Of a stretch of DNA of 64,000 nucleotides, positions 1-64,000 are shown piece by piece. The notes under the pieces are model-generated. The model was not told the DNA's origin, ran no database searches, and was given only the letters and a program-made list of their open reading frames with translations. Position numbers and translations under genes: made by a program. The DNA lies in the NCBI GenBank assembly GCA_902626605.1, contig CACOFZ010000003.1, forward strand, positions 1 through 64,000, in the 5' to 3' direction. Every line of letters begins with the position of its first letter. Position 1 is the first letter of the stretch. The stretch is from an uncultured PS1 clade bacterium. Its GTDB lineage: Bacteria; Pseudomonadota; Alphaproteobacteria; MED-G09.

Positions 1-879
1 GGACAGTTATTCCCTATTGTCATTAAAGCTGATGGATTGGCTGCAGGAAAAGGTGTAATTATTGCTGAAAACTATAATGCAGCTGAAAAAGCTGTTAAAG
101 AAATTTTTTCAGGTCTTTTTAATGATGCAGGAAAAGAAATAGTTATAGAAGAATTTTTAATTGGGGAGGAGGTAAGCTATTTTATAATTGCAGATGAAAA
201 TAATTTTATTGAATTAACTAGCGCTCAAGACCATAAAAGAATTGGCAAAGGTGATACTGGTCCAAATACCGGTGGAATGGGTGCATATTCTCCTGCTCCA
301 ATAATGAATAGGGAATTAAAAGAAATAACTATTAATAAAATTATAAAACCTACATTAAAAGCTATGAAAGACTTAGGGTGCCCTTACACAGGAGTTCTGT
401 ATGCTGGTTTAATGATAACAAATGAAGGTCCAAAACTTATTGAATATAATGTTAGATTTGGTGATCCAGAGTGCCAGGTAATTTTACCAAGATTAAAATC
501 TGATTTATTAAGCCTGATAATAAGCAGTTGTAAAAACTCTCTAAATCAGGAAAAAATTCTATGGGATGATAGATTTGCATTAACTATAGTTATGTCCTCC
601 AAGGGTTACCCTAATGATTATAAAACTGGTCATGAAATTAAAGGTATCAATAAAGTCAGTAATCAAGACGATATTTATATTTATCATGCAGGAACAAAAA
701 AAGTGAATGATATAATATATACAAATGGTGGGAGAGTTCTCAATATAACAAGTCTTGGAAAAACCGTTGGAGATGCAAATAAAAGTGCTTTAAGAGCTAT
801 AAATATGATAAAATGGAATGGTTCTTATTATAGAAATGATATCGGATGGCGAGCGATGAAAAGGGAGGAAAATGATTAA
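1..879 (+). CDS. purD: Phosphoribosylamine-glycine ligase, 3' portion (5' end outside window)
   Basis: GAR synthetase of purine biosynthesis: joins phosphoribosylamine and glycine using ATP, in the cytoplasm. The reading frame is open to base 1 and reads PIVIKADGLAAGKGV, the ATP-grasp nucleotide-binding segment; a TTG at 37 inside this motif is not a start. Further on come TGPNTGGMGAYSPAP and the metal/ATP-binding stretch around NVRFGDPECQ. About 292 codons are present against roughly 420-430 for full-length PurD, so about a third is missing upstream. The last 8 bases overlap the next gene, which suggests translational coupling to an unexpected partner. Confidence 0.95.
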   Translation, partial: GQLFPIVIKADGLAAGKGVIIAENYNAAEKAVKEIFSGLFNDAGKEIVIEEFLIGEEVSYFIIADENNFIELTSAQDHKRIGKGDTGPNTGGMGAYSPAPIMNRELKEITINKIIKPTLKAMKDLGCPYTGVLYAGLMITNEGPKLIEYNVRFGDPECQVILPRLKSDLLSLIISSCKNSLNQEKILWDDRFALTIVMSSKGYPNDYKTGHEIKGINKVSNQDDIYIYHAGTKKVNDIIYTNGGRVLNITSLGKTVGDANKSALRAINMIKWNGSYYRNDIGWRAMKREEND

Positions 880-1966
880 TAACAATGATTTAACATCTAC
901 CGAAAAATTTACAGGTACAATGGATGTTCAAGAAAAACTAAAATTTCCTGAAAAAAAATTGGAAGAATATCTCTCTGATACAATACCAGGTTTCGAGGGT
1001 AATTTATCTGTAAAAGAATTTAAAGGTGGACAGTCTAATCCAACCTATCAGTTAGTTACTCCAAATAAGAAATACGTACTTAGAAGAAAACCGCCTGGTA
1101 AGCTTTTACCCTCAGCGCATGCAGTTGATAGAGAGTATAGAGTTATAACCGCTTTAAACTCAGTAAATTATTCTGTTCCTAAAACATTTTGTCTTTGTGA
1201 GGATGAGTCAATAATAGGAACAATTTTCTATATTATGGAAATGGTCGACGGAAGGATTATCTGGGAACCAACAATACCAAATTCATCTCCAGATATTAGA
1301 AAGGAAATTTTTAAAGCTAAAAATAAGACTTTGGCAGAGCTTCACAATATTGATTATAAGAAAATAGGTTTAGAGAGTTTTGGAAAGCCAGGTAATTATT
1401 TTTCTCGACAAATTTCTAGGTGGACAAAGCAATATATTGCTTCTGAAACAGAAAATATAAATGAGATGCAGTCACTTATAGAATGGTTACCTAATAATAT
1501 CCCAGGAAAAGATGAGACATCTATAGTGCATGGTGACTATAGAATAGATAACATGGTCTTACACCCATTAGAGCCAAAAGTTTTGGCTGTTTTAGATTGG
1601 GAATTATCTACTTTAGGACACCCACTAGGAGATTTTACATATCACCTTATGCAATGGTTTATGCCAGAGGTTGAAGATGGTGCAGGAACACAATCATTAG
1701 CAAATGCAGACTATAAATCATTAGGTATTCCTAATGCAGAGGAATATATAAAAATGTACTGTGAGCAAACTAATCGTAAAGAAATTGATAATATAGATTT
1801 TTATCTTGCATATAACTTCTTCAGACTAGCTGGAATTCTTCAAGGAATTCTTGGAAGAGTAAGAGATGGAACGGCTGCAAGTGAACATGCTCAAGAAAGA
1901 AGTAATAGGGTAAGACCTTTGGCTGAAGCCGGTTGGCTATACGCTCAAAAAGCAGGGGCTATATAA
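872..1966 (+). CDS. ACAD10/APH-like phosphotransferase family protein
   Basis: Aminoglycoside-phosphotransferase/protein-kinase-like fold, in the subgroup that forms the kinase domain of ACAD10/11. The catalytic loop HGDYRIDN is at residues 220-227 and the metal-binding LDWE at 241-244. In ACAD10/11 this domain phosphorylates 4-hydroxyacyl-CoA as a step toward beta-oxidation; free-standing bacterial versions usually sit beside acyl-CoA dehydrogenases. A strong GGGAGG ribosome site at about 862-867 supports the start at 872, which lies inside purD. Length 364 aa is typical. Substrate unknown; a hydroxyacyl-CoA is inferred from the family and from the acyl-CoA dehydrogenases a few kilobases away. 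Confidence 0.85.
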   Translation: MINNNDLTSTEKFTGTMDVQEKLKFPEKKLEEYLSDTIPGFEGNLSVKEFKGGQSNPTYQLVTPNKKYVLRRKPPGKLLPSAHAVDREYRVITALNSVNYSVPKTFCLCEDESIIGTIFYIMEMVDGRIIWEPTIPNSSPDIRKEIFKAKNKTLAELHNIDYKKIGLESFGKPGNYFSRQISRWTKQYIASETENINEMQSLIEWLPNNIPGKDETSIVHGDYRIDNMVLHPLEPKVLAVLDWELSTLGHPLGDFTYHLMQWFMPEVEDGAGTQSLANADYKSLGIPNAEEYIKMYCEQTNRKEIDNIDFYLAYNFFRLAGILQGILGRVRDGTAASEHAQERSNRVRPLAEAGWLYAQKAGAI

Positions 1967-2656
1967 TCACTTAGTAATTATTCTTACTCCTTCTTTATTA
2001 CCTATAATTACTTTTTTTGTTAAATTTATAAATAAACCATTTTCAAAAACACCTGGTATTAAATTGAGTATATTTTCAACAATATTCGGCTCACTTATCA
2101 ATCCTATAGATAAATCATAAATATAATTCCCACCATCAGTAATAAAAATATTTTGATTATCTTTTCTTAAACTAATTGATCCTTTATAACCAATTTTATT
2201 AAGTTTATCCATAATCCTGAGACTTGTTACATCATGTTCATATGGTGATACCTCAACAGGCAATTTAAAATCTCCCAATTTGTCTACCAATTTACTTTCA
2301 TCAGCTATTATTAATAATTCATTAGAGCTAAACGCAATAATCTTTTCTCTTAAAAGGGCTCCTCCTCCCCCTTTTATAAGAGACAAGTCATTATCAATTT
2401 CATCAGCTCCATCGATTGTGAGATCCAATTTATTTACTTTCTCAAGAGTAGTTAATGGTATTGATAATTTATTTGATAAATTTTTTGTTTTTTCTGAGGT
2501 TACTACTCCACATATATTTAAACCATTTTTAATTTCTTCAGATAATAAAATAAGAAACTCATCAACGGTTGACCCAGTTCCAAGTCCCAATTTCATTCCG
2601 TCTTCGACATAACTTAAGGCTTCTTTAGCTGCATTTATTTTCATTTCTTTTAACAT
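1967..2656 (-). CDS. rpiA: Ribose-5-phosphate isomerase A
   Basis: Interconverts ribose 5-phosphate and ribulose 5-phosphate in the pentose phosphate pathway. The 229-aa protein has the phosphate-binding GLGTGST (24-30), the active-site DGADEID (82-88) and the KGGGGALLREK loop (95-105), all diagnostic for RpiA. Its start codon overlaps the stop of the upstream TerB/DnaJ gene by one base (TAATG), and AGGAGA lies a few bases before it. The stop abuts the convergent phosphotransferase gene with no gap. Confidence 0.97.
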   Translation of the reverse strand: MLKEMKINAAKEALSYVEDGMKLGLGTGSTVDEFLILLSEEIKNGLNICGVVTSEKTKNLSNKLSIPLTTLEKVNKLDLTIDGADEIDNDLSLIKGGGGALLREKIIAFSSNELLIIADESKLVDKLGDFKLPVEVSPYEHDVTSLRIMDKLNKIGYKGSISLRKDNQNIFITDGGNYIYDLSIGLISEPNIVENILNLIPGVFENGLFINLTKKVIIGNKEGVRIITK

Positions 2657-3378
2657 TAAATCTCTCCTGATCCAGCCTTCATTTTGTGAGCTTTTTCAAT
2701 TTTAAGATAAGCATTATTTATAACTGCAAGCTTTTCATTGGCCATACCTAATAATTCTTTTGGTACACCCTTTGAAATTAATTTATCTGGATGATTTTCG
2801 GCTGCCAATTTTTTCCACTGTGACTTTGCAATATTTAAATTACTTCCAGCTTCCAAACCAAGAATTAGCCAAGGATCATCATTTTCTGCAGCCATATGAC
2901 TTGCTCTTATTCTTGCAAAATCTGCAGCTGAAAAACCAAAAATTCCTGCAACTTTTTCTAAAAAAACTATTTCATTCTTGTTAACTGGACCATCTGCTTT
3001 CGCAACATGAAAAAGGGCATCAATAACATTTTCTAAAACATGAAGATTATTTTGAAAAATAGACGATATTTGTTTTGCATATGCGTCATATCCAGCAATA
3101 TCTTCTCTTGCTAAATTGTAAACTTTAATAACGTTTTTTAATTCATTTTCTGGAAGATCATGAAGTATCTCTCTAAAAGCAGAAAATTCTTTATTTGAAA
3201 TTTTTCCATCAGCCATAGACATTTTTGCTGAGAGTGCAATTAAAGCTATTGCAAATGCAACATCTTCATCATTTTTATCTAAAACATAATGACCAGCAAC
3301 TGCACCAACAACTGCACCAAAAATTCCACCAACTAAATATCCAGCAGTAACACCTGCGAGCTTACCCCAAACTGACAT
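2656..3378 (-). CDS. TerB- and DnaJ-domain protein, DjlA-like
   Basis: Probable membrane-associated co-chaperone. Residues 6-32 form a glycine- and alanine-rich hydrophobic segment resembling a single glycine-zipper membrane span. Residues about 40-150 match a TerB-type helical domain with the acidic motifs MADGKIS and KADGPVN. The C-terminal 168-235 region is a J domain with the HPD triad at 196-198, which in the family stimulates DnaK ATPase. This order is the DjlA architecture. The gene overlaps rpiA by one base. No clear ribosome site is visible before the ATG. The DnaK-stimulating role is inferred from family. Confidence 0.85.
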   Translation of the reverse strand: MSVWGKLAGVTAGYLVGGIFGAVVGAVAGHYVLDKNDEDVAFAIALIALSAKMSMADGKISNKEFSAFREILHDLPENELKNVIKVYNLAREDIAGYDAYAKQISSIFQNNLHVLENVIDALFHVAKADGPVNKNEIVFLEKVAGIFGFSAADFARIRASHMAAENDDPWLILGLEAGSNLNIAKSQWKKLAAENHPDKLISKGVPKELLGMANEKLAVINNAYLKIEKAHKMKAGSGEI

Positions 3379-3431
3379 AGATTCTAAAATATATGAGTCG
3401 TAATAAAATTTCTTTGATAAAATTTAAGAAA

Positions 3432-4643
3432 TTATAATCCTAAAACAGCTTTTGAAATAATATTCCTCTGTATTTCGTTTGAACCAGCGTAAATAGTTGT
3501 TTTTCTTCCATTCAAATAAGATGGAGTAATTGTCATAGCATAATCGGGTCCTATTGATGGTTCATTAATATTTGCAAAAGTATCAAGAACAAATGGAGAG
3601 GACCAATAACCAATAGCTTCAACAGATAATTCTTGAATTTTTTGCTGAAGCTCTGTTCCCCTACATTTCAAAATAGAGGATTCTGGACCAACTCTTTGAC
3701 CAGCCGAAAGAGCAGAAAAGATTCTTAATTCTACAAACTCTAAAGCCTGAACTTCAATCTCACATTGATTTAATTTACTTACAAAGTCGATATCGTTAAT
3801 TAGATATTTATCGTTTCCAATAGAAGTATCTTTTGCAATATCCTTTAACTTTTTAATTCCTCTATATAGTGACGGCGAATAAGAGTTTCCTCTTTCAAAC
3901 TCAAGAAGATATTTAGCATAAGTCCATCCTTTATTTTCTTCTCCAACTAAATTTTCTTTAGGCACTTTAACATCTTCAAAAAATACTTGATTTACTTCTT
4001 GATAAGGTGCTGGAGATTGATCAAGGGTTATTAATGGTCTGATATCGATTCCAGGTGATTTCATATCAATTAAAAGAAAAGATATTCCCTCTTGAGGTTT
4101 TTCGGTTTTAGAAGTTCTAACAAGACAAAAGATCATATCGGCATGCTGAGCAAGTGTTGTCCAAATTTTCGTTCCATTTACTAAATAATGATCACCTTTA
4201 TCTTCTGCTTTACATTGAAGTGATGCTAAATCAGACCCAGAACCTGGTTCAGAATAACCCTGACACCACCAAACTTTAGATGAGAGAATATCAGGTAAAA
4301 ACTTTTTCTTTTGCTCTTCGGTGCCAAATTCCATTAAGACTGGAGCTACCATGGAAAGACCAAAGGGAATTGTTCTTGGCGCACCAGCATGAGCCATCTC
4401 AGTCTCAAAAATATATTTCTGAGTTGTGGTGAAACCAGGACCGCCATGTTCCTCAGGCCAATTAGGGGCTATCCAACCTTTTTCATACAGAGATTTTTGC
4501 CATTTTAAATGTAAATCTTTGCTCGCGGATCCATTCTTAGATCTCGCTAATTCGTCTTTCATTTCTTGAGTGTAAAATTCTTTAATAAAATCTTTTACTT
4601 CATTTCTAAAGTCTAAATCTTCCTGATTAAAATCTAAATCCAA
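3432..4643 (-). CDS. Acyl-CoA dehydrogenase (large-subunit type)
   Basis: FAD-dependent alpha,beta-desaturation of an acyl-CoA. The flavin/substrate motif GYSEPGSGSDLASL is present and the protein ends in the family's GSNEIQRNIISKAVLGL. I place the start at a TTG at 4643: AAGGAG lies 6 bases before it, and from there the protein reads LDLDFNQEDLDF, aligning with the ATG start MDLNFTKADQEF of its paralogue at 7828. The longer reading to a GTG at 4676 would overlap the crotonase gene by 20 bases. Likely catalytic base is the Glu in LLEFERGNS. Cotranscribed with the crotonase 13 bases upstream. Confidence 0.9.
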   Translation of the reverse strand: MDLDFNQEDLDFRNEVKDFIKEFYTQEMKDELARSKNGSASKDLHLKWQKSLYEKGWIAPNWPEEHGGPGFTTTQKYIFETEMAHAGAPRTIPFGLSMVAPVLMEFGTEEQKKKFLPDILSSKVWWCQGYSEPGSGSDLASLQCKAEDKGDHYLVNGTKIWTTLAQHADMIFCLVRTSKTEKPQEGISFLLIDMKSPGIDIRPLITLDQSPAPYQEVNQVFFEDVKVPKENLVGEENKGWTYAKYLLEFERGNSYSPSLYRGIKKLKDIAKDTSIGNDKYLINDIDFVSKLNQCEIEVQALEFVELRIFSALSAGQRVGPESSILKCRGTELQQKIQELSVEAIGYWSSPFVLDTFANINEPSIGPDYAMTITPSYLNGRKTTIYAGSNEIQRNIISKAVLGL

Positions 4644-4656
4644 AATATTCTCCTTT

Positions 4657-5457
4657 TTATTTTCCTTTAAAGTCACCGTCTCTTTTTTCGAAGAAAGCCG
4701 ATAATGCCTCTTGATGATCCTCAGTTAAATGCATTAAAGCTTGCATGTTTGCTGACATTTCCAAAATATTATCAAAACTTGCACCCATTCCTTCTCTTAA
4801 TAGTTTTTTACTCATTCTAAGGGCATCAGGTGGTTGTTTAATTATTGATGATGCTATTTTATTTGCCTCTTTTAAAAGATCTTCTGATTTATAAAAATCA
4901 CTAATTAAACCCCACTGCTTTGCAATTTCAGGTTCAATTAATTTTGCAGAAAATAAAAGCTCAGAAGCCCTAGACATACCTATTATTTTTGGCAATAACC
5001 AAGCTCCGCCATCTCCAGGAATTAAACCTATTTTAAGAAATGTTACTCCGAATTTTGCATTATCAGATGATATTCTTATATCTGCTAAACATGCAACATC
5101 ATTGCCTAACCCAATAGCTGGACCATTTATCGCTGCAATAACAGGAACCTCAATATTCCATATTGCTTTGATTATTTTGTGGATACCTGTTTTGTACCTC
5201 TCACGAAGACCAACTGAAGAACCTGAAAAATTACCAGACTTATTTTGCATATTCTTAACATTGCCACCTGCGGAGAATGCTTTACCTGCTCCCGTTAAAA
5301 TAACACAACGAACATCCCTATCATTATTAATTAATTTTGAGGCCTCTTCAAAATTAAGAACATCTTCAGGCTCACCCAACGGGTTGCGAATATCGGGCCT
5401 GTTCATAGTTAAAGTTACTACTGGGCCATTTTTTTCAAATTTTAGCCAATCATTCAT
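4657..5457 (-). CDS. Crotonase-family (enoyl-CoA hydratase/isomerase-like) protein
   Basis: The 266-aa crotonase fold is clear: TMNRPDIRNPL near the N-terminus, oxyanion-hole AFSAGGNVKNM and second oxyanion region GPAIGLGNDVACLAD. Compared with classical enoyl-CoA hydratase, the first catalytic Glu is Asp (in GNDVACLAD) and the second is Phe (in FGVTFLKIG), while an Asp appears in IPGDGGAWLL. Simple hydratase chemistry is therefore doubtful; isomerase, hydrolase or another crotonase reaction is possible. It lies between acyl-CoA dehydrogenase genes in one transcription unit, 12 bases from each neighbour, so it probably acts on their product. Confidence 0.85.
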   Translation of the reverse strand: MNDWLKFEKNGPVVTLTMNRPDIRNPLGEPEDVLNFEEASKLINNDRDVRCVILTGAGKAFSAGGNVKNMQNKSGNFSGSSVGLRERYKTGIHKIIKAIWNIEVPVIAAINGPAIGLGNDVACLADIRISSDNAKFGVTFLKIGLIPGDGGAWLLPKIIGMSRASELLFSAKLIEPEIAKQWGLISDFYKSEDLLKEANKIASSIIKQPPDALRMSKKLLREGMGASFDNILEMSANMQALMHLTEDHQEALSAFFEKRDGDFKGK

Positions 5458-5469
5458 TAAATTTAACCT

Positions 5470-6597
5470 TTAGGATGCTAAAGAATATTTTTTCAAATGA
5501 TGATCGGCATTTCCTAGCTGAGTTTCAATCATTGATAATCTTTTAAAATAATGACCAACATTTAATTCATCTGTCATACCCATACCACCATGAAGTTGAA
5601 CTGCGCTTTGACCAATAAATTTTGCAGCATTACAAATTTGTACTTTTGCTCCTGAAGCAGCTTTACTTCTCTCCAAATCTTCTTCTTCAAGCTTAAGATT
5701 AACCATGTAGGTCATTGATACTGATTGTTCATATTGCATAAACATATCAACCATTCTGTGTTGTAAAACTTGGAATTTACCTATTGGTTGACCAAATTGC
5801 TTCCTCGTCTTGCAATACTCCACTGTTGTTTCATTTAATACTGACATTGCACCTATTGCTTCAGCACATAAAGCCGCAATTGTTTCATCGGCAACTAATT
5901 CTATTAAAGGATAAGCATTTCCCTCTTCACCTATTAATGATGAACTATTTAATTTAACATTTTCAAAAGAAACTTCAGAAGCCATACTTCCATCAACGGT
6001 TTTATAATCACGTGTTGAAATACCATCACTGCTCTTATCAACAATAAACAAAGATATACCATTTTTATCTGACTGATCTCCAGATGTTCTAGCTGAAACT
6101 ATAAGTTTATGTGCCCATGGAGCAGCAGAAACAACACATTTATCGCCATTTAAAGTATATTCATCACCATTTTTTGCTGCCGAAACTTTTATATCAGCAA
6201 GATTAAATCTTCCCTGGGGCTCTGCATAAGCAAATGCCCAAATTTCGTCCCCAGAAATCAAACCTGGAAGATGCTCCTGTCGTTGCGCTTCAGATGCTCT
6301 TCTTAAAAATCCACCACATGTAACAACTGTTTGAATATATGGCTCTACAACCAAGCCTTTTCCAAATTCTTCAGCAACAATCATAGTTTCAACAGAACCA
6401 AACTCAAGACCACCGTCATTTTCAGAAAAAGGAACCCCGAGAAGACCAAGTTCTGCTAATTGTTTCCAGTTATCTTTGCTCATACCTTCATCAGATTGAA
6501 TAATTTCTCTTCTTCTATCAAAATCATAATTGTCCTGAACAAAAGATTGTATTGTATTACGTAATAAAGTTTGTTCTTCACTAAATGAAAAATCCAT
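5470..6597 (-). CDS. Acyl-CoA dehydrogenase (small-subunit type)
   Basis: A 375-aa acyl-CoA dehydrogenase-like protein, N-terminus MDFSFSEEQTLLRN, with the C-terminal HGGMGMTDELNVGHYFKRL signature of the group. It resembles the smaller partner in two-gene acyl-CoA dehydrogenases such as the mycobacterial steroid FadE pairs, where unlike subunits share one FAD site. At the position of the catalytic Glu of its larger neighbour it reads VADETIAALCAEAIG, so catalytic competence on its own is uncertain. GGGAGAAAG precedes the ATG. It starts 10 bases after the 406-aa paralogue, supporting assembly of the two products. Confidence 0.88.
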   Translation of the reverse strand: MDFSFSEEQTLLRNTIQSFVQDNYDFDRRREIIQSDEGMSKDNWKQLAELGLLGVPFSENDGGLEFGSVETMIVAEEFGKGLVVEPYIQTVVTCGGFLRRASEAQRQEHLPGLISGDEIWAFAYAEPQGRFNLADIKVSAAKNGDEYTLNGDKCVVSAAPWAHKLIVSARTSGDQSDKNGISLFIVDKSSDGISTRDYKTVDGSMASEVSFENVKLNSSSLIGEEGNAYPLIELVADETIAALCAEAIGAMSVLNETTVEYCKTRKQFGQPIGKFQVLQHRMVDMFMQYEQSVSMTYMVNLKLEEEDLERSKAASGAKVQICNAAKFIGQSAVQLHGGMGMTDELNVGHYFKRLSMIETQLGNADHHLKKYSLAS

Positions 6598-6607
6598 TTC
6601 TTTCTCC

Positions 6608-7828
6608 CTAAAGTCCTAAAACCATTTTTGCTATAATATTTCTTTGAATCTCATTAGATCCACCATAAATTGAAGTTTTCCTCATACCAAAATAATTTTG
6701 AGCAACGCCTTGAGTATGTTCTGGTCCAACCTCAAGATAATTTGATCCAAAATTTCGAACGCTAAGAGGTGTAATGTAAGGACTTGCATAATTACCAATG
6801 GCTTCTAAAGTTAATTCAGAAATCTTTTGTTGAATTTCTGTTCCTTTAATTTTTAGAATTGAAGACTCGACACCTGGTCCTTCTCCCTGACTCTCCTTTG
6901 CTAGAGTTCTTAGCTCAGTATACTCTAAAGCAGTTAAATCAACCTCAAGTTCTGTAATTTTTTTATTAAAAGATGAGTCATTGATCAAAGGTTCACCATT
7001 GTTTAGTTCAGATTTAGCTATCTCTTTTAATTTATCAATTGCTTTTTTAGAACGAGCCACACCTGCTATACCAGTTCTTTCATTACCAAGTAAAAATTTA
7101 GCAATTGTCCATCCCATATTTTCTTCTCCAACAAGATTTTCAACAGGTACTCTAACATCTTCAAGGAATACTTCATTAACTTCATGACCACCATCAACTG
7201 TAATAATTGGCTTTACCTCAATACCTGGAGTATTCATATCTATTAAGAGAAAAGAAATGCCCTCTTGAGGCTTTCCTTCACTAGATGTTCTAACTAAACA
7301 AAACATCCAGTTCGCATACTGTGCTAAAGTTGTCCATATTTTATGACCGTTTACAATATAGTGATCACCATCTCTTTCAGCTTTTGTTCTTAGACTAGCT
7401 AAATCAGATCCTGCACCTGGTTCAGAATAACCCTGACACCACCAGTCGTCTCCAGATAAAATGCCCTTTAATACCCAATCTTTTTGATGATCATTACCAA
7501 AAGCAATTATAACAGGGCCTAACATAGTTAACCCAAAAGGTATTAATGGAGTTGTTCCGGCATTAGCGCATTCCTGATCCCAAATATATCTCTGAGTAAT
7601 AGACCAATCAACCCCACCATATTCAACAGGCCAATGAGGTGCTATCCAACCTTTTTTATAAAGTTTTTTATGCCATGAAAGAATTCCTTCTTTCATTTGG
7701 TCGGAGGTAACCTCGTGATATTTTTCGATGTTTTGACCGGTATTATTTTCTGGTGAAAAATTTTCAGCAATGAAATCACGTACTTCATCTCTAAATTCTT
7801 GATCAGCTTTTGTAAAATTTAAATCCAT
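6608..7828 (-). CDS. Acyl-CoA dehydrogenase (large-subunit type)
   Basis: A 406-aa FAD-dependent acyl-CoA dehydrogenase. GYSEPGAGSDLASL is at 133-146, the likely catalytic Glu is E250 in GNERTGIAG, and the C-terminus reads YGGSNEIQRNI, where straight-chain enzymes usually carry YEGT. It is a clear paralogue of the enzyme at 3432-4643. As first gene of the operon it is followed after 10 bases by the small-subunit-type protein, an arrangement typical of heteromeric steroid or branched-chain acyl-CoA dehydrogenases. The substrate is not visible in the sequence. No strong ribosome site; GGAAAG lies about 9 bases upstream. Confidence 0.9.
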   Translation of the reverse strand: MDLNFTKADQEFRDEVRDFIAENFSPENNTGQNIEKYHEVTSDQMKEGILSWHKKLYKKGWIAPHWPVEYGGVDWSITQRYIWDQECANAGTTPLIPFGLTMLGPVIIAFGNDHQKDWVLKGILSGDDWWCQGYSEPGAGSDLASLRTKAERDGDHYIVNGHKIWTTLAQYANWMFCLVRTSSEGKPQEGISFLLIDMNTPGIEVKPIITVDGGHEVNEVFLEDVRVPVENLVGEENMGWTIAKFLLGNERTGIAGVARSKKAIDKLKEIAKSELNNGEPLINDSSFNKKITELEVDLTALEYTELRTLAKESQGEGPGVESSILKIKGTEIQQKISELTLEAIGNYASPYITPLSVRNFGSNYLEVGPEHTQGVAQNYFGMRKTSIYGGSNEIQRNIIAKMVLGL

Positions 7829-8006
7829 TTTTTTACTCTTTCCTAATAATATTAGTACACTATAACATTTATAATAATTGTATAATTTAGAACATTTACT
7901 TTTATGTAATATCAGAGGTATCTAATTAAATCCATTGTATTTTTGTCGCAATTATCAAAATTAATTATTACAAATAAAAATAATTAAAAAAAGTATTTTT
8001 ATTACT

Positions 8007-8034
8007 CTTGAAAAGAAAAATAATTTAACCATTT
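8007..8034 (+). promoter_or_regulatory. Sigma-32 (RpoH)-like heat-shock promoter
   Basis: CTTGAAA at 8007-8013 and CCATTT at 8029-8034 are separated by 15 bases. This matches the gammaproteobacterial sigma-32 consensus (CTTGAAA, 11-16 bases, CCATNT) at every defined position. It lies directly upstream of a small heat-shock gene, exactly where such a promoter is expected, and would give a transcript beginning near 8041. The 178 bases between the divergent acyl-CoA dehydrogenase gene and this site show no other feature I can support. Confidence 0.8.
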
Positions 8035-8040
8035 AAATGA

Positions 8041-8096
8041 TATGGATGCCTAAAAGGATCCTAAACTTAATAACTTGCTTTAAAAAGGAGTATAAA
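8041..8096 (+). promoter_or_regulatory. ROSE-like RNA thermometer leader of the small heat-shock gene
   Basis: Two hairpins can be drawn in the predicted 56-base leader. Hairpin 1 pairs 8044-8047 with 8058-8061 and 8049-8050 with 8056-8057, with a bulged G and loop UAAAA. Hairpin 2 pairs 8073-8076 with 8088-8091 and 8078-8080 with 8085-8087, closing over loop UAAA and leaving G77 (8077) bulged. The 3' arm contains the Shine-Dalgarno GGAG (8087-8090), and the opposing strand carries UUGCU (8075-8079), the hallmark of ROSE thermosensors. Heat would melt the hairpin and free the ribosome site. Pairing is by eye; no energy was computed. Confidence 0.65.
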
Positions 8097-8546
8097 ATGA
8101 ATACAAGAATAGAAACAATTTGGAGAGATCTCTCTCCTTTCGCAGTAGGGTTTGATAGAACATTTGATACATTATCAATATTAGCAAACTCTAAAGCTCA
8201 AAATACAAACTATCCTCCGTATAATATTAGAAAATTACCTGAGGATAAGTACAGTATTGAACTTGCAGTGGCTGGTTTTGATGAAAAAGATATCGATATT
8301 GAGGTATCTGAACAAAACCTGATAATAGATGGCAAAAAATCTGATGAAATGAATGAAAATTTAATTCATCAAGGTCTAGCATCAAGAAATTTTAACAGAA
8401 AGTTTGTTTTATCAGAGGATATGGTTGTTCAAGGTGCTGCTCTATCTAACGGCATACTTTACATTGGAATACAAAGAGTAATTCCTGAGCATAAAAAACC
8501 AAAGAAAATTCCTCTTACTAGCAAAGAGAGTCTTTTAAACTCATAA
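8097..8546 (+). CDS. Small heat-shock protein, Hsp20/IbpA type
   Basis: ATP-independent holdase chaperone that binds unfolding proteins. The alpha-crystallin domain spans about 38-128, with ELAVAGFDEKDIDIEV and the family's NGILYIGI strand; the C-terminal tail reads KKIPL. The N-terminus (DLSPFAVGFDRTFD) matches IbpA-type proteins. The start is the ATG at 8097, 6 bases after AAAGGAG; the in-frame ATG at 8037 lies upstream of the predicted transcription start and lacks a ribosome site. Product 149 aa. Control by a sigma-32-like promoter and an RNA thermometer is described in the two entries before this. Confidence 0.93.
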   Translation: MNTRIETIWRDLSPFAVGFDRTFDTLSILANSKAQNTNYPPYNIRKLPEDKYSIELAVAGFDEKDIDIEVSEQNLIIDGKKSDEMNENLIHQGLASRNFNRKFVLSEDMVVQGAALSNGILYIGIQRVIPEHKKPKKIPLTSKESLLNS

Positions 8547-8568
8547 TTTTAAACTTTTTTAAGAATTT

Positions 8569-8602
8569 AAGGTGGTGAAATTATTTTGCCACCTTTTATT
8601 TT
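8569..8602 (+). terminator. Rho-independent terminator of the small heat-shock gene
   Basis: AAGGTGG at 8569-8575 pairs with CCACCTT at 8589-8595 across a 13-base loop, followed by TTATTTTTT. It stands 23 bases after the hsp20 stop and isolates that gene from the MFS gene downstream. Confidence 0.85.
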
Positions 8603-8679
8603 TTATAATTATTAATTAGATTTACCTAGTATTAAAAGATAAATTTAATATATTGATATAGCTATTTATAGAGGGGTCT

Positions 8680-9957
8680 ATGTCAGACAATATTTCGGAA
8701 AATATCAATTCATCATCAGTCAGAAACTATGCCCTTGGAATTTTAGTTATTGTTTATACTTTTAATTTTATTGATCGAAATATATTATCAATTCTTCTGC
8801 AATCTATAAAAACAGACCTTAACCTATCTGATACTTCTCTTGGACTATTATCTGGTTTTGCATTCGCAGCATTCTATGCAACATTAGGTATTCCAATTGC
8901 AAAATATGCTGATAGAGGAAATAGAAGGAATCTAATCTCAATATCTTTAGCAATATGGAGTTTAATGACTGCTATTTCTGGCTTAGCTCAAAACTTTTTA
9001 CATTTACTTCTTGCAAGAATAGGTGTTGGTATTGGTGAAGCTGGATGTAGCCCTCCTGCTCATTCAATGATTTCAGACTATTTTCCAGCAAATAAAAGAT
9101 CTACTGCTTTAGGTATTTACTCTTTAGGAATTCCTTTTGGTATTATGTTTGGTTTATTTGCTGGAGGATGGATTGATGAGATGTTTGGCTGGAGAGCTGC
9201 CTTTTTTATCGTTGGAATTCCAGGTATATTAATAGCTATACTATTTCGTTTTTCAGTCAAAGAGCCAATTAGAGGACAAGCCGAAGGTAAAATTGCATCT
9301 GTAAACCAACCCACTATTTCTGAAACAATCTCATATCTTCTTAGAAAAAAATCATTTCGTCATTTGGCTTTTGCAGCCTCTCTTGCTGCTTTTGTTGGCT
9401 ATGGAGGAATCAATTGGTTACCATCTTTTTTCCAGCGCTCTTATGGAATGCCCTCTAGTGATGTTGGCTGGTATCTGGGTTTAATATTGGGTTTACCAGG
9501 TGGTTTAGGAATTTTTCTTGGTGGTTATTTATCAGACTATTTTGGATCGAGAGATGTTAGATGGTCTTTATGGGTAGCTGCAATTGCTATGGGAATTACA
9601 GCACCATTATATTATCTAGTTTATTTAAGTCCAACAGCTAATACATCACTTCTATGGCTAATTATTCCTGTAGCATTAGGTAATTTTTATCAAGCTGCTA
9701 CTTTTAGTCAGACGCAAGGAGTAGTTGAATTAAAAATGAGATCAGTTGCAGCTGCAATTTTATTATTTATCATAAATATAATTGGCTTAGGATTTGGTCC
9801 ATCGGCAGTTGGAATTGTTAGTGATATTCTTCAATCTGAATATGGAAAAGAATCTTTAAGGTATAGCTTACTAATATTTGCTTCGCTTAAAATATGGTGT
9901 GCCTTCCATTATTATATGGCTGGTCGATACTTAAAAGATGATCTTGTAACTAATTAG
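8680..9957 (+). CDS. MFS transporter, Spinster-like
   Basis: A 425-aa inner-membrane carrier of the major facilitator superfamily with about 12 hydrophobic segments. The FNFIDRNILSILLQSIKTDL stretch in the first helix is typical of the Spinster/SPNS-like bacterial group, and ADRGNRRNLI is the loop 2-3 signature. This subgroup is abundant in bacteria that degrade aromatic, steroid or terpenoid compounds, often next to oxidoreductases, as here. AGAGGGG precedes the ATG. Its last 8 bases overlap the convergent gene at 9950. Substrate unknown; a hydrophobic organic acid is only a guess from context. Confidence 0.88.
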   Translation: MSDNISENINSSSVRNYALGILVIVYTFNFIDRNILSILLQSIKTDLNLSDTSLGLLSGFAFAAFYATLGIPIAKYADRGNRRNLISISLAIWSLMTAISGLAQNFLHLLLARIGVGIGEAGCSPPAHSMISDYFPANKRSTALGIYSLGIPFGIMFGLFAGGWIDEMFGWRAAFFIVGIPGILIAILFRFSVKEPIRGQAEGKIASVNQPTISETISYLLRKKSFRHLAFAASLAAFVGYGGINWLPSFFQRSYGMPSSDVGWYLGLILGLPGGLGIFLGGYLSDYFGSRDVRWSLWVAAIAMGITAPLYYLVYLSPTANTSLLWLIIPVALGNFYQAATFSQTQGVVELKMRSVAAAILLFIINIIGLGFGPSAVGIVSDILQSEYGKESLRYSLLIFASLKIWCAFHYYMAGRYLKDDLVTN

Positions 9958-10855
9958 AGTTAGGTTTTTTTAAAAATAATATAGGTGTAGTTTTTTTATA
10001 ATTTATATAATCTTCTTCTAAACCCCACTTATTATCAGAACTCTTTTCTAACATAGGTATTCCGCTGATTTTTGTTAATAACACATAGACAAAAAATGGT
10101 GAAATTAATCCCAAAAATTCTCCGCCATCCATAGATGGAAAAGCTATAATTGCTATACCTAACCATAAAATTATTTCACCAAAATAATTAGGGTGGCGTG
10201 ACCAAGCCCATAGACCCGAACTGATAAATTTACCTTTATTTGAAGGGTTTTCTCGGAATATTTTTTTCTGATTATCAGCTAATATCTCTATAACAAAACC
10301 TAACACCCATAATAAAAATCCCGTAAGCATAAAGATAAAATGGTAAGAGCTCATATTTTCAATTAAATTTATAGATGTCATCGCCGATAAACCAGCTACA
10401 TATGTAAGAAATACCCATAAACCAGATAAAGTCCAAGTCATGAAGAACCAGAAAAAATCTTTTTTCATTTCTACAAATCTAATATCCTGACCAACATCTT
10501 TTACTCTTTTAAATAAAAACATTCCAAGCCTTAAAGACCATAAAATAACCATTATTCCAATTAAGTAAGTATAGGGATTTAAACCTTCAAAACTTGAGCT
10601 AAATATAGAATTAAGAATTAAAATTATAGATAGACTTATATAGGTAAAACTTCCAGTTGCATCAAAATAATGCTCGGTTTGAAAAATATAAGCATGAATA
10701 AAAAAAATCCAATGAACTATATAAGAATAAAGAAAACAAAAAATAAGCAAGGGAAAACCAAAAAAATCTACACTATTTTGACCAACAATATAGGCTACTA
10801 AAAATCCTAAAATAATTGACACAACTGAACCTAATATAGATATTTTTAATGGCAT
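9950..10855 (-). CDS. DUF1295 / steroid-5-alpha-reductase-like membrane protein
   Basis: A 301-aa integral membrane protein with about seven hydrophobic segments. The C-terminal motif GLWAWSRHPNYFGEIILW is the conserved core of DUF1295, related to isoprenylcysteine methyltransferases and 5-alpha/sterol reductases, where the Arg-His-Pro-Asn-Tyr region binds the nucleotide or methyl-donor cofactor. The exact reaction of bacterial DUF1295 proteins is not established. It is one base from the upstream esterase gene, and the ribosome site GAGGAA lies within that gene's end, so they are cotranscribed. Confidence 0.85.
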   Translation of the reverse strand: MPLKISILGSVVSIILGFLVAYIVGQNSVDFFGFPLLIFCFLYSYIVHWIFFIHAYIFQTEHYFDATGSFTYISLSIILILNSIFSSSFEGLNPYTYLIGIMVILWSLRLGMFLFKRVKDVGQDIRFVEMKKDFFWFFMTWTLSGLWVFLTYVAGLSAMTSINLIENMSSYHFIFMLTGFLLWVLGFVIEILADNQKKIFRENPSNKGKFISSGLWAWSRHPNYFGEIILWLGIAIIAFPSMDGGEFLGLISPFFVYVLLTKISGIPMLEKSSDNKWGLEEDYINYKKTTPILFLKKPNSN

Positions 10856-10856
10856 T

Positions 10857-11774
10857 TTAATTTTCCTCTATAAATTTAATTAATTCACTTATAACTTCAG
10901 GATACGCTTCTTTATCCCACCTGTAAAATTGATGGCCTTTGTTATCCCATTTTAGAAATTTTACCATATTTCCTTTTTCAATCATATCATTTGAAAATTT
11001 TTCTATGATTTCAATTGGAATTGTTTTATCTGATTTACCATGAAAAATTATTGAAGGCGGAAGACCTTTTCTAATATAATTTGAAGGTGAAAATTTTTCA
11101 AAATTGCCATCAAAAAGTTTTTTCACAAATAACCAAAGTTTTTTTCTCCTTTCCTCAATGTTATCAGGTATTTCCCTATCTAAGACGGAAGTATTAAGCG
11201 CAGGATTTAATAAAACTAATCCCTTAATTTTTTGAATAATTTCATTATTTTCATCAGGTATCATTACTAAAGATGCCGCTAATTGACCACCAGATGAACC
11301 ACCTCCAACAATAATATTTTCTGGATCAATTTTTAAAACTTTTGCGTTAGATATTATCCACTCATAAGCCATTCTTGCGTCATTCATTGAGTCTTTTACT
11401 TTAGAGTTATGTTTAAGAGCAATTCTGTAATCAGCACTAATGCAGGTAATTCCTTGATTAGAAACATCTTTACATATTTTAAAAAGAGAATAAGACGATC
11501 CAAATGCCCAAGCACCTCCATGAAAAAGCAAAAGAGTCGAATTTGATTTTTTCACAGATGGTTCAAAAAAATGTAACTTTAAATTAATATTATTTTTTTT
11601 ACTGTAGGTGAAAGATCTATTTGGTTTATCCAAATAATACAATGAACCATATCCAACTTTATCAAAAAAGTGACCGATAAAAGGCATTCGAGGGGGTTTT
11701 GTCAAAAAAAGATAGGAAAAAAATAATACCAATAAAGTGACAAAAACTAATAAAATAGTAAAAAATATTTTCAT
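10857..11774 (-). CDS. Membrane-anchored alpha/beta-hydrolase (HSL-type esterase)
   Basis: A 305-aa carboxylesterase-like hydrolase. Residues 1-27 are one hydrophobic anchor or uncleaved signal. The oxyanion motif HGGAW, nucleophile motif GGGSSGGQLA, Asp in HGKSDKTIP and His in KGHQFYRW form the full catalytic set of the hormone-sensitive-lipase/BD-FAE group. It probably acts on ester substrates in the periplasm or at the membrane face. It precedes the DUF1295 gene by one base and follows a nitronate-monooxygenase-like gene by 15 bases, suggesting one operon. Confidence 0.85.
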   Translation of the reverse strand: MKIFFTILLVFVTLLVLFFSYLFLTKPPRMPFIGHFFDKVGYGSLYYLDKPNRSFTYSKKNNINLKLHFFEPSVKKSNSTLLLFHGGAWAFGSSYSLFKICKDVSNQGITCISADYRIALKHNSKVKDSMNDARMAYEWIISNAKVLKIDPENIIVGGGSSGGQLAASLVMIPDENNEIIQKIKGLVLLNPALNTSVLDREIPDNIEERRKKLWLFVKKLFDGNFEKFSPSNYIRKGLPPSIIFHGKSDKTIPIEIIEKFSNDMIEKGNMVKFLKWDNKGHQFYRWDKEAYPEVISELIKFIEEN

Positions 11775-11789
11775 AAGATAATTTCTATA

Positions 11790-12923
11790 TTATTCGAAGA
11801 AATGATTTAGCCTCTCAAAGGCTTCAGCAAAATCCTTTTTAAAATCCTGTACAACAGCACCTGCACTCATAGGCTGATCCATAAGACCCACTCCTTGACC
11901 TACCCAATAAGTAGCAAGATTTTTTGCACCTTTATGGCCACTTTGAGAGAGCTTATCTATTTTTTTTAATGCAGGCTCGCTTACTAGGGATTGTAAGGGC
12001 ATAGGAAGTGGTTCCGGCCCTTTTTCTTCCCATGCATCAGTCCAAGGTGACCTTAACTGTCTAGAATACTTTCCAGTTCTGCTTCTAGAACGAACAGTAT
12101 CTCGTGAACTCGCTAAAAGCATTTTTTCCTTAACAATCGGATTTGTTTCTGCTTCCGATGTGGTTAACCAAACTGAACCACACCAGGCCCCAGATGCACC
12201 CATTGACATAGCCGCAGCCATCTGAGCACCAGTTGTAATTCCACCTGCGGCTAATATAGGAACATCCTTAATTGATTTTATTGCCCTGTAAACCTCTGGT
12301 ATCAAAACCATAGTAGAAACTTCACCACAATGGCCTCCAGCCTCTCCACCAGAGGCAATTAAGATATCTACACCTGCTTCAACCTGTTTAACCGCATGTT
12401 CTTTTGCACCAACCAAAGCTGCAACTGCAACATTATGTTTTTTTCCCATATCAAGCATTACTTTTGGAGGAACTCCAAGTGCGTTTGCAACTAATTTTAT
12501 AGGGTATTCAAAGGCTACCTCTAGAGATGTTGCAGCACTTTCATCAGATAAGTTCATCCTAAAATTAGCCGCTCCATCCTTTAGATTAATCAAATCATCA
12601 GTCTCTATATCATAATCAGATAATATTTCTTTTGTGAAATCTTTATGACCCTGAGGAATAGCATTAACTAATTGCTCAGTGGTAATCTTTTCACCCTTAC
12701 CTTCAAATTTATTTGGAACAATTAAATCTATCCCGTAAGGCATACCATCTACATTACTATCAATCCAATCTAATTCTTCTTTTAGACGATCCGGTGGAAG
12801 ACTTACTGCACCGAAAACTCCCATACCACCTGCTTTTGAAACAGCAGCTACGACGTCTCTACAATGAGAAAAAGCCACTAAAGGAAATTCTATTCCTAAC
12901 ATTTCACAAATTTTTGAATTCAT
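11790..12923 (-). CDS. Nitronate monooxygenase-family flavoprotein
   Basis: FMN-binding TIM-barrel protein of the 2-nitropropane dioxygenase/NMO family, 377 aa. It shows the phosphate-binding GGEAGGHCGEVSTM and VPILAAGGITTGAQMAAAMSMGA. The start is taken at the ATG at 12923, 6 bases after AGGAA; an upstream GTG at 12938 in the same frame would place that ribosome site inside the gene. Family members oxidise nitronates, but relatives such as the mycobacterial IpdC act in steroid-ring catabolism without nitro compounds, which fits this neighbourhood better. A second, shorter family member is at 61702-62625. Confidence 0.85.
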   Translation of the reverse strand: MNSKICEMLGIEFPLVAFSHCRDVVAAVSKAGGMGVFGAVSLPPDRLKEELDWIDSNVDGMPYGIDLIVPNKFEGKGEKITTEQLVNAIPQGHKDFTKEILSDYDIETDDLINLKDGAANFRMNLSDESAATSLEVAFEYPIKLVANALGVPPKVMLDMGKKHNVAVAALVGAKEHAVKQVEAGVDILIASGGEAGGHCGEVSTMVLIPEVYRAIKSIKDVPILAAGGITTGAQMAAAMSMGASGAWCGSVWLTTSEAETNPIVKEKMLLASSRDTVRSRSRTGKYSRQLRSPWTDAWEEKGPEPLPMPLQSLVSEPALKKIDKLSQSGHKGAKNLATYWVGQGVGLMDQPMSAGAVVQDFKKDFAEAFERLNHFFE

Positions 12924-12978
12924 TCTATTTCCTAACACAAAATATAAAATAATTTATTTGAAATATATTAAACAAATA

Positions 12979-14427
12979 TCAAGAAAATTTAATTTCACCA
13001 TCATTAATTTTTCCATAACGTATTTGAAAAATATCTTTTAAAAAATTTTGATTATTTATCCAAGGACTTCTTTTTCCTTGTTTTGGGAAAATATCTTTTG
13101 ATCTCTTGATATAACCAGAGGTTAGATTAAGCCAATCATCATTATTCTCAATTTTACTATTAGCCTCTGGACAGCATTTTTTAATAGAACTTTTTTTCAT
13201 ATAATTCAAAAGTCTACATACGTATTCAGATGTTAAATCCGCACCTAATGTCCATGAAGCATTTGTATAACCAAATGTGGAAACTAAATTCGGAACTCCG
13301 CTAAACATCATACCTTTGTAAGTAACAGTATCTGGTAAATTAATATCTTTACCATCAACTTTTAATTTTATATTACTGCAAATCTCTAAATTTAGGCCAG
13401 TAGCAGTAATTATTAGGTCTGCAGGTAAAGTTTTACCTGACACAAGCTTAATACCTTCAGCAGTAAATTTTTCAATTTTATCAGTAACCACTGAAGTTTG
13501 TTTTTTTCTAATAGATTTAAACAAATCACCATTAGGAACTAAACACATTCTTTGATCCCAAGGATTATAATTGGGAGTAAAATGTTTATCTACATCATAG
13601 TCATGACCTAGAGATTTTCTTACTTGATTTATAATAAAATCTTTTACTCTTTTTGGATTTTTTTTACATAATCTAAAGTACCATTGTTGTCGTAAAATAT
13701 TTTTCCATCGCACAATAAAATAAGATAACTTTGAGGGTAAATATTTTTGCAAAAAATTTGCCAGTGAGTCTTGTTGAGGAGCAGAAACTACATAAGTAGG
13801 TGACCTTTGAAGCATTGTTACATGTTTTGCATCTTTTGCCATTTCTGGGACAAGAGTTACTGCGGTCGCACCACTTCCAATTACAATAACCTCTTTATTG
13901 GTGTAATCTATTGAGGTATCCCATTCTTGAGGATGCATTATCCTTCCATTAAATTCGTTTATGCCCTCGAAATCGGGGGTATATCCTTTTTCATAGCTAT
14001 AATATCCAGAACACATAAAAATAAAATTACACGACATAGTAACTATACTCATTTGATTTTTATCTTCGACTTTTATAGTCCATAGTGACTTTTTTGAGCA
14101 CCATGAAGCATCTTTCACATAATGATTAAACTTTATTTTTTTATCTATATTGAATTTTTTTGATGTCTCATCAAGGTATTTTAAAATTGATGGACCATCT
14201 GCAATAGCCTCTTTTTCTTTCCAAGGAAAAAAAGAAAACCCCAAAGTATACATATCAGAATCTGATCTAATACCAGGATATTTAAAAAGATCCCAAGTGC
14301 CACCTATGGTATCCCTGCCTTCAAGTATAGCATAAGATTTTTCAGGGCATTTCGTTTGAAGATGGTACCCGGCTCCAATACCAGATATACCTGCCCCTAT
14401 AACTATAACATCAAAATGATTATCCAT
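12979..14427 (-). CDS. EthA-type Baeyer-Villiger flavin monooxygenase
   Basis: Inserts oxygen next to a ketone using FAD and NADPH, giving an ester or lactone. The FAD motif GAGISG is at 11-16, the Baeyer-Villiger fingerprint FxGxxxHxxxW reads FNGRIMHPQEW at 159-169, and the NADPH motif GSGATA follows at 184-189. Runs such as YPGIRSDSDMYTLGF, NPWDQRMCLVPNGDLF and GYTNASWTLGADL closely match, from memory, Mycobacterium EthA, the ethionamide-activating enzyme. Length 482 aa is normal. It is followed by a nitronate-monooxygenase-like gene and preceded by an MDR reductase in the same direction. Confidence 0.93.
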   Translation of the reverse strand: MDNHFDVIVIGAGISGIGAGYHLQTKCPEKSYAILEGRDTIGGTWDLFKYPGIRSDSDMYTLGFSFFPWKEKEAIADGPSILKYLDETSKKFNIDKKIKFNHYVKDASWCSKKSLWTIKVEDKNQMSIVTMSCNFIFMCSGYYSYEKGYTPDFEGINEFNGRIMHPQEWDTSIDYTNKEVIVIGSGATAVTLVPEMAKDAKHVTMLQRSPTYVVSAPQQDSLANFLQKYLPSKLSYFIVRWKNILRQQWYFRLCKKNPKRVKDFIINQVRKSLGHDYDVDKHFTPNYNPWDQRMCLVPNGDLFKSIRKKQTSVVTDKIEKFTAEGIKLVSGKTLPADLIITATGLNLEICSNIKLKVDGKDINLPDTVTYKGMMFSGVPNLVSTFGYTNASWTLGADLTSEYVCRLLNYMKKSSIKKCCPEANSKIENNDDWLNLTSGYIKRSKDIFPKQGKRSPWINNQNFLKDIFQIRYGKINDGEIKFS

Positions 14428-14488
14428 GCTTTAACTATAATATAAAAAACATTAACAATGCTACCTTTTAAAACATTCTAAATGAATA

Positions 14489-15508
14489 CTATTTTGCCGC
14501 AGGCAGCTTTAAAAGCATTTTACCAAAATTTTTTCCTTCAAATAATTTTTTGAAAGCATCAGGAAAATCTTCGATATCACCATCACAAACAAACTCAGGT
14601 AATTTCAAAGATCCATTATCAATCCATTGAGATATTTTTTTTCTTGCCTCAGCATATCTTTCAGCATAATCAAAAATTACAAATCCTTGTAATCTAGCTC
14701 TCATACTACCCAACCAAATATAATTTGAAGGTCCACTCATTTCATCCTGGTAATATTGTGAAGTTGAGCCACAAAGCAAAACTACACCATGCATAGCAAT
14801 TAGTTTTAAGGCCTCATTCATAATCGAACCACCAGTATTATCGAAAATAATATTTAAACGGTCTGGCGCTGCCGCTTCCAACTGCTCATACCAATTTTCA
14901 TCATTATAATTAATTGCAATATCGTAACCTAGCTCATTAACTAACCAATCACATTTTTCTTTTGAGCTGGTAGTTCCTATAACTTTTGCTCCAGCAAGTT
15001 TTGCAAATTGTCCAGCCATTGAACCTACTGCCCCTGCAGCTCCAGTTACTAATACAGTCTCACCTGGTTGAGGTTTACACTCATCAAATAAAGCAAAATA
15101 TGCAGTCAATCCAGAAACCCCAAAACCTCCCAACCAGGATCCTAAGGGTGACAAACCAGTATCACACTTCTCCAGGCCATCACCATTACTAGTTGATAAA
15201 CTTTGAACACCTAATGCACCTGTAACAAATTCACCTACTTTAAAATCTTTATTATTAGAGGCTATAACTTCACCAGCTACATTAGCGTGAATAATATCAC
15301 CAGGTTGAACTCTAAATAAAAATTCATCACTGTCTCTTACAATTAATCTTAATGCTGCATCAACACCTACATAATGCGATTGAATTAATAATTCATTATC
15401 AACAATATCAGGTACATCAACTTCTTCAGTAACAAAGTCATCTAATTCAGCTAAGCCATTAGGATATTTTGCCAAAAGTAATTTTTTATTTTTACCCAAA
15501 TTATTCAA
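14489..15508 (-). CDS. NADP-dependent MDR oxidoreductase (CurA/PTGR-like)
   Basis: A 339-aa zinc-independent medium-chain reductase. The Rossmann motif is VTGAAGAVGSMAGQ at about 156-169, followed by AKVIGTTSS and FDNTGG. The family reduces the double bond of alpha,beta-unsaturated ketones or aldehydes. The start is a TTG at 15508 preceded by GGAG with 7 bases spacing; no ATG fits the N-terminus as well. An equal-length paralogue is at 33401-34420. It sits between the MAPEG and EthA-like genes, so it may process a ketone substrate of the monooxygenase, which is inference. Confidence 0.9.
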   Translation of the reverse strand: MNNLGKNKKLLLAKYPNGLAELDDFVTEEVDVPDIVDNELLIQSHYVGVDAALRLIVRDSDEFLFRVQPGDIIHANVAGEVIASNNKDFKVGEFVTGALGVQSLSTSNGDGLEKCDTGLSPLGSWLGGFGVSGLTAYFALFDECKPQPGETVLVTGAAGAVGSMAGQFAKLAGAKVIGTTSSKEKCDWLVNELGYDIAINYNDENWYEQLEAAAPDRLNIIFDNTGGSIMNEALKLIAMHGVVLLCGSTSQYYQDEMSGPSNYIWLGSMRARLQGFVIFDYAERYAEARKKISQWIDNGSLKLPEFVCDGDIEDFPDAFKKLFEGKNFGKMLLKLPAAK

Positions 15509-15537
15509 TTTATTTCTCCATAAATATTACTAAAAAA

Positions 15538-15933
15538 TTATGTAATTATATTATCCAAAAACGCTATTAAAGATCCCAATACGTAGATATAAATTGGAGG
15601 CATACTAAAATATAAACCAGGACCTCTTTTTTCAGCATCCTTATAATATGATAACGCATATCGTATTCTTCCAATCGGCCATAAAATACCAATTATAGCT
15701 GCCCATACAGGATCGACTGCAAAAGAAAATAACCATAAACCAGGTAAAAATAAAACTAAATGCTCTAAAGTATTATGATGAACCCTAACATGCCTGACAT
15801 ACTCCTCAGGACCATCATGTGAAGGAGCTTTAATATCAAATTTGCTCCTGGCAATTCCTGCCCTTAGAAGGGTAAAATAGTAAACTAGTAAAGCAATACT
15901 GCTTAATATTCCTGGATATATAAAATCATTCAC
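15538..15933 (-). CDS. MAPEG-family membrane protein
   Basis: A 131-aa integral membrane protein with four hydrophobic segments. The loop HVRVHHNTLEHLVLFLPGLW contains the conserved N-x-x-E region of MAPEG (membrane-associated eicosanoid and glutathione metabolism) proteins. Members use glutathione to conjugate or reduce lipophilic electrophiles. The start is a GTG at 15933, 6 bases after GGAG. It lies 29 bases before the MDR reductase gene on the same strand, suggesting shared handling of reactive lipid-like compounds. Confidence 0.85.
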   Translation of the reverse strand: MNDFIYPGILSSIALLVYYFTLLRAGIARSKFDIKAPSHDGPEEYVRHVRVHHNTLEHLVLFLPGLWLFSFAVDPVWAAIIGILWPIGRIRYALSYYKDAEKRGPGLYFSMPPIYIYVLGSLIAFLDNIIT

Positions 15934-15947
15934 AATATTCTCCTTAA

Positions 15948-17015
15948 TTAAATTTGCTTAAATTCTTTTTCTAAGAAATTAGAAATATAATTATTTTTAT
16001 AAAAATCTTTTTCAAGTTCTATAATGTTGTTGATCATTAATTTTTTTGCAACCCTTATCATTATAATAGAAAATTTTAGCAGAGAGAAAATACGATAAAA
16101 TTTATAATTTTTAGAGGATAAATTGGTATTTTCTTCCCAAATATCTATCGCTTCATTTGAATCTAATGAACCCTCTAGTTTTTTTATTCCTAAACCAAGA
16201 CTGCTTGCATCATCAACTGCAAAACCCCAAGCCAAATCGGAGACAGGATCCCCAATTGATGACATTTCCCAATCCAAAAGTGCTGTAGCCTTATAATCTT
16301 GATATAAAACATTCCCTAGCCTTGAGTCACCCCAACAAAGCTTATTTGGATTGGAGTCGGATGGAATATTTTTTTTTAACCATTTAATTACATCATCGCA
16401 CAAATTATTTGGTTCTCCATCCATACCCCAATCTAGGAAATTTTTATAATATTCAATATCACTTATTACTGGATTTTCATTAATATTTTCTTCGCAAAAA
16501 TTGTCTAAACTAATATCTTTAAGATTTAAATTATGAAGATTAGATAAATGAAACAACCAATCAATCCAAACATTTCTTCTTTTTTCTGAATCAGCTCTAC
16601 CCATCATTCCCTCTGGATCCAAATGATACGGAGGGTTATCTGAAGGAGCTTCCCCTTTTATGTAATTCATTATATAAAATTCGTAACCAATAATTGAACT
16701 ATTACCCTCATAAAAAAGTACCTCGGGTACAGGAAAACCTAGAGAAAATAGTGCCTTCATGATACAAACTTGTTTTTTTAAATTATACTCTGGAAATACT
16801 CTATAGCCAGTAGGGGCTAATCTTAGAACCAGATCTGAATTATAATTTTTCTCTACTAATTTGAATACAAAAGTTTCATTTGAAAAACCTGATGCTAAGG
16901 TATTGTTGTGAGGAATAATGGAAATTGACTTTTTATCAAAATTTTGTTCCGAAATAAACCAATCCTTTAAAAGGTTTAATTTAGTATCTAAGTTTTTTTC
17001 AGTACTAATCGGCAT
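15948..17015 (-). CDS. APH/ACAD10-like phosphotransferase with altered catalytic loop
   Basis: A 355-aa phosphotransferase-fold protein. The catalytic loop reads WGDSRLGN (228-235) instead of the usual HGDxxxxN, so the leading His is Trp, while the Asp, the Asn and the metal-binding LDWE (247-250) are kept. I use the ATG at 17015, overlapping the upstream gene by 11 bases; a GTG at 17045 in the same frame would add ten residues. It is translationally linked to the unrecognised protein at 17005-18111. Likely substrate is a hydroxylated CoA ester or lipid, inferred from relatives only. Confidence 0.8.
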   Translation of the reverse strand: MPISTEKNLDTKLNLLKDWFISEQNFDKKSISIIPHNNTLASGFSNETFVFKLVEKNYNSDLVLRLAPTGYRVFPEYNLKKQVCIMKALFSLGFPVPEVLFYEGNSSIIGYEFYIMNYIKGEAPSDNPPYHLDPEGMMGRADSEKRRNVWIDWLFHLSNLHNLNLKDISLDNFCEENINENPVISDIEYYKNFLDWGMDGEPNNLCDDVIKWLKKNIPSDSNPNKLCWGDSRLGNVLYQDYKATALLDWEMSSIGDPVSDLAWGFAVDDASSLGLGIKKLEGSLDSNEAIDIWEENTNLSSKNYKFYRIFSLLKFSIIMIRVAKKLMINNIIELEKDFYKNNYISNFLEKEFKQI

Positions 17016-18111
17016 TAGTTTTATCAAAAAGATCCTTAAAACCACTTGGTTTATGTGGGCCTATAATTAATTCCTCTAAAACTCCAAAACCGCCATGACT
17101 ATTACCATCATTTTTAAATGTTACATCACAGAATGATTGAATATGTAAAAAGGGTGGATCATGAGGATCATCACTTAAATCATAGAAATCGTAAAAAGTC
17201 TCATTTTCACCTTTATAATGACCATGACCCCATTCAGGGTGCATATAACCTATGCCACACATAAAATTTTTACTTTTTGGTGTCATTTTTATCTCAACTT
17301 CACTTCCATCATCTTTTTCTGCAAAAATAGACAATTCTTTTACTCTTCTTGAATTACTTTGGTATTTAACTTTCTTCCTTAAATTTATAAGAAATTCATC
17401 GTCATTTTTATTATTATGCTGAATAACAGAATTTCCATTTATTAGCCTTCCGTTTTCATCATCAACAAAATGTATTTGCACAGCAAAGTCTTTAAACTGC
17501 ATAGGACACCATAACCAATAAAATTGAGGTACTTCAAAAGGAACAACTGGTTGACTGTCAGCTTTACCTACTGGACGAACACCCCAAGATCTATCCCTAA
17601 CGCCAATTATATCAAGATCTTCGAGATTAAATATTTTGCCTTTTAGATTTATTTTCCCTTTCCACTTTCCATGTTGTACTCCTCTAAAAGTATCCATCAC
17701 AAGCCTTGGGCCATTGTACATGATCATTTTGGGTTCTTGCATCATTTTAAAAATGCCTTCAAATATTATATCTGCTGAAATTCTTGCATTTTCATCATTA
17801 ACCTTTAATCCTATTTTCTCTAGGGGTTCGATTACAGTTAAATCTATTGACCCGACTTTAGTATTTAATCTTTCTTCATTTAATACTCTCGAGGCCCTAC
17901 AATTATGCTGAAATCCATCATAAGAAATTGTAAATGCCGCATCTATAATATTTAAATTTGGATAAACACACATTGCAGCAGCAAAATAAATTTTACCATC
18001 CTTACTATATCCATTAAAAAAATATCTATCGTAAAAATTTCTTGAAGCTCCAACTTCTGAAATTGGCGAGGAAATTTGATGTATTGGAAAATCATCTGAT
18101 TTTGTAAGCAC
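17005..18111 (-). CDS. Unrecognised 368-aa protein, possible CrtC/AttH-type lipocalin-like
   Basis: I cannot name this family with certainty. It is soluble, with no signal peptide or membrane span, rich in alternating beta-like stretches and aromatic residues. A central run around GVRDRSWGVRPVG followed by FYWLWCPMQF, and a later YMHPEWGHGHYKG, recall carotenoid 1,2-hydratase/AttH-like lipocalin-fold proteins, and I recall similar proteins encoded beside APH-like phosphotransferases in actinobacteria and sphingomonads. The start is a GTG at 18111 after a strong GGAGGGG. Its 3' end overlaps the phosphotransferase gene, so the two probably act together. Confidence 0.7.
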   Translation of the reverse strand: MLTKSDDFPIHQISSPISEVGASRNFYDRYFFNGYSKDGKIYFAAAMCVYPNLNIIDAAFTISYDGFQHNCRASRVLNEERLNTKVGSIDLTVIEPLEKIGLKVNDENARISADIIFEGIFKMMQEPKMIMYNGPRLVMDTFRGVQHGKWKGKINLKGKIFNLEDLDIIGVRDRSWGVRPVGKADSQPVVPFEVPQFYWLWCPMQFKDFAVQIHFVDDENGRLINGNSVIQHNNKNDDEFLINLRKKVKYQSNSRRVKELSIFAEKDDGSEVEIKMTPKSKNFMCGIGYMHPEWGHGHYKGENETFYDFYDLSDDPHDPPFLHIQSFCDVTFKNDGNSHGGFGVLEELIIGPHKPSGFKDLFDKTNAD

Positions 18112-18134
18112 TTAATCCCCTCCTAATCTTTTTC

Positions 18135-19061
18135 TTAAACTGCAAACTCTGACAGAAACTCTATCCAATTATCATCATCATTCAAGCATGGAATATATTG
18201 AAATTCCATACCTCCAGACTCTAAAAAAGTTTCTCTTGCTTCAATATTAATTTCTTCTAAAGTCTCTAAATTATCTGCAACAAAAGATGGACAAACAACT
18301 GCTATTTTTTTGATACCCTTTTTAGGTAATTCTTTAAGAGTTATATCTGTAAAAGGCTCAAGCCATCCAGGTCCAATTCTTGATTGAAAAGAAACGCCCC
18401 ACTTATGGTCAGGAATACCAATTTTTTCGGCGCACAATTTTGATGAAATTTTTACCTGATCTTCATAGCTTGGGTTTGTCCTTACGTTTTGTCTTTTTGG
18501 GATACCGTGATAACTAAATAAAAGGTAATCAAAATCTCCAGATAAATTTCTTTTTATAAGGCTCGATAAAGCATTTATATATCCACTCTCATTATAAAAT
18601 TCATTGATTGTTGATAATTTAAGACCAAAATTTTCATTAATTTTCTCAACCTCTAATTTTGTTGTTAAAAATGTTGCCTCTGCATAATGCGGATATAAAG
18701 GTAAAACTATTACTTCCTTACAACCCCTCTCTTTAAGTGAAGACAAAGCCTTTTCAATTGATGGGTTTTGATATCGCATTGCCATTTCTACGGGGTAATC
18801 AGTTCTATCAATTAATTTTTGTTTTATTAAACTTGTATTAATAATTAAAGGTGAGCCATCTTTTGTCCAAATTGATTTATAAGCTTCTTGAGTTTTTTTT
18901 GACCTGAAAGGAACAATAATAAAGTTTACTAAAATCTTTTGAATTAGCTTTGGAAGATCAACAACATAATCATCAGATAGAAATTCTTTGAGATATTTTT
19001 TTATTGATGAAAGCTCTAGATTATCTGGAGTACCAAGGTTTATGAGAAGAATGCCTTTCAT
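18135..19061 (-). CDS. hemH: Ferrochelatase
   Basis: Inserts ferrous iron into protoporphyrin IX, the last step of haem synthesis. The 308-aa protein begins GILLINLGTPD, carries the metal-binding His185 in SYHGIPKR and the acidic LETLEE at 265-270, and has the GPGWLEP active-site loop. Length is near the shorter bacterial ferrochelatases. It is 10 bases downstream of an SDR gene on the same strand. GGATT before the ATG is a weak ribosome site. Confidence 0.96.
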   Translation of the reverse strand: MKGILLINLGTPDNLELSSIKKYLKEFLSDDYVVDLPKLIQKILVNFIIVPFRSKKTQEAYKSIWTKDGSPLIINTSLIKQKLIDRTDYPVEMAMRYQNPSIEKALSSLKERGCKEVIVLPLYPHYAEATFLTTKLEVEKINENFGLKLSTINEFYNESGYINALSSLIKRNLSGDFDYLLFSYHGIPKRQNVRTNPSYEDQVKISSKLCAEKIGIPDHKWGVSFQSRIGPGWLEPFTDITLKELPKKGIKKIAVVCPSFVADNLETLEEINIEARETFLESGGMEFQYIPCLNDDDNWIEFLSEFAV

Positions 19062-19071
19062 GTGTAATCCT

Positions 19072-19923
19072 TTAATAAGACCTAGTCATTTTTTCGCTCA
19101 AGTCCCATAATTTATCAGCATCTTCTTTACTTTGAGCCCATTTAGAAGTTTTTGCTACTTTACAGTTGTAGAAATATTGACCTGATATATCCGATACATC
19201 TGGAGAGGAGCATAAATATATTGATGTTTCAGCACCTTTTTCAGAAGTACGCATAAAAGGTTTTGCAATAAAAGATAAAACTTTATTAAGATTATTACTA
19301 TTATTTTGTCCAAACGAAGTTCCTACCACCCCCGGATGAAGGGAATTTACTGTTATTTTCTCGCTTTCAAGGATAGATGAAAGTTTTTTTGTAAACAGTA
19401 TATTAGCTAGTTTAGTGTATCCATATACTTGAAAAGGTTTATATGATTTTTTTGAATGAATATCATTAAAATTCATTCTTTTAACAAATTGATGAGCTGC
19501 TGAAGATACATTTACAATTCTAGCTGAATTTGACTCTTTTATTTTATCTAAAAGTAAATTCGTTAGAGAAAAATAGGCTAAGTGATTTATTGCAAAAGTT
19601 TCTTCAAAACCGTCTATCGTCTCGTTTCTTTTAAAATTAATAAGACCAGCATTATTTAGTAAAACATCAAGAGAAATATTTTTATCTAAATATTTTTCTG
19701 ATGCAGTTTTAATATCTTCTTGTGAGGATAAATCGGCGATTATAAATGAATTTTGACCATTGGATATTTTATTTATATCAGTTAATAAATTTTCTGCTTT
19801 TAGTTTATTCCTAGCAATGAATGTTATGTTTGCACCCATTTTTGCTAATGCAAGAGCTGACTCTCTTCCAATACCAGAAGTAGCTCCTGTGATTAAAATA
19901 TTTTTGTTTTTAACATCAAACAT
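19072..19923 (-). CDS. Short-chain dehydrogenase, retinol-dehydrogenase-like
   Basis: A 283-aa classical SDR: NAD(P)-binding TGATSGIGRE at 12-21, NNAG near 90, and catalytic YGYTK with a preceding serine in VNVSSAAH. The long C-terminal part and RIVNVSS..H arrangement resemble retinol dehydrogenase/WW-domain oxidoreductase-like SDRs, which oxidise or reduce lipophilic alcohols. The adjacent hemH gene is metabolically unrelated. Substrate unknown. Confidence 0.88.
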   Translation of the reverse strand: MFDVKNKNILITGATSGIGRESALALAKMGANITFIARNKLKAENLLTDINKISNGQNSFIIADLSSQEDIKTASEKYLDKNISLDVLLNNAGLINFKRNETIDGFEETFAINHLAYFSLTNLLLDKIKESNSARIVNVSSAAHQFVKRMNFNDIHSKKSYKPFQVYGYTKLANILFTKKLSSILESEKITVNSLHPGVVGTSFGQNNSNNLNKVLSFIAKPFMRTSEKGAETSIYLCSSPDVSDISGQYFYNCKVAKTSKWAQSKEDADKLWDLSEKMTRSY

Positions 19924-20017
19924 CTAAAATTTCACATTTCAAAAAAAAGTGATTTTACTATATATAGTTTTTCCATACTACATTTTAATTTTTAATGTTA
20001 AGATTATACAATAATTA

Positions 20018-20830
20018 ATGGAACTTAAGATGAACAAATTTGCCATTTGTCCAATTTTTATACCTGCTAATAAACTAAACTATGTTGAAAAAGCTATTAA
20101 ATCTGGAGCCGACGGCATTATTTTTGATCTTGAAGACTCAATCCTTTTAAATGATAAAGCTAAAGCAAGAGAAAACCTATTTAAATACTTATCAAGTAAT
20201 AATCCTGATGCAATAACTTATATTAGAGTTAATGATATTAATTCTGAATTTGGAATAAGTGATATTGAAATGCTAAGCGAACTTAATTTCGCTTTTATTG
20301 TTCCAAAATTTGAAAATGAAGAAAATTTTACTAAAATTCCTGATGATATAAAAATTATTCCATTAATTGAAACACCTTTAGCGATTAATAACTTAAATAA
20401 AATTGCAAAAAATAAAAAAGTTATCGGCTTATCCTTTGGGGCCGCAGATTTTAGTAGCATGATTGGATCTGAAATGAGTTGGGATGCTATGCTTTATGCA
20501 AGATCTAAAATTATTATCGAATGCTCAATAAATAATCTGATATCAATAGATAGCCCATTTATGGATATATCAAATATGAATGCTTTTGAAAATGAAGTTA
20601 AAAAATCAAAGGCTATAGGAATGCAGTCAAAAGCAGCAATAAACCCATCGCAGATAAGCATTATAAAAAAATATTTTTTACCTTCAGAAGAGGAAATATT
20701 AGAGGCAAAAGAAATTATCGATTTATATAATAAAAGTGATAATGGAGTTTTTTCATATAAAGGTAAAGTGGTGGATAAACCCATAATTAAAATTATGAAA
20801 AATAAACTAATAATTTCAGAAAATAATTAA
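20018..20830 (+). CDS. HpcH/HpaI-family CitE-like lyase
   Basis: A 270-aa TIM-barrel lyase-like protein. GADGIIFDLEDS carries the conserved Asp-Glu, IRVND the substrate Arg, LIETP the metal-binding Glu and SFGAADFSSMIG the metal-binding Asp. CitE-like proteins split or join citramalyl-, malyl- or beta-methylmalyl-CoA. No other citrate-lyase subunit is nearby, so a stand-alone CoA-ester lyase is more likely than citrate lyase. An ATG at 20030 is an alternative start. It is transcribed alone and converges with the FAH gene. Confidence 0.85.
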   Translation: MELKMNKFAICPIFIPANKLNYVEKAIKSGADGIIFDLEDSILLNDKAKARENLFKYLSSNNPDAITYIRVNDINSEFGISDIEMLSELNFAFIVPKFENEENFTKIPDDIKIIPLIETPLAINNLNKIAKNKKVIGLSFGAADFSSMIGSEMSWDAMLYARSKIIIECSINNLISIDSPFMDISNMNAFENEVKKSKAIGMQSKAAINPSQISIIKKYFLPSEEEILEAKEIIDLYNKSDNGVFSYKGKVVDKPIIKIMKNKLIISENN

Positions 20831-20833
20831 AAT

Positions 20834-21715
20834 TTAATAGTTTTTTGTTGAGGCTGGTTCATCAATTACATTATTTTCAATATAGCCTAATTCAGAGATA
20901 CTTATTTTAACTTTATCGCCATCTTTTAAAAAGCTATTTTCTGCAACACCTACTCCTCCTGGTGTTCCTGTAAGTATAAGATCGCCAGGCTCAAGAGTGA
21001 ATGAGGTTGAGAGGTGTTCTATTAATTCAAAGCAATTAAAAATTAAATTTTTAGTATTAGAATTTTGTTTTATAACACCGTTAATTTCAGTTTTAATTTC
21101 CAAATTATGGGGATCTGAAATTTCATCTGGTGTAACAATTGCTGGTCCAAATGGGCAGTGAGTGTCAAAAGACTTTCCAATGGTGAAAGTAGGCACTCTT
21201 AATTGCCAATCCCTTACACTTACGTCGTTAGAAACGCAATATCCTGCAATTACCCTATGGGCTTCCTTTTTTGGAACATGTCTACATTTTTTTCCAATAA
21301 CAAATGCTAACTCTCCCTCATAATCAAGTTTTTCTGAAACAAAAGGGTCGTGAATAGGATCATAAGGACCACAAGCTGAGGTTGATTGTTTGTTAAAAAT
21401 CATTGGTACCTCTGGATCATCAACCTCTCTACCCAATAATCTAATTTCTTCAAGATGATCTTGATAGTTTAATCCAATGGCAATTATTTTTGGTGGTCTT
21501 TTGATGGGGGAAGTTAATTTGCAATATTTTAAAGAGACTCTCTTCTCATTTTTTTCAATTAAGTTTCTGGCTAAATGTAAAAATTCTTCACTATTTTGAA
21601 TAAAAGTTAACATATCTTGAGGAATATTAGGGTCGTTAGAGAAAGGTATTATATAATTATCTCTTAATGCACCGATTTGAGATTTATTTTCATTTATGTA
21701 GGAAACTAATTTCAT
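20834..21715 (-). CDS. Fumarylacetoacetate hydrolase-family protein
   Basis: A 293-aa FAH-fold hydrolase. IAIGLNYQDHLEE, the metal ligands in YEGELAFVIGKKC and CVSNDVSVRDWQ, HCPFGPAIV and the terminal LTGTPGGVGV are all in order. Family members cleave carbon-carbon bonds or tautomerise 2-oxo acids late in aromatic degradation; the subgroup cannot be fixed by eye. AGGAG lies 8 bases before the ATG, within the end of the DCC gene, which it overlaps by 4 bases. Confidence 0.9.
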   Translation of the reverse strand: MKLVSYINENKSQIGALRDNYIIPFSNDPNIPQDMLTFIQNSEEFLHLARNLIEKNEKRVSLKYCKLTSPIKRPPKIIAIGLNYQDHLEEIRLLGREVDDPEVPMIFNKQSTSACGPYDPIHDPFVSEKLDYEGELAFVIGKKCRHVPKKEAHRVIAGYCVSNDVSVRDWQLRVPTFTIGKSFDTHCPFGPAIVTPDEISDPHNLEIKTEINGVIKQNSNTKNLIFNCFELIEHLSTSFTLEPGDLILTGTPGGVGVAENSFLKDGDKVKISISELGYIENNVIDEPASTKNY

Positions 21716-22056
21716 TTTTTTTGTCTCCTTTTTAAATGCATTTTATACAAATAAAAAGCTATAGGTTCATAAACCAAATTCATAAAAAAAATACATATTT
21801 TATTATTTAGTAGGCGGCTTAACCATTTAAAGCCATTTGTATTTTTCCATATTACAATAAATGCTTCTGCACCTATGTATTCAATTCCATTCTGAAAAGC
21901 ATGCATTCTTCTATTAAATTTATCATCCATTTCTGAGGAGTCTTTATACTCAACCCCTTCAGATTTAGACCTATAAATTTCTATCTCCCTTCTACATACC
22001 GGACAGCTATCATTATAAAAAACTTCAATTTTATTTTTATCTTTGATTTTATTCAT
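21712..22056 (-). CDS. DCC-family (DUF393) thiol-disulfide oxidoreductase-like protein
   Basis: A 114-aa protein opening with VFYNDSCPVCRREI; the C18-x-x-C21 pair in a thioredoxin-like strand is the signature of DUF393 proteins. Redox activity is presumed from the motif but not established for the family. It overlaps the FAH-family gene by the ATGA tetranucleotide, so the two are cotranslated. Confidence 0.88.
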   Translation of the reverse strand: MNKIKDKNKIEVFYNDSCPVCRREIEIYRSKSEGVEYKDSSEMDDKFNRRMHAFQNGIEYIGAEAFIVIWKNTNGFKWLSRLLNNKICIFFMNLVYEPIAFYLYKMHLKRRQKK

Positions 22057-22094
22057 GTTCTTACTTAATATTTAAGATAGTTAAAGGTGATGAT

Positions 22095-22229
22095 ATGGGA
22101 ATTTCAGTTTGTAATACAAGCAAAAAAGTAAATTCAATTGATATTGAATTAGAAAAACAAAGAGAAAAAGATCAAAAATATTTTAATCAGAAGAAAAAAA
22201 TAAAGAAGGAAGAAAATGCAAAGATTTAA
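22095..22229 (+). CDS. Candidate 44-residue lysine-rich small protein
   Basis: An ATG at 22095 preceded by AAAGGTG opens a 44-codon frame that overlaps the first 14 bases of the following SDR gene in another frame. The product begins MGISVCNTSKKVNSI and is then strongly charged, rich in Lys, Glu and Gln, probably helical. I recognise no family. A good ribosome site, overlap with the next gene and absence of any other content between 22057 and 22215 support it; small size and low complexity count against it. Confidence 0.4.
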   Translation: MGISVCNTSKKVNSIDIELEKQREKDQKYFNQKKKIKKEENAKI

Positions 22230-22974
22230 TGAGAAATTAGTCGTAATTTCAGGAGGAGCATCAGGAATGGGTGCCCTTACCGCCAAACGTGTAGTTGAAG
22301 AAGGTGGTACAGTTATAACACTCGATATAAATGATAATCTTGGTCAAGAGGTTGCAAATGAAATTGGAGATAAATGTGAATTTGTTCATGCAGATGTAAC
22401 AAAGCCTGATTCATGGAATAATCTAGAGAAATATCTAGGTGATAGGTTTAATAAGGTAACCTCAGTAATTAATGCTGCAGGAATTAGTGAACCTGCAACC
22501 ATCGAAGATGAAACTTTTGATCATTGGAATAGAACACATTCCATCAATGGAACATCAGTTTTTCTTGGTTGTCAGTTTGGTGTTAAAGCAATGAAAGATG
22601 GTGGTGGTTCAATTGTAAATTTCTCTTCTTCATTGGCAACAAGGCCTAAACCATTTGTAATAGCATATAATTATAGTAAGGCAGGTGTTCTTGCTATCAC
22701 AAGAACTGTAGCTCTTCATTGTGCTGAAATGGGTTATAAAATTAGATGCAACTCTGTACAGCCTGGTGCTATCAATACACCCATGATGCAAAGGTATATC
22801 GATGCAGCAGAAGATCCAAAACAACAACTTGCTGATTTTGCTGCAACACACCCTATGAATAGAGTTGGCGACCCTGATGAAGTTGTAAAAGCTGTTTTAT
22901 TTTTAGCTTCTGACGACTCAGCGTTTACGACAGGTGACTCAATTTCAGTAGACGGAGGGGTGATAGCTATTTAA
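22216..22974 (+). CDS. Short-chain dehydrogenase/reductase
   Basis: A 252-aa classical SDR: SGGASGMGALTAK nucleotide motif near the N-terminus, D in HADV, NAAG, catalytic Ser in VNFSSSLA and YNYSK, and the usual terminal SVDGG. Such enzymes oxidise or reduce secondary alcohols, including hydroxysteroids. AAGGAAG precedes the ATG. The stop abuts the convergent gene at 22975 with no gap. Substrate not deducible. Confidence 0.9.
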   Translation: MQRFNEKLVVISGGASGMGALTAKRVVEEGGTVITLDINDNLGQEVANEIGDKCEFVHADVTKPDSWNNLEKYLGDRFNKVTSVINAAGISEPATIEDETFDHWNRTHSINGTSVFLGCQFGVKAMKDGGGSIVNFSSSLATRPKPFVIAYNYSKAGVLAITRTVALHCAEMGYKIRCNSVQPGAINTPMMQRYIDAAEDPKQQLADFAATHPMNRVGDPDEVVKAVLFLASDDSAFTTGDSISVDGGVIAI

Positions 22975-24168
22975 TTATAGAGGGCCCTCAAAATTTACAC
23001 CATTCAAAGAAAGACGATCTATTAGTGGCTGTCCAAGGCCTGTTGCAGGTGTAAGAACACCACCGTATTCTTTTCCACCAGGTAATTTTTCATTTTCTTT
23101 AATTAAAGTTAGAGCACTTTCACATACAAATTTAGAAGTTACCCTATACCCTGGATCACCTTTACCATGAACTCGAAATAATTTTTTATCCCCATTATCT
23201 AATTCTGCAGTAAAAAAACTATCAAAGAATCCATTTTTCATTGTCTCTTCACTAGGGCCCTCTCCTGGTTTTGGAAGTAACGGTCTAATTAACTTTCGAA
23301 TAGGTGTCCTTAAAATTAAACCAAATAAAAGTGTTACAGAGGTTACTAATAAAGCTGTTTTAAATTTTTTATAAAAAGCATGCTCTTGGTAGGTAAAATT
23401 TGCACCATAACCATTTTGATTTAAATCTAAAAGAGCCGCACTTCTTCTAACAACCCTAGTATTTGAAACGGCCATAATAAAAGGCCCAGTCCATGAATTA
23501 ATTGATTTATTTTTCTTTAAACCAACCGAGTCTGATCCAAGGGCTTTTTGCTCCTTGGATACCGATTTTTCTGGATTTAAAACATATGGATCATTCATTT
23601 TTTTTCCTAATTTAAGATCACCCATTGAAAAACCTGTTTCAGTAGTACCCCCTGAGACACCTCCCTGACCCGCATGAAAAGACTCAATTCTTTTTACAGG
23701 TCCATTAATTTTAGAACTTGCAAAAAAGGTTCCTAAATCGGAAGGAATAGAGTCATATCCACAAGCAGGAATAATTCTAATACCTTTTGAAGAAGCCTCC
23801 TCATGATGAAGGTCGATCATATCTCTAATCCAGAAGAATTCTCCTGTAATATCGACATAATGCGAAAAATTTTTAACACAAGACTTTACTAAATTTGAGC
23901 TATATCTATGAAATGGACCTGCAGTAGATAATACAACCTTTGTATTCTTTGTTATTTCATCTAGAGCTTCATTATCATCACTATCTGCAATAAAAATATC
24001 TACATCAAGAGATAACCTATTCTTCAAATCCTCAAGCTTACCTCTGTTTCTCCCTGCTATAGCCCAATTTATGTCATTGGCATTTTTATTAAGGTATTTT
24101 GCACATAACTGACCTGTGAAACCTGTAGCTCCATAGATTATTATATCAAATTTTTTATCCATTATCAT
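22975..24168 (-). CDS. Saccharopine-dehydrogenase-like / trans-acting enoyl reductase family protein
   Basis: A 397-aa protein with an N-terminal NADP-binding fold, IIIYGATGFTGQLCAKYL, followed by WAIAGRNRGKLEDL. This form matches the family containing mycobacterial Rv2449c and the trans-acting enoyl reductase Rv2953 rather than true saccharopine dehydrogenase. A hydrophobic stretch near 275-290 (TALLVTSVTLLFGLIL) suggests membrane association. It overlaps the ABM gene by ATGA. The reaction is probably reduction of a lipid or CoA-linked intermediate, by family analogy. Confidence 0.82.
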   Translation of the reverse strand: MIMDKKFDIIIYGATGFTGQLCAKYLNKNANDINWAIAGRNRGKLEDLKNRLSLDVDIFIADSDDNEALDEITKNTKVVLSTAGPFHRYSSNLVKSCVKNFSHYVDITGEFFWIRDMIDLHHEEASSKGIRIIPACGYDSIPSDLGTFFASSKINGPVKRIESFHAGQGGVSGGTTETGFSMGDLKLGKKMNDPYVLNPEKSVSKEQKALGSDSVGLKKNKSINSWTGPFIMAVSNTRVVRRSAALLDLNQNGYGANFTYQEHAFYKKFKTALLVTSVTLLFGLILRTPIRKLIRPLLPKPGEGPSEETMKNGFFDSFFTAELDNGDKKLFRVHGKGDPGYRVTSKFVCESALTLIKENEKLPGGKEYGGVLTPATGLGQPLIDRLSLNGVNFEGPL

Positions 24169-24458
24169 ACATCCTTTTTTGGAAAATATTTCTTGATAAT
24201 TAATTCACCATCAAGAAACTCGGATAAAGCCTCAACCAAACCAGTTTCGGTTCTCCATTGCATATATGCTTCCTGATTTTCTATTTTTTCCCACTCTTCG
24301 ATGAGAAGAACAGTTGAATTTTCCATTTCATGATAAGTTTCTAATCGGATACAGCCTTCATAAGCCCTCGTATCAACCAAAACATTTCTTAAATAATCAA
24401 AAAAATCCTCAATTCTATCTTTTTTTACGGGAATTTCTAAATTCACTAATACGCTCAT
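24165..24458 (-). CDS. Antibiotic-biosynthesis monooxygenase (ABM) domain protein
   Basis: A 97-aa dimeric alpha+beta-barrel protein: MSVLVNLEIPVKKDR, central RLETYHEMENSTVLLIEEWE and AYMQWR are typical. ABM proteins include quinol monooxygenases and many of unknown role. It is coupled by 4-base overlaps to genes on both sides, so the three proteins are made from one message in tight order. Confidence 0.85.
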   Translation of the reverse strand: MSVLVNLEIPVKKDRIEDFFDYLRNVLVDTRAYEGCIRLETYHEMENSTVLLIEEWEKIENQEAYMQWRTETGLVEALSEFLDGELIIKKYFPKKDV

Positions 24459-25141
24459 TCTTTTCCTCCTTTATTAACAGTTATGAAATCATCATAATAG
24501 TAAATATTCAAACCTTTATTATTTTTTTCAACCATAAAATTTGAGATTTTATCAATTTCAATAGCTCTGTATTTTCTCATAGGACCTATGAGAAAGAAAT
24601 TTGATATTTTTGAAAAAAAATCAATAATCCAGACTAAAAAATCTTTAGAAATTGAGTTTTTATTTGTAAGAATATGACCAGGACGTAAAATCGAAACATT
24701 ATCATATCCAAGTAATTTTATGCTTTCCTCAAGAAGGCCTTTAGTTTTTAAATAAAAATTTAATGATTTTTTATTTGCGCCAATTGCTGAAATAATTGAA
24801 ATATCTTTAGCGCCCAATTTTTTTGCTTTTTCAAGAATCTTAATTACATAATCATGCTCAATCTTGAAATGATTTTCTCTATCCTTTTTTTTAATATAAA
24901 GCAATTCCCAAACATTAAGCCTTCTTCCTAAACAAATATAAATATGATCCCAATTATTTAATTCTATATTCGCTTCAAGTGTATCGAAATTAAATATAAT
25001 ATCTTTTACATTTTCAAATTTATTATCCAGATTTCGACGTGAAAATGCATATATTTTGGATTTCTTTTTATCCAATAAATTAAGAACAGAATTACCTATT
25101 AAGCCTGAACCACCAAAAACAATTATATTTTTATTATCCAT
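24455..25141 (-). CDS. NAD(P)-binding protein, HTATIP2/TIP30-like
   Basis: A 228-aa Rossmann protein: IIVFGGSGLIGNSVL near the N-terminus, HIYICLG in the middle, and NFYLKTKG containing the lysine of atypical SDRs. The family is related to human HTATIP2 (TIP30); bacterial roles are not defined. It is a paralogue of 61037-61705, sharing HIYICLG, NFYLKTKG and FFLIGxxRKYR. It is the first gene of a three-gene overlapping set. Confidence 0.82.
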   Translation of the reverse strand: MDNKNIIVFGGSGLIGNSVLNLLDKKKSKIYAFSRRNLDNKFENVKDIIFNFDTLEANIELNNWDHIYICLGRRLNVWELLYIKKKDRENHFKIEHDYVIKILEKAKKLGAKDISIISAIGANKKSLNFYLKTKGLLEESIKLLGYDNVSILRPGHILTNKNSISKDFLVWIIDFFSKISNFFLIGPMRKYRAIEIDKISNFMVEKNNKGLNIYYYDDFITVNKGGKE

Positions 25142-25155
25142 TTAAATATCTATCT

Positions 25156-25680
25156 TTACGGTAAAATCACATTAACTAACTTCCATCTTACACCAAATCT
25201 GTCTAAGTGAAGTATGATTTGCTTGTTATTAATAGTGTTTATGAAAACAACAAACCTATTCATTGATTGATATTTAAATTCAATACTTTCTAAAACTTCT
25301 ATTCCATCATCTTTTTTATCTAATTTTTTATTATTTCTAATAATTGAAGATGGATCTTCCCCATCAATCAACCTTCCCAATCCATCAGGTGTAAGAAAAA
25401 TATCGAGCGTTTCATCAACAACTATATCGGCTAATCCCTCGGCTAAGAATCTTAATGGATTATCATTTAACTTTTTATTAATACGATCTGATAAAGATAA
25501 GTTAACTTGATCTTTTAAATTTGATCTTAATTCAGGAAAATAGATATTTTGACTTAGTTTATTTGAGTTTCTTTCTTCTATACTCTCTTTTATGGAGTAA
25601 AGCGTTAAAAAGGGCCCTAGTCCAAGAAAAATTAATACAAAAACAAAAAAAAGTAATAGAGAAATTAAAATCTTTTTCAT
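25156..25680 (-). CDS. DUF2939-family protein
   Basis: A 174-aa protein with one N-terminal hydrophobic segment (residues 4-27), then ESIEERNSNKLSQNIYFPELRSNLKDQ, the conserved opening of DUF2939, and a C-terminal RFGVRWKLVNVILP. Likely anchored in the inner membrane facing the periplasm. Function unknown. Fourteen bases separate it from the downstream NAD(P)-binding gene. Confidence 0.8.
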   Translation of the reverse strand: MKKILISLLLFFVFVLIFLGLGPFLTLYSIKESIEERNSNKLSQNIYFPELRSNLKDQVNLSLSDRINKKLNDNPLRFLAEGLADIVVDETLDIFLTPDGLGRLIDGEDPSSIIRNNKKLDKKDDGIEVLESIEFKYQSMNRFVVFINTINNKQIILHLDRFGVRWKLVNVILP

Positions 25681-25696
25681 AAAACTTTATTAATTC

Positions 25697-26134
25697 CTAT
25701 CTTTTAAAGCCATTCAAAATAATTCTATGATCTTCAGTATAAACTGTCATAGCTTCTTTTAATTTTTCTGAAGAGTTTCCCAAAACTTGAAAACTTTTAA
25801 CCAAAAAAGTCGACTCAAATTCACTTCTAAGATTTCCATTCAAAAACGATATGACATGATAAAGAGCATCTTCATTGTTATTGTAAACTTCATATAAAGA
25901 AATTTTATTGTCTTGAGATTTAAAATACTTATATACAATAGTACCTGGCTCAGTGGATTTTACATTTTTTACTAATTTGTCTATCAAGCTATCTACGTTA
26001 TTTTCTTTACCCTTAATAACTTCCATATCCAAAATGAATATAATTTTCTCATCATTTATACTTTCATGATGGGCGGCCTCTATTGAATTACTCATAAAAA
26101 GACATAAAAAACTTAATATAATGAATTTTCTCAT
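25697..26134 (-). CDS. Secreted small protein, ABM-like
   Basis: A 145-aa protein with a signal peptide (MRKFIILSFLCLFMSNSIEA, cleavage likely after IEA). The mature part, IIFILDMEVIKGKE followed by EPGTIVYKYFKS and ISLYEVYNNNEDAL, resembles an antibiotic-biosynthesis-monooxygenase-type ferredoxin-like fold placed in the periplasm. The ATG at 26134 follows GGAG by 6 bases; a TTG at 26146 in the same frame would put GGAG inside the gene. Function unknown. Confidence 0.7.
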   Translation of the reverse strand: MRKFIILSFLCLFMSNSIEAAHHESINDEKIIFILDMEVIKGKENNVDSLIDKLVKNVKSTEPGTIVYKYFKSQDNKISLYEVYNNNEDALYHVISFLNGNLRSEFESTFLVKSFQVLGNSSEKLKEAMTVYTEDHRIILNGFKR

Positions 26135-26194
26135 TCTTCTCTCCAAATAAATATCTGAAAGCTTAAAATTTTGTTCTAAATTTTACAATTTAAA

Positions 26195-27277
26195 TTATAA
26201 TGATTTTTGAAATCCAATGTGAATTGTAATGTCATCTTTCATTTGTAAGCCATTTTTATTCTGATCTATTGGTTTAATAATCTCAAAAGCAAACCTATCT
26301 TTATACCTTCCGCCAAAAATATCAAAAATTGTATTAATTCCTATTCCGAAATTAATCACCTCTCCACCGTAATTTAAAGGATTGGCTGTTTGCACCGGTG
26401 CCATAATTGTCTTATCTGAACCGTCAATTGAATCCTGATTTTTATAATTTAGTCTAAAAGAATAAGAGGCCTTTTCACTTAAAGATCCTTGAAACCATAA
26501 ATTATATTCAAATCCGTCGCCATAATTCCAATCTTTTTCATCAATTACTTTTTTAACCAATAATTGATTTCCCAATATAAAATTTCCTATTGATCTAACA
26601 TTAGTAAGCCCAGTTGTTAACCGAAGAGCTTTATCACTAGATTGCATACCATAGGGTAATGTAATCGAAGCTTTCATGTTCATTGGAGTTAAAACCATTC
26701 CTTTTTCAAAATTATCACCTACACTTTTTTCCAGACCAAAAATTGCATGCCACCTTGAAGATTCACCTTTATGTAAATTAAACAGTGCAGCAAGAGAAAT
26801 TTTTGATAAATCAGAGGAAGATGTTTCAAAGGAGCCTAAATAGTTTCTTACCATCATACCCTGATGTGTATCTAAGATCATTTCTTTATCATTGAACATT
26901 ACCATTCCCATTAAAGTTATTTTATCGGATGGTGCATACATTGCTCCCAACATAATCATTCTCATTGTCATTTTTTTTGGAATAACGCTCAAATTCATTG
27001 GCATTTTCATAGACTCAGAATTCTTCATGATCATTGGTATTTTAGAAAAGGGATTTGGTTGTTTAAGAATATTATCATCTGAAATTGACTTTCCATTAAG
27101 GATATTTTTCTTCATTTCCATATTTGCAATCCTAAGTGAAACCATCCATTCGCCTTTCTTATGAAAATGATCTCCCATAACACCAATGGGACCATGGTGA
27201 ATTGCATTAGCTGCATAAATATCTAAGGGTAAAAAGATTAAAATAATTAACAATATTTTTTTCAAATAGACTGCCAT
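26195..27277 (-). CDS. Methionine-rich outer-membrane/transporter-like protein
   Basis: A 360-aa exported protein: signal peptide to about residue 22, then HHGPIGVMGDHFHKKGEWMVSLR, alternating beta-strand-like stretches, and a beta-type C-terminus ending HIGFQKSL. This resembles outer-membrane proteins annotated as phenol-pathway MetA-like transporters, often found near copper genes. Roughly 13 Met residues fall in a 55-residue stretch in the first half, with several His near the N-terminus, suggesting soft-metal contact. GGAG lies 8 bases before the ATG. No metal regulator or pump is nearby. Confidence 0.65.
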   Translation of the reverse strand: MAVYLKKILLIILIFLPLDIYAANAIHHGPIGVMGDHFHKKGEWMVSLRIANMEMKKNILNGKSISDDNILKQPNPFSKIPMIMKNSESMKMPMNLSVIPKKMTMRMIMLGAMYAPSDKITLMGMVMFNDKEMILDTHQGMMVRNYLGSFETSSSDLSKISLAALFNLHKGESSRWHAIFGLEKSVGDNFEKGMVLTPMNMKASITLPYGMQSSDKALRLTTGLTNVRSIGNFILGNQLLVKKVIDEKDWNYGDGFEYNLWFQGSLSEKASYSFRLNYKNQDSIDGSDKTIMAPVQTANPLNYGGEVINFGIGINTIFDIFGGRYKDRFAFEIIKPIDQNKNGLQMKDDITIHIGFQKSL

Positions 27278-27363
27278 TCATTAAACTCCAAATGCTATGA
27301 AACAAATTTATTTGATAATTACAAGGTTTATAATGTCACAATTTATTAATCCAATAGACGTAT

Positions 27364-27942
27364 TTATTTATAATCCTCTACATTGATCAGTTTTCCTGAA
27401 CTTACTTCGTAAACAAAACCATGAATTTTAATATTACTGGGTATAAGACTATGATTTTTTATGATTTTTAAGTCTTCTGTAATACTTAGTTTTAAACTAG
27501 AAAAGGTATACCAATTAATATTATGACCTTCTTTTGAACCAGGCTTCGAGTTTTCACTTTTTAAATTATTGTTATTCGACCAAGAATTTCCATCGAAAGA
27601 AGCTGTCTCTAAATCATCCTCCAATAATTTTGCGATAGTTTCATCTGAAATTTTTTGCATTCCACAATCAGTGTGCTGAATCAGAAACCATTCAACTGTT
27701 CCTAATAATTTATGGGAAACAACTAGTGATCTTATTGCATCATCTGTAACCCTTCCCCCAGCATTCCTTATTACATGAGCATCACCTTCCTCAAAACCCA
27801 AAGCTTTAGCAGGATCAAATCTAGCATCCATACAAGTTAAAATAGCTATATTTTTTTTTGGCTGAGCAGATAAGTCTTCTTTATCAAATTCATTGCTATA
27901 TTTATTATTAGCTTTAATAATTTGTTTTAAATTTTTGGTCAT
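27364..27942 (-). CDS. Beta-class carbonic anhydrase
   Basis: Reversible hydration of CO2. The 192-aa protein has zinc ligands C37, H90 and C93 (CMDARFDP and HTDCGMQK) and the active-site dyad D39-R41, plus HVIRNAGG. It lacks a signal peptide, so it is cytoplasmic. GGATT precedes the ATG. It is transcribed in the same direction as its neighbours with 20 bases to the gene upstream. Confidence 0.93.
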   Translation of the reverse strand: MTKNLKQIIKANNKYSNEFDKEDLSAQPKKNIAILTCMDARFDPAKALGFEEGDAHVIRNAGGRVTDDAIRSLVVSHKLLGTVEWFLIQHTDCGMQKISDETIAKLLEDDLETASFDGNSWSNNNNLKSENSKPGSKEGHNINWYTFSSLKLSITEDLKIIKNHSLIPSNIKIHGFVYEVSSGKLINVEDYK

Positions 27943-27962
27943 AAAAATCCTTTAAAAAAATT

Positions 27963-28643
27963 TTAAATAAGTTTTATAACTTTTAACCTCTCAGAAAAAG
28001 CAAAACTTAAGAAAAACATACATAGAATGTTTACAAAAGTAATAATTTTTTGAATTATTGCCTGCTCTATCATTTGTTCAATGCTTGTTAATGGGCTATC
28101 ACTTACGATTTGATAAATAACATATGAAAGGGTAAAAAATAATAAACAAAAGATCACTAATGAATATTTCTTACTTACACTACTTCGCATTAGAACAAAA
28201 AAATACAAAATCAATCCAGGAACAAGAAGTCTAAAAGCATTCAAAGCGAAAAAAATATGCTCATCTAAAAGTAAATCATATGGTGTCAGGCCAACTCCGG
28301 CAAAGAAAAGGGTTCCAAAGAAAAGAAATACAGAACCAATAATTGAAATTGTAAAACTTAAAATATCATCTTTAAATAATTTAGGAATAAACAAGAAAGA
28401 AATGCCAATTAAGATGAATAAAATCATAGAGAAATTAAAAATTAGAAAAGAAATAAAATTAGGTAAACCAGAATGAGATTTATAACCACCAAGATCACTT
28501 AGAAAGTTATGACTAATTGAATAACCAATCTGCAATGGATCATGGATATTTCCCCCAGGATAAAAAAGCATTGATACAAAAACTGAAATAGTAAAGAAAA
28601 TAGTTACAAATCTTAATACATCAACTGTCCAAAATTTGTACAT
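27963..28643 (-). CDS. DUF998-like six-span membrane protein
   Basis: A 226-aa protein with about six hydrophobic segments. FYPGGNIHDPL and the SHNFLSDLGGYK loop after the first span resemble the conserved NxLSDLG region of DUF998 membrane proteins. Function unknown for the family. AGG is 9 bases before the ATG and the gene follows the GST gene by 10 bases on the same strand. Confidence 0.65.
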   Translation of the reverse strand: MYKFWTVDVLRFVTIFFTISVFVSMLFYPGGNIHDPLQIGYSISHNFLSDLGGYKSHSGLPNFISFLIFNFSMILFILIGISFLFIPKLFKDDILSFTISIIGSVFLFFGTLFFAGVGLTPYDLLLDEHIFFALNAFRLLVPGLILYFFVLMRSSVSKKYSLVIFCLLFFTLSYVIYQIVSDSPLTSIEQMIEQAIIQKIITFVNILCMFFLSFAFSERLKVIKLI

Positions 28644-28653
28644 ATTGTTGAAC

Positions 28654-29265
28654 CTATTTCATTTCTATAGCTTTTTTAAAACAAGATCTTTCAGATATAC
28701 GATTAACATAGCCCTTTAAATTAACCATTTCATCAGTCACACAACCCATTCTATTACTCATAAAACAGGCATGGCCAAGCATGATATCCGCAGCAGAAAA
28801 ATTACCAATTAGGTACTCTTTATTATCTAGGGTTTCATTAACAGGAATTAGAGCTTTTATTAAAAGATTCTTTGCTTGCTTTAATACTGTTTCATCTCTT
28901 CTATCCTCTGGTAACAAAATTGTTTGAACAACTATTGTATTTATTGGAGGCATCACCATTCCTTCACAATAATGAAACCATTGTAAATAATCAGGATATT
29001 TATCAGAATTGATGCTGGGTTTTAGTCCGCCATTTTTGTAACGTTCTATAATATACTCAACGATTGCACCGGACTCATAAATTCTAATATCACCATCATC
29101 CAAAACTGGAACACGGCCCAAAGGGTGTCTTTTTCTATGCTCATCCGATTTAAGATCTTTTGGATGAAAAGCCATATTATTAACTTCATAAGGAAGTTCT
29201 AATTCCTCTAATAACCAAATTATTCTTCCAGCCCTTGAGTTTGGTGCAAAATGAACCTTTAACAT
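28654..29265 (-). CDS. Glutathione S-transferase
   Basis: A 203-aa two-domain GST. The thioredoxin-like domain begins KVHFAPNSRAGRIIWLLEELELPYE and has the cis-Pro in RVPVLDDGD followed by IYESGAIVEYI, the glutathione gamma-Glu site. The helical domain includes NFSAADIMLGHA. The N-terminal Ser of APNSRAGR suggests a Ser-type or beta-like catalytic residue. Conjugates or isomerises electrophiles with glutathione; substrate unknown. GGATT precedes the ATG. Confidence 0.9.
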   Translation of the reverse strand: MLKVHFAPNSRAGRIIWLLEELELPYEVNNMAFHPKDLKSDEHRKRHPLGRVPVLDDGDIRIYESGAIVEYIIERYKNGGLKPSINSDKYPDYLQWFHYCEGMVMPPINTIVVQTILLPEDRRDETVLKQAKNLLIKALIPVNETLDNKEYLIGNFSAADIMLGHACFMSNRMGCVTDEMVNLKGYVNRISERSCFKKAIEMK

Positions 29266-29292
29266 GCAAATCCTATATAAAAATTATTTTTA

Positions 29293-29344
29293 ATAAAAAA
29301 AATGGCCCTGATACAAGTAATAAAACAATGTAATCAGAGCCATT
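29293..29344 (-). terminator. Rho-independent terminator of the TonB receptor gene
   Basis: On the minus strand a long hairpin forms between 29330-29344 and 29301-29314, with a 15-base loop and two small defects, followed by a run of eight or more T (29293-29300 region). It starts 18 bases beyond the receptor's stop codon. It is GC-richer than its surroundings and separates the receptor from the GST operon. Confidence 0.88.
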
Positions 29345-29361
29345 AATCAAGTTATCTATAA

Positions 29362-31791
29362 TTATCTTTGATAAGATAATTTTAAAGCAACTGTTCTTCC
29401 AGGCTTAACATAAGCATATCTATCACCTTTAAATCCAGCCTCTGTACCAGTTCCGCCACCTGTGGAAGGTGCATCAGTACCTCGAGTTTGAATATATTCA
29501 TCAGTAAGGTTTCTACCAACTAAAGCTAGCTTCCATCCTTTGTCAGGTGAAGACAAATAAACACCTGCATCAATAGTTTCGTAATCAGGCTGATATGCAT
29601 CAGGAATAACATCATTAAGTTTATACTTAGTTGAATATTTCATATTTGCATTAAAACCAAATTCAAGACCGCTATTAAGCATTGTATTGTAGTTAATGCC
29701 TAAATTTGCTCTATTTTCAGGAGCAAGCGCCCTTTTACTTCCGTTAAGATTTTGAAGAACTAGACCACCGTCAGGAATATTACATCCTTCAGAGGGCAAT
29801 TGACCGCCTGCACAAGGACCAACAAACTTAACATAGTTTGAATCATTGTATCCATAAGCAGCTGTTAATCTTAGACCATCAATAGTTTTTGGCATATAAG
29901 TCATTTGAAGTTCAAAACCTTGAGACTCTGATTCTTCAGCATTTAAAGTTCTATAAGCAAAAGTTGCAGAATTAAAATAATTCAATTGAAGATCATCATA
30001 CTCATATGAATAAACATCAAAATTTACTTCTAGACTTCCATCCGCTACAAGCGCCTTGATACCAGCTTCAAAACCACTTACATTCTCTGGTTCGTAAGTA
30101 ATATCTCCAATTGGGTCAGCGTTTAATGTGCTGTCGATAGAACCATTATCAAAACCCCCTGACTTCCAGCCTTCTTTGTAAGCTACAAAATAGGTGAGAT
30201 TATCCGAAGGTTGATATCTAAAGGTTACTTCAGGTACAAAATCATCAAATGATTGATCAGCTGCTAGAATTCTATCTTGAACAAATAAGAAACCAAAAGC
30301 AGGGTTTACATAAGGTTGGGTAAAGTATGAGTCTTTTTTCTCATCAATATAACGACCACCAGCTGTAAGTTGCATAGTATCATTAATATCCCAAATAATC
30401 TCACCATAAACTGAGAATGTTTCTCCATCTGTTTCAGATATTTTATCATAAGCAACATATCTATCTGATGGATCAGCAGCAGAATTTTCAGCACCGGCAA
30501 ACATAACCTCTTGTATAAAGTATCTTTCAGTTTCTTGCCAATAAGCCCCGAGAGCCCAGTTTAATGAACCACCATCTGTTGATACCCATTTAAGTTCCAT
30601 AGATGTGTTTTCAAATTCATTATACTCACCAGCAAACACACTAGTTGCTGCATTATAATCTGCATCAATTACCCAAGCAACTTCCTGTTCATGCATATTA
30701 AGGATGGCTGTTAATTGTGAGCTATCAAAATCATGTTCAAGCTTTGCTGTGTAGATTTTTGACTCATATTGATCTCCTAAGCCTCCACCGAAAACACCTG
30801 CAGTATCATAATCATTTGCAAAAGAAGGAGGAATATTATTTAGACCTGTTCTTCTGTCTTTGTTACAATCTCCACCAAGTGGGTTTGGATTTGGAACTCC
30901 ACCAGTATTAATTTGAGGAGTATCACCTAAATAACAGCTAAATAATTCAGCTACAGTTGCAGAGGCAACAAAAGTTTCTGCCATACTTGCTTTAAGTGTT
31001 AAAGTTGTTCTCTCAGTAAGATCCCCTTTTAAAGTTAATCTTGCAAAGCTCTCTTCAGTAGCAGGATAATATTTTTGAGTTGGTGCAGGATTAAAATGTT
31101 GAGTTGCAACAAAACCATTTGCTGCATCTAAAGTAGTATAAGTTGAGTCACCTGCAACATTTTGCATCCAACCTTCATCCATATTACTCTCATATAATGC
31201 TAGACGCGCGCCCCATGTATCGCTTATAGGACCAGAAATTACAAACTCATATGTATCTGTTTTATATTCAAACTCATGACCAACACTCAAGTTTAGTTCA
31301 AATTCATCTGTAGGATCATTTGTTATAACTGAAACAGCACCCGCAGTAGCATTTTTACCAAAATAAAGAGCTTGAGGACCCTTTAATATAGCTACTTGTT
31401 GTGTATCAAATAATCCCTCATTAATTACCCTACCTTGAGGAAAATAAACGTTATCAATCATAACAGCAACTGACTGTTCAATACCCAAACTACCTGGACT
31501 TGAGGCAATACCTCTAATAGCAATTTGGACTCCACTACCACTATTAATTCTATTTATTTCAAGCGATGCGGATGAGGCTGCAAGATCATCTAAAGTATTA
31601 ATATTTAGATTCTCCATTTCTTCTTCCGTATATGCAGTAATAGCTACTGGAATATCTCTAATTGATTCATCCTTAGCTCTAGCTGTAACAACAATTTCTT
31701 CAATATCGCTTGAAATTGTATCTTGAGCATTAACAAAACTTAAACCAATTATTATTGATAAAAAAAATGTAAATAACGAATATCTTTTCAT
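29362..31791 (-). CDS. TonB-dependent outer-membrane receptor
   Basis: An 809-aa receptor with a signal peptide ending near VNA (residue 22), a TonB-box-like EEIVVTARA, a plug domain (about 40-150) with DNVYFPQGRVINEGLFDTQQVAILKGPQALYFGKNATAGAV split across it, and a beta-barrel ending GRTVALKLSYQR with terminal aromatic-containing strand. It resembles receptors from sphingomonads and marine gammaproteobacteria used for hydrophobic or organic substrates rather than the classical siderophore type. It is monocistronic with its own terminator and is divergent from a secreted VOC gene, so the two may share a regulatory region (31792-31910). Confidence 0.93.
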   Translation of the reverse strand: MKRYSLFTFFLSIIIGLSFVNAQDTISSDIEEIVVTARAKDESIRDIPVAITAYTEEEMENLNINTLDDLAASSASLEINRINSGSGVQIAIRGIASSPGSLGIEQSVAVMIDNVYFPQGRVINEGLFDTQQVAILKGPQALYFGKNATAGAVSVITNDPTDEFELNLSVGHEFEYKTDTYEFVISGPISDTWGARLALYESNMDEGWMQNVAGDSTYTTLDAANGFVATQHFNPAPTQKYYPATEESFARLTLKGDLTERTTLTLKASMAETFVASATVAELFSCYLGDTPQINTGGVPNPNPLGGDCNKDRRTGLNNIPPSFANDYDTAGVFGGGLGDQYESKIYTAKLEHDFDSSQLTAILNMHEQEVAWVIDADYNAATSVFAGEYNEFENTSMELKWVSTDGGSLNWALGAYWQETERYFIQEVMFAGAENSAADPSDRYVAYDKISETDGETFSVYGEIIWDINDTMQLTAGGRYIDEKKDSYFTQPYVNPAFGFLFVQDRILAADQSFDDFVPEVTFRYQPSDNLTYFVAYKEGWKSGGFDNGSIDSTLNADPIGDITYEPENVSGFEAGIKALVADGSLEVNFDVYSYEYDDLQLNYFNSATFAYRTLNAEESESQGFELQMTYMPKTIDGLRLTAAYGYNDSNYVKFVGPCAGGQLPSEGCNIPDGGLVLQNLNGSKRALAPENRANLGINYNTMLNSGLEFGFNANMKYSTKYKLNDVIPDAYQPDYETIDAGVYLSSPDKGWKLALVGRNLTDEYIQTRGTDAPSTGGGTGTEAGFKGDRYAYVKPGRTVALKLSYQR

Positions 31792-31910
31792 TATTGTCTC
31801 CCCTAAAATTAAATTTTTATATAATTAAAACATAACTAACGATTTGATACTGCTTTATTTATTATTAAAATACAATATATTTATAATATTAATATTTAAA
31901 GGAGAATAAA

Positions 31911-32384
31911 ATGCATTCAAATCTGAAAATAATAATTCTGAGCTTAATTATGTTATTATCTTTTCAGGTAAATGCTAAGCTTGGATTTGTTGGAATAGGT
32001 GTTTCTGATATTGAAAAATCAACAAAGTTTTACCAAGATATTCTTGATATGGATATTATTGGTACCTATGACGATATTATAGTTGATAATGCAGATGGTA
32101 CTGAAAGCTATCTCGATGAAGTTGTACTTGGTTATGAGGATAAACCTGGAACATTGCTTGTACTTATGAACTGGCCAAAGGATAAAAGACAATATGATGG
32201 CGATAATGTAAAAATTGTCTTTGAAGTGGAAGATGCTAAGAAAGTAATGAAGAAAATTAAAAAATCTGGAGGTAAGGTAGATAGAGAAGCCTTGCCTCAT
32301 TACACAATAGAGGGTGGATTAGTTGGTCTTGGTCGCGATCTTGATAATTATGTAGTCGAAATTATTCAATGGGAAGCAAATTAG
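31911..32384 (+). CDS. Exported VOC (glyoxalase-fold) protein
   Basis: A 157-aa protein with a signal peptide ending at VNA (residue 22), then a single VOC domain: FVGIGVSDIEKSTKFYQDILDM, LLVLMNWPKD and VGLGRDLDNYVVEIIQW. VOC proteins usually work in the cytoplasm; a periplasmic one is uncommon. Glu in the last strand (VVEIIQW) could be a metal ligand. AAAGGAG sits 7 bases before the ATG. It is transcribed divergently from the TonB receptor and may act on the imported compound, which is inference. Confidence 0.82.
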   Translation: MHSNLKIIILSLIMLLSFQVNAKLGFVGIGVSDIEKSTKFYQDILDMDIIGTYDDIIVDNADGTESYLDEVVLGYEDKPGTLLVLMNWPKDKRQYDGDNVKIVFEVEDAKKVMKKIKKSGGKVDREALPHYTIEGGLVGLGRDLDNYVVEIIQWEAN

Positions 32385-32417
32385 ATTATTTTATCAAATT
32401 TTTTTAAATCATCATAT

Positions 32418-32783
32418 TTATGTTAATTTTTGAAGATCTGACTCAAATTCATCAACAGTATAAGATCGCATAAAACGAGTATCAAATATTTTTTCTTCGT
32501 CCTCTCTTATTTCTTTTGCAATCTCTGGCTCACTTAATTTTTTTCCACAAGCTTCTAGGGTTTTCTCATCTGGGTACCAAATTTCCATTAAAACATCGTA
32601 CTCTGGATCATTTAAATTTCCTGATCTATCAACAAGAGGATTTATAAAACGTCTTATATATTTAACTGCAAAACCATTAAGATATTTTTCACCAATGACC
32701 CTGTGGTTATTTTCGTAGTAATCTCTAAACTCAGATATAGTCATACCTGGTCGTCTTTTCATAAGCATAATTACTTTAATCAT
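32418..32783 (-). CDS. EthD-domain protein
   Basis: A 121-aa dimeric alpha+beta-barrel protein. IKVIMLMKRRPGMTISEFRDYYENNHR is the EthD opening, with the conserved His pair near residue 27. EthD is required for ethyl-tert-butyl-ether breakdown by an accessory role, and related proteins occur in polyketide cyclisation and aromatic pathways. GGGGG is 6 bases before the ATG. It converges with the VOC gene. Confidence 0.85.
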   Translation of the reverse strand: MIKVIMLMKRRPGMTISEFRDYYENNHRVIGEKYLNGFAVKYIRRFINPLVDRSGNLNDPEYDVLMEIWYPDEKTLEACGKKLSEPEIAKEIREDEEKIFDTRFMRSYTVDEFESDLQKLT

Positions 32784-32833
32784 AATAACCCCCTTAAATT
32801 TAAATAAGTAAATATTATACTATAAAAAAATTA

Positions 32834-32866
32834 AATAAAAAAAAACGCCCAAAATTTGAGCGTTTT
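32834..32866 (-). terminator. Rho-independent terminator of the membrane-protein gene at 32888
   Basis: On the minus strand AAAACGCTC (32866-32858) pairs with GGGCGTTTT (32850-32842) with one wobble pair and a 7-base loop, then a T-rich tail (32841-32834 region). Read on the plus strand the same hairpin has a C-A mismatch, so it suits minus-strand transcription. It begins about 22 bases after the stop codon of the 137-aa gene. Confidence 0.9.
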
Positions 32867-32887
32867 TTAATACTTAAAAATAAAACT

Positions 32888-33301
32888 TTATTTTTTTGGC
32901 AACCATATTTGTCCTAAAATAATTATTCCAGAAACAACGATAAATGCTAATGCAAGAGGTAATGGCATTGAAACTGCCTCAGTTGTTCCAACATAATCAA
33001 TATAGCCCTCTGCGCCGCTTGAAATTGAGGTACCGCTTGCTTTTAAGTCGGAAAGACCCCTTGCTGCAGCAATCCAGGTATTTGCAATTGTAGTAGTGTT
33101 AATCCAAGCAAAAGCAAGAATAATTAAACCAAAAGCACTTGAAACAAGCTTAGCAAAAAGATTTGTTTCAGGATTATTTCTTGTATTCATTGCAATTCGC
33201 ATTGATAACCATACACCAAGAATAGTTCCTACACCTACAAGGCCAGATCCAATTCTATTTGAGCTCCATAAGCTCCATATTTGAAATTCGTCCATAATCA
33301 T
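32888..33301 (-). CDS. Unrecognised 137-aa integral membrane protein
   Basis: No family recognised. Three to four hydrophobic segments: about 18-37, 49-70 and 111-132, with a Ser/Gly-rich loop (DLKASGTSISSGAEGY) between the last two. The ATG follows a consensus GGAGG by 7 bases and the gene has its own strong terminator, so it is a well-isolated single-gene unit and possibly well expressed. No catalytic motif is visible. Confidence 0.75.
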   Translation of the reverse strand: MIMDEFQIWSLWSSNRIGSGLVGVGTILGVWLSMRIAMNTRNNPETNLFAKLVSSAFGLIILAFAWINTTTIANTWIAAARGLSDLKASGTSISSGAEGYIDYVGTTEAVSMPLPLALAFIVVSGIIILGQIWLPKK

Positions 33302-33343
33302 TGTTTTACCTCCATATTTTGTTAGAAAAATATTAAGCTATTA

Positions 33344-33373
33344 ATTAGAAAAGTAAATGATAATAACTCTCAA
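33344..33373 (-). promoter_or_regulatory. Possible sigma-70-type promoter of the 32888 membrane-protein gene
   Basis: On the minus strand TTGAGA (33373-33368) and TCTAAT (33349-33344) are separated by 18 bases, about 43 bases before the start codon. In AT-rich DNA such matches arise often by chance. Confidence 0.3.
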
Positions 33374-33400
33374 AAGGATAGTTAATTAAACCTTCAATAA

Positions 33401-34420
33401 TTAGACTTTGACAACAACCTTTCCAACATTACCTCCAACAAAAAGTTTTAAATATGCTGATACTAAATTTTCTAGACCATCTGTAATTTCTATAGGTAAT
33501 TTTAAAAGGCCATCATTATCCCATTTTTTAAGAATTGGATTTATTTCATCCTCTCTATGGTAAAAGTCAGGTGAAAAGAAACCTTCAAATCTAAGTCTTT
33601 TCATTAAAATAAGATCATAATTATATGGCCCAGGTAAACGTTCTTTGGAGGCATAATTTTCTAATAAACCACATACAGCAATTACTCCAAAATTTGCCAT
33701 ATTTTCTAAAACAGCGTCTAATGTTGAACCGGCAACATTATCAAAATAAACATTTACTCCATCAGGACAGAGTTCTTTTAATTTATTTGAAATATTTTCA
33801 GTTTTATAATTTATGGATCCATCAAAGCCATAATCATTACAGATTAGATTACATTTTTCATTACTTCCAGCTATACCAATAACCTTACAACCTGCAATTT
33901 TTGCAATTTGACCAGCCATTAAACCAGTGCAGCCTGCAGCAGCTGATACAACAAAAGTGTCACCAGCTTTTACTTTTCCTGTATTTATAACTCCTACATA
34001 AGCGGTCCATCCGTTAGCACCGTAAACACCAACATAATTTACTAAATCAGTATCATTAATATCAACTTTACTTGGATACATTGTTGTTGGGTCAACTACA
34101 GAATAATCTGACCATTGCCCATATGATCTTAATACATCACCTTTTTTATATTCCGGATGGTTGCTTTCAATAATTTCGCCCAAAACTGTTCCCATTAATT
34201 TTTCACCAATAGGAATTGGTGGTTGATAAGAGTCTTCTCTCTCTGTCATATACATTCTGGTTCCTGCATCCATTGAGAGATATTTATTTTTCGTAGCAAA
34301 ACATCCTTCAGGAATAATTAATTTATTTTCTTCTTTAATCTCTAGGGCGCTCTCAAAATCATTTCCATCAGGTAATTTTTTCATTACCCAAAATCTATTT
34401 TTTAATTCTAATTCAGTCAT
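33401..34420 (-). CDS. NADP-dependent MDR oxidoreductase (CurA/PTGR-like)
   Basis: A 339-aa medium-chain reductase without zinc ligands. The nucleotide motif is VSAAAGCTGLMAGQIAK with KVIGIAGS after it, followed by VYFDNVAGSTLD. Predicted to reduce the double bond of unsaturated ketones or aldehydes with NADPH. It has the same length as its relative at 14489-15508 but is clearly diverged. It lies alone between a membrane-protein gene and a 198-base spacer holding nothing I recognise. Confidence 0.9.
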   Translation of the reverse strand: MTELELKNRFWVMKKLPDGNDFESALEIKEENKLIIPEGCFATKNKYLSMDAGTRMYMTEREDSYQPPIPIGEKLMGTVLGEIIESNHPEYKKGDVLRSYGQWSDYSVVDPTTMYPSKVDINDTDLVNYVGVYGANGWTAYVGVINTGKVKAGDTFVVSAAAGCTGLMAGQIAKIAGCKVIGIAGSNEKCNLICNDYGFDGSINYKTENISNKLKELCPDGVNVYFDNVAGSTLDAVLENMANFGVIAVCGLLENYASKERLPGPYNYDLILMKRLRFEGFFSPDFYHREDEINPILKKWDNDGLLKLPIEITDGLENLVSAYLKLFVGGNVGKVVVKV

Positions 34421-34618
34421 AATTTTTTCCCATTCATAATTTAGTTAATCGTAACTATAATATAAGACATTTGAATTACAAAAAACCATAAACCACATTC
34501 AAAAAACAAAGGCTTATTATTTAACTAAACTAAATCTCTGGCACTTAACTGATAAAAATACAAAAATATCAAATATATTGGCCAATTTTCTGAATAAAAA
34601 AAACAATATTTTTTAATT

Positions 34619-35392
34619 TTAGAGTCCAGCCGTCTGCCCTCCATCAACAGGGATTAATTGACCTGTTATGAATCTTGATGAATCAGATGCGAAAAATACC
34701 ATCACAGGTGCCAAATCTTTTTCAGGATTACCATATTCTTGCCCAAGAGATATAGGAACTAAATTTCTCCAATGAGATGTAATATTTTCTTCCTCGGTTG
34801 ATCTTTCTCTTGCAGCGTAATACATGGGTGTAGCCATAGCAGGAAGTATTGCATTAACTCTTATGTTATCTTTACCCCAAGTAGCAGAAGCTGTTCTTGT
34901 CCATGAGTGGACTGCACCCTTAGCAGCAGAATATGCTGATGCGCTTGGTTCTGGCCTAAGTCCAGATATAGAACCAAAATTAATTATTGAACCTCCACCA
35001 CTTTCTTTCATATATTTATATGCTATCTGGTTTGTTAGCATAGTTCCTTTTACATTTACTGAAAACATTAAATCCCAATCCTTAACAGTAACTTTTGATG
35101 CATTAGACGCTCTTTGAATAGCGGCAGGATGAGCTAGGACATCAAGGCCACCAAGAATTTCGACTGCCTTTGAAAATGAGTCATCCACACTCGACTTTTC
35201 AGAGACATCTACATGAATATATGAGCATTTTCCAGGACCAGTTTTATTAGCTTTCTCGGAAATTGACTGACCAGCATCATCTGAAACATCCATGCCAACA
35301 ACATTTGCTCCGGCCTGAACATATGCATTCAAAGTGGCCTCACCCATTCCTCTTGCCGATCCTGTTACAATAATCCTTTTACCTTTCAACAT
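34619..35392 (-). CDS. Short-chain dehydrogenase/reductase
   Basis: A 257-aa classical SDR: TGSARGMGEATL nucleotide motif, catalytic Ser in INFGSISGL and YSAAK, and the terminal PVDGGQTAG. In place of the usual NNAG it reads AHPAAIQ. AGGGAA precedes the ATG. Typical of broad alcohol/ketone oxidoreductases in catabolic clusters. Substrate unknown. Confidence 0.9.
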   Translation of the reverse strand: MLKGKRIIVTGSARGMGEATLNAYVQAGANVVGMDVSDDAGQSISEKANKTGPGKCSYIHVDVSEKSSVDDSFSKAVEILGGLDVLAHPAAIQRASNASKVTVKDWDLMFSVNVKGTMLTNQIAYKYMKESGGGSIINFGSISGLRPEPSASAYSAAKGAVHSWTRTASATWGKDNIRVNAILPAMATPMYYAARERSTEEENITSHWRNLVPISLGQEYGNPEKDLAPVMVFFASDSSRFITGQLIPVDGGQTAGL

Positions 35393-35419
35393 AATTCCCT
35401 CTTTTTTTAAAATTTCTTA

Positions 35420-36940
35420 TTAATTAAATTTTTGATAAATACTCTTTAGCTTTTTTGACATTATTCTTGATAAAACATTACTCATATCCTCAGCTATTAA
35501 ACCTGGCCCTGCCTCTAAAGCTATTTCATTATGCAGCCAGGATGCAGCAGCAGCGGCATCATGACTTTTCATTCCTTGTGCAATCAAACCACCACAAATG
35601 CCAGCAAGTATATCTCCAGAACCTGCAGTTGATAGAAATGATGAAGAATCTTTAGAGATAAGGGATATTTTTTTTGGCGAGGAGATAACTGTATCATTAC
35701 CTTTAAATAAAATAGTGCTGTTAGTAATATTTGATGCTTTTGTTGTTTTTTCGATTTTATCCATGTTACCAAAATTAAAAAGTCTATTAAATTCTCCTTC
35801 ATGAGGAGTAAGTATAACATTACCTCTTTTTTTTCTTTTCTTTAGAACATCAAATAATTGTTTTGGATTTTTTTCAAACGAAGTTAATCCATCAGCATCT
35901 AATATAAGAGCAAATTCTTCTTTTATTGCACGAATAACTAGTTTTTTAGTTCTTTCATTAACTCCATTTCCTGGTCCAATTATTAAAGTATTAATTTTTT
36001 TTTGTTTTGCAAAATTAAAAAACTCGTCTGCTGTATTGATTTCTTTTAACATTACAGCTGTTAGATGAGATGCATTTACCTGTAATGAATTATTATCAGA
36101 AGCAAGTGTTACCGCACCAGCCCCTGATCTCAAAGCAGAAATTGATGCCAACCTTGACGCACCCGTAGAAACTATCGGCCCAGATCTAACAAGAACATGA
36201 CCTCTTTTGTATTTATGATCGTTCATTGATGGCCATATAAAATTTTTAATCCACAAATCTGGAGTATTAAATTTTATTTTTAAGGATTTTGATACTTTTA
36301 AAATTTCAGATTTTTTTTCACCAATACTAACCACATGAATTTTTCCTGAATTAATTTTACCTGGTAATAAATATTGACCGATTTTTGGGGCAACAAAAGT
36401 GATTGTATGATCAGCCTTGATCGATACAGGCATCAACTCACCATTATCTGCATTAATTCCGCTTGCTATATCAATTGAAACTTTGCATGCCTTTGACTTA
36501 TTAATTTCTTTAATTATTTTTATGGTTTTACTTGTAAAATTTCTATTAAGACCAACGCCATAAATACTATCTATGATTAGAGAATATCTATTTAATTTTA
36601 AATTCTTAAATTTTAAAAAATCAATTATTACGCTACCGAATAATTTTTTTTGTAATTTATAGATTTTACTTATGCTCGTAACAGGAGAACTTACATCTAC
36701 TTTATAACCTTTATTTTTAAATAAATTTGCAATTAAAATTCCATCCCCCCCATTGTTTCCAGGTCCGCAAAGAATTAAAATTTTTTGATTAAAATTTTTT
36801 AAATTAGGAATTACTTTTTCATCAATTTTTAAGAAGGCCGATTTACTGGCATTTTCCATTAATTTTGAAAAATTTAAACCTCTAGAAATACATAATTTAT
36901 CAAGATCATATGAAGATTTTGATTTAAATAAAGTATTCAT
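35420..36940 (-). CDS. nnr: Bifunctional NAD(P)H-hydrate repair enzyme (epimerase + dehydratase)
   Basis: Repairs damaged NADH/NADPH hydrates. The N-terminal epimerase half (about 1-210, YjeF_N) has CGPGNNGGDGILIANLF and a SIYGVGLNR segment; the C-terminal kinase-fold dehydratase half has RSGAGAVTLA, LIIGPGNGV, ILDADGLTSF, TPHEGEFNRL and STAGSGDILAGICGGLIAQG. About 506 aa from the ATG at 36940; an in-frame TTG at 36955 is less likely. There is no clear ribosome site. Single gene, 28 bases from the SDR downstream. Confidence 0.95.
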   Translation of the reverse strand: MNTLFKSKSSYDLDKLCISRGLNFSKLMENASKSAFLKIDEKVIPNLKNFNQKILILCGPGNNGGDGILIANLFKNKGYKVDVSSPVTSISKIYKLQKKLFGSVIIDFLKFKNLKLNRYSLIIDSIYGVGLNRNFTSKTIKIIKEINKSKACKVSIDIASGINADNGELMPVSIKADHTITFVAPKIGQYLLPGKINSGKIHVVSIGEKKSEILKVSKSLKIKFNTPDLWIKNFIWPSMNDHKYKRGHVLVRSGPIVSTGASRLASISALRSGAGAVTLASDNNSLQVNASHLTAVMLKEINTADEFFNFAKQKKINTLIIGPGNGVNERTKKLVIRAIKEEFALILDADGLTSFEKNPKQLFDVLKKRKKRGNVILTPHEGEFNRLFNFGNMDKIEKTTKASNITNSTILFKGNDTVISSPKKISLISKDSSSFLSTAGSGDILAGICGGLIAQGMKSHDAAAAASWLHNEIALEAGPGLIAEDMSNVLSRIMSKKLKSIYQKFN

Positions 36941-37030
36941 AATCGCGATTATCAAAAAATAGTATTAAAACCATAATCAACATAAACAAGATAAACATTA
37001 TTAGATATTATTATTCCGCTCGATTATCAT

Positions 37031-37405
37031 CTAACTTAAACGATGAAGAGCGCATATTTTATTACCTGCGGGATCACGTAAATATGCAAGATAAATATTT
37101 GAGTCCTCCCTTACACCTGGTGGATCCTCGCAAGAAGTTCCTCCATTTTCAAGACCAGCTGCATGCCATGCATCACCTGCTTCTTGACTATCTACAGAAA
37201 AACCGACTGTACTTCCATTGCCTGGCCCAGCTGAGTTTCCATCAATTGGAACGCTGATAGCAAAAATACCACTCTTGGTAGCGTAAAAACATCGACCTTT
37301 CGGATCTATAACTCCAGGTGCATAGCCGAGTGTACCAAGAATAGCATCATAAAATTTTTTTGACTCTTCGATACTATTTGCACCGAGCATAATATGACTG
37401 AACAT
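37031..37405 (-). CDS. VOC-family (glyoxalase/bleomycin-resistance fold) protein
   Basis: A 124-aa single-domain VOC protein: MFSHIMLGANSIEESKKFYDAIL at the start, GSTVGFSVDSQEAGDAWHAAGL in the middle, and LRDPAGNKICALH at the end. I use the ATG at 37405 because GGAGAAAG lies just before it; the ATG at 37417 would place that site inside the gene. Metal-dependent or unrelated function cannot be told from the sequence. Confidence 0.85.
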   Translation of the reverse strand: MFSHIMLGANSIEESKKFYDAILGTLGYAPGVIDPKGRCFYATKSGIFAISVPIDGNSAGPGNGSTVGFSVDSQEAGDAWHAAGLENGGTSCEDPPGVREDSNIYLAYLRDPAGNKICALHRLS

Positions 37406-37455
37406 TTCTTTCTCCATTATTTAAATTTAGATAATAAGACAAATTATATATTAAA

Positions 37456-38097
37456 CTATCTATTAATAATTCTGTAAGCTCTTTCTTCAGAAATTTTTTT
37501 TAATTTTTCGTCTGGATCGACAACAATTGGCAAACCACAGGCTTCAAGCATTGGCAAATCATTTATTGAGTCAGAATAAAAAACAGACTCTTTAATTTTT
37601 TGATTATTTTGAGAGCACCATTTTTCAACTGCCCTCACCTTTCCTTGAGCAAAAGTAGGTTCACCTGACAGTTTTCCAGAAAAAATATCATTTTTTATTT
37701 CTACAGGTGTTCCAATACTTGAGTTTATACCAAAAAAATTAGCTATACGTCTCACTAAAAAATCATGTGATCCTGATGCAATGAGGACTTTACTGGCTGA
37801 TTTTGCTTCAGCTAAAAGTTCTTTGGTTAAGCTATCTGTTAGATTTTTAATTTTTTTTTGGATAAACTCATCAACAAAAATATTTACTTTTTCTCTGCTG
37901 AGACCTTTGATAGGTTTTTGAATAAAACTTGAATACTCAACAAAATCCAGTTCACCTTTACGATATTCTAAATCAAATTTATTTAGTATTGTTTCGGGAT
38001 CTTTCAATAATCCTTTTGAAAATAGAAAATTTATCCATTCTCTCTCACAATCTCCGCGCAAAAGTGTGTCATCTAGATCAAAAATTATAAATTTCAT
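37456..38097 (-). CDS. HAD-superfamily phosphatase, subfamily IB
   Basis: A 213-aa HAD hydrolase. Motif I FDLDDTLLRGD (6-16) with the nucleophile Asp, motif II in VLIASGSHDF, motif III Lys in the AQGKVRAVE region, and motif IV YSDSINDLPML. The lay-out is that of HAD-IB enzymes such as phosphoserine phosphatase and CicA. Substrate is probably a phosphorylated metabolite or lysophospholipid; not resolved. Confidence 0.9.
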   Translation of the reverse strand: MKFIIFDLDDTLLRGDCEREWINFLFSKGLLKDPETILNKFDLEYRKGELDFVEYSSFIQKPIKGLSREKVNIFVDEFIQKKIKNLTDSLTKELLAEAKSASKVLIASGSHDFLVRRIANFFGINSSIGTPVEIKNDIFSGKLSGEPTFAQGKVRAVEKWCSQNNQKIKESVFYSDSINDLPMLEACGLPIVVDPDEKLKKISEERAYRIINR

Positions 38098-38129
38098 TTA
38101 TAGTCCTTTTTTTTAAAGGATTTAGATTA

Positions 38130-38528
38130 TTATTCTCCATAAAGATTTGTGAAACATCTTCTAGAAAATTTCCATTCGCCATCCTCTAAAATACAGGTAT
38201 CATCATATTGTCCACAAGGTCTTAATTCTTTCCCATCAGGTAAAACTGCAGCTTCTATTGTGTAACTTCTCATTTCAGCCACTTCACCGTCTATTTTAAT
38301 ATATCCTGGTTGAGCGATCATATGAACAAAAGGATATCCTTTCATAGCTTCTGTCCAAATATTAATAATATTTTCTTTTCCTTCATTTTTTATATCTAAA
38401 TGAGGAATTTCCCAAACAGCATTTTTAGACCAAGTACTTCCCCAAATCTCTGAGTTCCTTTGATTAACGCCATCACAATATTTATCTAATAATTCTCTAA
38501 TTGCATTTTTTGCCTCTAAATCAGTCAT
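38130..38528 (-). CDS. SnoaL-like (NTF2-fold) protein
   Basis: A 132-aa NTF2-like protein: AIRELLDKYCDGVNQRNSEIW, then WTEAMKGYPFVHMIAQPG and the terminal CILEDGEWKFSRRCF. SnoaL-like proteins include polyketide cyclases, ketosteroid isomerase relatives and ring-hydroxylating dioxygenase small subunits. The ATG at 38528 lies 5 bases after GAGGG; a GTG three bases earlier is too near. It is divergent from the Rieske oxygenase gene with 192 bases between. Confidence 0.8.
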   Translation of the reverse strand: MTDLEAKNAIRELLDKYCDGVNQRNSEIWGSTWSKNAVWEIPHLDIKNEGKENIINIWTEAMKGYPFVHMIAQPGYIKIDGEVAEMRSYTIEAAVLPDGKELRPCGQYDDTCILEDGEWKFSRRCFTNLYGE

Positions 38529-38720
38529 CACATCCCTCTAAATTTTGAAATTAAAACAAATCATACTAAACTAATGACATTAAGTAAAATATTTGTAAAA
38601 TATTGAATTAAGTAAATTTTATGATAAAACCTTGTATTTTTTTTAAAACTAAACTGATAAAGTTTGATTTTAAATTAATAAATTTATATACAAAGTAATG
38701 AAAGTAATGATAATTGAAAT

Positions 38721-40139
38721 ATGAGTGAAATTAAACAAACTAAACATAAGCTAGAAATAGTAAAGAATGGTCAAGATAGATCACCTGATACTAGCTACAC
38801 TGAGTATTTATCTCAAGATAGTAAAAAAGTTCCTGATTTCATGGTTGAAGAAAACTTTGAATATCTTGGCTCAGACGACATTGACACTTCAAGATATATT
38901 TCTAGAGAATTCTTTGAAAAAGAAAAAGAGTGCATGTGGACCAGAGTATGGCAGTTCGCTTGCAGAGTTGAAGATATACCTGAAGTGGGTGATAGCCTAG
39001 TTTATGATATACTAGACTGGTCATTCTTAATAGTTAGATCAGATGAAAATACAATAAAAGCGTTCTATAATAGTTGTTTACATAGAGGAAGAAGAATAAA
39101 AACAGAAAGAGGGTTTGGTAATCAGCTTGAATGTCCCTTTCATGGTTTTTGTTGGCACTTAGATGGATCACTTAAATTTACTCCAGCACCTTGGGATTTT
39201 GCTCATATAAAGGATAAGGATTTCAGTTTACCTGAAGTAAGGGTAGAGATATGGCAAGGTTTTGTATTTATTAATATGGATGATAATGCTGTTCCCTTAG
39301 AAGAGTATCTTGCTCCCATCCCAGAACATCATAAAAGATGGGATCTTGGAAATTGTAAAAAAGTTATTCATGTTTCTAAAGTTGTTCCTGGTAATTGGAA
39401 GACTGTTCAAGAAGCCTTTATGGAGTCTTTCCATGCTACATTAATTCATCCTGAAATATTACCTTTCCAAGCTGATGAAAATGCTAGATATGACCTATAT
39501 GGTGATCATATGAATAGAAATATTGCTCTAACAGGAAAACCAAGTCCAAATCTGAAAAATGTTGATGAACAAGAAATTTTAGATACCATATTTTATGGTT
39601 CAGGAAGAATGGCAGCTGATGATAAGATTATTGTTCCTGAGGGTGAAGAAGCAAGAAAAGTAGCTGCTCAAGCAATGAGAGAGGCCTTTGCGGCAGCAGA
39701 TGGTCATGATTACTCTGATGCTTCTGATGCAGAAATGCTCGATGCTATTGTATATAATGTTTTTCCAAATTTTTCACCCTGGGGTGGGTTTCCAAAAAAT
39801 CTCATTTATCGATTTAGACCAAATGGTAATAGAGAGGACTCTGCGATAATGGAGGCAATGTTCCTACAAAGAAATCACAAAGACCCTGAAAAACAAGAAC
39901 CTTACGAGCCAATTCCAATCCACTACTTATCTGAAGATGAAAATTGGGAAGATGCAGAGGAATTAACTGGTATTGGTTACATTTTTGATCAGGATATGGG
40001 AAATATTCCAGAAGTTGAAAGAGGGATTAGAACGAATAAGAGAGGAAAATTAACTTATGCTAATTATCAAGAGAGTAGATTAAGACATTGGCATAGAACA
40101 ATTGATAAATACATTGCAAAGGGTCCTTTTAAACCATAG
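38721..40139 (+). CDS. Rieske ring-hydroxylating oxygenase, alpha subunit
   Basis: A 472-aa oxygenase alpha subunit. The Rieske [2Fe-2S] ligands are C119, H121, C138 and H141 (CLHRG, CPFHGF). The mononuclear iron site is in FMESFHATLIHPEI, giving two His, with an Asp or Glu expected later. It hydroxylates an aromatic or steroidal substrate using electrons from a reductase. No ferredoxin or reductase gene is nearby, nor a beta subunit, so partners must be elsewhere. Only a weak ribosome site before the ATG. Single-gene unit. Confidence 0.9.
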   Translation: MSEIKQTKHKLEIVKNGQDRSPDTSYTEYLSQDSKKVPDFMVEENFEYLGSDDIDTSRYISREFFEKEKECMWTRVWQFACRVEDIPEVGDSLVYDILDWSFLIVRSDENTIKAFYNSCLHRGRRIKTERGFGNQLECPFHGFCWHLDGSLKFTPAPWDFAHIKDKDFSLPEVRVEIWQGFVFINMDDNAVPLEEYLAPIPEHHKRWDLGNCKKVIHVSKVVPGNWKTVQEAFMESFHATLIHPEILPFQADENARYDLYGDHMNRNIALTGKPSPNLKNVDEQEILDTIFYGSGRMAADDKIIVPEGEEARKVAAQAMREAFAAADGHDYSDASDAEMLDAIVYNVFPNFSPWGGFPKNLIYRFRPNGNREDSAIMEAMFLQRNHKDPEKQEPYEPIPIHYLSEDENWEDAEELTGIGYIFDQDMGNIPEVERGIRTNKRGKLTYANYQESRLRHWHRTIDKYIAKGPFKP

Positions 40140-40146
40140 TCTATAT

Positions 40147-40752
40147 TTATGATTTCTGATGGTTGATACCTCTAAAGGAACTATAATATTTTTGAATAAA
40201 TGCTAAATCATCTTCGCTATTACCTGTAGGATTAAAAATTTTTCCTATTTCAATACTTTTTGTAGGGGCATCAATTGAGATCAATAATATTTTAGAATGA
40301 GTTTGCTTTGCTATTCTGAGAAAACCAGTTTTCCATCTTTTTACTCTCTTTCTAGTGCCTTCAGGTGTCATGGCTATTACAATACTTTTTTCTTTCTTAA
40401 CTATTTTTACAACATTTTCTATTAAATTAGATGGATTATCTCTGTATACAGGAATACCTCCTAACCACTTAAAAAAAATTTTAAAGCCAGGTTTAAATAT
40501 CGAGTGTTTTCCAAGCCATCTTAGCTTTATATTTAATCCAAAAATTGCAAGCATTGCTAATACAAAGTCCCAATTTGAAGTATGTGGTGCAGCAATTATT
40601 ACTATTCTCTCCTCATCAGGGACACGACCTTTTATGGTCCAACCAGAAATATTTATTCCAAATCGGGCAATTTTTCTTAATAATAAAGAACGCTTACCTC
40701 TAAGTCTTTCAGGTATTTGACTTTCAGAAATCCTTACAATTTTTTTAGACAA
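40147..40752 (-). CDS. Lysophospholipid acyltransferase-family protein
   Basis: A 201-aa PlsC-type acyltransferase: the catalytic HxxxxD is HTSNWD in IIAAPHTSNWDFVLA, and TPEGTRKRVKRWKTGF is the glycerol-phosphate-binding region. Probably acylates lysophosphatidate or another lysolipid at the inner membrane. The start appears to be a TTG at 40752 preceded by GAGGGAAAA. Converges with the Rieske gene with 7 bases between. Confidence 0.87.
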   Translation of the reverse strand: MSKKIVRISESQIPERLRGKRSLLLRKIARFGINISGWTIKGRVPDEERIVIIAAPHTSNWDFVLAMLAIFGLNIKLRWLGKHSIFKPGFKIFFKWLGGIPVYRDNPSNLIENVVKIVKKEKSIVIAMTPEGTRKRVKRWKTGFLRIAKQTHSKILLISIDAPTKSIEIGKIFNPTGNSEDDLAFIQKYYSSFRGINHQKS

Positions 40753-40795
40753 TTTTCCCTCAATAAGAAATTTAATAAAATTCTAATTTATAGAA

Positions 40796-41560
40796 TCAGT
40801 GATTCCACCAAGCAATATCCGAAAAAGCCCTAATATCAATCTCATGTGTCCAGGTTGATCTATGCTGCTGATGAAGATGAAAATATGTATCTGCTATATT
40901 CTCTGGGAGAACAAGGCCATCGTTCTCCATTCCTTTTGTTTCTCTTAATTTTTGATATAATTTAGGGCCTAAGATTTTTCCTAAAGTATCTGGAGCATCA
41001 ACCATGCCATCTATTACAATATGGGCTATATGAATACCTTTTTTAGAAAATTCTGCATTTAATGTCTGACAAAGCATTCTTCTTCCACCCATTGCTGAGG
41101 CATGGGAATGTTGATTCTCATTTCCTCTCATTGCAGCTGTTGCTGAAGTTACAAGAATTGTTCCTTTCTTCCTCTTCTCCATTAGAGGACATATAGATTT
41201 TGCGAGTCTAAATAATCCAAGATTTGCAATTTTCCAACCCCACTCAAATTCTTTTATGGTTGTCTCGTGAAGCAACTTCATCCCAGTTTGAGCTCCCAAG
41301 TTGTAAACAACAATATCTATTGGTCCAATGTTTTTTTCTACGTCCTCTATAAGATCCTCAATTACATTATCTTTGATAACATCAATTAAAAAACCAGTCG
41401 CAGAACCACCACTTTCTTCTATAGTTTTAATTAAAAGATTTAATCCATTCTCATCTGTACGTCGACATATGCATACATGGTACCCTTCAGCAGAAAATTT
41501 TTTTGCTACATTGCCTCCGATACCTGCACCAGCTCCTAGAACTAAACATACTGGTTTCAT
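40796..41560 (-). CDS. SDR-family oxidoreductase (atypical nucleotide loop)
   Basis: A 254-aa SDR-like protein. The nucleotide motif is VLGAGAGIGGNVA, and the position of NNAG reads VYNLGAQTG. The catalytic motif YxxxK is replaced: after LVTSATAAMRG comes HSHASAMGGRRML, with no Tyr. Such SDRs occur next to other SDRs and may be structural or lyase-like. The ATG at 41560 follows the upstream SDR stop by 5 bases; a TTG at 41572 would give an overlap. Confidence 0.82.
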   Translation of the reverse strand: MKPVCLVLGAGAGIGGNVAKKFSAEGYHVCICRRTDENGLNLLIKTIEESGGSATGFLIDVIKDNVIEDLIEDVEKNIGPIDIVVYNLGAQTGMKLLHETTIKEFEWGWKIANLGLFRLAKSICPLMEKRKKGTILVTSATAAMRGNENQHSHASAMGGRRMLCQTLNAEFSKKGIHIAHIVIDGMVDAPDTLGKILGPKLYQKLRETKGMENDGLVLPENIADTYFHLHQQHRSTWTHEIDIRAFSDIAWWNH

Positions 41561-41565
41561 GTTGT

Positions 41566-42261
41566 TTACCAAGGGTGAATTTCACCATTCCATTTATAGA
41601 AATTCCCAGAGTCTTCCTTTTTCAATCCAGATAAAACATTTCTTATTCCAGATGCACTCTCCTCAGCTGTTATTTCAGCAGCGGGTCCACCCATATCAGT
41701 CTGAACCCAACCTGGATGCATAATTGATACTATTATCGGATCTTCGGCCCAATCAAGTGCTAAAATTTGACCAACCTTACTTACAGCTGCTTTTGTTGTA
41801 GAGTAAATATACATACCGCCCATTGGCCATGTAGAAGCAGCCAATTGACTTGATAATATCATTAGGTTTCCATTACCAGATGAAGATAAATTTTCTTTGA
41901 AAGCTTTAGCTACTAAAAGTGGACCAATTGTATTGATATTTAGTGTTCTATGCCATTCATCTAGATCAATGTTATCAATTGTTTGATTTTCAGGCATTCC
42001 GCCAACATAACCAGCAACGATTATAATGCTGTCAATAGAGTCTTTGCCAATACGACTTGCGGCAGATTCTATTGATGATGCTTCAGCAATGTCTAATTCT
42101 TCAATTCTAATATTTTCTGAACCCGCTGCCAATTCATCAAGTTGCGATGCAGCGCTTATATCTCTTGCACAAGCAATTACTTGGTTACCCTCTTCAGAAT
42201 ATTGTTTCGTTAATTCAAGACCAATTCCTCGAGTTGCCCCAACAATCATAACAGTAGACAT
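41566..42261 (-). CDS. Short-chain dehydrogenase/reductase
   Basis: A 231-aa SDR: VGATRGIGLELTKQ motif, IIVAGYVG at the NNAG position, Ser in LMILSSQLA and YSTTK. It resembles the short C-factor-like SDRs. GGGAG precedes the ATG. It runs into the atypical SDR gene downstream with 5 bases between, so the two are cotranscribed. Confidence 0.88.
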   Translation of the reverse strand: MSTVMIVGATRGIGLELTKQYSEEGNQVIACARDISAASQLDELAAGSENIRIEELDIAEASSIESAASRIGKDSIDSIIIVAGYVGGMPENQTIDNIDLDEWHRTLNINTIGPLLVAKAFKENLSSSGNGNLMILSSQLAASTWPMGGMYIYSTTKAAVSKVGQILALDWAEDPIIVSIMHPGWVQTDMGGPAAEITAEESASGIRNVLSGLKKEDSGNFYKWNGEIHPW

Positions 42262-42325
42262 TTTTTTCTCCCTCTAAGTAAAATTCAAAATTACTTTACT
42301 TTGAAATAATTAAAATAAAAATATA

Positions 42326-43276
42326 TTAATAAAAAAAATTTTTATTTTTTTTTATAAAAAACTTAAACTTGTCCTCTCTATTGATAACTATGTCTGCTTG
42401 ATTAGGCATCTCATCTAATATATGTCTTGTAAGTCTTTCATAATGCATTACAAAATTTTTTATTTGATTTTTATTCATAATATTTTTTAATAATTTCTTA
42501 TCCTTTATTCCTTTGGACATATTTTTTTCTTGAAGCCATCTATTTTCGTAAACATTTTCCATTTTTTTTACTTGAATAAAAATTAGTTTATCAAATCTAT
42601 TAAATAATTTTTGATAATCACCGGCTAATTCGTTGTTGCTCCACCTGGCCCAAACTTGATCAGGATCTTTTTCTTTTTCTAGTTTATTTAGAGGCGGTCT
42701 CCATTTATAATCAGGTATAGGTTTAGCGCCACCACACCATGCATCAAAAAAGATGAAATCAGGTCTACCTTTGTATTTCCTCCAATCTTTTTTTGGATGA
42801 TGCATATCCAGTATTTTAGAAAAGGAGGGAATATAAGTGTAAGTATTGGATTGAGCCCTAAATAAACTGTCAATAGTTTTATTTCCTAACCCTATGTCGT
42901 GCGTTCCAGGGACACCTCTTACGCTGCAAAGTGGATGAATTTTTTTAGCAACCTTCTCTCTATCTTCTTTTGTTTTGTAAATATCATCAATAGAAAAACC
43001 AACCGCTCTTTTTTTGAAAACATCTATTAAAATTTTCTGTATAAAAATTGAGAGTGTTGTTTTTCCAGAACCTTGCCCACCTGTTAACCCTATAAAGTAT
43101 GGTATATTTCTTTTTTGAAATGAATTTAAATAAACAGATAACGGAATTACAATTTCTAAAAAGAAATTATCAGATATATCGTCAATATATAGCTCTTTCG
43201 CTAATTTAAGTAAAATTGGTTTTGACTTAGTATAAATTTTTTTATACTCATCTTTTTTTGATTGAGATGGATTCAT
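42326..43276 (-). CDS. P-loop kinase, D-glycerate 3-kinase-like
   Basis: A 316-aa P-loop kinase. Walker A GGQGSGKTT is at 66-74, followed by IDDIYKTKEDR and GVPGTHDIGLG, then FDAWCGGAKP and QVWARWSNNELAGDYQKLF, all as in the GLYK family of glycerate 3-kinases known from plants, fungi and cyanobacteria. Predicted to make 3-phosphoglycerate from D-glycerate. It follows the second Rieske gene by 13 bases on the same strand; the pairing has no obvious biochemical logic. Confidence 0.85.
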   Translation of the reverse strand: MNPSQSKKDEYKKIYTKSKPILLKLAKELYIDDISDNFFLEIVIPLSVYLNSFQKRNIPYFIGLTGGQGSGKTTLSIFIQKILIDVFKKRAVGFSIDDIYKTKEDREKVAKKIHPLCSVRGVPGTHDIGLGNKTIDSLFRAQSNTYTYIPSFSKILDMHHPKKDWRKYKGRPDFIFFDAWCGGAKPIPDYKWRPPLNKLEKEKDPDQVWARWSNNELAGDYQKLFNRFDKLIFIQVKKMENVYENRWLQEKNMSKGIKDKKLLKNIMNKNQIKNFVMHYERLTRHILDEMPNQADIVINREDKFKFFIKKNKNFFY

Positions 43277-43289
43277 ATTTTAATTTTAA

Positions 43290-44516
43290 CTAGGCCTCAA
43301 TAAAAGGATCTAAGACATTTGGGACTTGAATATTTTCAGGCAAATTATCTCTTCCAATCCAATCATCTATTACTTGATGATAATAATAAATTCTTCTTTC
43401 CTGATAATTTAGCGGCATAGACTCAAAAACTCCTGAGTCATGAGATCTTTGCATTGGTTCTAAATTTTGAAAATCTTCATCCATTATAGCATCAAAAGAG
43501 ACCTCTTGTTCATTCCAGTAATCAGGTTTTTCATCACCCGACCACTTTGGCGCAAGTTGTGTCCATTCAAATTCTGTTTCTTTTAGACCTTTTGGCCAAA
43601 ATAAAATTGCAGGGTATCCAGAGGTATCTGTAGGGGTAATAAAATTTGGAAACATACCATAGGCAACATTTGTTTGAGCATGTATTTTATCACATGTTTC
43701 TATATAAGGAACATAATCAGCTTCTTCTGCTCCAAGAAAACCTCCATCCAAATTCATTTTTTTAGGAGTAACCATTCTTGAATGACCATTTTTTAATAAG
43801 CCAGCTGCCATGGCATTACCATCAAGCAAAATATTCACAGTATCTTTATGAATAGTAGGAGCATGATAAACCTCCATAAAAGCATCAAGGCAAGTTTTCC
43901 AATTAGCTTTAACAGTAACAGTTTTTTTATAAACTGTTATTAATTCTGAACTATTAAAACATTCTAACTCTTGAGCAACAGGGTTTAAAAAATCAATCAA
44001 ACTACCAGGATCGGTTTTGGATAAAGAAACATAAACCCATCCATCCCAGGAATCACAATAAACTTTTTTTAATTTCTTACATGAAATATCAAAGTCTTTA
44101 AAATCTCTCATATCAGGAACTTTTATTAAATCACCACTAAGGTCATATGCCCAGCTATGATATTGGCATCGAAGCAATTTTGTGCTTCCTTTCTTTTCTC
44201 TTACAACAGGTGCACCTCTATGCATACAAGTGTTATAAAATGCCTTAATTGAATTATCTTTTTGTCTTACGACCAAAATATCTCTACCAAGCTTATCCCA
44301 AATCTTGTAATCACCAGGATTTGGGATTTCATCCTCTCTAAAAACCATAAGCCATGATTTAAAAAATATTTTTTCCATTTCTAAATCAAATAAATTTTGA
44401 TCAGTGTATCGCTTACCTGGTATTTCGGGTAATTTTGGAAAATCTTTTGGTGGAGAATTTCTTGTTCTCTCGTATTCCATCTGATTTTTTATTTCTCGTA
44501 TTTTTTTAGCATCCAT
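43290..44516 (-). CDS. Rieske ring-hydroxylating oxygenase, alpha subunit
   Basis: A 408-aa oxygenase alpha subunit. Rieske ligands are C97, H99, C117 and H120 (CMHRG and CQYHSW). The iron-site His pair is in FMEVYHAPTIH. GGGAG sits 8 bases before the ATG. Only moderately similar to the Rieske protein at 38721-40139, so they probably have different substrates. No reductase or beta subunit nearby. Confidence 0.9.
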   Translation of the reverse strand: MDAKKIREIKNQMEYERTRNSPPKDFPKLPEIPGKRYTDQNLFDLEMEKIFFKSWLMVFREDEIPNPGDYKIWDKLGRDILVVRQKDNSIKAFYNTCMHRGAPVVREKKGSTKLLRCQYHSWAYDLSGDLIKVPDMRDFKDFDISCKKLKKVYCDSWDGWVYVSLSKTDPGSLIDFLNPVAQELECFNSSELITVYKKTVTVKANWKTCLDAFMEVYHAPTIHKDTVNILLDGNAMAAGLLKNGHSRMVTPKKMNLDGGFLGAEEADYVPYIETCDKIHAQTNVAYGMFPNFITPTDTSGYPAILFWPKGLKETEFEWTQLAPKWSGDEKPDYWNEQEVSFDAIMDEDFQNLEPMQRSHDSGVFESMPLNYQERRIYYYHQVIDDWIGRDNLPENIQVPNVLDPFIEA

Positions 44517-44586
44517 TAAAAAACTCCCGATAACAAATTACTACAAATTAAGTTTTATACAAGATTATTACTAAAGAGAGGAAATA

Positions 44587-46053
44587 TCATGTTCCACAAA
44601 ATGTTTTGTAGGGTTTGTCAGTAATAGGTGCTGGCAAAGTATATTCTTTGCTATTGGAGATTTCATCGAAAGGACTTGTTACATAACTTAAAAGATTATG
44701 AAATGGTTTGTAATTATCATTTGATACTGCCTCGTCAAGAGCATGTTCAACAAGATGATTTCTTGGAATATAAAGTGGATTTATTTTCTTCATCTTTATG
44801 CATAATGATTTATCAAACTTCCCTTCTTTTTCTATTCTATTTTTCCAATTATTAATCCACTCATTAATTTTTTTAGAATTATCAAATAAATTTATCAATA
44901 AATATTCTTTTCCAATAATAAAGTCGGCTAAATATCTAAAAACAAGAGTGAAATCAGCTTTTTCATTTTTCATAATATCTAAAAGATTATTTATTAAATC
45001 TAAATCACCATCTTTAATATTTATAATACCTATCTTTTCAGACATTACTTTTAACCAAGCTTTCTCGTACTTATTCTGTATTAAAGAAATTTTTTGGGTT
45101 AAAATTTCAATTGCATTTTGTTCATTTTTATCAATTAACGGAATAAGCGTTTCAGCAAATCTTGCTAAATTCCATGATAAAATTAAGGGCTGATTTGAAT
45201 AAGCATATCTTCCTTGAGTATCTATGGAGCTAAAAAATGTATTTGGGTTATATCTATCCATAAAAGCACATGGTCCATAATCAATAGTTTCTCCTGAGAT
45301 TGTCATATTATCGGTATTCATTACTCCATGAATAAATCCAATACCCATCCATTTTGAAATTAAGTTAATCTGAGAATCACAAACAGATTCAAAAAATTCA
45401 ATATATTTTTCTTTTTTTGGAAGAAGACTCTTATAGTGACGATTAATTGAGTAATCTGAAAGAGCTTTAATTTTTTCTATATCCCCTGTGGTACTAGCAT
45501 ACTGAAATGTTCCTACTCTTATATGACTTAAGGCTACCCTTGTTAATATTCCTCCAGGCAGAACTCTCTCTCGATAAACATCATCACCTGAAGAAACAGC
45601 AGCCAAAGCTCTAGTAGTGGGTATGTTTAAAGAATGCATTGCTTCACTTACAAGATACTCTCTTAAAACAGGACCAAGCGCTGATTTTCCATCACCTCCT
45701 CGTGAAAATATTGTTCGTCCTGAACCCTTAAGCTGAATATCCCTACGAATATTATCTTTATCAACTACCTCACCAAGTAAAATAGCCCTACCATCACCAA
45801 GTAGCGGAGAAAAACCTCCAAACTGATGCCCTGAGTATACCTGTGATAACGATTGAGATCCTTTTGGAGCCTCATTTCCTGAAAAAATTAATAATCCACT
45901 ATCTGATTTAAGTTTTTCCCACTCAGGACCCAACTTCTTTGCAAGAGAGTCATTAAATTTTATAAGTTTTGGTGAGGTTGATTTATCTGCTTTGGTAAAT
46001 TCATAAAAATCTTTTAATTCTTTTGCAAAACTATTATCAAAATTTAATTCCAA
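44587..46053 (-). CDS. selO: SelO/YdiU protein adenylyltransferase
   Basis: A 488-aa pseudokinase-fold enzyme which in E. coli and human transfers AMP to proteins, linked to redox response. GDGRAILLGEV, IQLKGSGRTIFSRGGDGKSALGP and REYLVSEAMHSLNIPTTRALAAV are the diagnostic core, with GVMNTDNMTISGETIDYGP and the metal site. The protein ends YKTFCGT, so there is no selenocysteine motif. The start is a TTG at 46053 with GGTTG upstream. Confidence 0.95.
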   Translation of the reverse strand: MELNFDNSFAKELKDFYEFTKADKSTSPKLIKFNDSLAKKLGPEWEKLKSDSGLLIFSGNEAPKGSQSLSQVYSGHQFGGFSPLLGDGRAILLGEVVDKDNIRRDIQLKGSGRTIFSRGGDGKSALGPVLREYLVSEAMHSLNIPTTRALAAVSSGDDVYRERVLPGGILTRVALSHIRVGTFQYASTTGDIEKIKALSDYSINRHYKSLLPKKEKYIEFFESVCDSQINLISKWMGIGFIHGVMNTDNMTISGETIDYGPCAFMDRYNPNTFFSSIDTQGRYAYSNQPLILSWNLARFAETLIPLIDKNEQNAIEILTQKISLIQNKYEKAWLKVMSEKIGIINIKDGDLDLINNLLDIMKNEKADFTLVFRYLADFIIGKEYLLINLFDNSKKINEWINNWKNRIEKEGKFDKSLCIKMKKINPLYIPRNHLVEHALDEAVSNDNYKPFHNLLSYVTSPFDEISNSKEYTLPAPITDKPYKTFCGT

Positions 46054-46068
46054 ATTATCAACCTTTAA

Positions 46069-46845
46069 TTATTTAAATTCAGATAAACGTTCATTCGTAT
46101 CTTTTATATCTGGATACTCTTTTTCTAGCTCAGCTTTTAAAGCATCATCCATTCCAAGTCCATCTTGTGATAAGTTATACAAGTCTTTAAAAGCTTTTAT
46201 AGATTCCTGCGAATTAGATGAAATTTTTGAAGATATCTTTTCAACAAGACTATCTAAATCATCTTTACTTTCTTCAGCTCTATTTGCTAAACCAATTTTT
46301 ACAGCCTCAACTCCTGAAATTATACGAGCAGAATAAGATATTTCTTTTGCTAATCGTACTCCAACAGCTTGCGATAAGGTTTGTGACATGCCCCAAGTAG
46401 GCCTTAATCCAAATTTAGCATGAGTATCACCAAATTTTGTATCAATTGTTGTAAAGATAAAATCACAATGAAGAGCCATTTCTAATGCCCCTGTAAAACA
46501 AGCACCATGGACTTTTGCAATAACAGGGCATCTACTTTTTCTTATAGTATTCCAAGTAAGCTCGGCTGGCTTATCGAAAACATCACCTATTTTTCCGGCT
46601 TTAGGATCTATTCCTTGCAATACTTTTAAATCAACCCCAGCTGAAAAGGCCCGTCCAGCTCCCTCAATAACAATTACAGAGATATTTTTATCGTTTTCAG
46701 TTTCTTTTATTAAGTTTCTAATCCCATCTAACATTTCAGGTCTTAAAGCATTCAATGCATCAGGTCTATTAAGAGTAATTGTAAGTATTTGTTCGTTTAT
46801 ATTTGTAAGCAAGTAATCTGTTTGGCTTAAGTATTTATTACTCAT
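46069..46845 (-). CDS. Crotonase-family enoyl-CoA hydratase/isomerase-like protein
   Basis: A 258-aa crotonase. ITLNRPDALNAL, the oxyanion sites in AFSAGVDLKVL and HGACFTGALEMALHCD, and FGLRPTWGMSQ are present. Aligned to rat hydratase, the first catalytic Glu is kept (GALEMAL), but the second is His (FGDTHAKFG). Hydration is therefore doubtful and isomerisation or another crotonase reaction is possible. GGAAT precedes the ATG. Ten bases from the GNAT gene. Confidence 0.87.
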   Translation of the reverse strand: MSNKYLSQTDYLLTNINEQILTITLNRPDALNALRPEMLDGIRNLIKETENDKNISVIVIEGAGRAFSAGVDLKVLQGIDPKAGKIGDVFDKPAELTWNTIRKSRCPVIAKVHGACFTGALEMALHCDFIFTTIDTKFGDTHAKFGLRPTWGMSQTLSQAVGVRLAKEISYSARIISGVEAVKIGLANRAEESKDDLDSLVEKISSKISSNSQESIKAFKDLYNLSQDGLGMDDALKAELEKEYPDIKDTNERLSEFK

Positions 46846-46855
46846 AGTAATTCCT

Positions 46856-47443
46856 TCAATTTATTTTCTGCCTAAGCATTGGAAACGCAGGAGGAGAATC
46901 ATTAATTTGTATCTTACCCATGCACTCAAAACCATGACGCTCATAAAGGTACATATTTCTCTCGCATGATGCCTCTAAATAAGCTTTTTCATTTCTTTCA
47001 TCAATCATTTTTAAAGCTTCTTTTAAAATAAATGATCCAATACCGGACCCCTGTTTGGATGGATCCACAGCTATAAAAGCTAAATACCATGCATCTTTTG
47101 GATGATATTCAGAAAACTCCTCAAAAAATTGTAGGGCATCCTCCAATCTGCTCTCTGGGATAAATTCAAATGTTGAATGTAAGGCTGATTCGTCAAATTC
47201 AAATCCAGGCGGATGCCATAATGAAGTACCATGAAAATTTTCTTCTGAAAATACAATGTTATTCTTAAAAGACTCCTTTGAAAACTCTTCCATCCAAATA
47301 TCAAAGCTTTTTAAAAAAGAGTCTGCTGATGGAAAAACCCATCTTAATAAATCATCATTAGAAAATCCAAGCTTCAGAACACTTTTAACCTTTTCTTTAT
47401 CAATCTCATTTGCTCTAATTATTTTTGGTAAGATATTATTCAT
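46856..47443 (-). CDS. GNAT-family N-acetyltransferase
   Basis: A 195-aa acyltransferase. The acetyl-CoA-binding motif lies in LAFIAVDPSKQGSGIGSFIL (about 125-145), followed by AYLEASCERNMYLYERHGF, typical of GNAT proteins. It modifies an amine substrate that cannot be identified here. The ATG at 47443 shares bases with the stop of the upstream membrane-protein gene (TGATG); a GTG three bases earlier is possible. Confidence 0.87.
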   Translation of the reverse strand: MNNILPKIIRANEIDKEKVKSVLKLGFSNDDLLRWVFPSADSFLKSFDIWMEEFSKESFKNNIVFSEENFHGTSLWHPPGFEFDESALHSTFEFIPESRLEDALQFFEEFSEYHPKDAWYLAFIAVDPSKQGSGIGSFILKEALKMIDERNEKAYLEASCERNMYLYERHGFECMGKIQINDSPPAFPMLRQKIN

Positions 47444-47940
47444 CACTGGGCTCTATAGAATATTGTTCTAACAAAAGCTATAGAACCTTGCACCAAAAAT
47501 AAAATTAAACAAAAAACATAAAAATTTTCTTTAGCATCTAAAAGATCAAGTATCATTAGGCCAGAAATTAAAAAATTTACAGCTAACATACCCATTTGAA
47601 TTATAAATAAAGGTAATGGAAATAAATCTGAATATCCTTGTATCCTCAAATTTATAACCCTTTTGGGAAAGACAAAAAGTCCCAAAATAGAATATAAACA
47701 TAATATCCAATTAATAATTAACCATGATGTTTCATTATTATTATTACTAAAAACAGCAAATGGTATTAAAGCACAGAACATAGCGCCAATTGAAGAATAT
47801 GATAATAATTGAATACGGAAATTGTCTGGTGCGCTGAATCCATCGCTTTTTTTACTTAAACCAATTAAAATTGCAGAAAAACCAAGAATACCAAGGGCAA
47901 TTTCAGCGATCAGTTGTAAAGCATGAAAATTAGGTTCCAT
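47443..47940 (-). CDS. Unrecognised four-span membrane protein
   Basis: A 165-aa protein with four hydrophobic segments (about 10-26, 47-66, 74-91 and 111-158 as two close spans). SYSSIGAMFCALIPFAVF is in the second. No family recognised and no catalytic motif seen. Coupled to the GNAT gene by stop-start overlap, and 7 bases after the NmrA gene. Confidence 0.7.
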   Translation of the reverse strand: MEPNFHALQLIAEIALGILGFSAILIGLSKKSDGFSAPDNFRIQLLSYSSIGAMFCALIPFAVFSNNNNETSWLIINWILCLYSILGLFVFPKRVINLRIQGYSDLFPLPLFIIQMGMLAVNFLISGLMILDLLDAKENFYVFCLILFLVQGSIAFVRTIFYRAQ

Positions 47941-47947
47941 TATTATA

Positions 47948-48901
47948 CTAACCTGCGGTTGTATCTATTTCTTCATCCCAATTTTGTTGACTTATCCATT
48001 CACTAAAAGGAGTTAATTTAATCGGTATTTCTTTTAAGACTGGTTCCATATCTACTTTAAAAGGCTTGTGCTCTGAAACATTATTAAAACGATAAAAATC
48101 ACTCATACTATCAATAAAAGCATCTCTATCTGAAGAACGTCCGCCACGATCTTCTTCAGAAGTTTCTTTATAAAAAATATCATAAAGACGATTAGAAAAA
48201 TCCTCCAATCCAAGCTCTTCGTATCTAATAGGCCTTCCAAAATGTCCTGATAATAAGTCAGCAACCCTAGGAGGTACAAAAACCTCAGGACCACCAATAT
48301 TAATACACCTTCCGACAAGATCATCTCTATCAATTGCTGCAATCATAAATTTTGCAACATCATCAAGACAAATCCAACTTGCTTCTAGATTAGGATTATG
48401 TGGATATGTATATAAGTCTTTTTCTAAAATATCTTTTCTAGCCCAATCAGTAAGAAGGTTATCCATAAATAAAACAGGTTGAAAAGTTGTAGTTTGAACA
48501 CCGCCCTGCATCAACATATTAATCATTAATCTGACACTATCATATCCAGCCTGACCCACTTCACCAAGCTCCTCAGGTGGTCCCCAACAACATGTATTAT
48601 AAATAATACGCCTGACATTTGCCTTTTTAGCCGCACTTCCGACAGTAGCAGCAAAATCTAATGCCTTATGAGATTCCTCAAATGACGGACGAGTATAAAA
48701 TACTGTATCAGCACCAAGGCATGCTTCATAAATTGAGTCTGGATCATTATAGTCAGCACTTACAACTTCAACTCCATCAAATTTTGACATCCTTTCTGGA
48801 TTTCTTGTTGTAGCTCTGACGCTATAACCAGCTTTTAGTAATTGCCTTACTTGAGCTAAACCTGGTCTTCCACTTGCACTTAATACTGTTACTAAAGTCA
48901 T
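47948..48901 (-). CDS. NmrA-like NAD(P)-binding protein
   Basis: A 317-aa atypical SDR: VTVLSASGRPGLAQVRQLL, TRNPERM with the Arg used for NADP binding, then VSADYNDPDS and VRRIIYNTC. No YxxxK is evident, as in NmrA relatives which sense or use NADP. GGAG lies 8 bases before the ATG. It is the first gene of a run ending with the lysophospholipid acyltransferase. Confidence 0.87.
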   Translation of the reverse strand: MTLVTVLSASGRPGLAQVRQLLKAGYSVRATTRNPERMSKFDGVEVVSADYNDPDSIYEACLGADTVFYTRPSFEESHKALDFAATVGSAAKKANVRRIIYNTCCWGPPEELGEVGQAGYDSVRLMINMLMQGGVQTTTFQPVLFMDNLLTDWARKDILEKDLYTYPHNPNLEASWICLDDVAKFMIAAIDRDDLVGRCINIGGPEVFVPPRVADLLSGHFGRPIRYEELGLEDFSNRLYDIFYKETSEEDRGGRSSDRDAFIDSMSDFYRFNNVSEHKPFKVDMEPVLKEIPIKLTPFSEWISQQNWDEEIDTTAG

Positions 48902-49095
48902 TATTTTCTCCTACAGTTTTTATAAAACTTAAAATAAAAATCCCTATATTTTTATATTAAAACTATTAATAAAAAAAAGTAAACGATAGTCTAAATCTAT
49001 TTTTAAATATAAAAAATTTTTAATTAATAACTAAAATATTTTAAGTCTTCAAAGATTTATGTTTAAATGAAATATTATTTTAAAGGGGAATATTA

Positions 49096-49512
49096 ATGGG
49101 CAATGAAAATAATGTTTCAGATAGAATTGCTTTGCAAGATGTTATGCTTAAATACGCTGCGGGTGTCGATGAAAGAGACTTTGATCTATATGCCTCTTGC
49201 TTTATAGAAAATGTAGAAGTTCTTGATTTTGGAGAAGCTCCAATTAATGGAAGAGATGAATGGGTGAAATATGTAAAAAATGCTCTAGATAATTATGGAC
49301 CTACTCAACATATGCTTGGTCCTCAATTAGCCTCTATTAATGGAGATAATGCTCATTGCAGAACAGATGTTCAAGCGCTTCATTATCTCAAGCAGCCTGA
49401 AGGTGAAATACTGACACTTTGGGCAACATATGAAACAGATATGATACGAACTGATGATGGATGGAAAATTTCTAAGCACAGACTTGTATCAAGAGGTATT
49501 AAACAACAATAA
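49096..49512 (+). CDS. SnoaL-like (NTF2-fold) protein
   Basis: A 138-aa NTF2-like protein: RIALQDVMLKYAAGVDERDFDLYASCF, VKNALDNYGPTQHMLG and the final TDDGWKISKHRLVSRG. The His-Asp set of this group is compatible with isomerase or cyclase chemistry. GGGG precedes the ATG. It begins a three-gene plus-strand unit with a secreted unknown and an SRPBCC protein. Confidence 0.85.
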   Translation: MGNENNVSDRIALQDVMLKYAAGVDERDFDLYASCFIENVEVLDFGEAPINGRDEWVKYVKNALDNYGPTQHMLGPQLASINGDNAHCRTDVQALHYLKQPEGEILTLWATYETDMIRTDDGWKISKHRLVSRGIKQQ

Positions 49513-49525
49513 ATAAGGTTAAAAA

Positions 49526-50134
49526 ATGAAAATATTCTCAGTTATAACTTTTCTTTTAGTCAATTTCTTAATTACAGAATTTGTTTATGCTGAAAACTAT
49601 GACAATACATCCAAGGAATGGCAAATTAAAGCTTACTCCAGCGCTGCACCAGATTTTATAGGAAACTTTGCAACAATTATTGGTGCAGATGGAAAAATCT
49701 TGAGAGAGGGTTCAAATGGTTGGATATGTATGGCCGGTAATGGAAGACCTTACCCTAAAAAAGGTTGGAAAAATGCTCATGACGCTATGCCTACATGTAA
49801 TGATAAACAGGCAATGAAGTGGATGAGTGCCTTTATGAAGAATGAAGAACCACAACTTGATAAGGATGGTTGGATGTGGATGCTTCATGGAGATGTTGGT
49901 GAAGATAATATGGTTGCAGGTGTGTTAAATAAGGAGGACTCAACTCCAGGACAATGGATTGAGTCAGGTCCTCACCTAATGTTTATTCCAAAAGATGTAA
50001 AATCGCTTGATAATTGGAATACAGATTTTACAACTGGAGAACCTTATGTCATGTTTCCTGGGACTATGTATGCTCATGTAATGATACCCGTTGAAGGATA
50101 CTATCAGTACCAAAAAGAGTCAGAACCAAAGTAA
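49526..50134 (+). CDS. Secreted 202-aa protein of unknown function
   Basis: Signal peptide to about VYA (residue 22). The mature part contains GNFATIIGADGKILREGSNGW, CMAG, PTCND and KWMSAFM, with two Cys that could form a disulfide, many Trp and Met residues, and SGPHLMFIPKD near the end. I have a vague memory of similar hypothetical proteins in marine and soil proteobacteria but cannot name a family. It lies 13 bases after the SnoaL gene with GGTT before its ATG. Confidence 0.75.
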   Translation: MKIFSVITFLLVNFLITEFVYAENYDNTSKEWQIKAYSSAAPDFIGNFATIIGADGKILREGSNGWICMAGNGRPYPKKGWKNAHDAMPTCNDKQAMKWMSAFMKNEEPQLDKDGWMWMLHGDVGEDNMVAGVLNKEDSTPGQWIESGPHLMFIPKDVKSLDNWNTDFTTGEPYVMFPGTMYAHVMIPVEGYYQYQKESEPK

Positions 50135-50176
50135 ATTTCTAATTATTTTTTTTCTAAAAGAGGTAATTTATTAATA

Positions 50177-50668
50177 ATGAAAACCGTGGAAATTATTCGT
50201 ATTACAGATATTCCAGCAGAAGTTATTTGGGATGAAATGAAACATTTTGATCGTGTCCTTAGATGGGTACCAGGTGGAGATGAAAGTACAATTTCTGTGA
50301 AAGGTAAGGGTGTTGGTGCAATTAGAGATATTGAATTAATTACTCAAGGATATGTTCAACATAAGTTAATTGCTTACAGCGAGAGAGATTACTCCTTTTC
50401 TTATAAACTGACAGATGGTAAGCCGGTTGGTATGCAAGATTATACAGTTGTTGCTAAAATCACTCCAATAGATCAACAAAAATCCGAAATAAGATGGTCA
50501 GGTAAAGTTACATCAGATAAAAGACTTAATGAAAATGATGTAGCAGAAGCTTTAAGTACTGCTCTCAATAATATGATTACTGGTCTAATAGCCTTAATTA
50601 AAAAAGAGAAACCTGTTTTTGTTGATCAACCGCTTGAGAATTGGCAAAAAATAAATCCATTGGAATGA
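50177..50668 (+). CDS. SRPBCC-family (START-like) protein
   Basis: A 163-aa helix-grip protein: VEIIRITDIPAEVIWDEMKHFDRVLRWVPG is typical of polyketide-cyclase/Bet v 1-like SRPBCC proteins, with YSFSYKLTDGKPVGMQDYT in the middle. These bind hydrophobic ligands and some catalyse cyclisation or dehydration. GAGGT lies 12 bases upstream of the ATG. Last gene of the plus-strand unit, converging with the photolyase-like gene. Confidence 0.85.
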   Translation: MKTVEIIRITDIPAEVIWDEMKHFDRVLRWVPGGDESTISVKGKGVGAIRDIELITQGYVQHKLIAYSERDYSFSYKLTDGKPVGMQDYTVVAKITPIDQQKSEIRWSGKVTSDKRLNENDVAEALSTALNNMITGLIALIKKEKPVFVDQPLENWQKINPLE

Positions 50669-50720
50669 AGATACTTAAAATGAATTTTATCTTTTTAAAA
50701 AAATACCAATGATTTAAAAT

Positions 50721-52217
50721 TTAATTAGTATTTTTTTCAATAAAAATTTCCGCTTTTTCAAAAATCATTTTTTTTCTATCAACATTCATTCTTTGTAATG
50801 TTTTTTTCATAAATGATAGTCTCGGATTATTTTTTATTTTATCAAAATGTTTATCTACAAATCTCCAATAAAGGCCATCAACTATGTCACACCAATCACC
50901 TTTCTTATAATTACTCATCTTTAAAATATAATTTGAACCGCAAATATAGGGTTTTGTTGAAAAAATACCTCCATCCGCATAAGTACCCATACCATATACA
51001 TTTGGAACCATTACCCAATCAGATGAATCAACATACATCTCCATAAACCACTTATAGACTTCCTTTGGATTAATTTCAGAAAGAGTCATTATATTAGATA
51101 TAATCATTAATCTATTTATATGATGTGTATATCCAAATACGCTGGAAAATTTTATTGCATCGTCAAGGGGTGGGATACCTGTGGTTCCTGAATACCAGGA
51201 ATTATCTATTTTATTTGAGAAATTAAAAAAATTACTATTTTCCTGTTCGTCACTTTTGACATGATAAACACCTCTTATGAATTCTCGCCAACCAATAATC
51301 TGTCTTATAAATCCTTCAATAGAATTTAATGGAATTTCATTATCATCTATATATTTAAGAATTTTACTAATAATTTCCTCAGGTGTTATTAGTCCAAGAT
51401 TCAAAGATGGGCTTAAAGCGCTATGAAATAAAAAATTATCCTCAATTAAAATTGCATCCTCATAAGAACCAAAATTCTTAAATTTAAACTTTATAAAATT
51501 ATCTAAATTTTCGAGAGCCTCTTGCCTTGTTAAAGGCATCCATATTTCAATCATTTCACCAGGATGTTCAGAAAAATTATCGAAAATCAGGTCTTTAATT
51601 TGTTTAACATACTTAGATTTAGAGTTTTTAAATTTTTCAGGTAATTGCATATTTTTAGGTATTTTTTTTCTATTCTCTTCATCAAAAGACCATTTACCTC
51701 CAATAGGCATTTGATTTTTATCAATTAGAATATTTAATTTTTTTCTAATATTTTTATAAAAATTAGCATGGTTTAAAGAATTTTTTTTATTTGCATACTT
51801 TTTAAATTCCTCTCGCGACTCTAAAAACATTGGAGATTGATAAAAAGAAATCTTTATATTGTTTTCCTCAGAAAAAACTTTCATTCTTTTTTCAAAAAAT
51901 TTGTCTTCAATTTCGAAAAATTTAATATGATTAATTTTATTTTCAATTATGTATTTTTTTAGCTTCTCCTCATAAGGTATTAAAAAATCATCGCTGCCAA
52001 TCTCAGAGTAAAAAACACTAAAATTATTTTGAACTAACTCATCCCGTTTTTCTCTCATTGCACATAAAAACATTAAAATTTTTAACTTATGATGTTTTTC
52101 ATAAGTACATAAATTATGATCCTCAGCCATAAAAATGCAATCTGGATGTGTCTCCCTTATTTTGTCTATGGGAAATAATTGATTGCCTAATAATACTAAA
52201 AGGTCTTTTGATTCCAT
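50721..52217 (-). CDS. Cryptochrome/photolyase-related protein (PhrB-like) lacking the FeS cysteines
   Basis: A 498-aa FAD protein of the bacterial PhrB-like group: VLLGNQLFP at the start, FIRQIIGWREFIRGVY, GYTHHINRLMIISN, DWVMVPNVYGMGTYADGGIFSTKPYI and SNYILKMSNYKKGDW in order. Characterised PhrB proteins hold a [4Fe-4S] cluster by four Cys; here that region has only a Cys in YICGSN and one in DWCDIVDG, so the usual ligand set is not complete. It may repair (6-4) photoproducts or act as a photoreceptor. Confidence 0.88.
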   Translation of the reverse strand: MESKDLLVLLGNQLFPIDKIRETHPDCIFMAEDHNLCTYEKHHKLKILMFLCAMREKRDELVQNNFSVFYSEIGSDDFLIPYEEKLKKYIIENKINHIKFFEIEDKFFEKRMKVFSEENNIKISFYQSPMFLESREEFKKYANKKNSLNHANFYKNIRKKLNILIDKNQMPIGGKWSFDEENRKKIPKNMQLPEKFKNSKSKYVKQIKDLIFDNFSEHPGEMIEIWMPLTRQEALENLDNFIKFKFKNFGSYEDAILIEDNFLFHSALSPSLNLGLITPEEIISKILKYIDDNEIPLNSIEGFIRQIIGWREFIRGVYHVKSDEQENSNFFNFSNKIDNSWYSGTTGIPPLDDAIKFSSVFGYTHHINRLMIISNIMTLSEINPKEVYKWFMEMYVDSSDWVMVPNVYGMGTYADGGIFSTKPYICGSNYILKMSNYKKGDWCDIVDGLYWRFVDKHFDKIKNNPRLSFMKKTLQRMNVDRKKMIFEKAEIFIEKNTN

Positions 52218-52245
52218 AAATACTCTTTCTAACTAATTGCAAATC

Positions 52246-53187
52246 TTACTGCCAATTAATAACCATTCTACCTCTAGTTCCACCGGCATCAAGTCTTCGA
52301 TGTGCCTCGGCTGCATTTTCTGGGGTTACGATATCAGCAACTCTAAGTGTAATTAAACCATCCTCAACTTGTTGACGAAGTTTATTAAGTTTTTCGAAAT
52401 CACAATTATATTCAGAAACCCATGTAGCTGTAAAATTAATATTTCTTTGGGGCTCTCCTATAAAATTTCTTACTGATGTAAATGAACCATTATCTTTAAC
52501 AGCACCTATTGCTTTTTCATTTAATAGAGCTCCATCAGCAACACCATCAACGCCATCAGGAAATATTTTTCTAGCTTCCTCAACAAAGTTTTTATCTCTT
52601 GGTATTATATGATCAACACCTAGATCTTTTAGAAGCTGAATATCTTTTTCATTTGAGTCAGCTAAAACAGTTAGACCATCAGCTTTGGCAAGTTGAATAA
52701 CATAACCACCATAAGCACCAGGACCTCCCGTTACTGCAATTATGTTACCTTTATTTAAATTAAGCAGGTCTAGAGATAAACGAGCAGTCAAGCCATTCAT
52801 AGGCAATGTTGAGGCTTCGAAATAAGAAAAACCTTCAGGTGCTTTTACAACTGCATTTTGATCTAAAACCAATTGTTCACGGTATGCTCCATGAAGTTTA
52901 TTTGGCATAACCATTGCCATTACTTTATCACCAACTTTTATACCGGTTTCAACACCATTTCCAACCTCATCTACTTCGCCAGCAACATCCATACCTGGTA
53001 CACAAGGTAATGAAAAATCTTTGATAAATTGTTTAATTAAACCACTCCTTGAAACAATATCAGTTGGATTAACAGCTGAAGCATAATTTCTTATTCTTAT
53101 TTCACCCTCTCCAGCTGAAACCTCTGGAACATCTATAACCTCTAAAACTTCTGGATCACCAAAATTTTTAAATCCTACTGCTCTCAT
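52246..53187 (-). CDS. NADPH:quinone reductase-like MDR oxidoreductase
   Basis: A 313-aa MDR protein: MRAVGFKNFGDPEVLEVIDVPEV, AVNPTD, PGMDVAGEVDEVG and AVTGGPGAYGGYVIQLAK. Zinc ligands are absent, as in quinone oxidoreductase and related enoyl reductases. GGAG lies 6 bases before the ATG. Between the photolyase-like gene and an SDR. Confidence 0.9.
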   Translation of the reverse strand: MRAVGFKNFGDPEVLEVIDVPEVSAGEGEIRIRNYASAVNPTDIVSRSGLIKQFIKDFSLPCVPGMDVAGEVDEVGNGVETGIKVGDKVMAMVMPNKLHGAYREQLVLDQNAVVKAPEGFSYFEASTLPMNGLTARLSLDLLNLNKGNIIAVTGGPGAYGGYVIQLAKADGLTVLADSNEKDIQLLKDLGVDHIIPRDKNFVEEARKIFPDGVDGVADGALLNEKAIGAVKDNGSFTSVRNFIGEPQRNINFTATWVSEYNCDFEKLNKLRQQVEDGLITLRVADIVTPENAAEAHRRLDAGGTRGRMVINWQ

Positions 53188-53240
53188 TTGTAACTCCTAA
53201 ATTTTTGAAAATGTTTTAACTTTTATTTACCTTAAATAAT

Positions 53241-54062
53241 TTAAAAAGATTTGTTTTTACTTTTTTTTATTTTTGTAAGTATTGCTTTTACATCATACTC
53301 ATCGTCACCGTCATAACGGGGAGCATATTTATCATATGCAGAAATAATTTCTTTATAACGATTTTCGATATGCACCATATTATGAGCATGTGAAACAATT
53401 ATATGCTCTTCATTTTTAATTTGCTCTACAACAATTTTAGCAAATTTATCCGCATTCATTCCGCCTTCTACTTCTCCAGTTAAAGGGGTATCAACATATC
53501 CAGGAAAAATTGTACCAACATGGATAAAATCAGGAAGATCATCTCTTAAACTCTCACTTAGAGCTAATACAGCGTGTTTTGATGCTACATAAGCAATTGA
53601 TTTTGGAACAGCAACAAACAAAGAATTTTCAGAGCCAAGATTATAAATAGCGGCCTTACTTCCTTGAGAAATCATAATTTCACTAAAAACAGCACACCCA
53701 TGCCAAACTCCAAAAAAGTTTACATCAAAAACTTTTCTTGCATCCTCAATATTAGCTTTATAAATCTGTCCTTGTCCTGCAGAAATTCCAGCATTATTAA
53801 TTAAAATATCAACATGACCAAAGCAATCGCATGAAAATTTTGCAAAGTTTTGTACACTTTTTAAATCTGTAACATCAAGTATGTTATAGTTTGCTTTTAT
53901 ACCTAAATCAGATAAAGATTTAAATGCTTCCTCAAGTTTTTTCTCACGAGGCTCGCCAATAATAATCTTTGCCCCTTGTGACCCAAAATTTTTCGCTAAA
54001 GCAAAACCTATTCCAGTGGCTCCACCAGTAATTACAATTACTTTATCTTTTAAATCCTTCAA
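53241..54062 (-). CDS. Short-chain dehydrogenase/reductase with basic tail
   Basis: A 273-aa SDR: TGGATGIGFALAK, NNAG in INNAGIS, Ser in YNLGSENS and YVASK, then FPGYVDTP. The C-terminus, TKIKKSKNKSF, is strongly basic. The start is a TTG at 54062 with AAGGAT upstream. It follows the TIGR03643-like gene by 27 bases. Confidence 0.88.
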   Translation of the reverse strand: MKDLKDKVIVITGGATGIGFALAKNFGSQGAKIIIGEPREKKLEEAFKSLSDLGIKANYNILDVTDLKSVQNFAKFSCDCFGHVDILINNAGISAGQGQIYKANIEDARKVFDVNFFGVWHGCAVFSEIMISQGSKAAIYNLGSENSLFVAVPKSIAYVASKHAVLALSESLRDDLPDFIHVGTIFPGYVDTPLTGEVEGGMNADKFAKIVVEQIKNEEHIIVSHAHNMVHIENRYKEIISAYDKYAPRYDGDDEYDVKAILTKIKKSKNKSF

Positions 54063-54089
54063 AATAATCCTTATAAAATTTTATATAAT

Positions 54090-54296
54090 TTATTTATAGT
54101 TTTCTCTTCTATCAGAAAATTCTCTAACCCTTTTTCTCCAAGCTTTATAAGATCGAGTTTTTAAATTTTCTCTCATTAATTTTTTAACATCTTTTTCACC
54201 TATACCATACATAGTCTTGATGTTTTCAAAGCTTACATGGTCAGAGAGTGCTAGTTCGATAATTTCACTTTTTTCAACTTCAGAAAATTTTTTCAT
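54090..54296 (-). CDS. TIGR03643/DUF2805-family small protein
   Basis: A 68-aa basic protein: SEIIELALSDHVSFENIKTMYGIGEKDVKKLMRENL followed by SYKAWRKRV, the whole length of the family. The pattern resembles a short helix-turn-helix. It is small but well conserved in marine bacteria. I recall family members lying near cryptochrome/photolyase genes, as here, which may indicate a photo-response link. Function unknown. Confidence 0.85.
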   Translation of the reverse strand: MKKFSEVEKSEIIELALSDHVSFENIKTMYGIGEKDVKKLMRENLKTRSYKAWRKRVREFSDRRENYK

Positions 54297-54331
54297 AATA
54301 ATTATTATTGATTAGAAATAAAGGTTAGGCA

Positions 54332-56053
54332 TTAATTATTTAGTTGTTTTCTCTCATTACTTCTTCTTATAAGTTTTCCTGGTAATGCACCTGTATGAGT
54401 TCCGTTATCAAAGATTATTTCTCCTGCTTTAATTGTCATTTCATAACCTTCAGGGCGTTGAACTAATCGTCTTCCACCAGCCGGTAAATCAAAAATTGCT
54501 TCCGGTCGATGTAATTTTAATGAATTAAAATCAATTATATTAATATCAGCTATCAATCCTTCTTTTAAATAACCTCTATCAAACATGCCAAATGCCTCTG
54601 CAGTGCTTGATGTAAGAGATTTTACAATGAATTCTAAAGAGAGTTTATCGCCACGAGTTCTATCTCTACCCCAATGCGTCATGATGAAAGTTGGCATACC
54701 AGCATCTGCGATTACCCCGCAATGCGCACCTCCATCACTAAGACCAAACAAAACATTTGGATGTTCTAATAGCTTTTTTTGAGGCTCTAAATCATATGTA
54801 TGATATCCACCTAAAGGTTGATAAAAAAGTTCTTTACCCTCACCCTGTATGAGTAAATCATACATTACTTCCATAACATCTAACTCAAGTTTCTGTGCAA
54901 TGCCTGCTACACTGTCTTTAAATTCAGGTTCATAGTTAGGATTTTCACCGAGAGGAAAAACTTGAGCCATTAAAGATGGTATATCCTGAAGTAACTCATT
55001 TTTAATAGTTGTTTCCTCAGAGAGGATCTTCTTTTTTGTTGCAGGATCTCGTAATCTGGCAACTAATTCTTCATGGCTTAAAGAGGCAAGTTCCTGGCGC
55101 CATGTTGGATGTCCTACAAATACATGAAAACTTGATTGGAGACCATGTAATACACCAGTAGGCCTTCCAGCTGCTTGTGGTCTAATTTCGTAACCCTCAA
55201 TTCTTGCTTGTTCAGCAAGATTATACATCTTATTATTTTTATAGGCAGGGGCAGTTGTTGCTATTAAGGTTACAGTTAAACCTGTTTGCTTTTGAAAATC
55301 CTTTACCCATTGCCATTCTTCATCTTCACCAAGATGATCAGAAACTAATTCAAAAACAGAATTATTTAAACCTTTCATACCTAAGCCAAGAGCAAGCATT
55401 TCTTCATTACCGGAAAAGGTTCCAGGCATATACTCACCTTTTATATCTTTATGAAGTAACGTTTTCGAACTAGAAAACCCCAATGCTCCAGCCTCTACAC
55501 CTTCTCTAACTAATTCTGCCATTTGATTAACTTCTTCCTTAGTTGGAGCATAATCAGAATTACAACGCTCACCCATAACATACGCCCTAACAGCTCCATG
55601 CGGAACTTGAGTAGCCACATCAATTGCACGTGGGAATGACTCTAAAGCATCAAGATATTCTGGAAAACTCTCCCATTGCCAATTAATTCCCTCTGAAAGA
55701 GCTGCACCTGGAATATCCTCTACACCTTCCATCAATTCTATTAGAAATTCTCTATCTTTCGGTTTTACAGGTGCAAAACCAACACCGCAATTACCCATAA
55801 CTACTGTCGTAACTCCATGCCAACTTGAAGGTGCTAAAATTGGATCCCAAGTTGCTTGTCCATCGTAATGAGTATGAACATCTACCCAACCAGGAGTAAC
55901 TAATTTATTTTCTGCATCAATGATATTTATAGAAGATTCTTTTATTTCCCCAATCTTTACAATTTTTCCATCATTAATTCCAATATCCGCCACATAACGA
56001 TCTCTTCCAGTTCCATCAATAATGGTTCCGTTTCTAATAATCATTTCAAACAT
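54332..56053 (-). CDS. N-acyl-D-amino-acid deacylase-like amidohydrolase
   Basis: A 573-aa metal-dependent amidohydrolase. The metal site H60-T-H62 follows GWVDV; GNCGVGFAPV gives the family's metal-bridging Cys, and the terminal GLIADINIIDFNSL is typical. D-aminoacylases release D-amino acids from N-acyl forms; other members of the group act on different amides, so the substrate is open. A GGGGG run is 7 bases before the ATG. Confidence 0.9.
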   Translation of the reverse strand: MFEMIIRNGTIIDGTGRDRYVADIGINDGKIVKIGEIKESSINIIDAENKLVTPGWVDVHTHYDGQATWDPILAPSSWHGVTTVVMGNCGVGFAPVKPKDREFLIELMEGVEDIPGAALSEGINWQWESFPEYLDALESFPRAIDVATQVPHGAVRAYVMGERCNSDYAPTKEEVNQMAELVREGVEAGALGFSSSKTLLHKDIKGEYMPGTFSGNEEMLALGLGMKGLNNSVFELVSDHLGEDEEWQWVKDFQKQTGLTVTLIATTAPAYKNNKMYNLAEQARIEGYEIRPQAAGRPTGVLHGLQSSFHVFVGHPTWRQELASLSHEELVARLRDPATKKKILSEETTIKNELLQDIPSLMAQVFPLGENPNYEPEFKDSVAGIAQKLELDVMEVMYDLLIQGEGKELFYQPLGGYHTYDLEPQKKLLEHPNVLFGLSDGGAHCGVIADAGMPTFIMTHWGRDRTRGDKLSLEFIVKSLTSSTAEAFGMFDRGYLKEGLIADINIIDFNSLKLHRPEAIFDLPAGGRRLVQRPEGYEMTIKAGEIIFDNGTHTGALPGKLIRRSNERKQLNN

Positions 56054-56139
56054 AGTTTAACCCCCAATAAATTGAAATAATGATATTAAACATATCATTA
56101 CGAAAATTTCACATCAACAAAATAACAAATAACAAATTT

Positions 56140-57096
56140 TTAAATAAATTTATTTGTAGCCTCTATGAGCTCATGAGTAATTTCTTTTTCAAAGGCAGAG
56201 TGACCTGAAAAAGGAGCGATTACTAATTGAGACTCTGGCCATCGAGAGTGAAGTTCATAAGCAGTTGTTGGCGGACAAACAACATCATATCTTCCTTGAA
56301 TAATAATTGATGGAATATCTCTAATATTATCAATATTATCTAGTAGCTGATTTTCGTTATCTAAAAAACCATTATTGATAAAATAATGGTTTTCTATAAG
56401 AGCAAAAGCTAGAGCAAATTCTGCATTAATGGATTCTCTTACTGCATCAGGATTATGATTAATAAAACTACAAGATGCTTCCCACTTAGACCAAGCCTTT
56501 GCCGCTGATAATTTTTTTTCTTTATTTTCTTCATAAAAAATTTTTCTATAAGCCTCTATCAAATTATCCCTCTCATTTTCAGGTATCTCGTTCAAAAAAC
56601 CTTGCCATGCCTCTGGGTATATTTCACTTGCACCATATTGATAAAACCATTGAAGCTCTTTTTGTCTAAGCATAAAGATTCCTCTTAAAATCATTTGACT
56701 TACGTTTTTTGGATATTTCTGAGCATAAGCTATTGCTAAAGTACTTCCCCAAGAACCGCCAAAAACTAACCATTTTTTAATATTAAGCTTTTCTCTAATT
56801 GACTCAATGTCCTCAATTAAGTGCCAGGTTGTGTTATCTTCTAAACAGGTATGTGGTTTACTTCTTCCGCAGCCTCTTTGATCAAATAAAATAATTCTAT
56901 ATTTTTTCGGATTGAAAAATCTTCTAGATAAGGAACCACATCCCCCACCTGGTCCTCCATGAAGGAATATTGCTGGCTTTCCCTTTGGATTTCCGCATTG
57001 TTCAAAATAAATTTCATGTTTACCCTTTTTTAAAAATCCACTGTCAAAAGGCTCAATTGGAGGAAATAATTTATTTCTTCTTTTAAATAATTTCAT
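56140..57096 (-). CDS. pip: Proline iminopeptidase
   Basis: A 318-aa alpha/beta-hydrolase (peptidase family S33) releasing N-terminal proline from peptides. HGGPGGGCG at 46-54 forms the oxyanion region, GGSWGST holds the nucleophile S115, GRYDVVCPP the Asp and SGHSAFEKE the His. FDQRGCGRS is also conserved. Cytoplasmic: no signal peptide. Last cassette on this minus-strand run, divergent from the GMC gene. Confidence 0.95.
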   Translation of the reverse strand: MKLFKRRNKLFPPIEPFDSGFLKKGKHEIYFEQCGNPKGKPAIFLHGGPGGGCGSLSRRFFNPKKYRIILFDQRGCGRSKPHTCLEDNTTWHLIEDIESIREKLNIKKWLVFGGSWGSTLAIAYAQKYPKNVSQMILRGIFMLRQKELQWFYQYGASEIYPEAWQGFLNEIPENERDNLIEAYRKIFYEENKEKKLSAAKAWSKWEASCSFINHNPDAVRESINAEFALAFALIENHYFINNGFLDNENQLLDNIDNIRDIPSIIIQGRYDVVCPPTTAYELHSRWPESQLVIAPFSGHSAFEKEITHELIEATNKFI

Positions 57097-57193
57097 TTTA
57101 TTTTCTCTTTCTATTAAAAATTTAATAATTGATTATTGCAGTATTGCTGAAGCTAGTACATGATTTAAATATATTTTTTTTGGGAAATTAATA

Positions 57194-58819
57194 ATGGAAG
57201 AAAATTTTGATTATATTATTGTTGGCGCTGGAAGTGCAGGTTGTGTTTTAGCTAATAAACTATCAGAAAACGAAAAAAACTCTGTCTTGCTTATTGAAGC
57301 AGGTGGAAAGGACACTAACCTATTTATCCATATGCCTTCTGGATACTCACAAATAGTTCCAAAATCTAATAAACAAAATTATGGGTTTGAGACAGAGCCA
57401 GAAAGTAATACGGCAGGAAGAAAATTATATTGGCCGAGAGGTAGAGGTTGGGGTGGATCATCATCCATTAACGCAATGATTTATATAAGAGGTCATTCCT
57501 CAGATTATGATCATTGGAGACAGCTCGGTAATCCAGGTTGGTCATATGAAGATGTTTTGCCTTACTTTAAAAGAGCTGAAAATTATGAGGGTGACGGCGA
57601 TTCAGAATTTCACGGAAAAAATGGACCTTTAAATGTTAAAAAATCCACTAGAGATGATGATATACTTCTAGATAAATTTGTTGAAGCTGGTGCTCAAGCA
57701 GGCTTTCCGTTAACAAATGATTTCAATGGAAAACAACAGGAGGGTTTCTCTCGTTATGAACATACTATAAAGGGATCTAAAAGATTTAGTTCTGCTAGAG
57801 CTTATCTCCATCCTGCTCTTAAAAGAAAAAATTTATATACAAAAATAAATATTACCGTTGATAAGGTTATATTTGAAAATAAAAGGGCTGTTGGTGTTGA
57901 ATACATTGAAAAAGGTAAAAGGAAATTCTGTAAGAGTAACAAAGAAGTAATACTCTCATCTGGCGCAGTTAATTCTCCACAAATTTTAATGCGAAGTGGG
58001 ATTGGGGACCCTAGTGAAATTAAGAAACACGGAATTCAAGTTAACCATGAATTAAAGGGTGTTGGAAAAAATTTACAAGATCACATTGCGGTAGTTAGTC
58101 AATTTCAATGTACTCAACCAGTAACACTTCATAGATCAGCAAGTTTTTTAGGAACAATGCTTGCTGGAATAAAATACTTAATAACAGGAACTGGTGATGC
58201 ATCAAATCCACCATGTGTTGGCGGTGCATTTATAAAGTCAGATCCAGGAAAAGAAATACCTGATATACAAATACATTATGTTTCTCTTGCAATGCAAGAT
58301 GTTCACGGAAGATCTGGTGTTCCTCAAGAACATGGATTTTCTAACCTTGTTTATTTATGTAGACCGCAAAGTAGAGGCCATATTGCTTTAAAAAGTTCTG
58401 ATCCAAATGATGATCCACTTATGTTCCCAAATTATTTTTCTGTTGAACAAGACCTAATTGATACTCGTAACGGACTTCGCGAGGCTCGTAGGGTATTTAT
58501 GCAACCTGTTTTTGATGAATATAGGGGTGAGGAACTTAAACCTGGAAATAATGTTAATATTAATAATGATGATGAATTGGATAAATGGATTAGAGAAACT
58601 AGTGAAACACTCTATCACCCAGTTGGAACATGTAAAATGGGTATAGATGATTTATCAGTGACAAATGAACATGGTCAAGTTCATGGAGTTGATGCCTTAA
58701 GAGTTGTTGATGCCTCTTTAATGCCAAGTTTAATTGCAGGAAATACAAATGCACCAACCATTATGATGGCTGAAAAAATATCAGACCATATTAATGGAAA
58801 GGCATTTTTATCGAATTAA
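57194..58819 (+). CDS. GMC-family FAD-dependent alcohol dehydrogenase
   Basis: A 541-aa glucose-methanol-choline oxidoreductase, closest in style to AlkJ and choline dehydrogenase. The FAD motif GAGSAG is at 11-16, WPRGRGWGGSSSINAM and SSGAVNSPQILMRSGIG are the two GMC signatures, and YHPVGTCKMG carries the active-site His. Oxidises an alcohol to aldehyde, passing electrons to the respiratory chain in the AlkJ type. GGGAA precedes the ATG. It overlaps the convergent gene by 4 bases. Confidence 0.93.
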   Translation: MEENFDYIIVGAGSAGCVLANKLSENEKNSVLLIEAGGKDTNLFIHMPSGYSQIVPKSNKQNYGFETEPESNTAGRKLYWPRGRGWGGSSSINAMIYIRGHSSDYDHWRQLGNPGWSYEDVLPYFKRAENYEGDGDSEFHGKNGPLNVKKSTRDDDILLDKFVEAGAQAGFPLTNDFNGKQQEGFSRYEHTIKGSKRFSSARAYLHPALKRKNLYTKINITVDKVIFENKRAVGVEYIEKGKRKFCKSNKEVILSSGAVNSPQILMRSGIGDPSEIKKHGIQVNHELKGVGKNLQDHIAVVSQFQCTQPVTLHRSASFLGTMLAGIKYLITGTGDASNPPCVGGAFIKSDPGKEIPDIQIHYVSLAMQDVHGRSGVPQEHGFSNLVYLCRPQSRGHIALKSSDPNDDPLMFPNYFSVEQDLIDTRNGLREARRVFMQPVFDEYRGEELKPGNNVNINNDDELDKWIRETSETLYHPVGTCKMGIDDLSVTNEHGQVHGVDALRVVDASLMPSLIAGNTNAPTIMMAEKISDHINGKAFLSN

Positions 58820-59841
58820 ATAACTTCATCAATAACTCTTTTTAAGGCATTTGCTATTTCAATCGAAACCTCTTCTTGAAGAAAATGGCCCGCATTAGTT
58901 TTAGTAACTTTTGCTTCAGGAAAGTTTTTCTGCATTAAAGGTAAGGCCTTTCCAAGTATAGGATCATTCATACCCCATACTATTTCGGTAGGGATTTTTA
59001 GAGACCTTACATATTCCTCAATCTTAATCATAGCTGGTACACTCTCGTGGTCAGGACCATCTGGTACCATTCGCATTAATGCTAAAGGCGCTTTAAAATT
59101 ACCACTTCGAATAAGAGGTTCTCCATAAAGTTCAGCTAATTCCTCTGTCCAAGATGCTGGATTACCCTGAACGCGCCCAAGTCTGTCAAAAATTGGGAGT
59201 AATTTCTCTACAAGCAGCTCGCCAATAACTGGTGTTTTAACTATTGCATGAGCAGGCGATAGATCTGACTTTATTTTTGGAGCAATAAAACCTGTATTTA
59301 ATAAAACTGCGCCTTTTAGAAGGTTTGGTGATAAAGATAATGCTCCCATTCCAATTGGTCCGCCCCAATCCTGTCCTGCATAAATCACCTCAGTTAGATT
59401 TAACTCTGTTAAAACAATATTTATCCAACGAATATGGTTATCTAATGTATGCATGCTTGCAGGTATCTTTGAAGAGAAACCTAAACCCATAAGTGAAGGT
59501 ATTATTAAGCGAACTTTATCTACAGGTAAATTACTAGCAATATTTCTATATAAAAAACCTGAAGTGGGATTTCCATGCATAAGAAAAACTGGGAAACCTT
59601 GGCCCTTTTCAAGAACGTGAATTTTTAAACCCGACTCTACTTCAATAAAATAACTTTTATAGTCTTCATCAATCATTCTGGAAGCAAAATCAGGTAAGGG
59701 AAATGCTTCATATATACCTGAATCTAATTTTACAATACCTTTACCTACTGGTGTGGTAACTTCTCCGTCTCTAGTGATATGAATACTAAAAATAATTATA
59801 AAAATAATTATTAAAACAAATGCTCTAAGAATAATTTTCAT
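58816..59841 (-). CDS. Haloalkane-dehalogenase-like alpha/beta-hydrolase, membrane-anchored
   Basis: A 341-aa hydrolase with an N-terminal hydrophobic anchor (5-20). HGNP at 89-92 and GQDWGG with nucleophile D158, adjacent W159 and N91 match the halide-binding set of haloalkane dehalogenases; D293 (GMNDP) and H319 (AGHF) complete the triad. Predicted to hydrolyse carbon-halogen bonds; epoxide hydrolase relatives share part of this pattern but lack the Asn-Trp pair. A membrane anchor is unusual for characterised dehalogenases. Confidence 0.82.
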   Translation of the reverse strand: MKIILRAFVLIIIFIIIFSIHITRDGEVTTPVGKGIVKLDSGIYEAFPLPDFASRMIDEDYKSYFIEVESGLKIHVLEKGQGFPVFLMHGNPTSGFLYRNIASNLPVDKVRLIIPSLMGLGFSSKIPASMHTLDNHIRWINIVLTELNLTEVIYAGQDWGGPIGMGALSLSPNLLKGAVLLNTGFIAPKIKSDLSPAHAIVKTPVIGELLVEKLLPIFDRLGRVQGNPASWTEELAELYGEPLIRSGNFKAPLALMRMVPDGPDHESVPAMIKIEEYVRSLKIPTEIVWGMNDPILGKALPLMQKNFPEAKVTKTNAGHFLQEEVSIEIANALKRVIDEVI

Positions 59842-59873
59842 TATATATTTTACCTTTAAAATGATTATAAATT

Positions 59874-61040
59874 CTATAAATCAATATCTTCATTTATTGA
59901 GATTAGTGGAGATAACTCAATTCCATTTCCAATTTCTTTTGCAAAATAATCAAGAAATATTTTTGGATCAATAATACCAGACTCTGGGGCATGAATACCT
60001 CTTTGCGAAATTACTCCATCTAAAAACATTTTAACTCCACAAGCTAGAGGTAATGACGTCGCCTCCCCCATTGAGAGATTTTGAATGCTATCGTCAAAGG
60101 TTACACCAACAGAAAAATTTTTGTTACCTTTTTTTCCTTCTGCATATCCATAAACACTCGGTAAATCGATTATATCAGTTTTTTTTATTTCTGAAGGAAT
60201 TGAATTATCTAACCATGTAAAAATTCTTGCTGCCATATTTTTTGATATTAATTTTATCTCAATTAATAGCCTTATAAACTTTAAGATACCAACTAACCCT
60301 TTTTCACCGCCATGCATTAGATTTAATGAATCTTTTATATTTGGATAATGATATGGAAAACTTATCGCTTCAGGATGTCCAAATATATTAGCTTTTTTTT
60401 CACCAATTTCTGGATAATTAACTATAACTTCTTTTAAAGGTCGGACCATTTCAAATTTTCCATTGTTAAATACTTTTACATGGCCAGTTACTTGTTCAAT
60501 TCCATGAACCATAGCTGCGTTAACACCTTTTTGTGATGATTTATCCTCTGGTTTAGCTCCGGAAATATTCCATCCAGTATAAACTTTAGACACCTCGTCT
60601 AGCTCTAAAATTGCTAAATAAGCAAGAATATTTGTTAGACCTGGACTTGCTCCAAGACCTATAATACCTGTTATTTCAGAGGATTTTTCGTCATTATTCA
60701 TTAAAAGCATTTTTTCGGTTGGTTCCCAATCATCGCAAATATCAAAATAATGAGTATTTGTTTCTATAGCTGCTTTTAAAATAGGTAAGCCAAACTTAAA
60801 AAATGGTCCAGTAGTATTTACGACAATATCTACTTTAGACATTTCATTTATCAGAGATTCATTATTTGTTATATCTAATTCTAGACCTTCAACTCTGTCA
60901 TTAAAATTTGATGCAAAATTTTTTGCAGATGAGACATTTAAGTCAGCAACATAAATTTTCTTTATTTTTTCATGATTAACTAACGAGTTGACTGCAAACC
61001 TTCCCATGCCTCCGCTTCCACCTAATGCTAAAATTTTCAT
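59874..61040 (-). CDS. Saccharopine-dehydrogenase-like NAD(P)-binding protein
   Basis: A 388-aa protein with ILALGGSGGMGRFAVNSLV and IYVADLN near the start, VVNTTGPFF and GLGASPGLTN in the middle, the layout of saccharopine dehydrogenase-like proteins. It differs from the enoyl-reductase-type protein at 22975-24168 in its nucleotide motif (GGSGGMG against YGATGFTG). True lysine metabolism is unlikely in this setting. It overlaps the TIP30-like gene by 4 bases. Confidence 0.82.
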   Translation of the reverse strand: MKILALGGSGGMGRFAVNSLVNHEKIKKIYVADLNVSSAKNFASNFNDRVEGLELDITNNESLINEMSKVDIVVNTTGPFFKFGLPILKAAIETNTHYFDICDDWEPTEKMLLMNNDEKSSEITGIIGLGASPGLTNILAYLAILELDEVSKVYTGWNISGAKPEDKSSQKGVNAAMVHGIEQVTGHVKVFNNGKFEMVRPLKEVIVNYPEIGEKKANIFGHPEAISFPYHYPNIKDSLNLMHGGEKGLVGILKFIRLLIEIKLISKNMAARIFTWLDNSIPSEIKKTDIIDLPSVYGYAEGKKGNKNFSVGVTFDDSIQNLSMGEATSLPLACGVKMFLDGVISQRGIHAPESGIIDPKIFLDYFAKEIGNGIELSPLISINEDIDL

Positions 61041-61705
61041 TGGTTTTCTCTTTCAAAATTATTATTAAAATCATCAAAGTAAAAATATTTAATACCATCA
61101 CTTTGTTCATAATTAGCCATACAATAAGCGACATTAGAGGATTTAATACTTCTATATTTTCTTAAGGACCCAATTAAAAAAAAATTTATAAATGATGATA
61201 GATTTTGTCCAATTTTTTCTAAAAACCTTCTGTCTTCTCGATCACCAATAAGTAAGCTAGGACGAAAAATATTTATGGACTGAAAATCAATTTTTTTAAT
61301 TTCTTCCTCGACTTCGCCTTTTGTTTTCAAATAAAAATTTTTTGAGTATGGGTTTGCACCCACAGAAGAAACCAGACTAATTTCTGTGGCACCAGCCTCT
61401 CTTGCTTTCCTTGCAAAAGACACACTATAATCGAAATCAACTTTTTTAAATTCACTTTGACTACCAGCTTTCTTTATAGTTGTACCTAAACATATATATA
61501 TGTGATCACAAGATGGAAGGCTTCCATTATCCAGAAAATCATCAAAATTAATATCAAAAAGAGTTACGTTTTCAGGAAGGTTACTTATCGATCTTCGGGT
61601 AATAGCTATGACCTCTGAGTCTTTTTTTGCTAGCTCAAAGATCAGTTTCTTACCAATAAGACCTGTAGAACCAATAACTAGAGAAACGCCAGACATTTTT
61701 ATCAC
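61037..61705 (-). CDS. NAD(P)-binding protein, HTATIP2/TIP30-like
   Basis: A 222-aa Rossmann protein: LVIGSTGLIGKKLIFEL, HIYICLG, SSVGANPYSKNFYLKTKG and FFLIGSLRKYRSI, a paralogue of 24455-25141. The start may be the GTG at 61705, overlapping the stop of the upstream gene as GTGA, or the ATG at 61696. It is coupled downstream to the saccharopine-dehydrogenase-like gene by ATGA. Function unknown in bacteria. Confidence 0.82.
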   Translation of the reverse strand: MIKMSGVSLVIGSTGLIGKKLIFELAKKDSEVIAITRRSISNLPENVTLFDINFDDFLDNGSLPSCDHIYICLGTTIKKAGSQSEFKKVDFDYSVSFARKAREAGATEISLVSSVGANPYSKNFYLKTKGEVEEEIKKIDFQSINIFRPSLLIGDREDRRFLEKIGQNLSSFINFFLIGSLRKYRSIKSSNVAYCMANYEQSDGIKYFYFDDFNNNFERENQ

Positions 61706-62625
61706 AGTTTCAATCCACTAAGCTTTGAACATGTTTCATTAAACTCTTTTATAGTATCTTTGATAATCTCCTCAGCTGATTTAATACTATCAATTAGGCC
61801 TACTGATTGACCAGAAAGTGCTGGAGCGGCATTCATATCTCCTTCAAAATATAAGTCTTTTATTTTTCTCATAGCGGTCATATCCATTTCTCCTGCATCT
61901 AATATTTCTTTTGTAAAGTCTGTTCTTAGAGCTCTTATTACAGGCTTAGATCTTTTATTGAGTATCCAAGTACCGTTAAGTGGAGAGTCAAAGATATATT
62001 TTTTAAAATTATCATGCACAGGACTTTCTTTGCTAGAAACAAATCTAGTCCCCATCTGTATACCTTCCGCACCAACGGCAAAAGCTGCTGCCATACCAGC
62101 TCCATCTGCAATTCCACCTGCCGCAATTATTGGTAAATCTATTTGTTTTCTGATTGCTTGTATTAAAACAAAAAGACCTACTTCCTCGGGGCTTTTAAAA
62201 CCTCCACCTTCAGTACCCTCAACAACAAGTCCATCAACACCGCAATTAGCGGCTTTTATAGCTCCTTCGATACTTGGAACTGCATGATAAACTGTTATTC
62301 CAGCATATTTAAGGATATCAACATACTTTGAAGGATCCCCAGCTGATGTAGTTACAAACTTGACCCCGTGCTCAACACAAAATTCAACCATGCTTTCATC
62401 TTTTAAAAAAAGTAATGGTAAATTTACACCAAAAGGTTGGTCAGTTAATTCAGACATCTTTTCTATTTCAGCCTTACAGCTATCTACTTCACCTGAAGAT
62501 GTTTCAATTATACCTAGACCACCTGCATTACAAACTGCGGAAGCTAATTGACTTCTAGCAATCCATCCCATTGGTGCTTGAACAATTGGATATTTAGATC
62601 CTGTATGTTTTGTAACTCTATTCAT
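61702..62625 (-). CDS. Nitronate monooxygenase-family protein, IpdC-like
   Basis: A 307-aa FMN TIM-barrel protein: YPIVQAPMGWIARSQLASAVCNAGGLG, VVEGTEGGGFKSPEEVG and LPIIAAGGIADGAGMAAAFAVGAEG. The N-terminal and GTRFVSSKES parts recall mycobacterial IpdC, needed for steroid C/D-ring breakdown. The start overlaps the upstream GST-like stop by one base (TAATG). It precedes the TIP30-like gene with a 4-base overlap. Confidence 0.87.
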   Translation of the reverse strand: MNRVTKHTGSKYPIVQAPMGWIARSQLASAVCNAGGLGIIETSSGEVDSCKAEIEKMSELTDQPFGVNLPLLFLKDESMVEFCVEHGVKFVTTSAGDPSKYVDILKYAGITVYHAVPSIEGAIKAANCGVDGLVVEGTEGGGFKSPEEVGLFVLIQAIRKQIDLPIIAAGGIADGAGMAAAFAVGAEGIQMGTRFVSSKESPVHDNFKKYIFDSPLNGTWILNKRSKPVIRALRTDFTKEILDAGEMDMTAMRKIKDLYFEGDMNAAPALSGQSVGLIDSIKSAEEIIKDTIKEFNETCSKLSGLKL

Positions 62626-63689
62626 TAATTTTCCTTTGTAAGCAATCTCTCACAACCTGTATTTTTAAAAATATCTACAATTCTTTTTTGATGATGATCA
62701 GATAGATTATAAAATTCTTGGTTAATCCATTTAAGACATTTGCCTTGATAACTGAAAGTCTTTTGTGTCCATTTAGATCCATCAATCTCAGTTTCCCATA
62801 TATCTTCATCATTTTCTAATGCTTTACTATTGGCTAATAAGGCAGGTACATATACGCGTCCTATTTCATTTAAAATAAGTTTCATCTTTTCTGCTAAAAT
62901 CTCAAAAGTTTCCCATGAGCTTTCATCGAGATTTATACCTGATAGATCTTCCATATTATTTATCCAGGCTACAGTTCTAATTGATTTTTTATGAGCAATT
63001 ACCCTAGGAGTAGGGTCTAAACCAATTAATTGAGTTAATTGACCATAAATTGCAAAATCAGCCGAACTTGGCCTATATCCAAAAAGAAATGGAAAATCTC
63101 TGAAATGATTTTCCATAATTTCAAGGAAACGTTTATAACTATTTTCAATTATAGAAGCTGTTTTATCATTTGAACCTACAACCCACAGTCTCTCAATTTG
63201 TCTTGAACCTATACTTTCTTTAAATAACTTTAAGGCACCATCTTCAAGATTAATTTTATGATGCAAAGGTAAAATTGAAGATGCATTATCTGCATCTTTT
63301 TTAAAATGCCATCTGTAATGAAACATATATTTTGTAACCCACTCATCACCAAAGTCTTCAAGAAGGTAATTTAAAAAACATAATGCTGGATCTTCAGGAA
63401 TAACACTTCTTTTTTCAAAATCATTTTCAAATTTTCTAATAATTGGTGTTGTATCAGTTAATGCACAAAAACCGTCTCTGCTATCACTCAGAATGAATGT
63501 AGGTAAAAGAGATGGCTTTGGTGGTTCTATTCCAAGGTTAGCAAAAACTCCTTCACCGTCAAATAAATCTTTGGGGTTTGCCCAAATAACTTGATAAGGA
63601 ATGTGTCTATAGCGTAAAAGTGCTATCATTTTTCTTGTGTAAGGGGATGGTGGCAATCCTATAAGAGTAATTTTATTCTTATTTAACAT
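62625..63689 (-). CDS. Glutathione S-transferase-fold protein with extended C-terminal part
   Basis: A 354-aa protein. Residues about 6-85 are a thioredoxin-like GST domain (LIGLPPSPYTRKMIALLRYR, LLPTFIL), with a helical domain containing DFPFLFGYRPSSADFAIYGQL, then about 130 further residues, longer than usual GSTs (200-230 aa). The ATG at 63689 lies 2 bases after the upstream stop; a TTG at 63710 in the same frame is less likely. Glutathione-dependent chemistry is probable but unproven. Confidence 0.8.
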   Translation of the reverse strand: MLNKNKITLIGLPPSPYTRKMIALLRYRHIPYQVIWANPKDLFDGEGVFANLGIEPPKPSLLPTFILSDSRDGFCALTDTTPIIRKFENDFEKRSVIPEDPALCFLNYLLEDFGDEWVTKYMFHYRWHFKKDADNASSILPLHHKINLEDGALKLFKESIGSRQIERLWVVGSNDKTASIIENSYKRFLEIMENHFRDFPFLFGYRPSSADFAIYGQLTQLIGLDPTPRVIAHKKSIRTVAWINNMEDLSGINLDESSWETFEILAEKMKLILNEIGRVYVPALLANSKALENDEDIWETEIDGSKWTQKTFSYQGKCLKWINQEFYNLSDHHQKRIVDIFKNTGCERLLTKEN

Positions 63690-63691
63690 TT

Positions 63692-64000
63692 TTAATTTAA
63701 ATCTCCGCAATTTTTACCATTTAACATGTCTTTGAATAAATCCAATTGACCCTCATCCAAGCCACGACTTGTCCACCAAATCGCATGCTCATTCATACTG
63801 TTTTGGTCATCTATAATTAATCCCCACATTGGTTCAATCTGATTAGGTATCATTGAATAGCGAATATCTGTGACAAGATTTTCCTCTTTTATAAACCCTA
63901 AATAATCTTGAGAAAACCAACGAAATCTCTCAATATCTTTTCTTTGCTGACTATTTTTATCAAGATTGGGCAAATCATTTTGATAATTAAATATTTTAAT
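63692..64000 (-). CDS. C-terminal fragment of a YdjM-like membrane-bound metal-dependent hydrolase (5' end outside window)
   Basis: The frame is open to the window edge, so the apparent TTG start at 63973 is not real. The visible end reads RKDIERFRWFSQDYLGF, TDIRYSMIPN and PMWGLIIDD, which resembles the soluble tail following the membrane part of YdjM/YbcI-type hydrolases. Only about 102 residues are seen, and the family call rests on this tail. It ends 2 bases before the GST-like gene, suggesting one operon. Confidence 0.5.
   Translation of the reverse strand: MKIFNYQNDLPNLDKNSQQRKDIERFRWFSQDYLGFIKEENLVTDIRYSMIPNQIEPMWGLIIDDQNSMNEHAIWWTSRGLDEGQLDLFKDMLNGKNCGDLN

Follow-up and report, generated by a model that had tools for sequence, protein, structure and literature searches.

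A probable ROSE-type leader ahead of hsp20

The leader of the hsp20 gene (8041-8096) in the window, which is the whole 64,000-nucleotide stretch of DNA analysed here, is very probably a short two-hairpin RNA thermometer of the ROSE type situated behind a sigma-32 promoter. An earlier note had read CTTGAAA and CCATTT, spaced by 15 bases, as a sigma-32-like promoter, and UUGCU opposing the Shine-Dalgarno (SD) sequence with one bulged G as the core geometry of ROSE elements. The promoter elements were found where they had been placed, in a genome that encodes RpoH, and the proposed core geometry gained support from a full-length match to the Rfam family ROSE_3 and from covariation across families. 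The relevant features are listed below.

6608-7828, minus strand: putative acyl-CoA dehydrogenase gene, divergent and upstream of hsp20 (named from its translation)
8007-8013, plus strand: -35 element, CTTGAAA, kept in 11 of 12 family genomes
8027-8034, plus strand: -10 element, AACCATTT, including CCATTT at 8029-8034
8041-8042, plus strand: predicted transcription start, placed from the -10 position and giving a leader of about 56 nt
8044-8061, plus strand: hairpin I, GGAU[G]CC-UAAAA-GGAUCC, with bulged G8048 (folding; covariation across families)
8073-8091, plus strand: hairpin II, ACUU[G]CUU-UAAA-AAGGAGU, with bulged G8077, predicted to occlude the SD (pair counts, flanking-pair covariation, ROSE_3 alignment)
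8075-8079, plus strand: UUGCU anti-SD (ROSE) motif, invariant in the family
8085-8090, plus strand: SD sequence, AAGGAG
8097-8546, plus strand: hsp20, IbpA-like small heat-shock protein of 149 aa (PF00011), start codon ATG at 8097
8569-8604, plus strand: probable intrinsic terminator, AAGGTGG...CCACCTT followed by a T run (read by eye)

The source genome is alphaproteobacterial and comprises 1.29 Mb in 35 contigs. Its Hsp20 is 98-100% identical to proteins in records named Rhodobiaceae bacterium, OCS116 cluster bacterium and uncultured PS1 clade bacterium. A PF00011 profile search identified this gene as the sole hsp20 of the genome, and the best NCBIfam match of its product was IbpA (123 bits, under the equivalog cut-off). 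The hsp20 transcript looks monocistronic. Two genus mates that are 96-97% complete (G003 and G004) gave no hsp20 match whatsoever, which makes loss of the gene within the genus of the source genome probable.

The promoter

The promoter matches 12 of 15 positions of the sigma-32 consensus CTTGAAA-N13-CCCCATAT, and when the intergenic region was shuffled by mononucleotides 500 times, only 4 shuffles scored as well. The genome contains the strict pattern CTTGAAA-N12-16-CCATNT five times, the hsp20 promoter included; of the remaining four matches, one falls within an open frame on the same strand, and no gene begins shortly downstream of any of them. In 11 of the 12 family leaders, CTTGAAA stands 67-68 nt ahead of the ROSE core, and L007 has a degenerate version. 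RpoH is encoded in the source genome (TIGR02392, 360 bits, above cut-off), so that both marks of a sigma-32 promoter, the consensus match and the cognate factor, are present, and we infer that sigma-32 uses it. The expected start near 8041 would place hairpin I right at the 5' end of the transcript.

The hsp20 leaders of family f9 (L070, L072, L075 and L076) and leader L037 show no sigma-32 -35 element upstream of hairpin I. They carry instead a TATATT-like -10 element and an inverted repeat around TTGACAT..ATGTCAA, a combination that points to a different transcriptional control combined with the same thermometer.

Structure and predicted folding

The leader displays the features of the ROSE-like class, namely pairing of UUGCU with the SD in the 3'-proximal hairpin, an unpaired G (G8077) opposite the SD, and two hairpins, within the usual two to four, in a 5' UTR of about 56 nt (if transcription starts near 8041) before a heat-shock gene. 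In full-ensemble calculations, pairing of 8073-8091 was predicted from 10 to 48 °C, the SD bases being for the most part 0.6-1.0 paired. On warming, the SD was predicted to open in a shallow and gradual manner, from 0.20 unpaired at 20 °C to 0.36 at 50 °C. The fold energy of the isolated leader was not significant (z = -1.46, 18 of 200 shuffles being equally good), and curves of melting based on the minimum free energy were erratic for the rpoH and dnaK leaders described below and were given no weight. Energy models do not include the special non-canonical pairing described for ROSE, and we therefore relied on sequence comparison over energy.

In the window, Y[G]CY opposed to RGR is a local motif of both hairpins, hairpin I resembling a copy of the sensor. 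Across the leaders collected, hairpin I always contained a bulged G in the context Y[G]CC/GGR or Y[G]CU/AGR, which repeats the local motif of hairpin II; the extraction behind this result picked the best-pairing frame and so biased its own statistics upwards.

Conservation and covariation

The pattern CTTGCTT-N-AAGGAG was found ahead of hsp20 in all 12 hsp20-bearing genomes of the PS1 family. The form CTTGCTT-N2-8-AAGGAG occurs once in the source genome, before hsp20, and a reversed-pattern control gave no matches. The other core or promoter matches examined in the family genomes fell within genes or had no gene start nearby. R1, a covariance model based on the 12 family leaders, scored the window at 73.9 bits, the next best place in the genome reaching 22.1; these weak own-genome matches, of 22 bits and below, had no heat-shock context. 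Within the family, hairpin I covaries, three of its pairs showing double changes, and hairpin II is invariant, so that covariation in hairpin II rests on other families.

An alignment of 38 leaders provided this wider comparison. In it 95.3% of cells pair, against 66.8% at best when the partners are slid, and 112 cells carry double changes (mean of 31.5 in shuffles), distributed over 10 of 16 pairs. The covariation score was 0.513, compared with 0.166 for shuffled and at most 0.101 for slid alignments; all these figures are biased in favour of the structure, to which the alignment had been fitted. An independent test of the register was based on 40 leaders anchored on the core sequence alone. 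The outer pair flanking CUUGCU/AAGGAG was A-U in 16, U-A in 14, C-G in 2, U-G in 2 and unpaired in 6. It was thus paired in 34 of 40 leaders, with 18.3 expected, and in 16 of 20 (8.9 expected, p 0.0004) after collapsing by group. The inner flanking pair was C-G in 33, A-U in 3 (rpoH), G-C in 1 (dnaK) and unpaired in 3. Taken across families, covariation is strong in hairpin I, and the flanking pairs of hairpin II support the bulged-G ROSE register.

The earlier note had made its proposal depend on a stable pairing of 8073-8091, on retention of UUGCU and the pairing in close relatives, and on a transcription start no further downstream than 8073. Folding predicted the pairing, all 12 hsp20-bearing genomes of the family retain both motif and pairing, and the predicted start, at about 8041, lies upstream of 8073. 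The compensatory changes that it suggested looking for were observed, in hairpin I within the family and in the flanking pairs of hairpin II across families.

Alternative readings of the leader

The SD might be hidden by an ordinary, non-bulged hairpin of six pairs (U8076-A8092 to U8081-G8087), acting as a simple zipper or a permanent brake and not as a ROSE element. This register is the one used in the minimum free energy structure computed with Vienna for the window, nearest-neighbour energies favour it by about 1.1-1.6 kcal/mol, and it can form in most PS1 leaders. Over the 40 anchored leaders, however, it pairs 72% of cells, whereas the bulged-G register pairs 97%; in the rpoH leaders with GGAU and in some others only 2 of 5 cells pair in it, and the double changes are compatible with the bulged register only. 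The bulged-G geometry proposed here is established by sequence comparison and not by energy, and we consider the non-bulged hairpin improbable.

Somewhat less probable still is a reading in which the conserved leader sets mRNA stability, or is recognised by a small RNA or a protein, sigma-32 being the only route by which temperature acts. The strong conservation of hairpin I and its position at the predicted 5' end would suit such a role, and hairpin I of the Pseudomonas element, which does not melt, has been proposed to stabilise the mRNA (PMC3669281). This reading nevertheless leaves unexplained why UUGCU keeps facing the SD, with compensatory changes, in the leaders of hsp20, rpoH and dnaK. 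The region could finally be coding, with hsp20 starting at the in-frame ATG at 8037 and bearing an N-terminal extension, as in the mechanical list of open reading frames, where the gene begins at that position (169 aa). Genus mates show a 150-aa frame from the equivalent of 8097, which contradicts the extension, and ATG 8037 has no SD ahead of it and lies upstream of the predicted transcription start; we regard this reading as extremely unlikely.

Comparison with known thermometers

A cmscan of 301 nt returned ROSE_3 (RF02523) as the sole sensible Rfam family, at 25.1 bits (E 0.0027), a score below the curated gathering threshold of 43 bits. The match covers model positions 1-69 of 69 and corresponds to 8043-8102, spanning the whole leader and ending at the start codon. 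The earlier note had proposed a comparison with the Rfam ROSE families; RF00435 (ROSE, a 94-position model) gave no match at 7900-8200 up to E = 10. A fourU thermometer was considered and rejected, as only three U are present at 8079-8081 and two in L002, and they are not conserved. When RF02523 was run over 289 genomes with strict filters, just two weak matches were obtained, which indicates that the published model misses leaders of this kind.

In our own comparison, ROSE_3 consensus residues A35, C36, G39 and C40 agree with the residues mutated in the P. aeruginosa ibpA UTR (PMC3669281), and on this basis, which is not a statement of the database, we read ROSE_3 as the Pseudomonas ibpA element. 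That element is a two-hairpin ROSE in a 61-62 nt UTR behind a sigma-32 promoter, proven by reporter, toeprint and probing experiments (PMC3669281). The window leader has in common with it the two hairpins, a bulged G in the pairing of UUGCU/UCGCU with the SD, a hairpin I of the type GAUGCC...GGGUC, a small heat-shock gene downstream and putative sigma-32 transcription. It differs in being alphaproteobacterial, under the ROSE_3 threshold, AU-rich and shorter, with fewer G-C pairs in hairpin II, and in that related bacteria also place it before rpoH, dnaK and perhaps clpB. The suggestion of the earlier note that a two-hairpin leader of about 56 bases would be a very compact version therefore holds in part: the leader is slightly shorter, but the architecture is not new, as Pseudomonas ibpA has it in 61-62 nt.

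With the classical alphaproteobacterial ROSE (RF00435, Bradyrhizobium ROSE1) the leader shares the UUGCU/SD hairpin with its bulged G; the classical element has three to four hairpins, whereas the window leader is without the middle one or ones. A longer RF00435-like leader was observed in a 5.4-Mb genome (L021, 1374-1466; 29.5 bits with RF00435), with the same hairpin I (GGAUGCC/GGGUCC) and an extra middle hairpin. This candidate suggests that the short form lost the middle hairpin or that the long form gained it. An anti-SD motif with a bulged G is also common to ROSE-G and ROSE-like thermometers, in which ROSE-G has CUGCU and a double-G bulge and the targets are ABC-transporter genes and not heat-shock genes (PMC12857270, PMC11342760). 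The hsp20 leader L026, from a 1.4-Mb genome, carries an inverted repeat around the SD, ATTAACGCTTAAGGAGGTTAAT, possibly a different form of thermometer.

Leaders of the same design ahead of rpoH, dnaK and perhaps clpB

Model R1 and then model R2 (38 leaders; cut-off E<=0.01) were run over 385 alphaproteobacterial genomes, and R1 located the leader in many families of the class. R2 gave 39 matches, of which 37 precede a heat-shock gene according to the downstream gene: 26 hsp20, 8 rpoH, 2 dnaK and 1 clpB, with 2 before other genes. Outside the training set, 19 of 21 matches precede heat-shock genes, L128 among the matches being closely related to a leader used in training. NCBIfam matches served to identify RpoH, DnaK and ClpB; all rpoH cases are above the sigma-32 subfamily cut-off NF005143, and four fall short of the stricter TIGR02392.

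Two-hairpin ROSE-type leaders directly before rpoH (L067, L068, L088, L078/L123, L124, L125, L133, L138 and L143) were observed in families f22 (3 of 3 genomes), f94 (3 of 4), f39, f73 and f90. They mostly follow sigma-70-like promoters (9-11 of 12 matches), whose -10 element ends 5-13 nt ahead of hairpin I in eight of nine cases, the exception being L078. From these sequences we infer constitutive sigma-70-like transcription of rpoH, with the thermometer as the heat input. The rpoH leader of the source genome itself (L041) has no ROSE core.

ROSE-type leaders also precede dnaK in families f136 and f55 (L098, L103, L079 and L144), and in L103 a compensating G-C replaces C-G beside the core. 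The clpB leaders L081, L084 and L139 open with this hairpin I, in the form GACGCC...GGGUC or GAUGCC...GGGUC; in L139, a hairpin GUCUU[G]CC/GGGAGAC is present as well. Heat-shock mRNAs may share hairpin I as a cap at their 5' end.

We think it reasonably likely that the two-hairpin ROSE is a general heat-shock switch of small-genome alphaproteobacteria that controls rpoH itself in five families, such that the sigma-32 response would have a ROSE as its starting point, hsp20-type targets would carry a second one, and dnaK and perhaps clpB would be included. A specialist would not expect to find the design on rpoH and dnaK. In the literature searched, which included few subscription journals, no report of ROSE on rpoH or dnaK was found, nor anything relevant about thermometers in Pelagibacter, and ROSE on rpoH seems not to have been described previously.

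Discussion

At ordinary temperature, hsp20 transcripts would be few and poorly translated, with hairpin II holding the SD through UUGCU and its single bulged G. Upon warming, the weak helix of hairpin II would open and let ribosomes bind, while sigma-32 would raise transcription of hsp20. Heat would then act on transcription as well as on translation, a dual response for which P. putida provides experimental evidence (PMC3669281). Hairpin I, with which the transcript is expected to begin, probably has a role in guiding the folding of the RNA or in protecting it.

The finding takes a thermometer design proven in Pseudomonas into marine alphaproteobacteria that are streamlined and AU-rich, and it provides a covariance model able to detect this design before the principal heat-shock genes in many lineages that have received little study. 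In E. coli, the rpoH mRNA is a thermosensor that places sigma-32 translation under heat control, and its structure involves the coding region and is not of the ROSE type. Heat-controlled translation of sigma-32 is likewise proposed for the rpoH leaders found here, whose structures, in contrast, lie wholly 5' of the start codon. If these rpoH cases are true, they would represent a second RNA solution for heat-dependent sigma-32 synthesis, structurally unrelated to that of E. coli.
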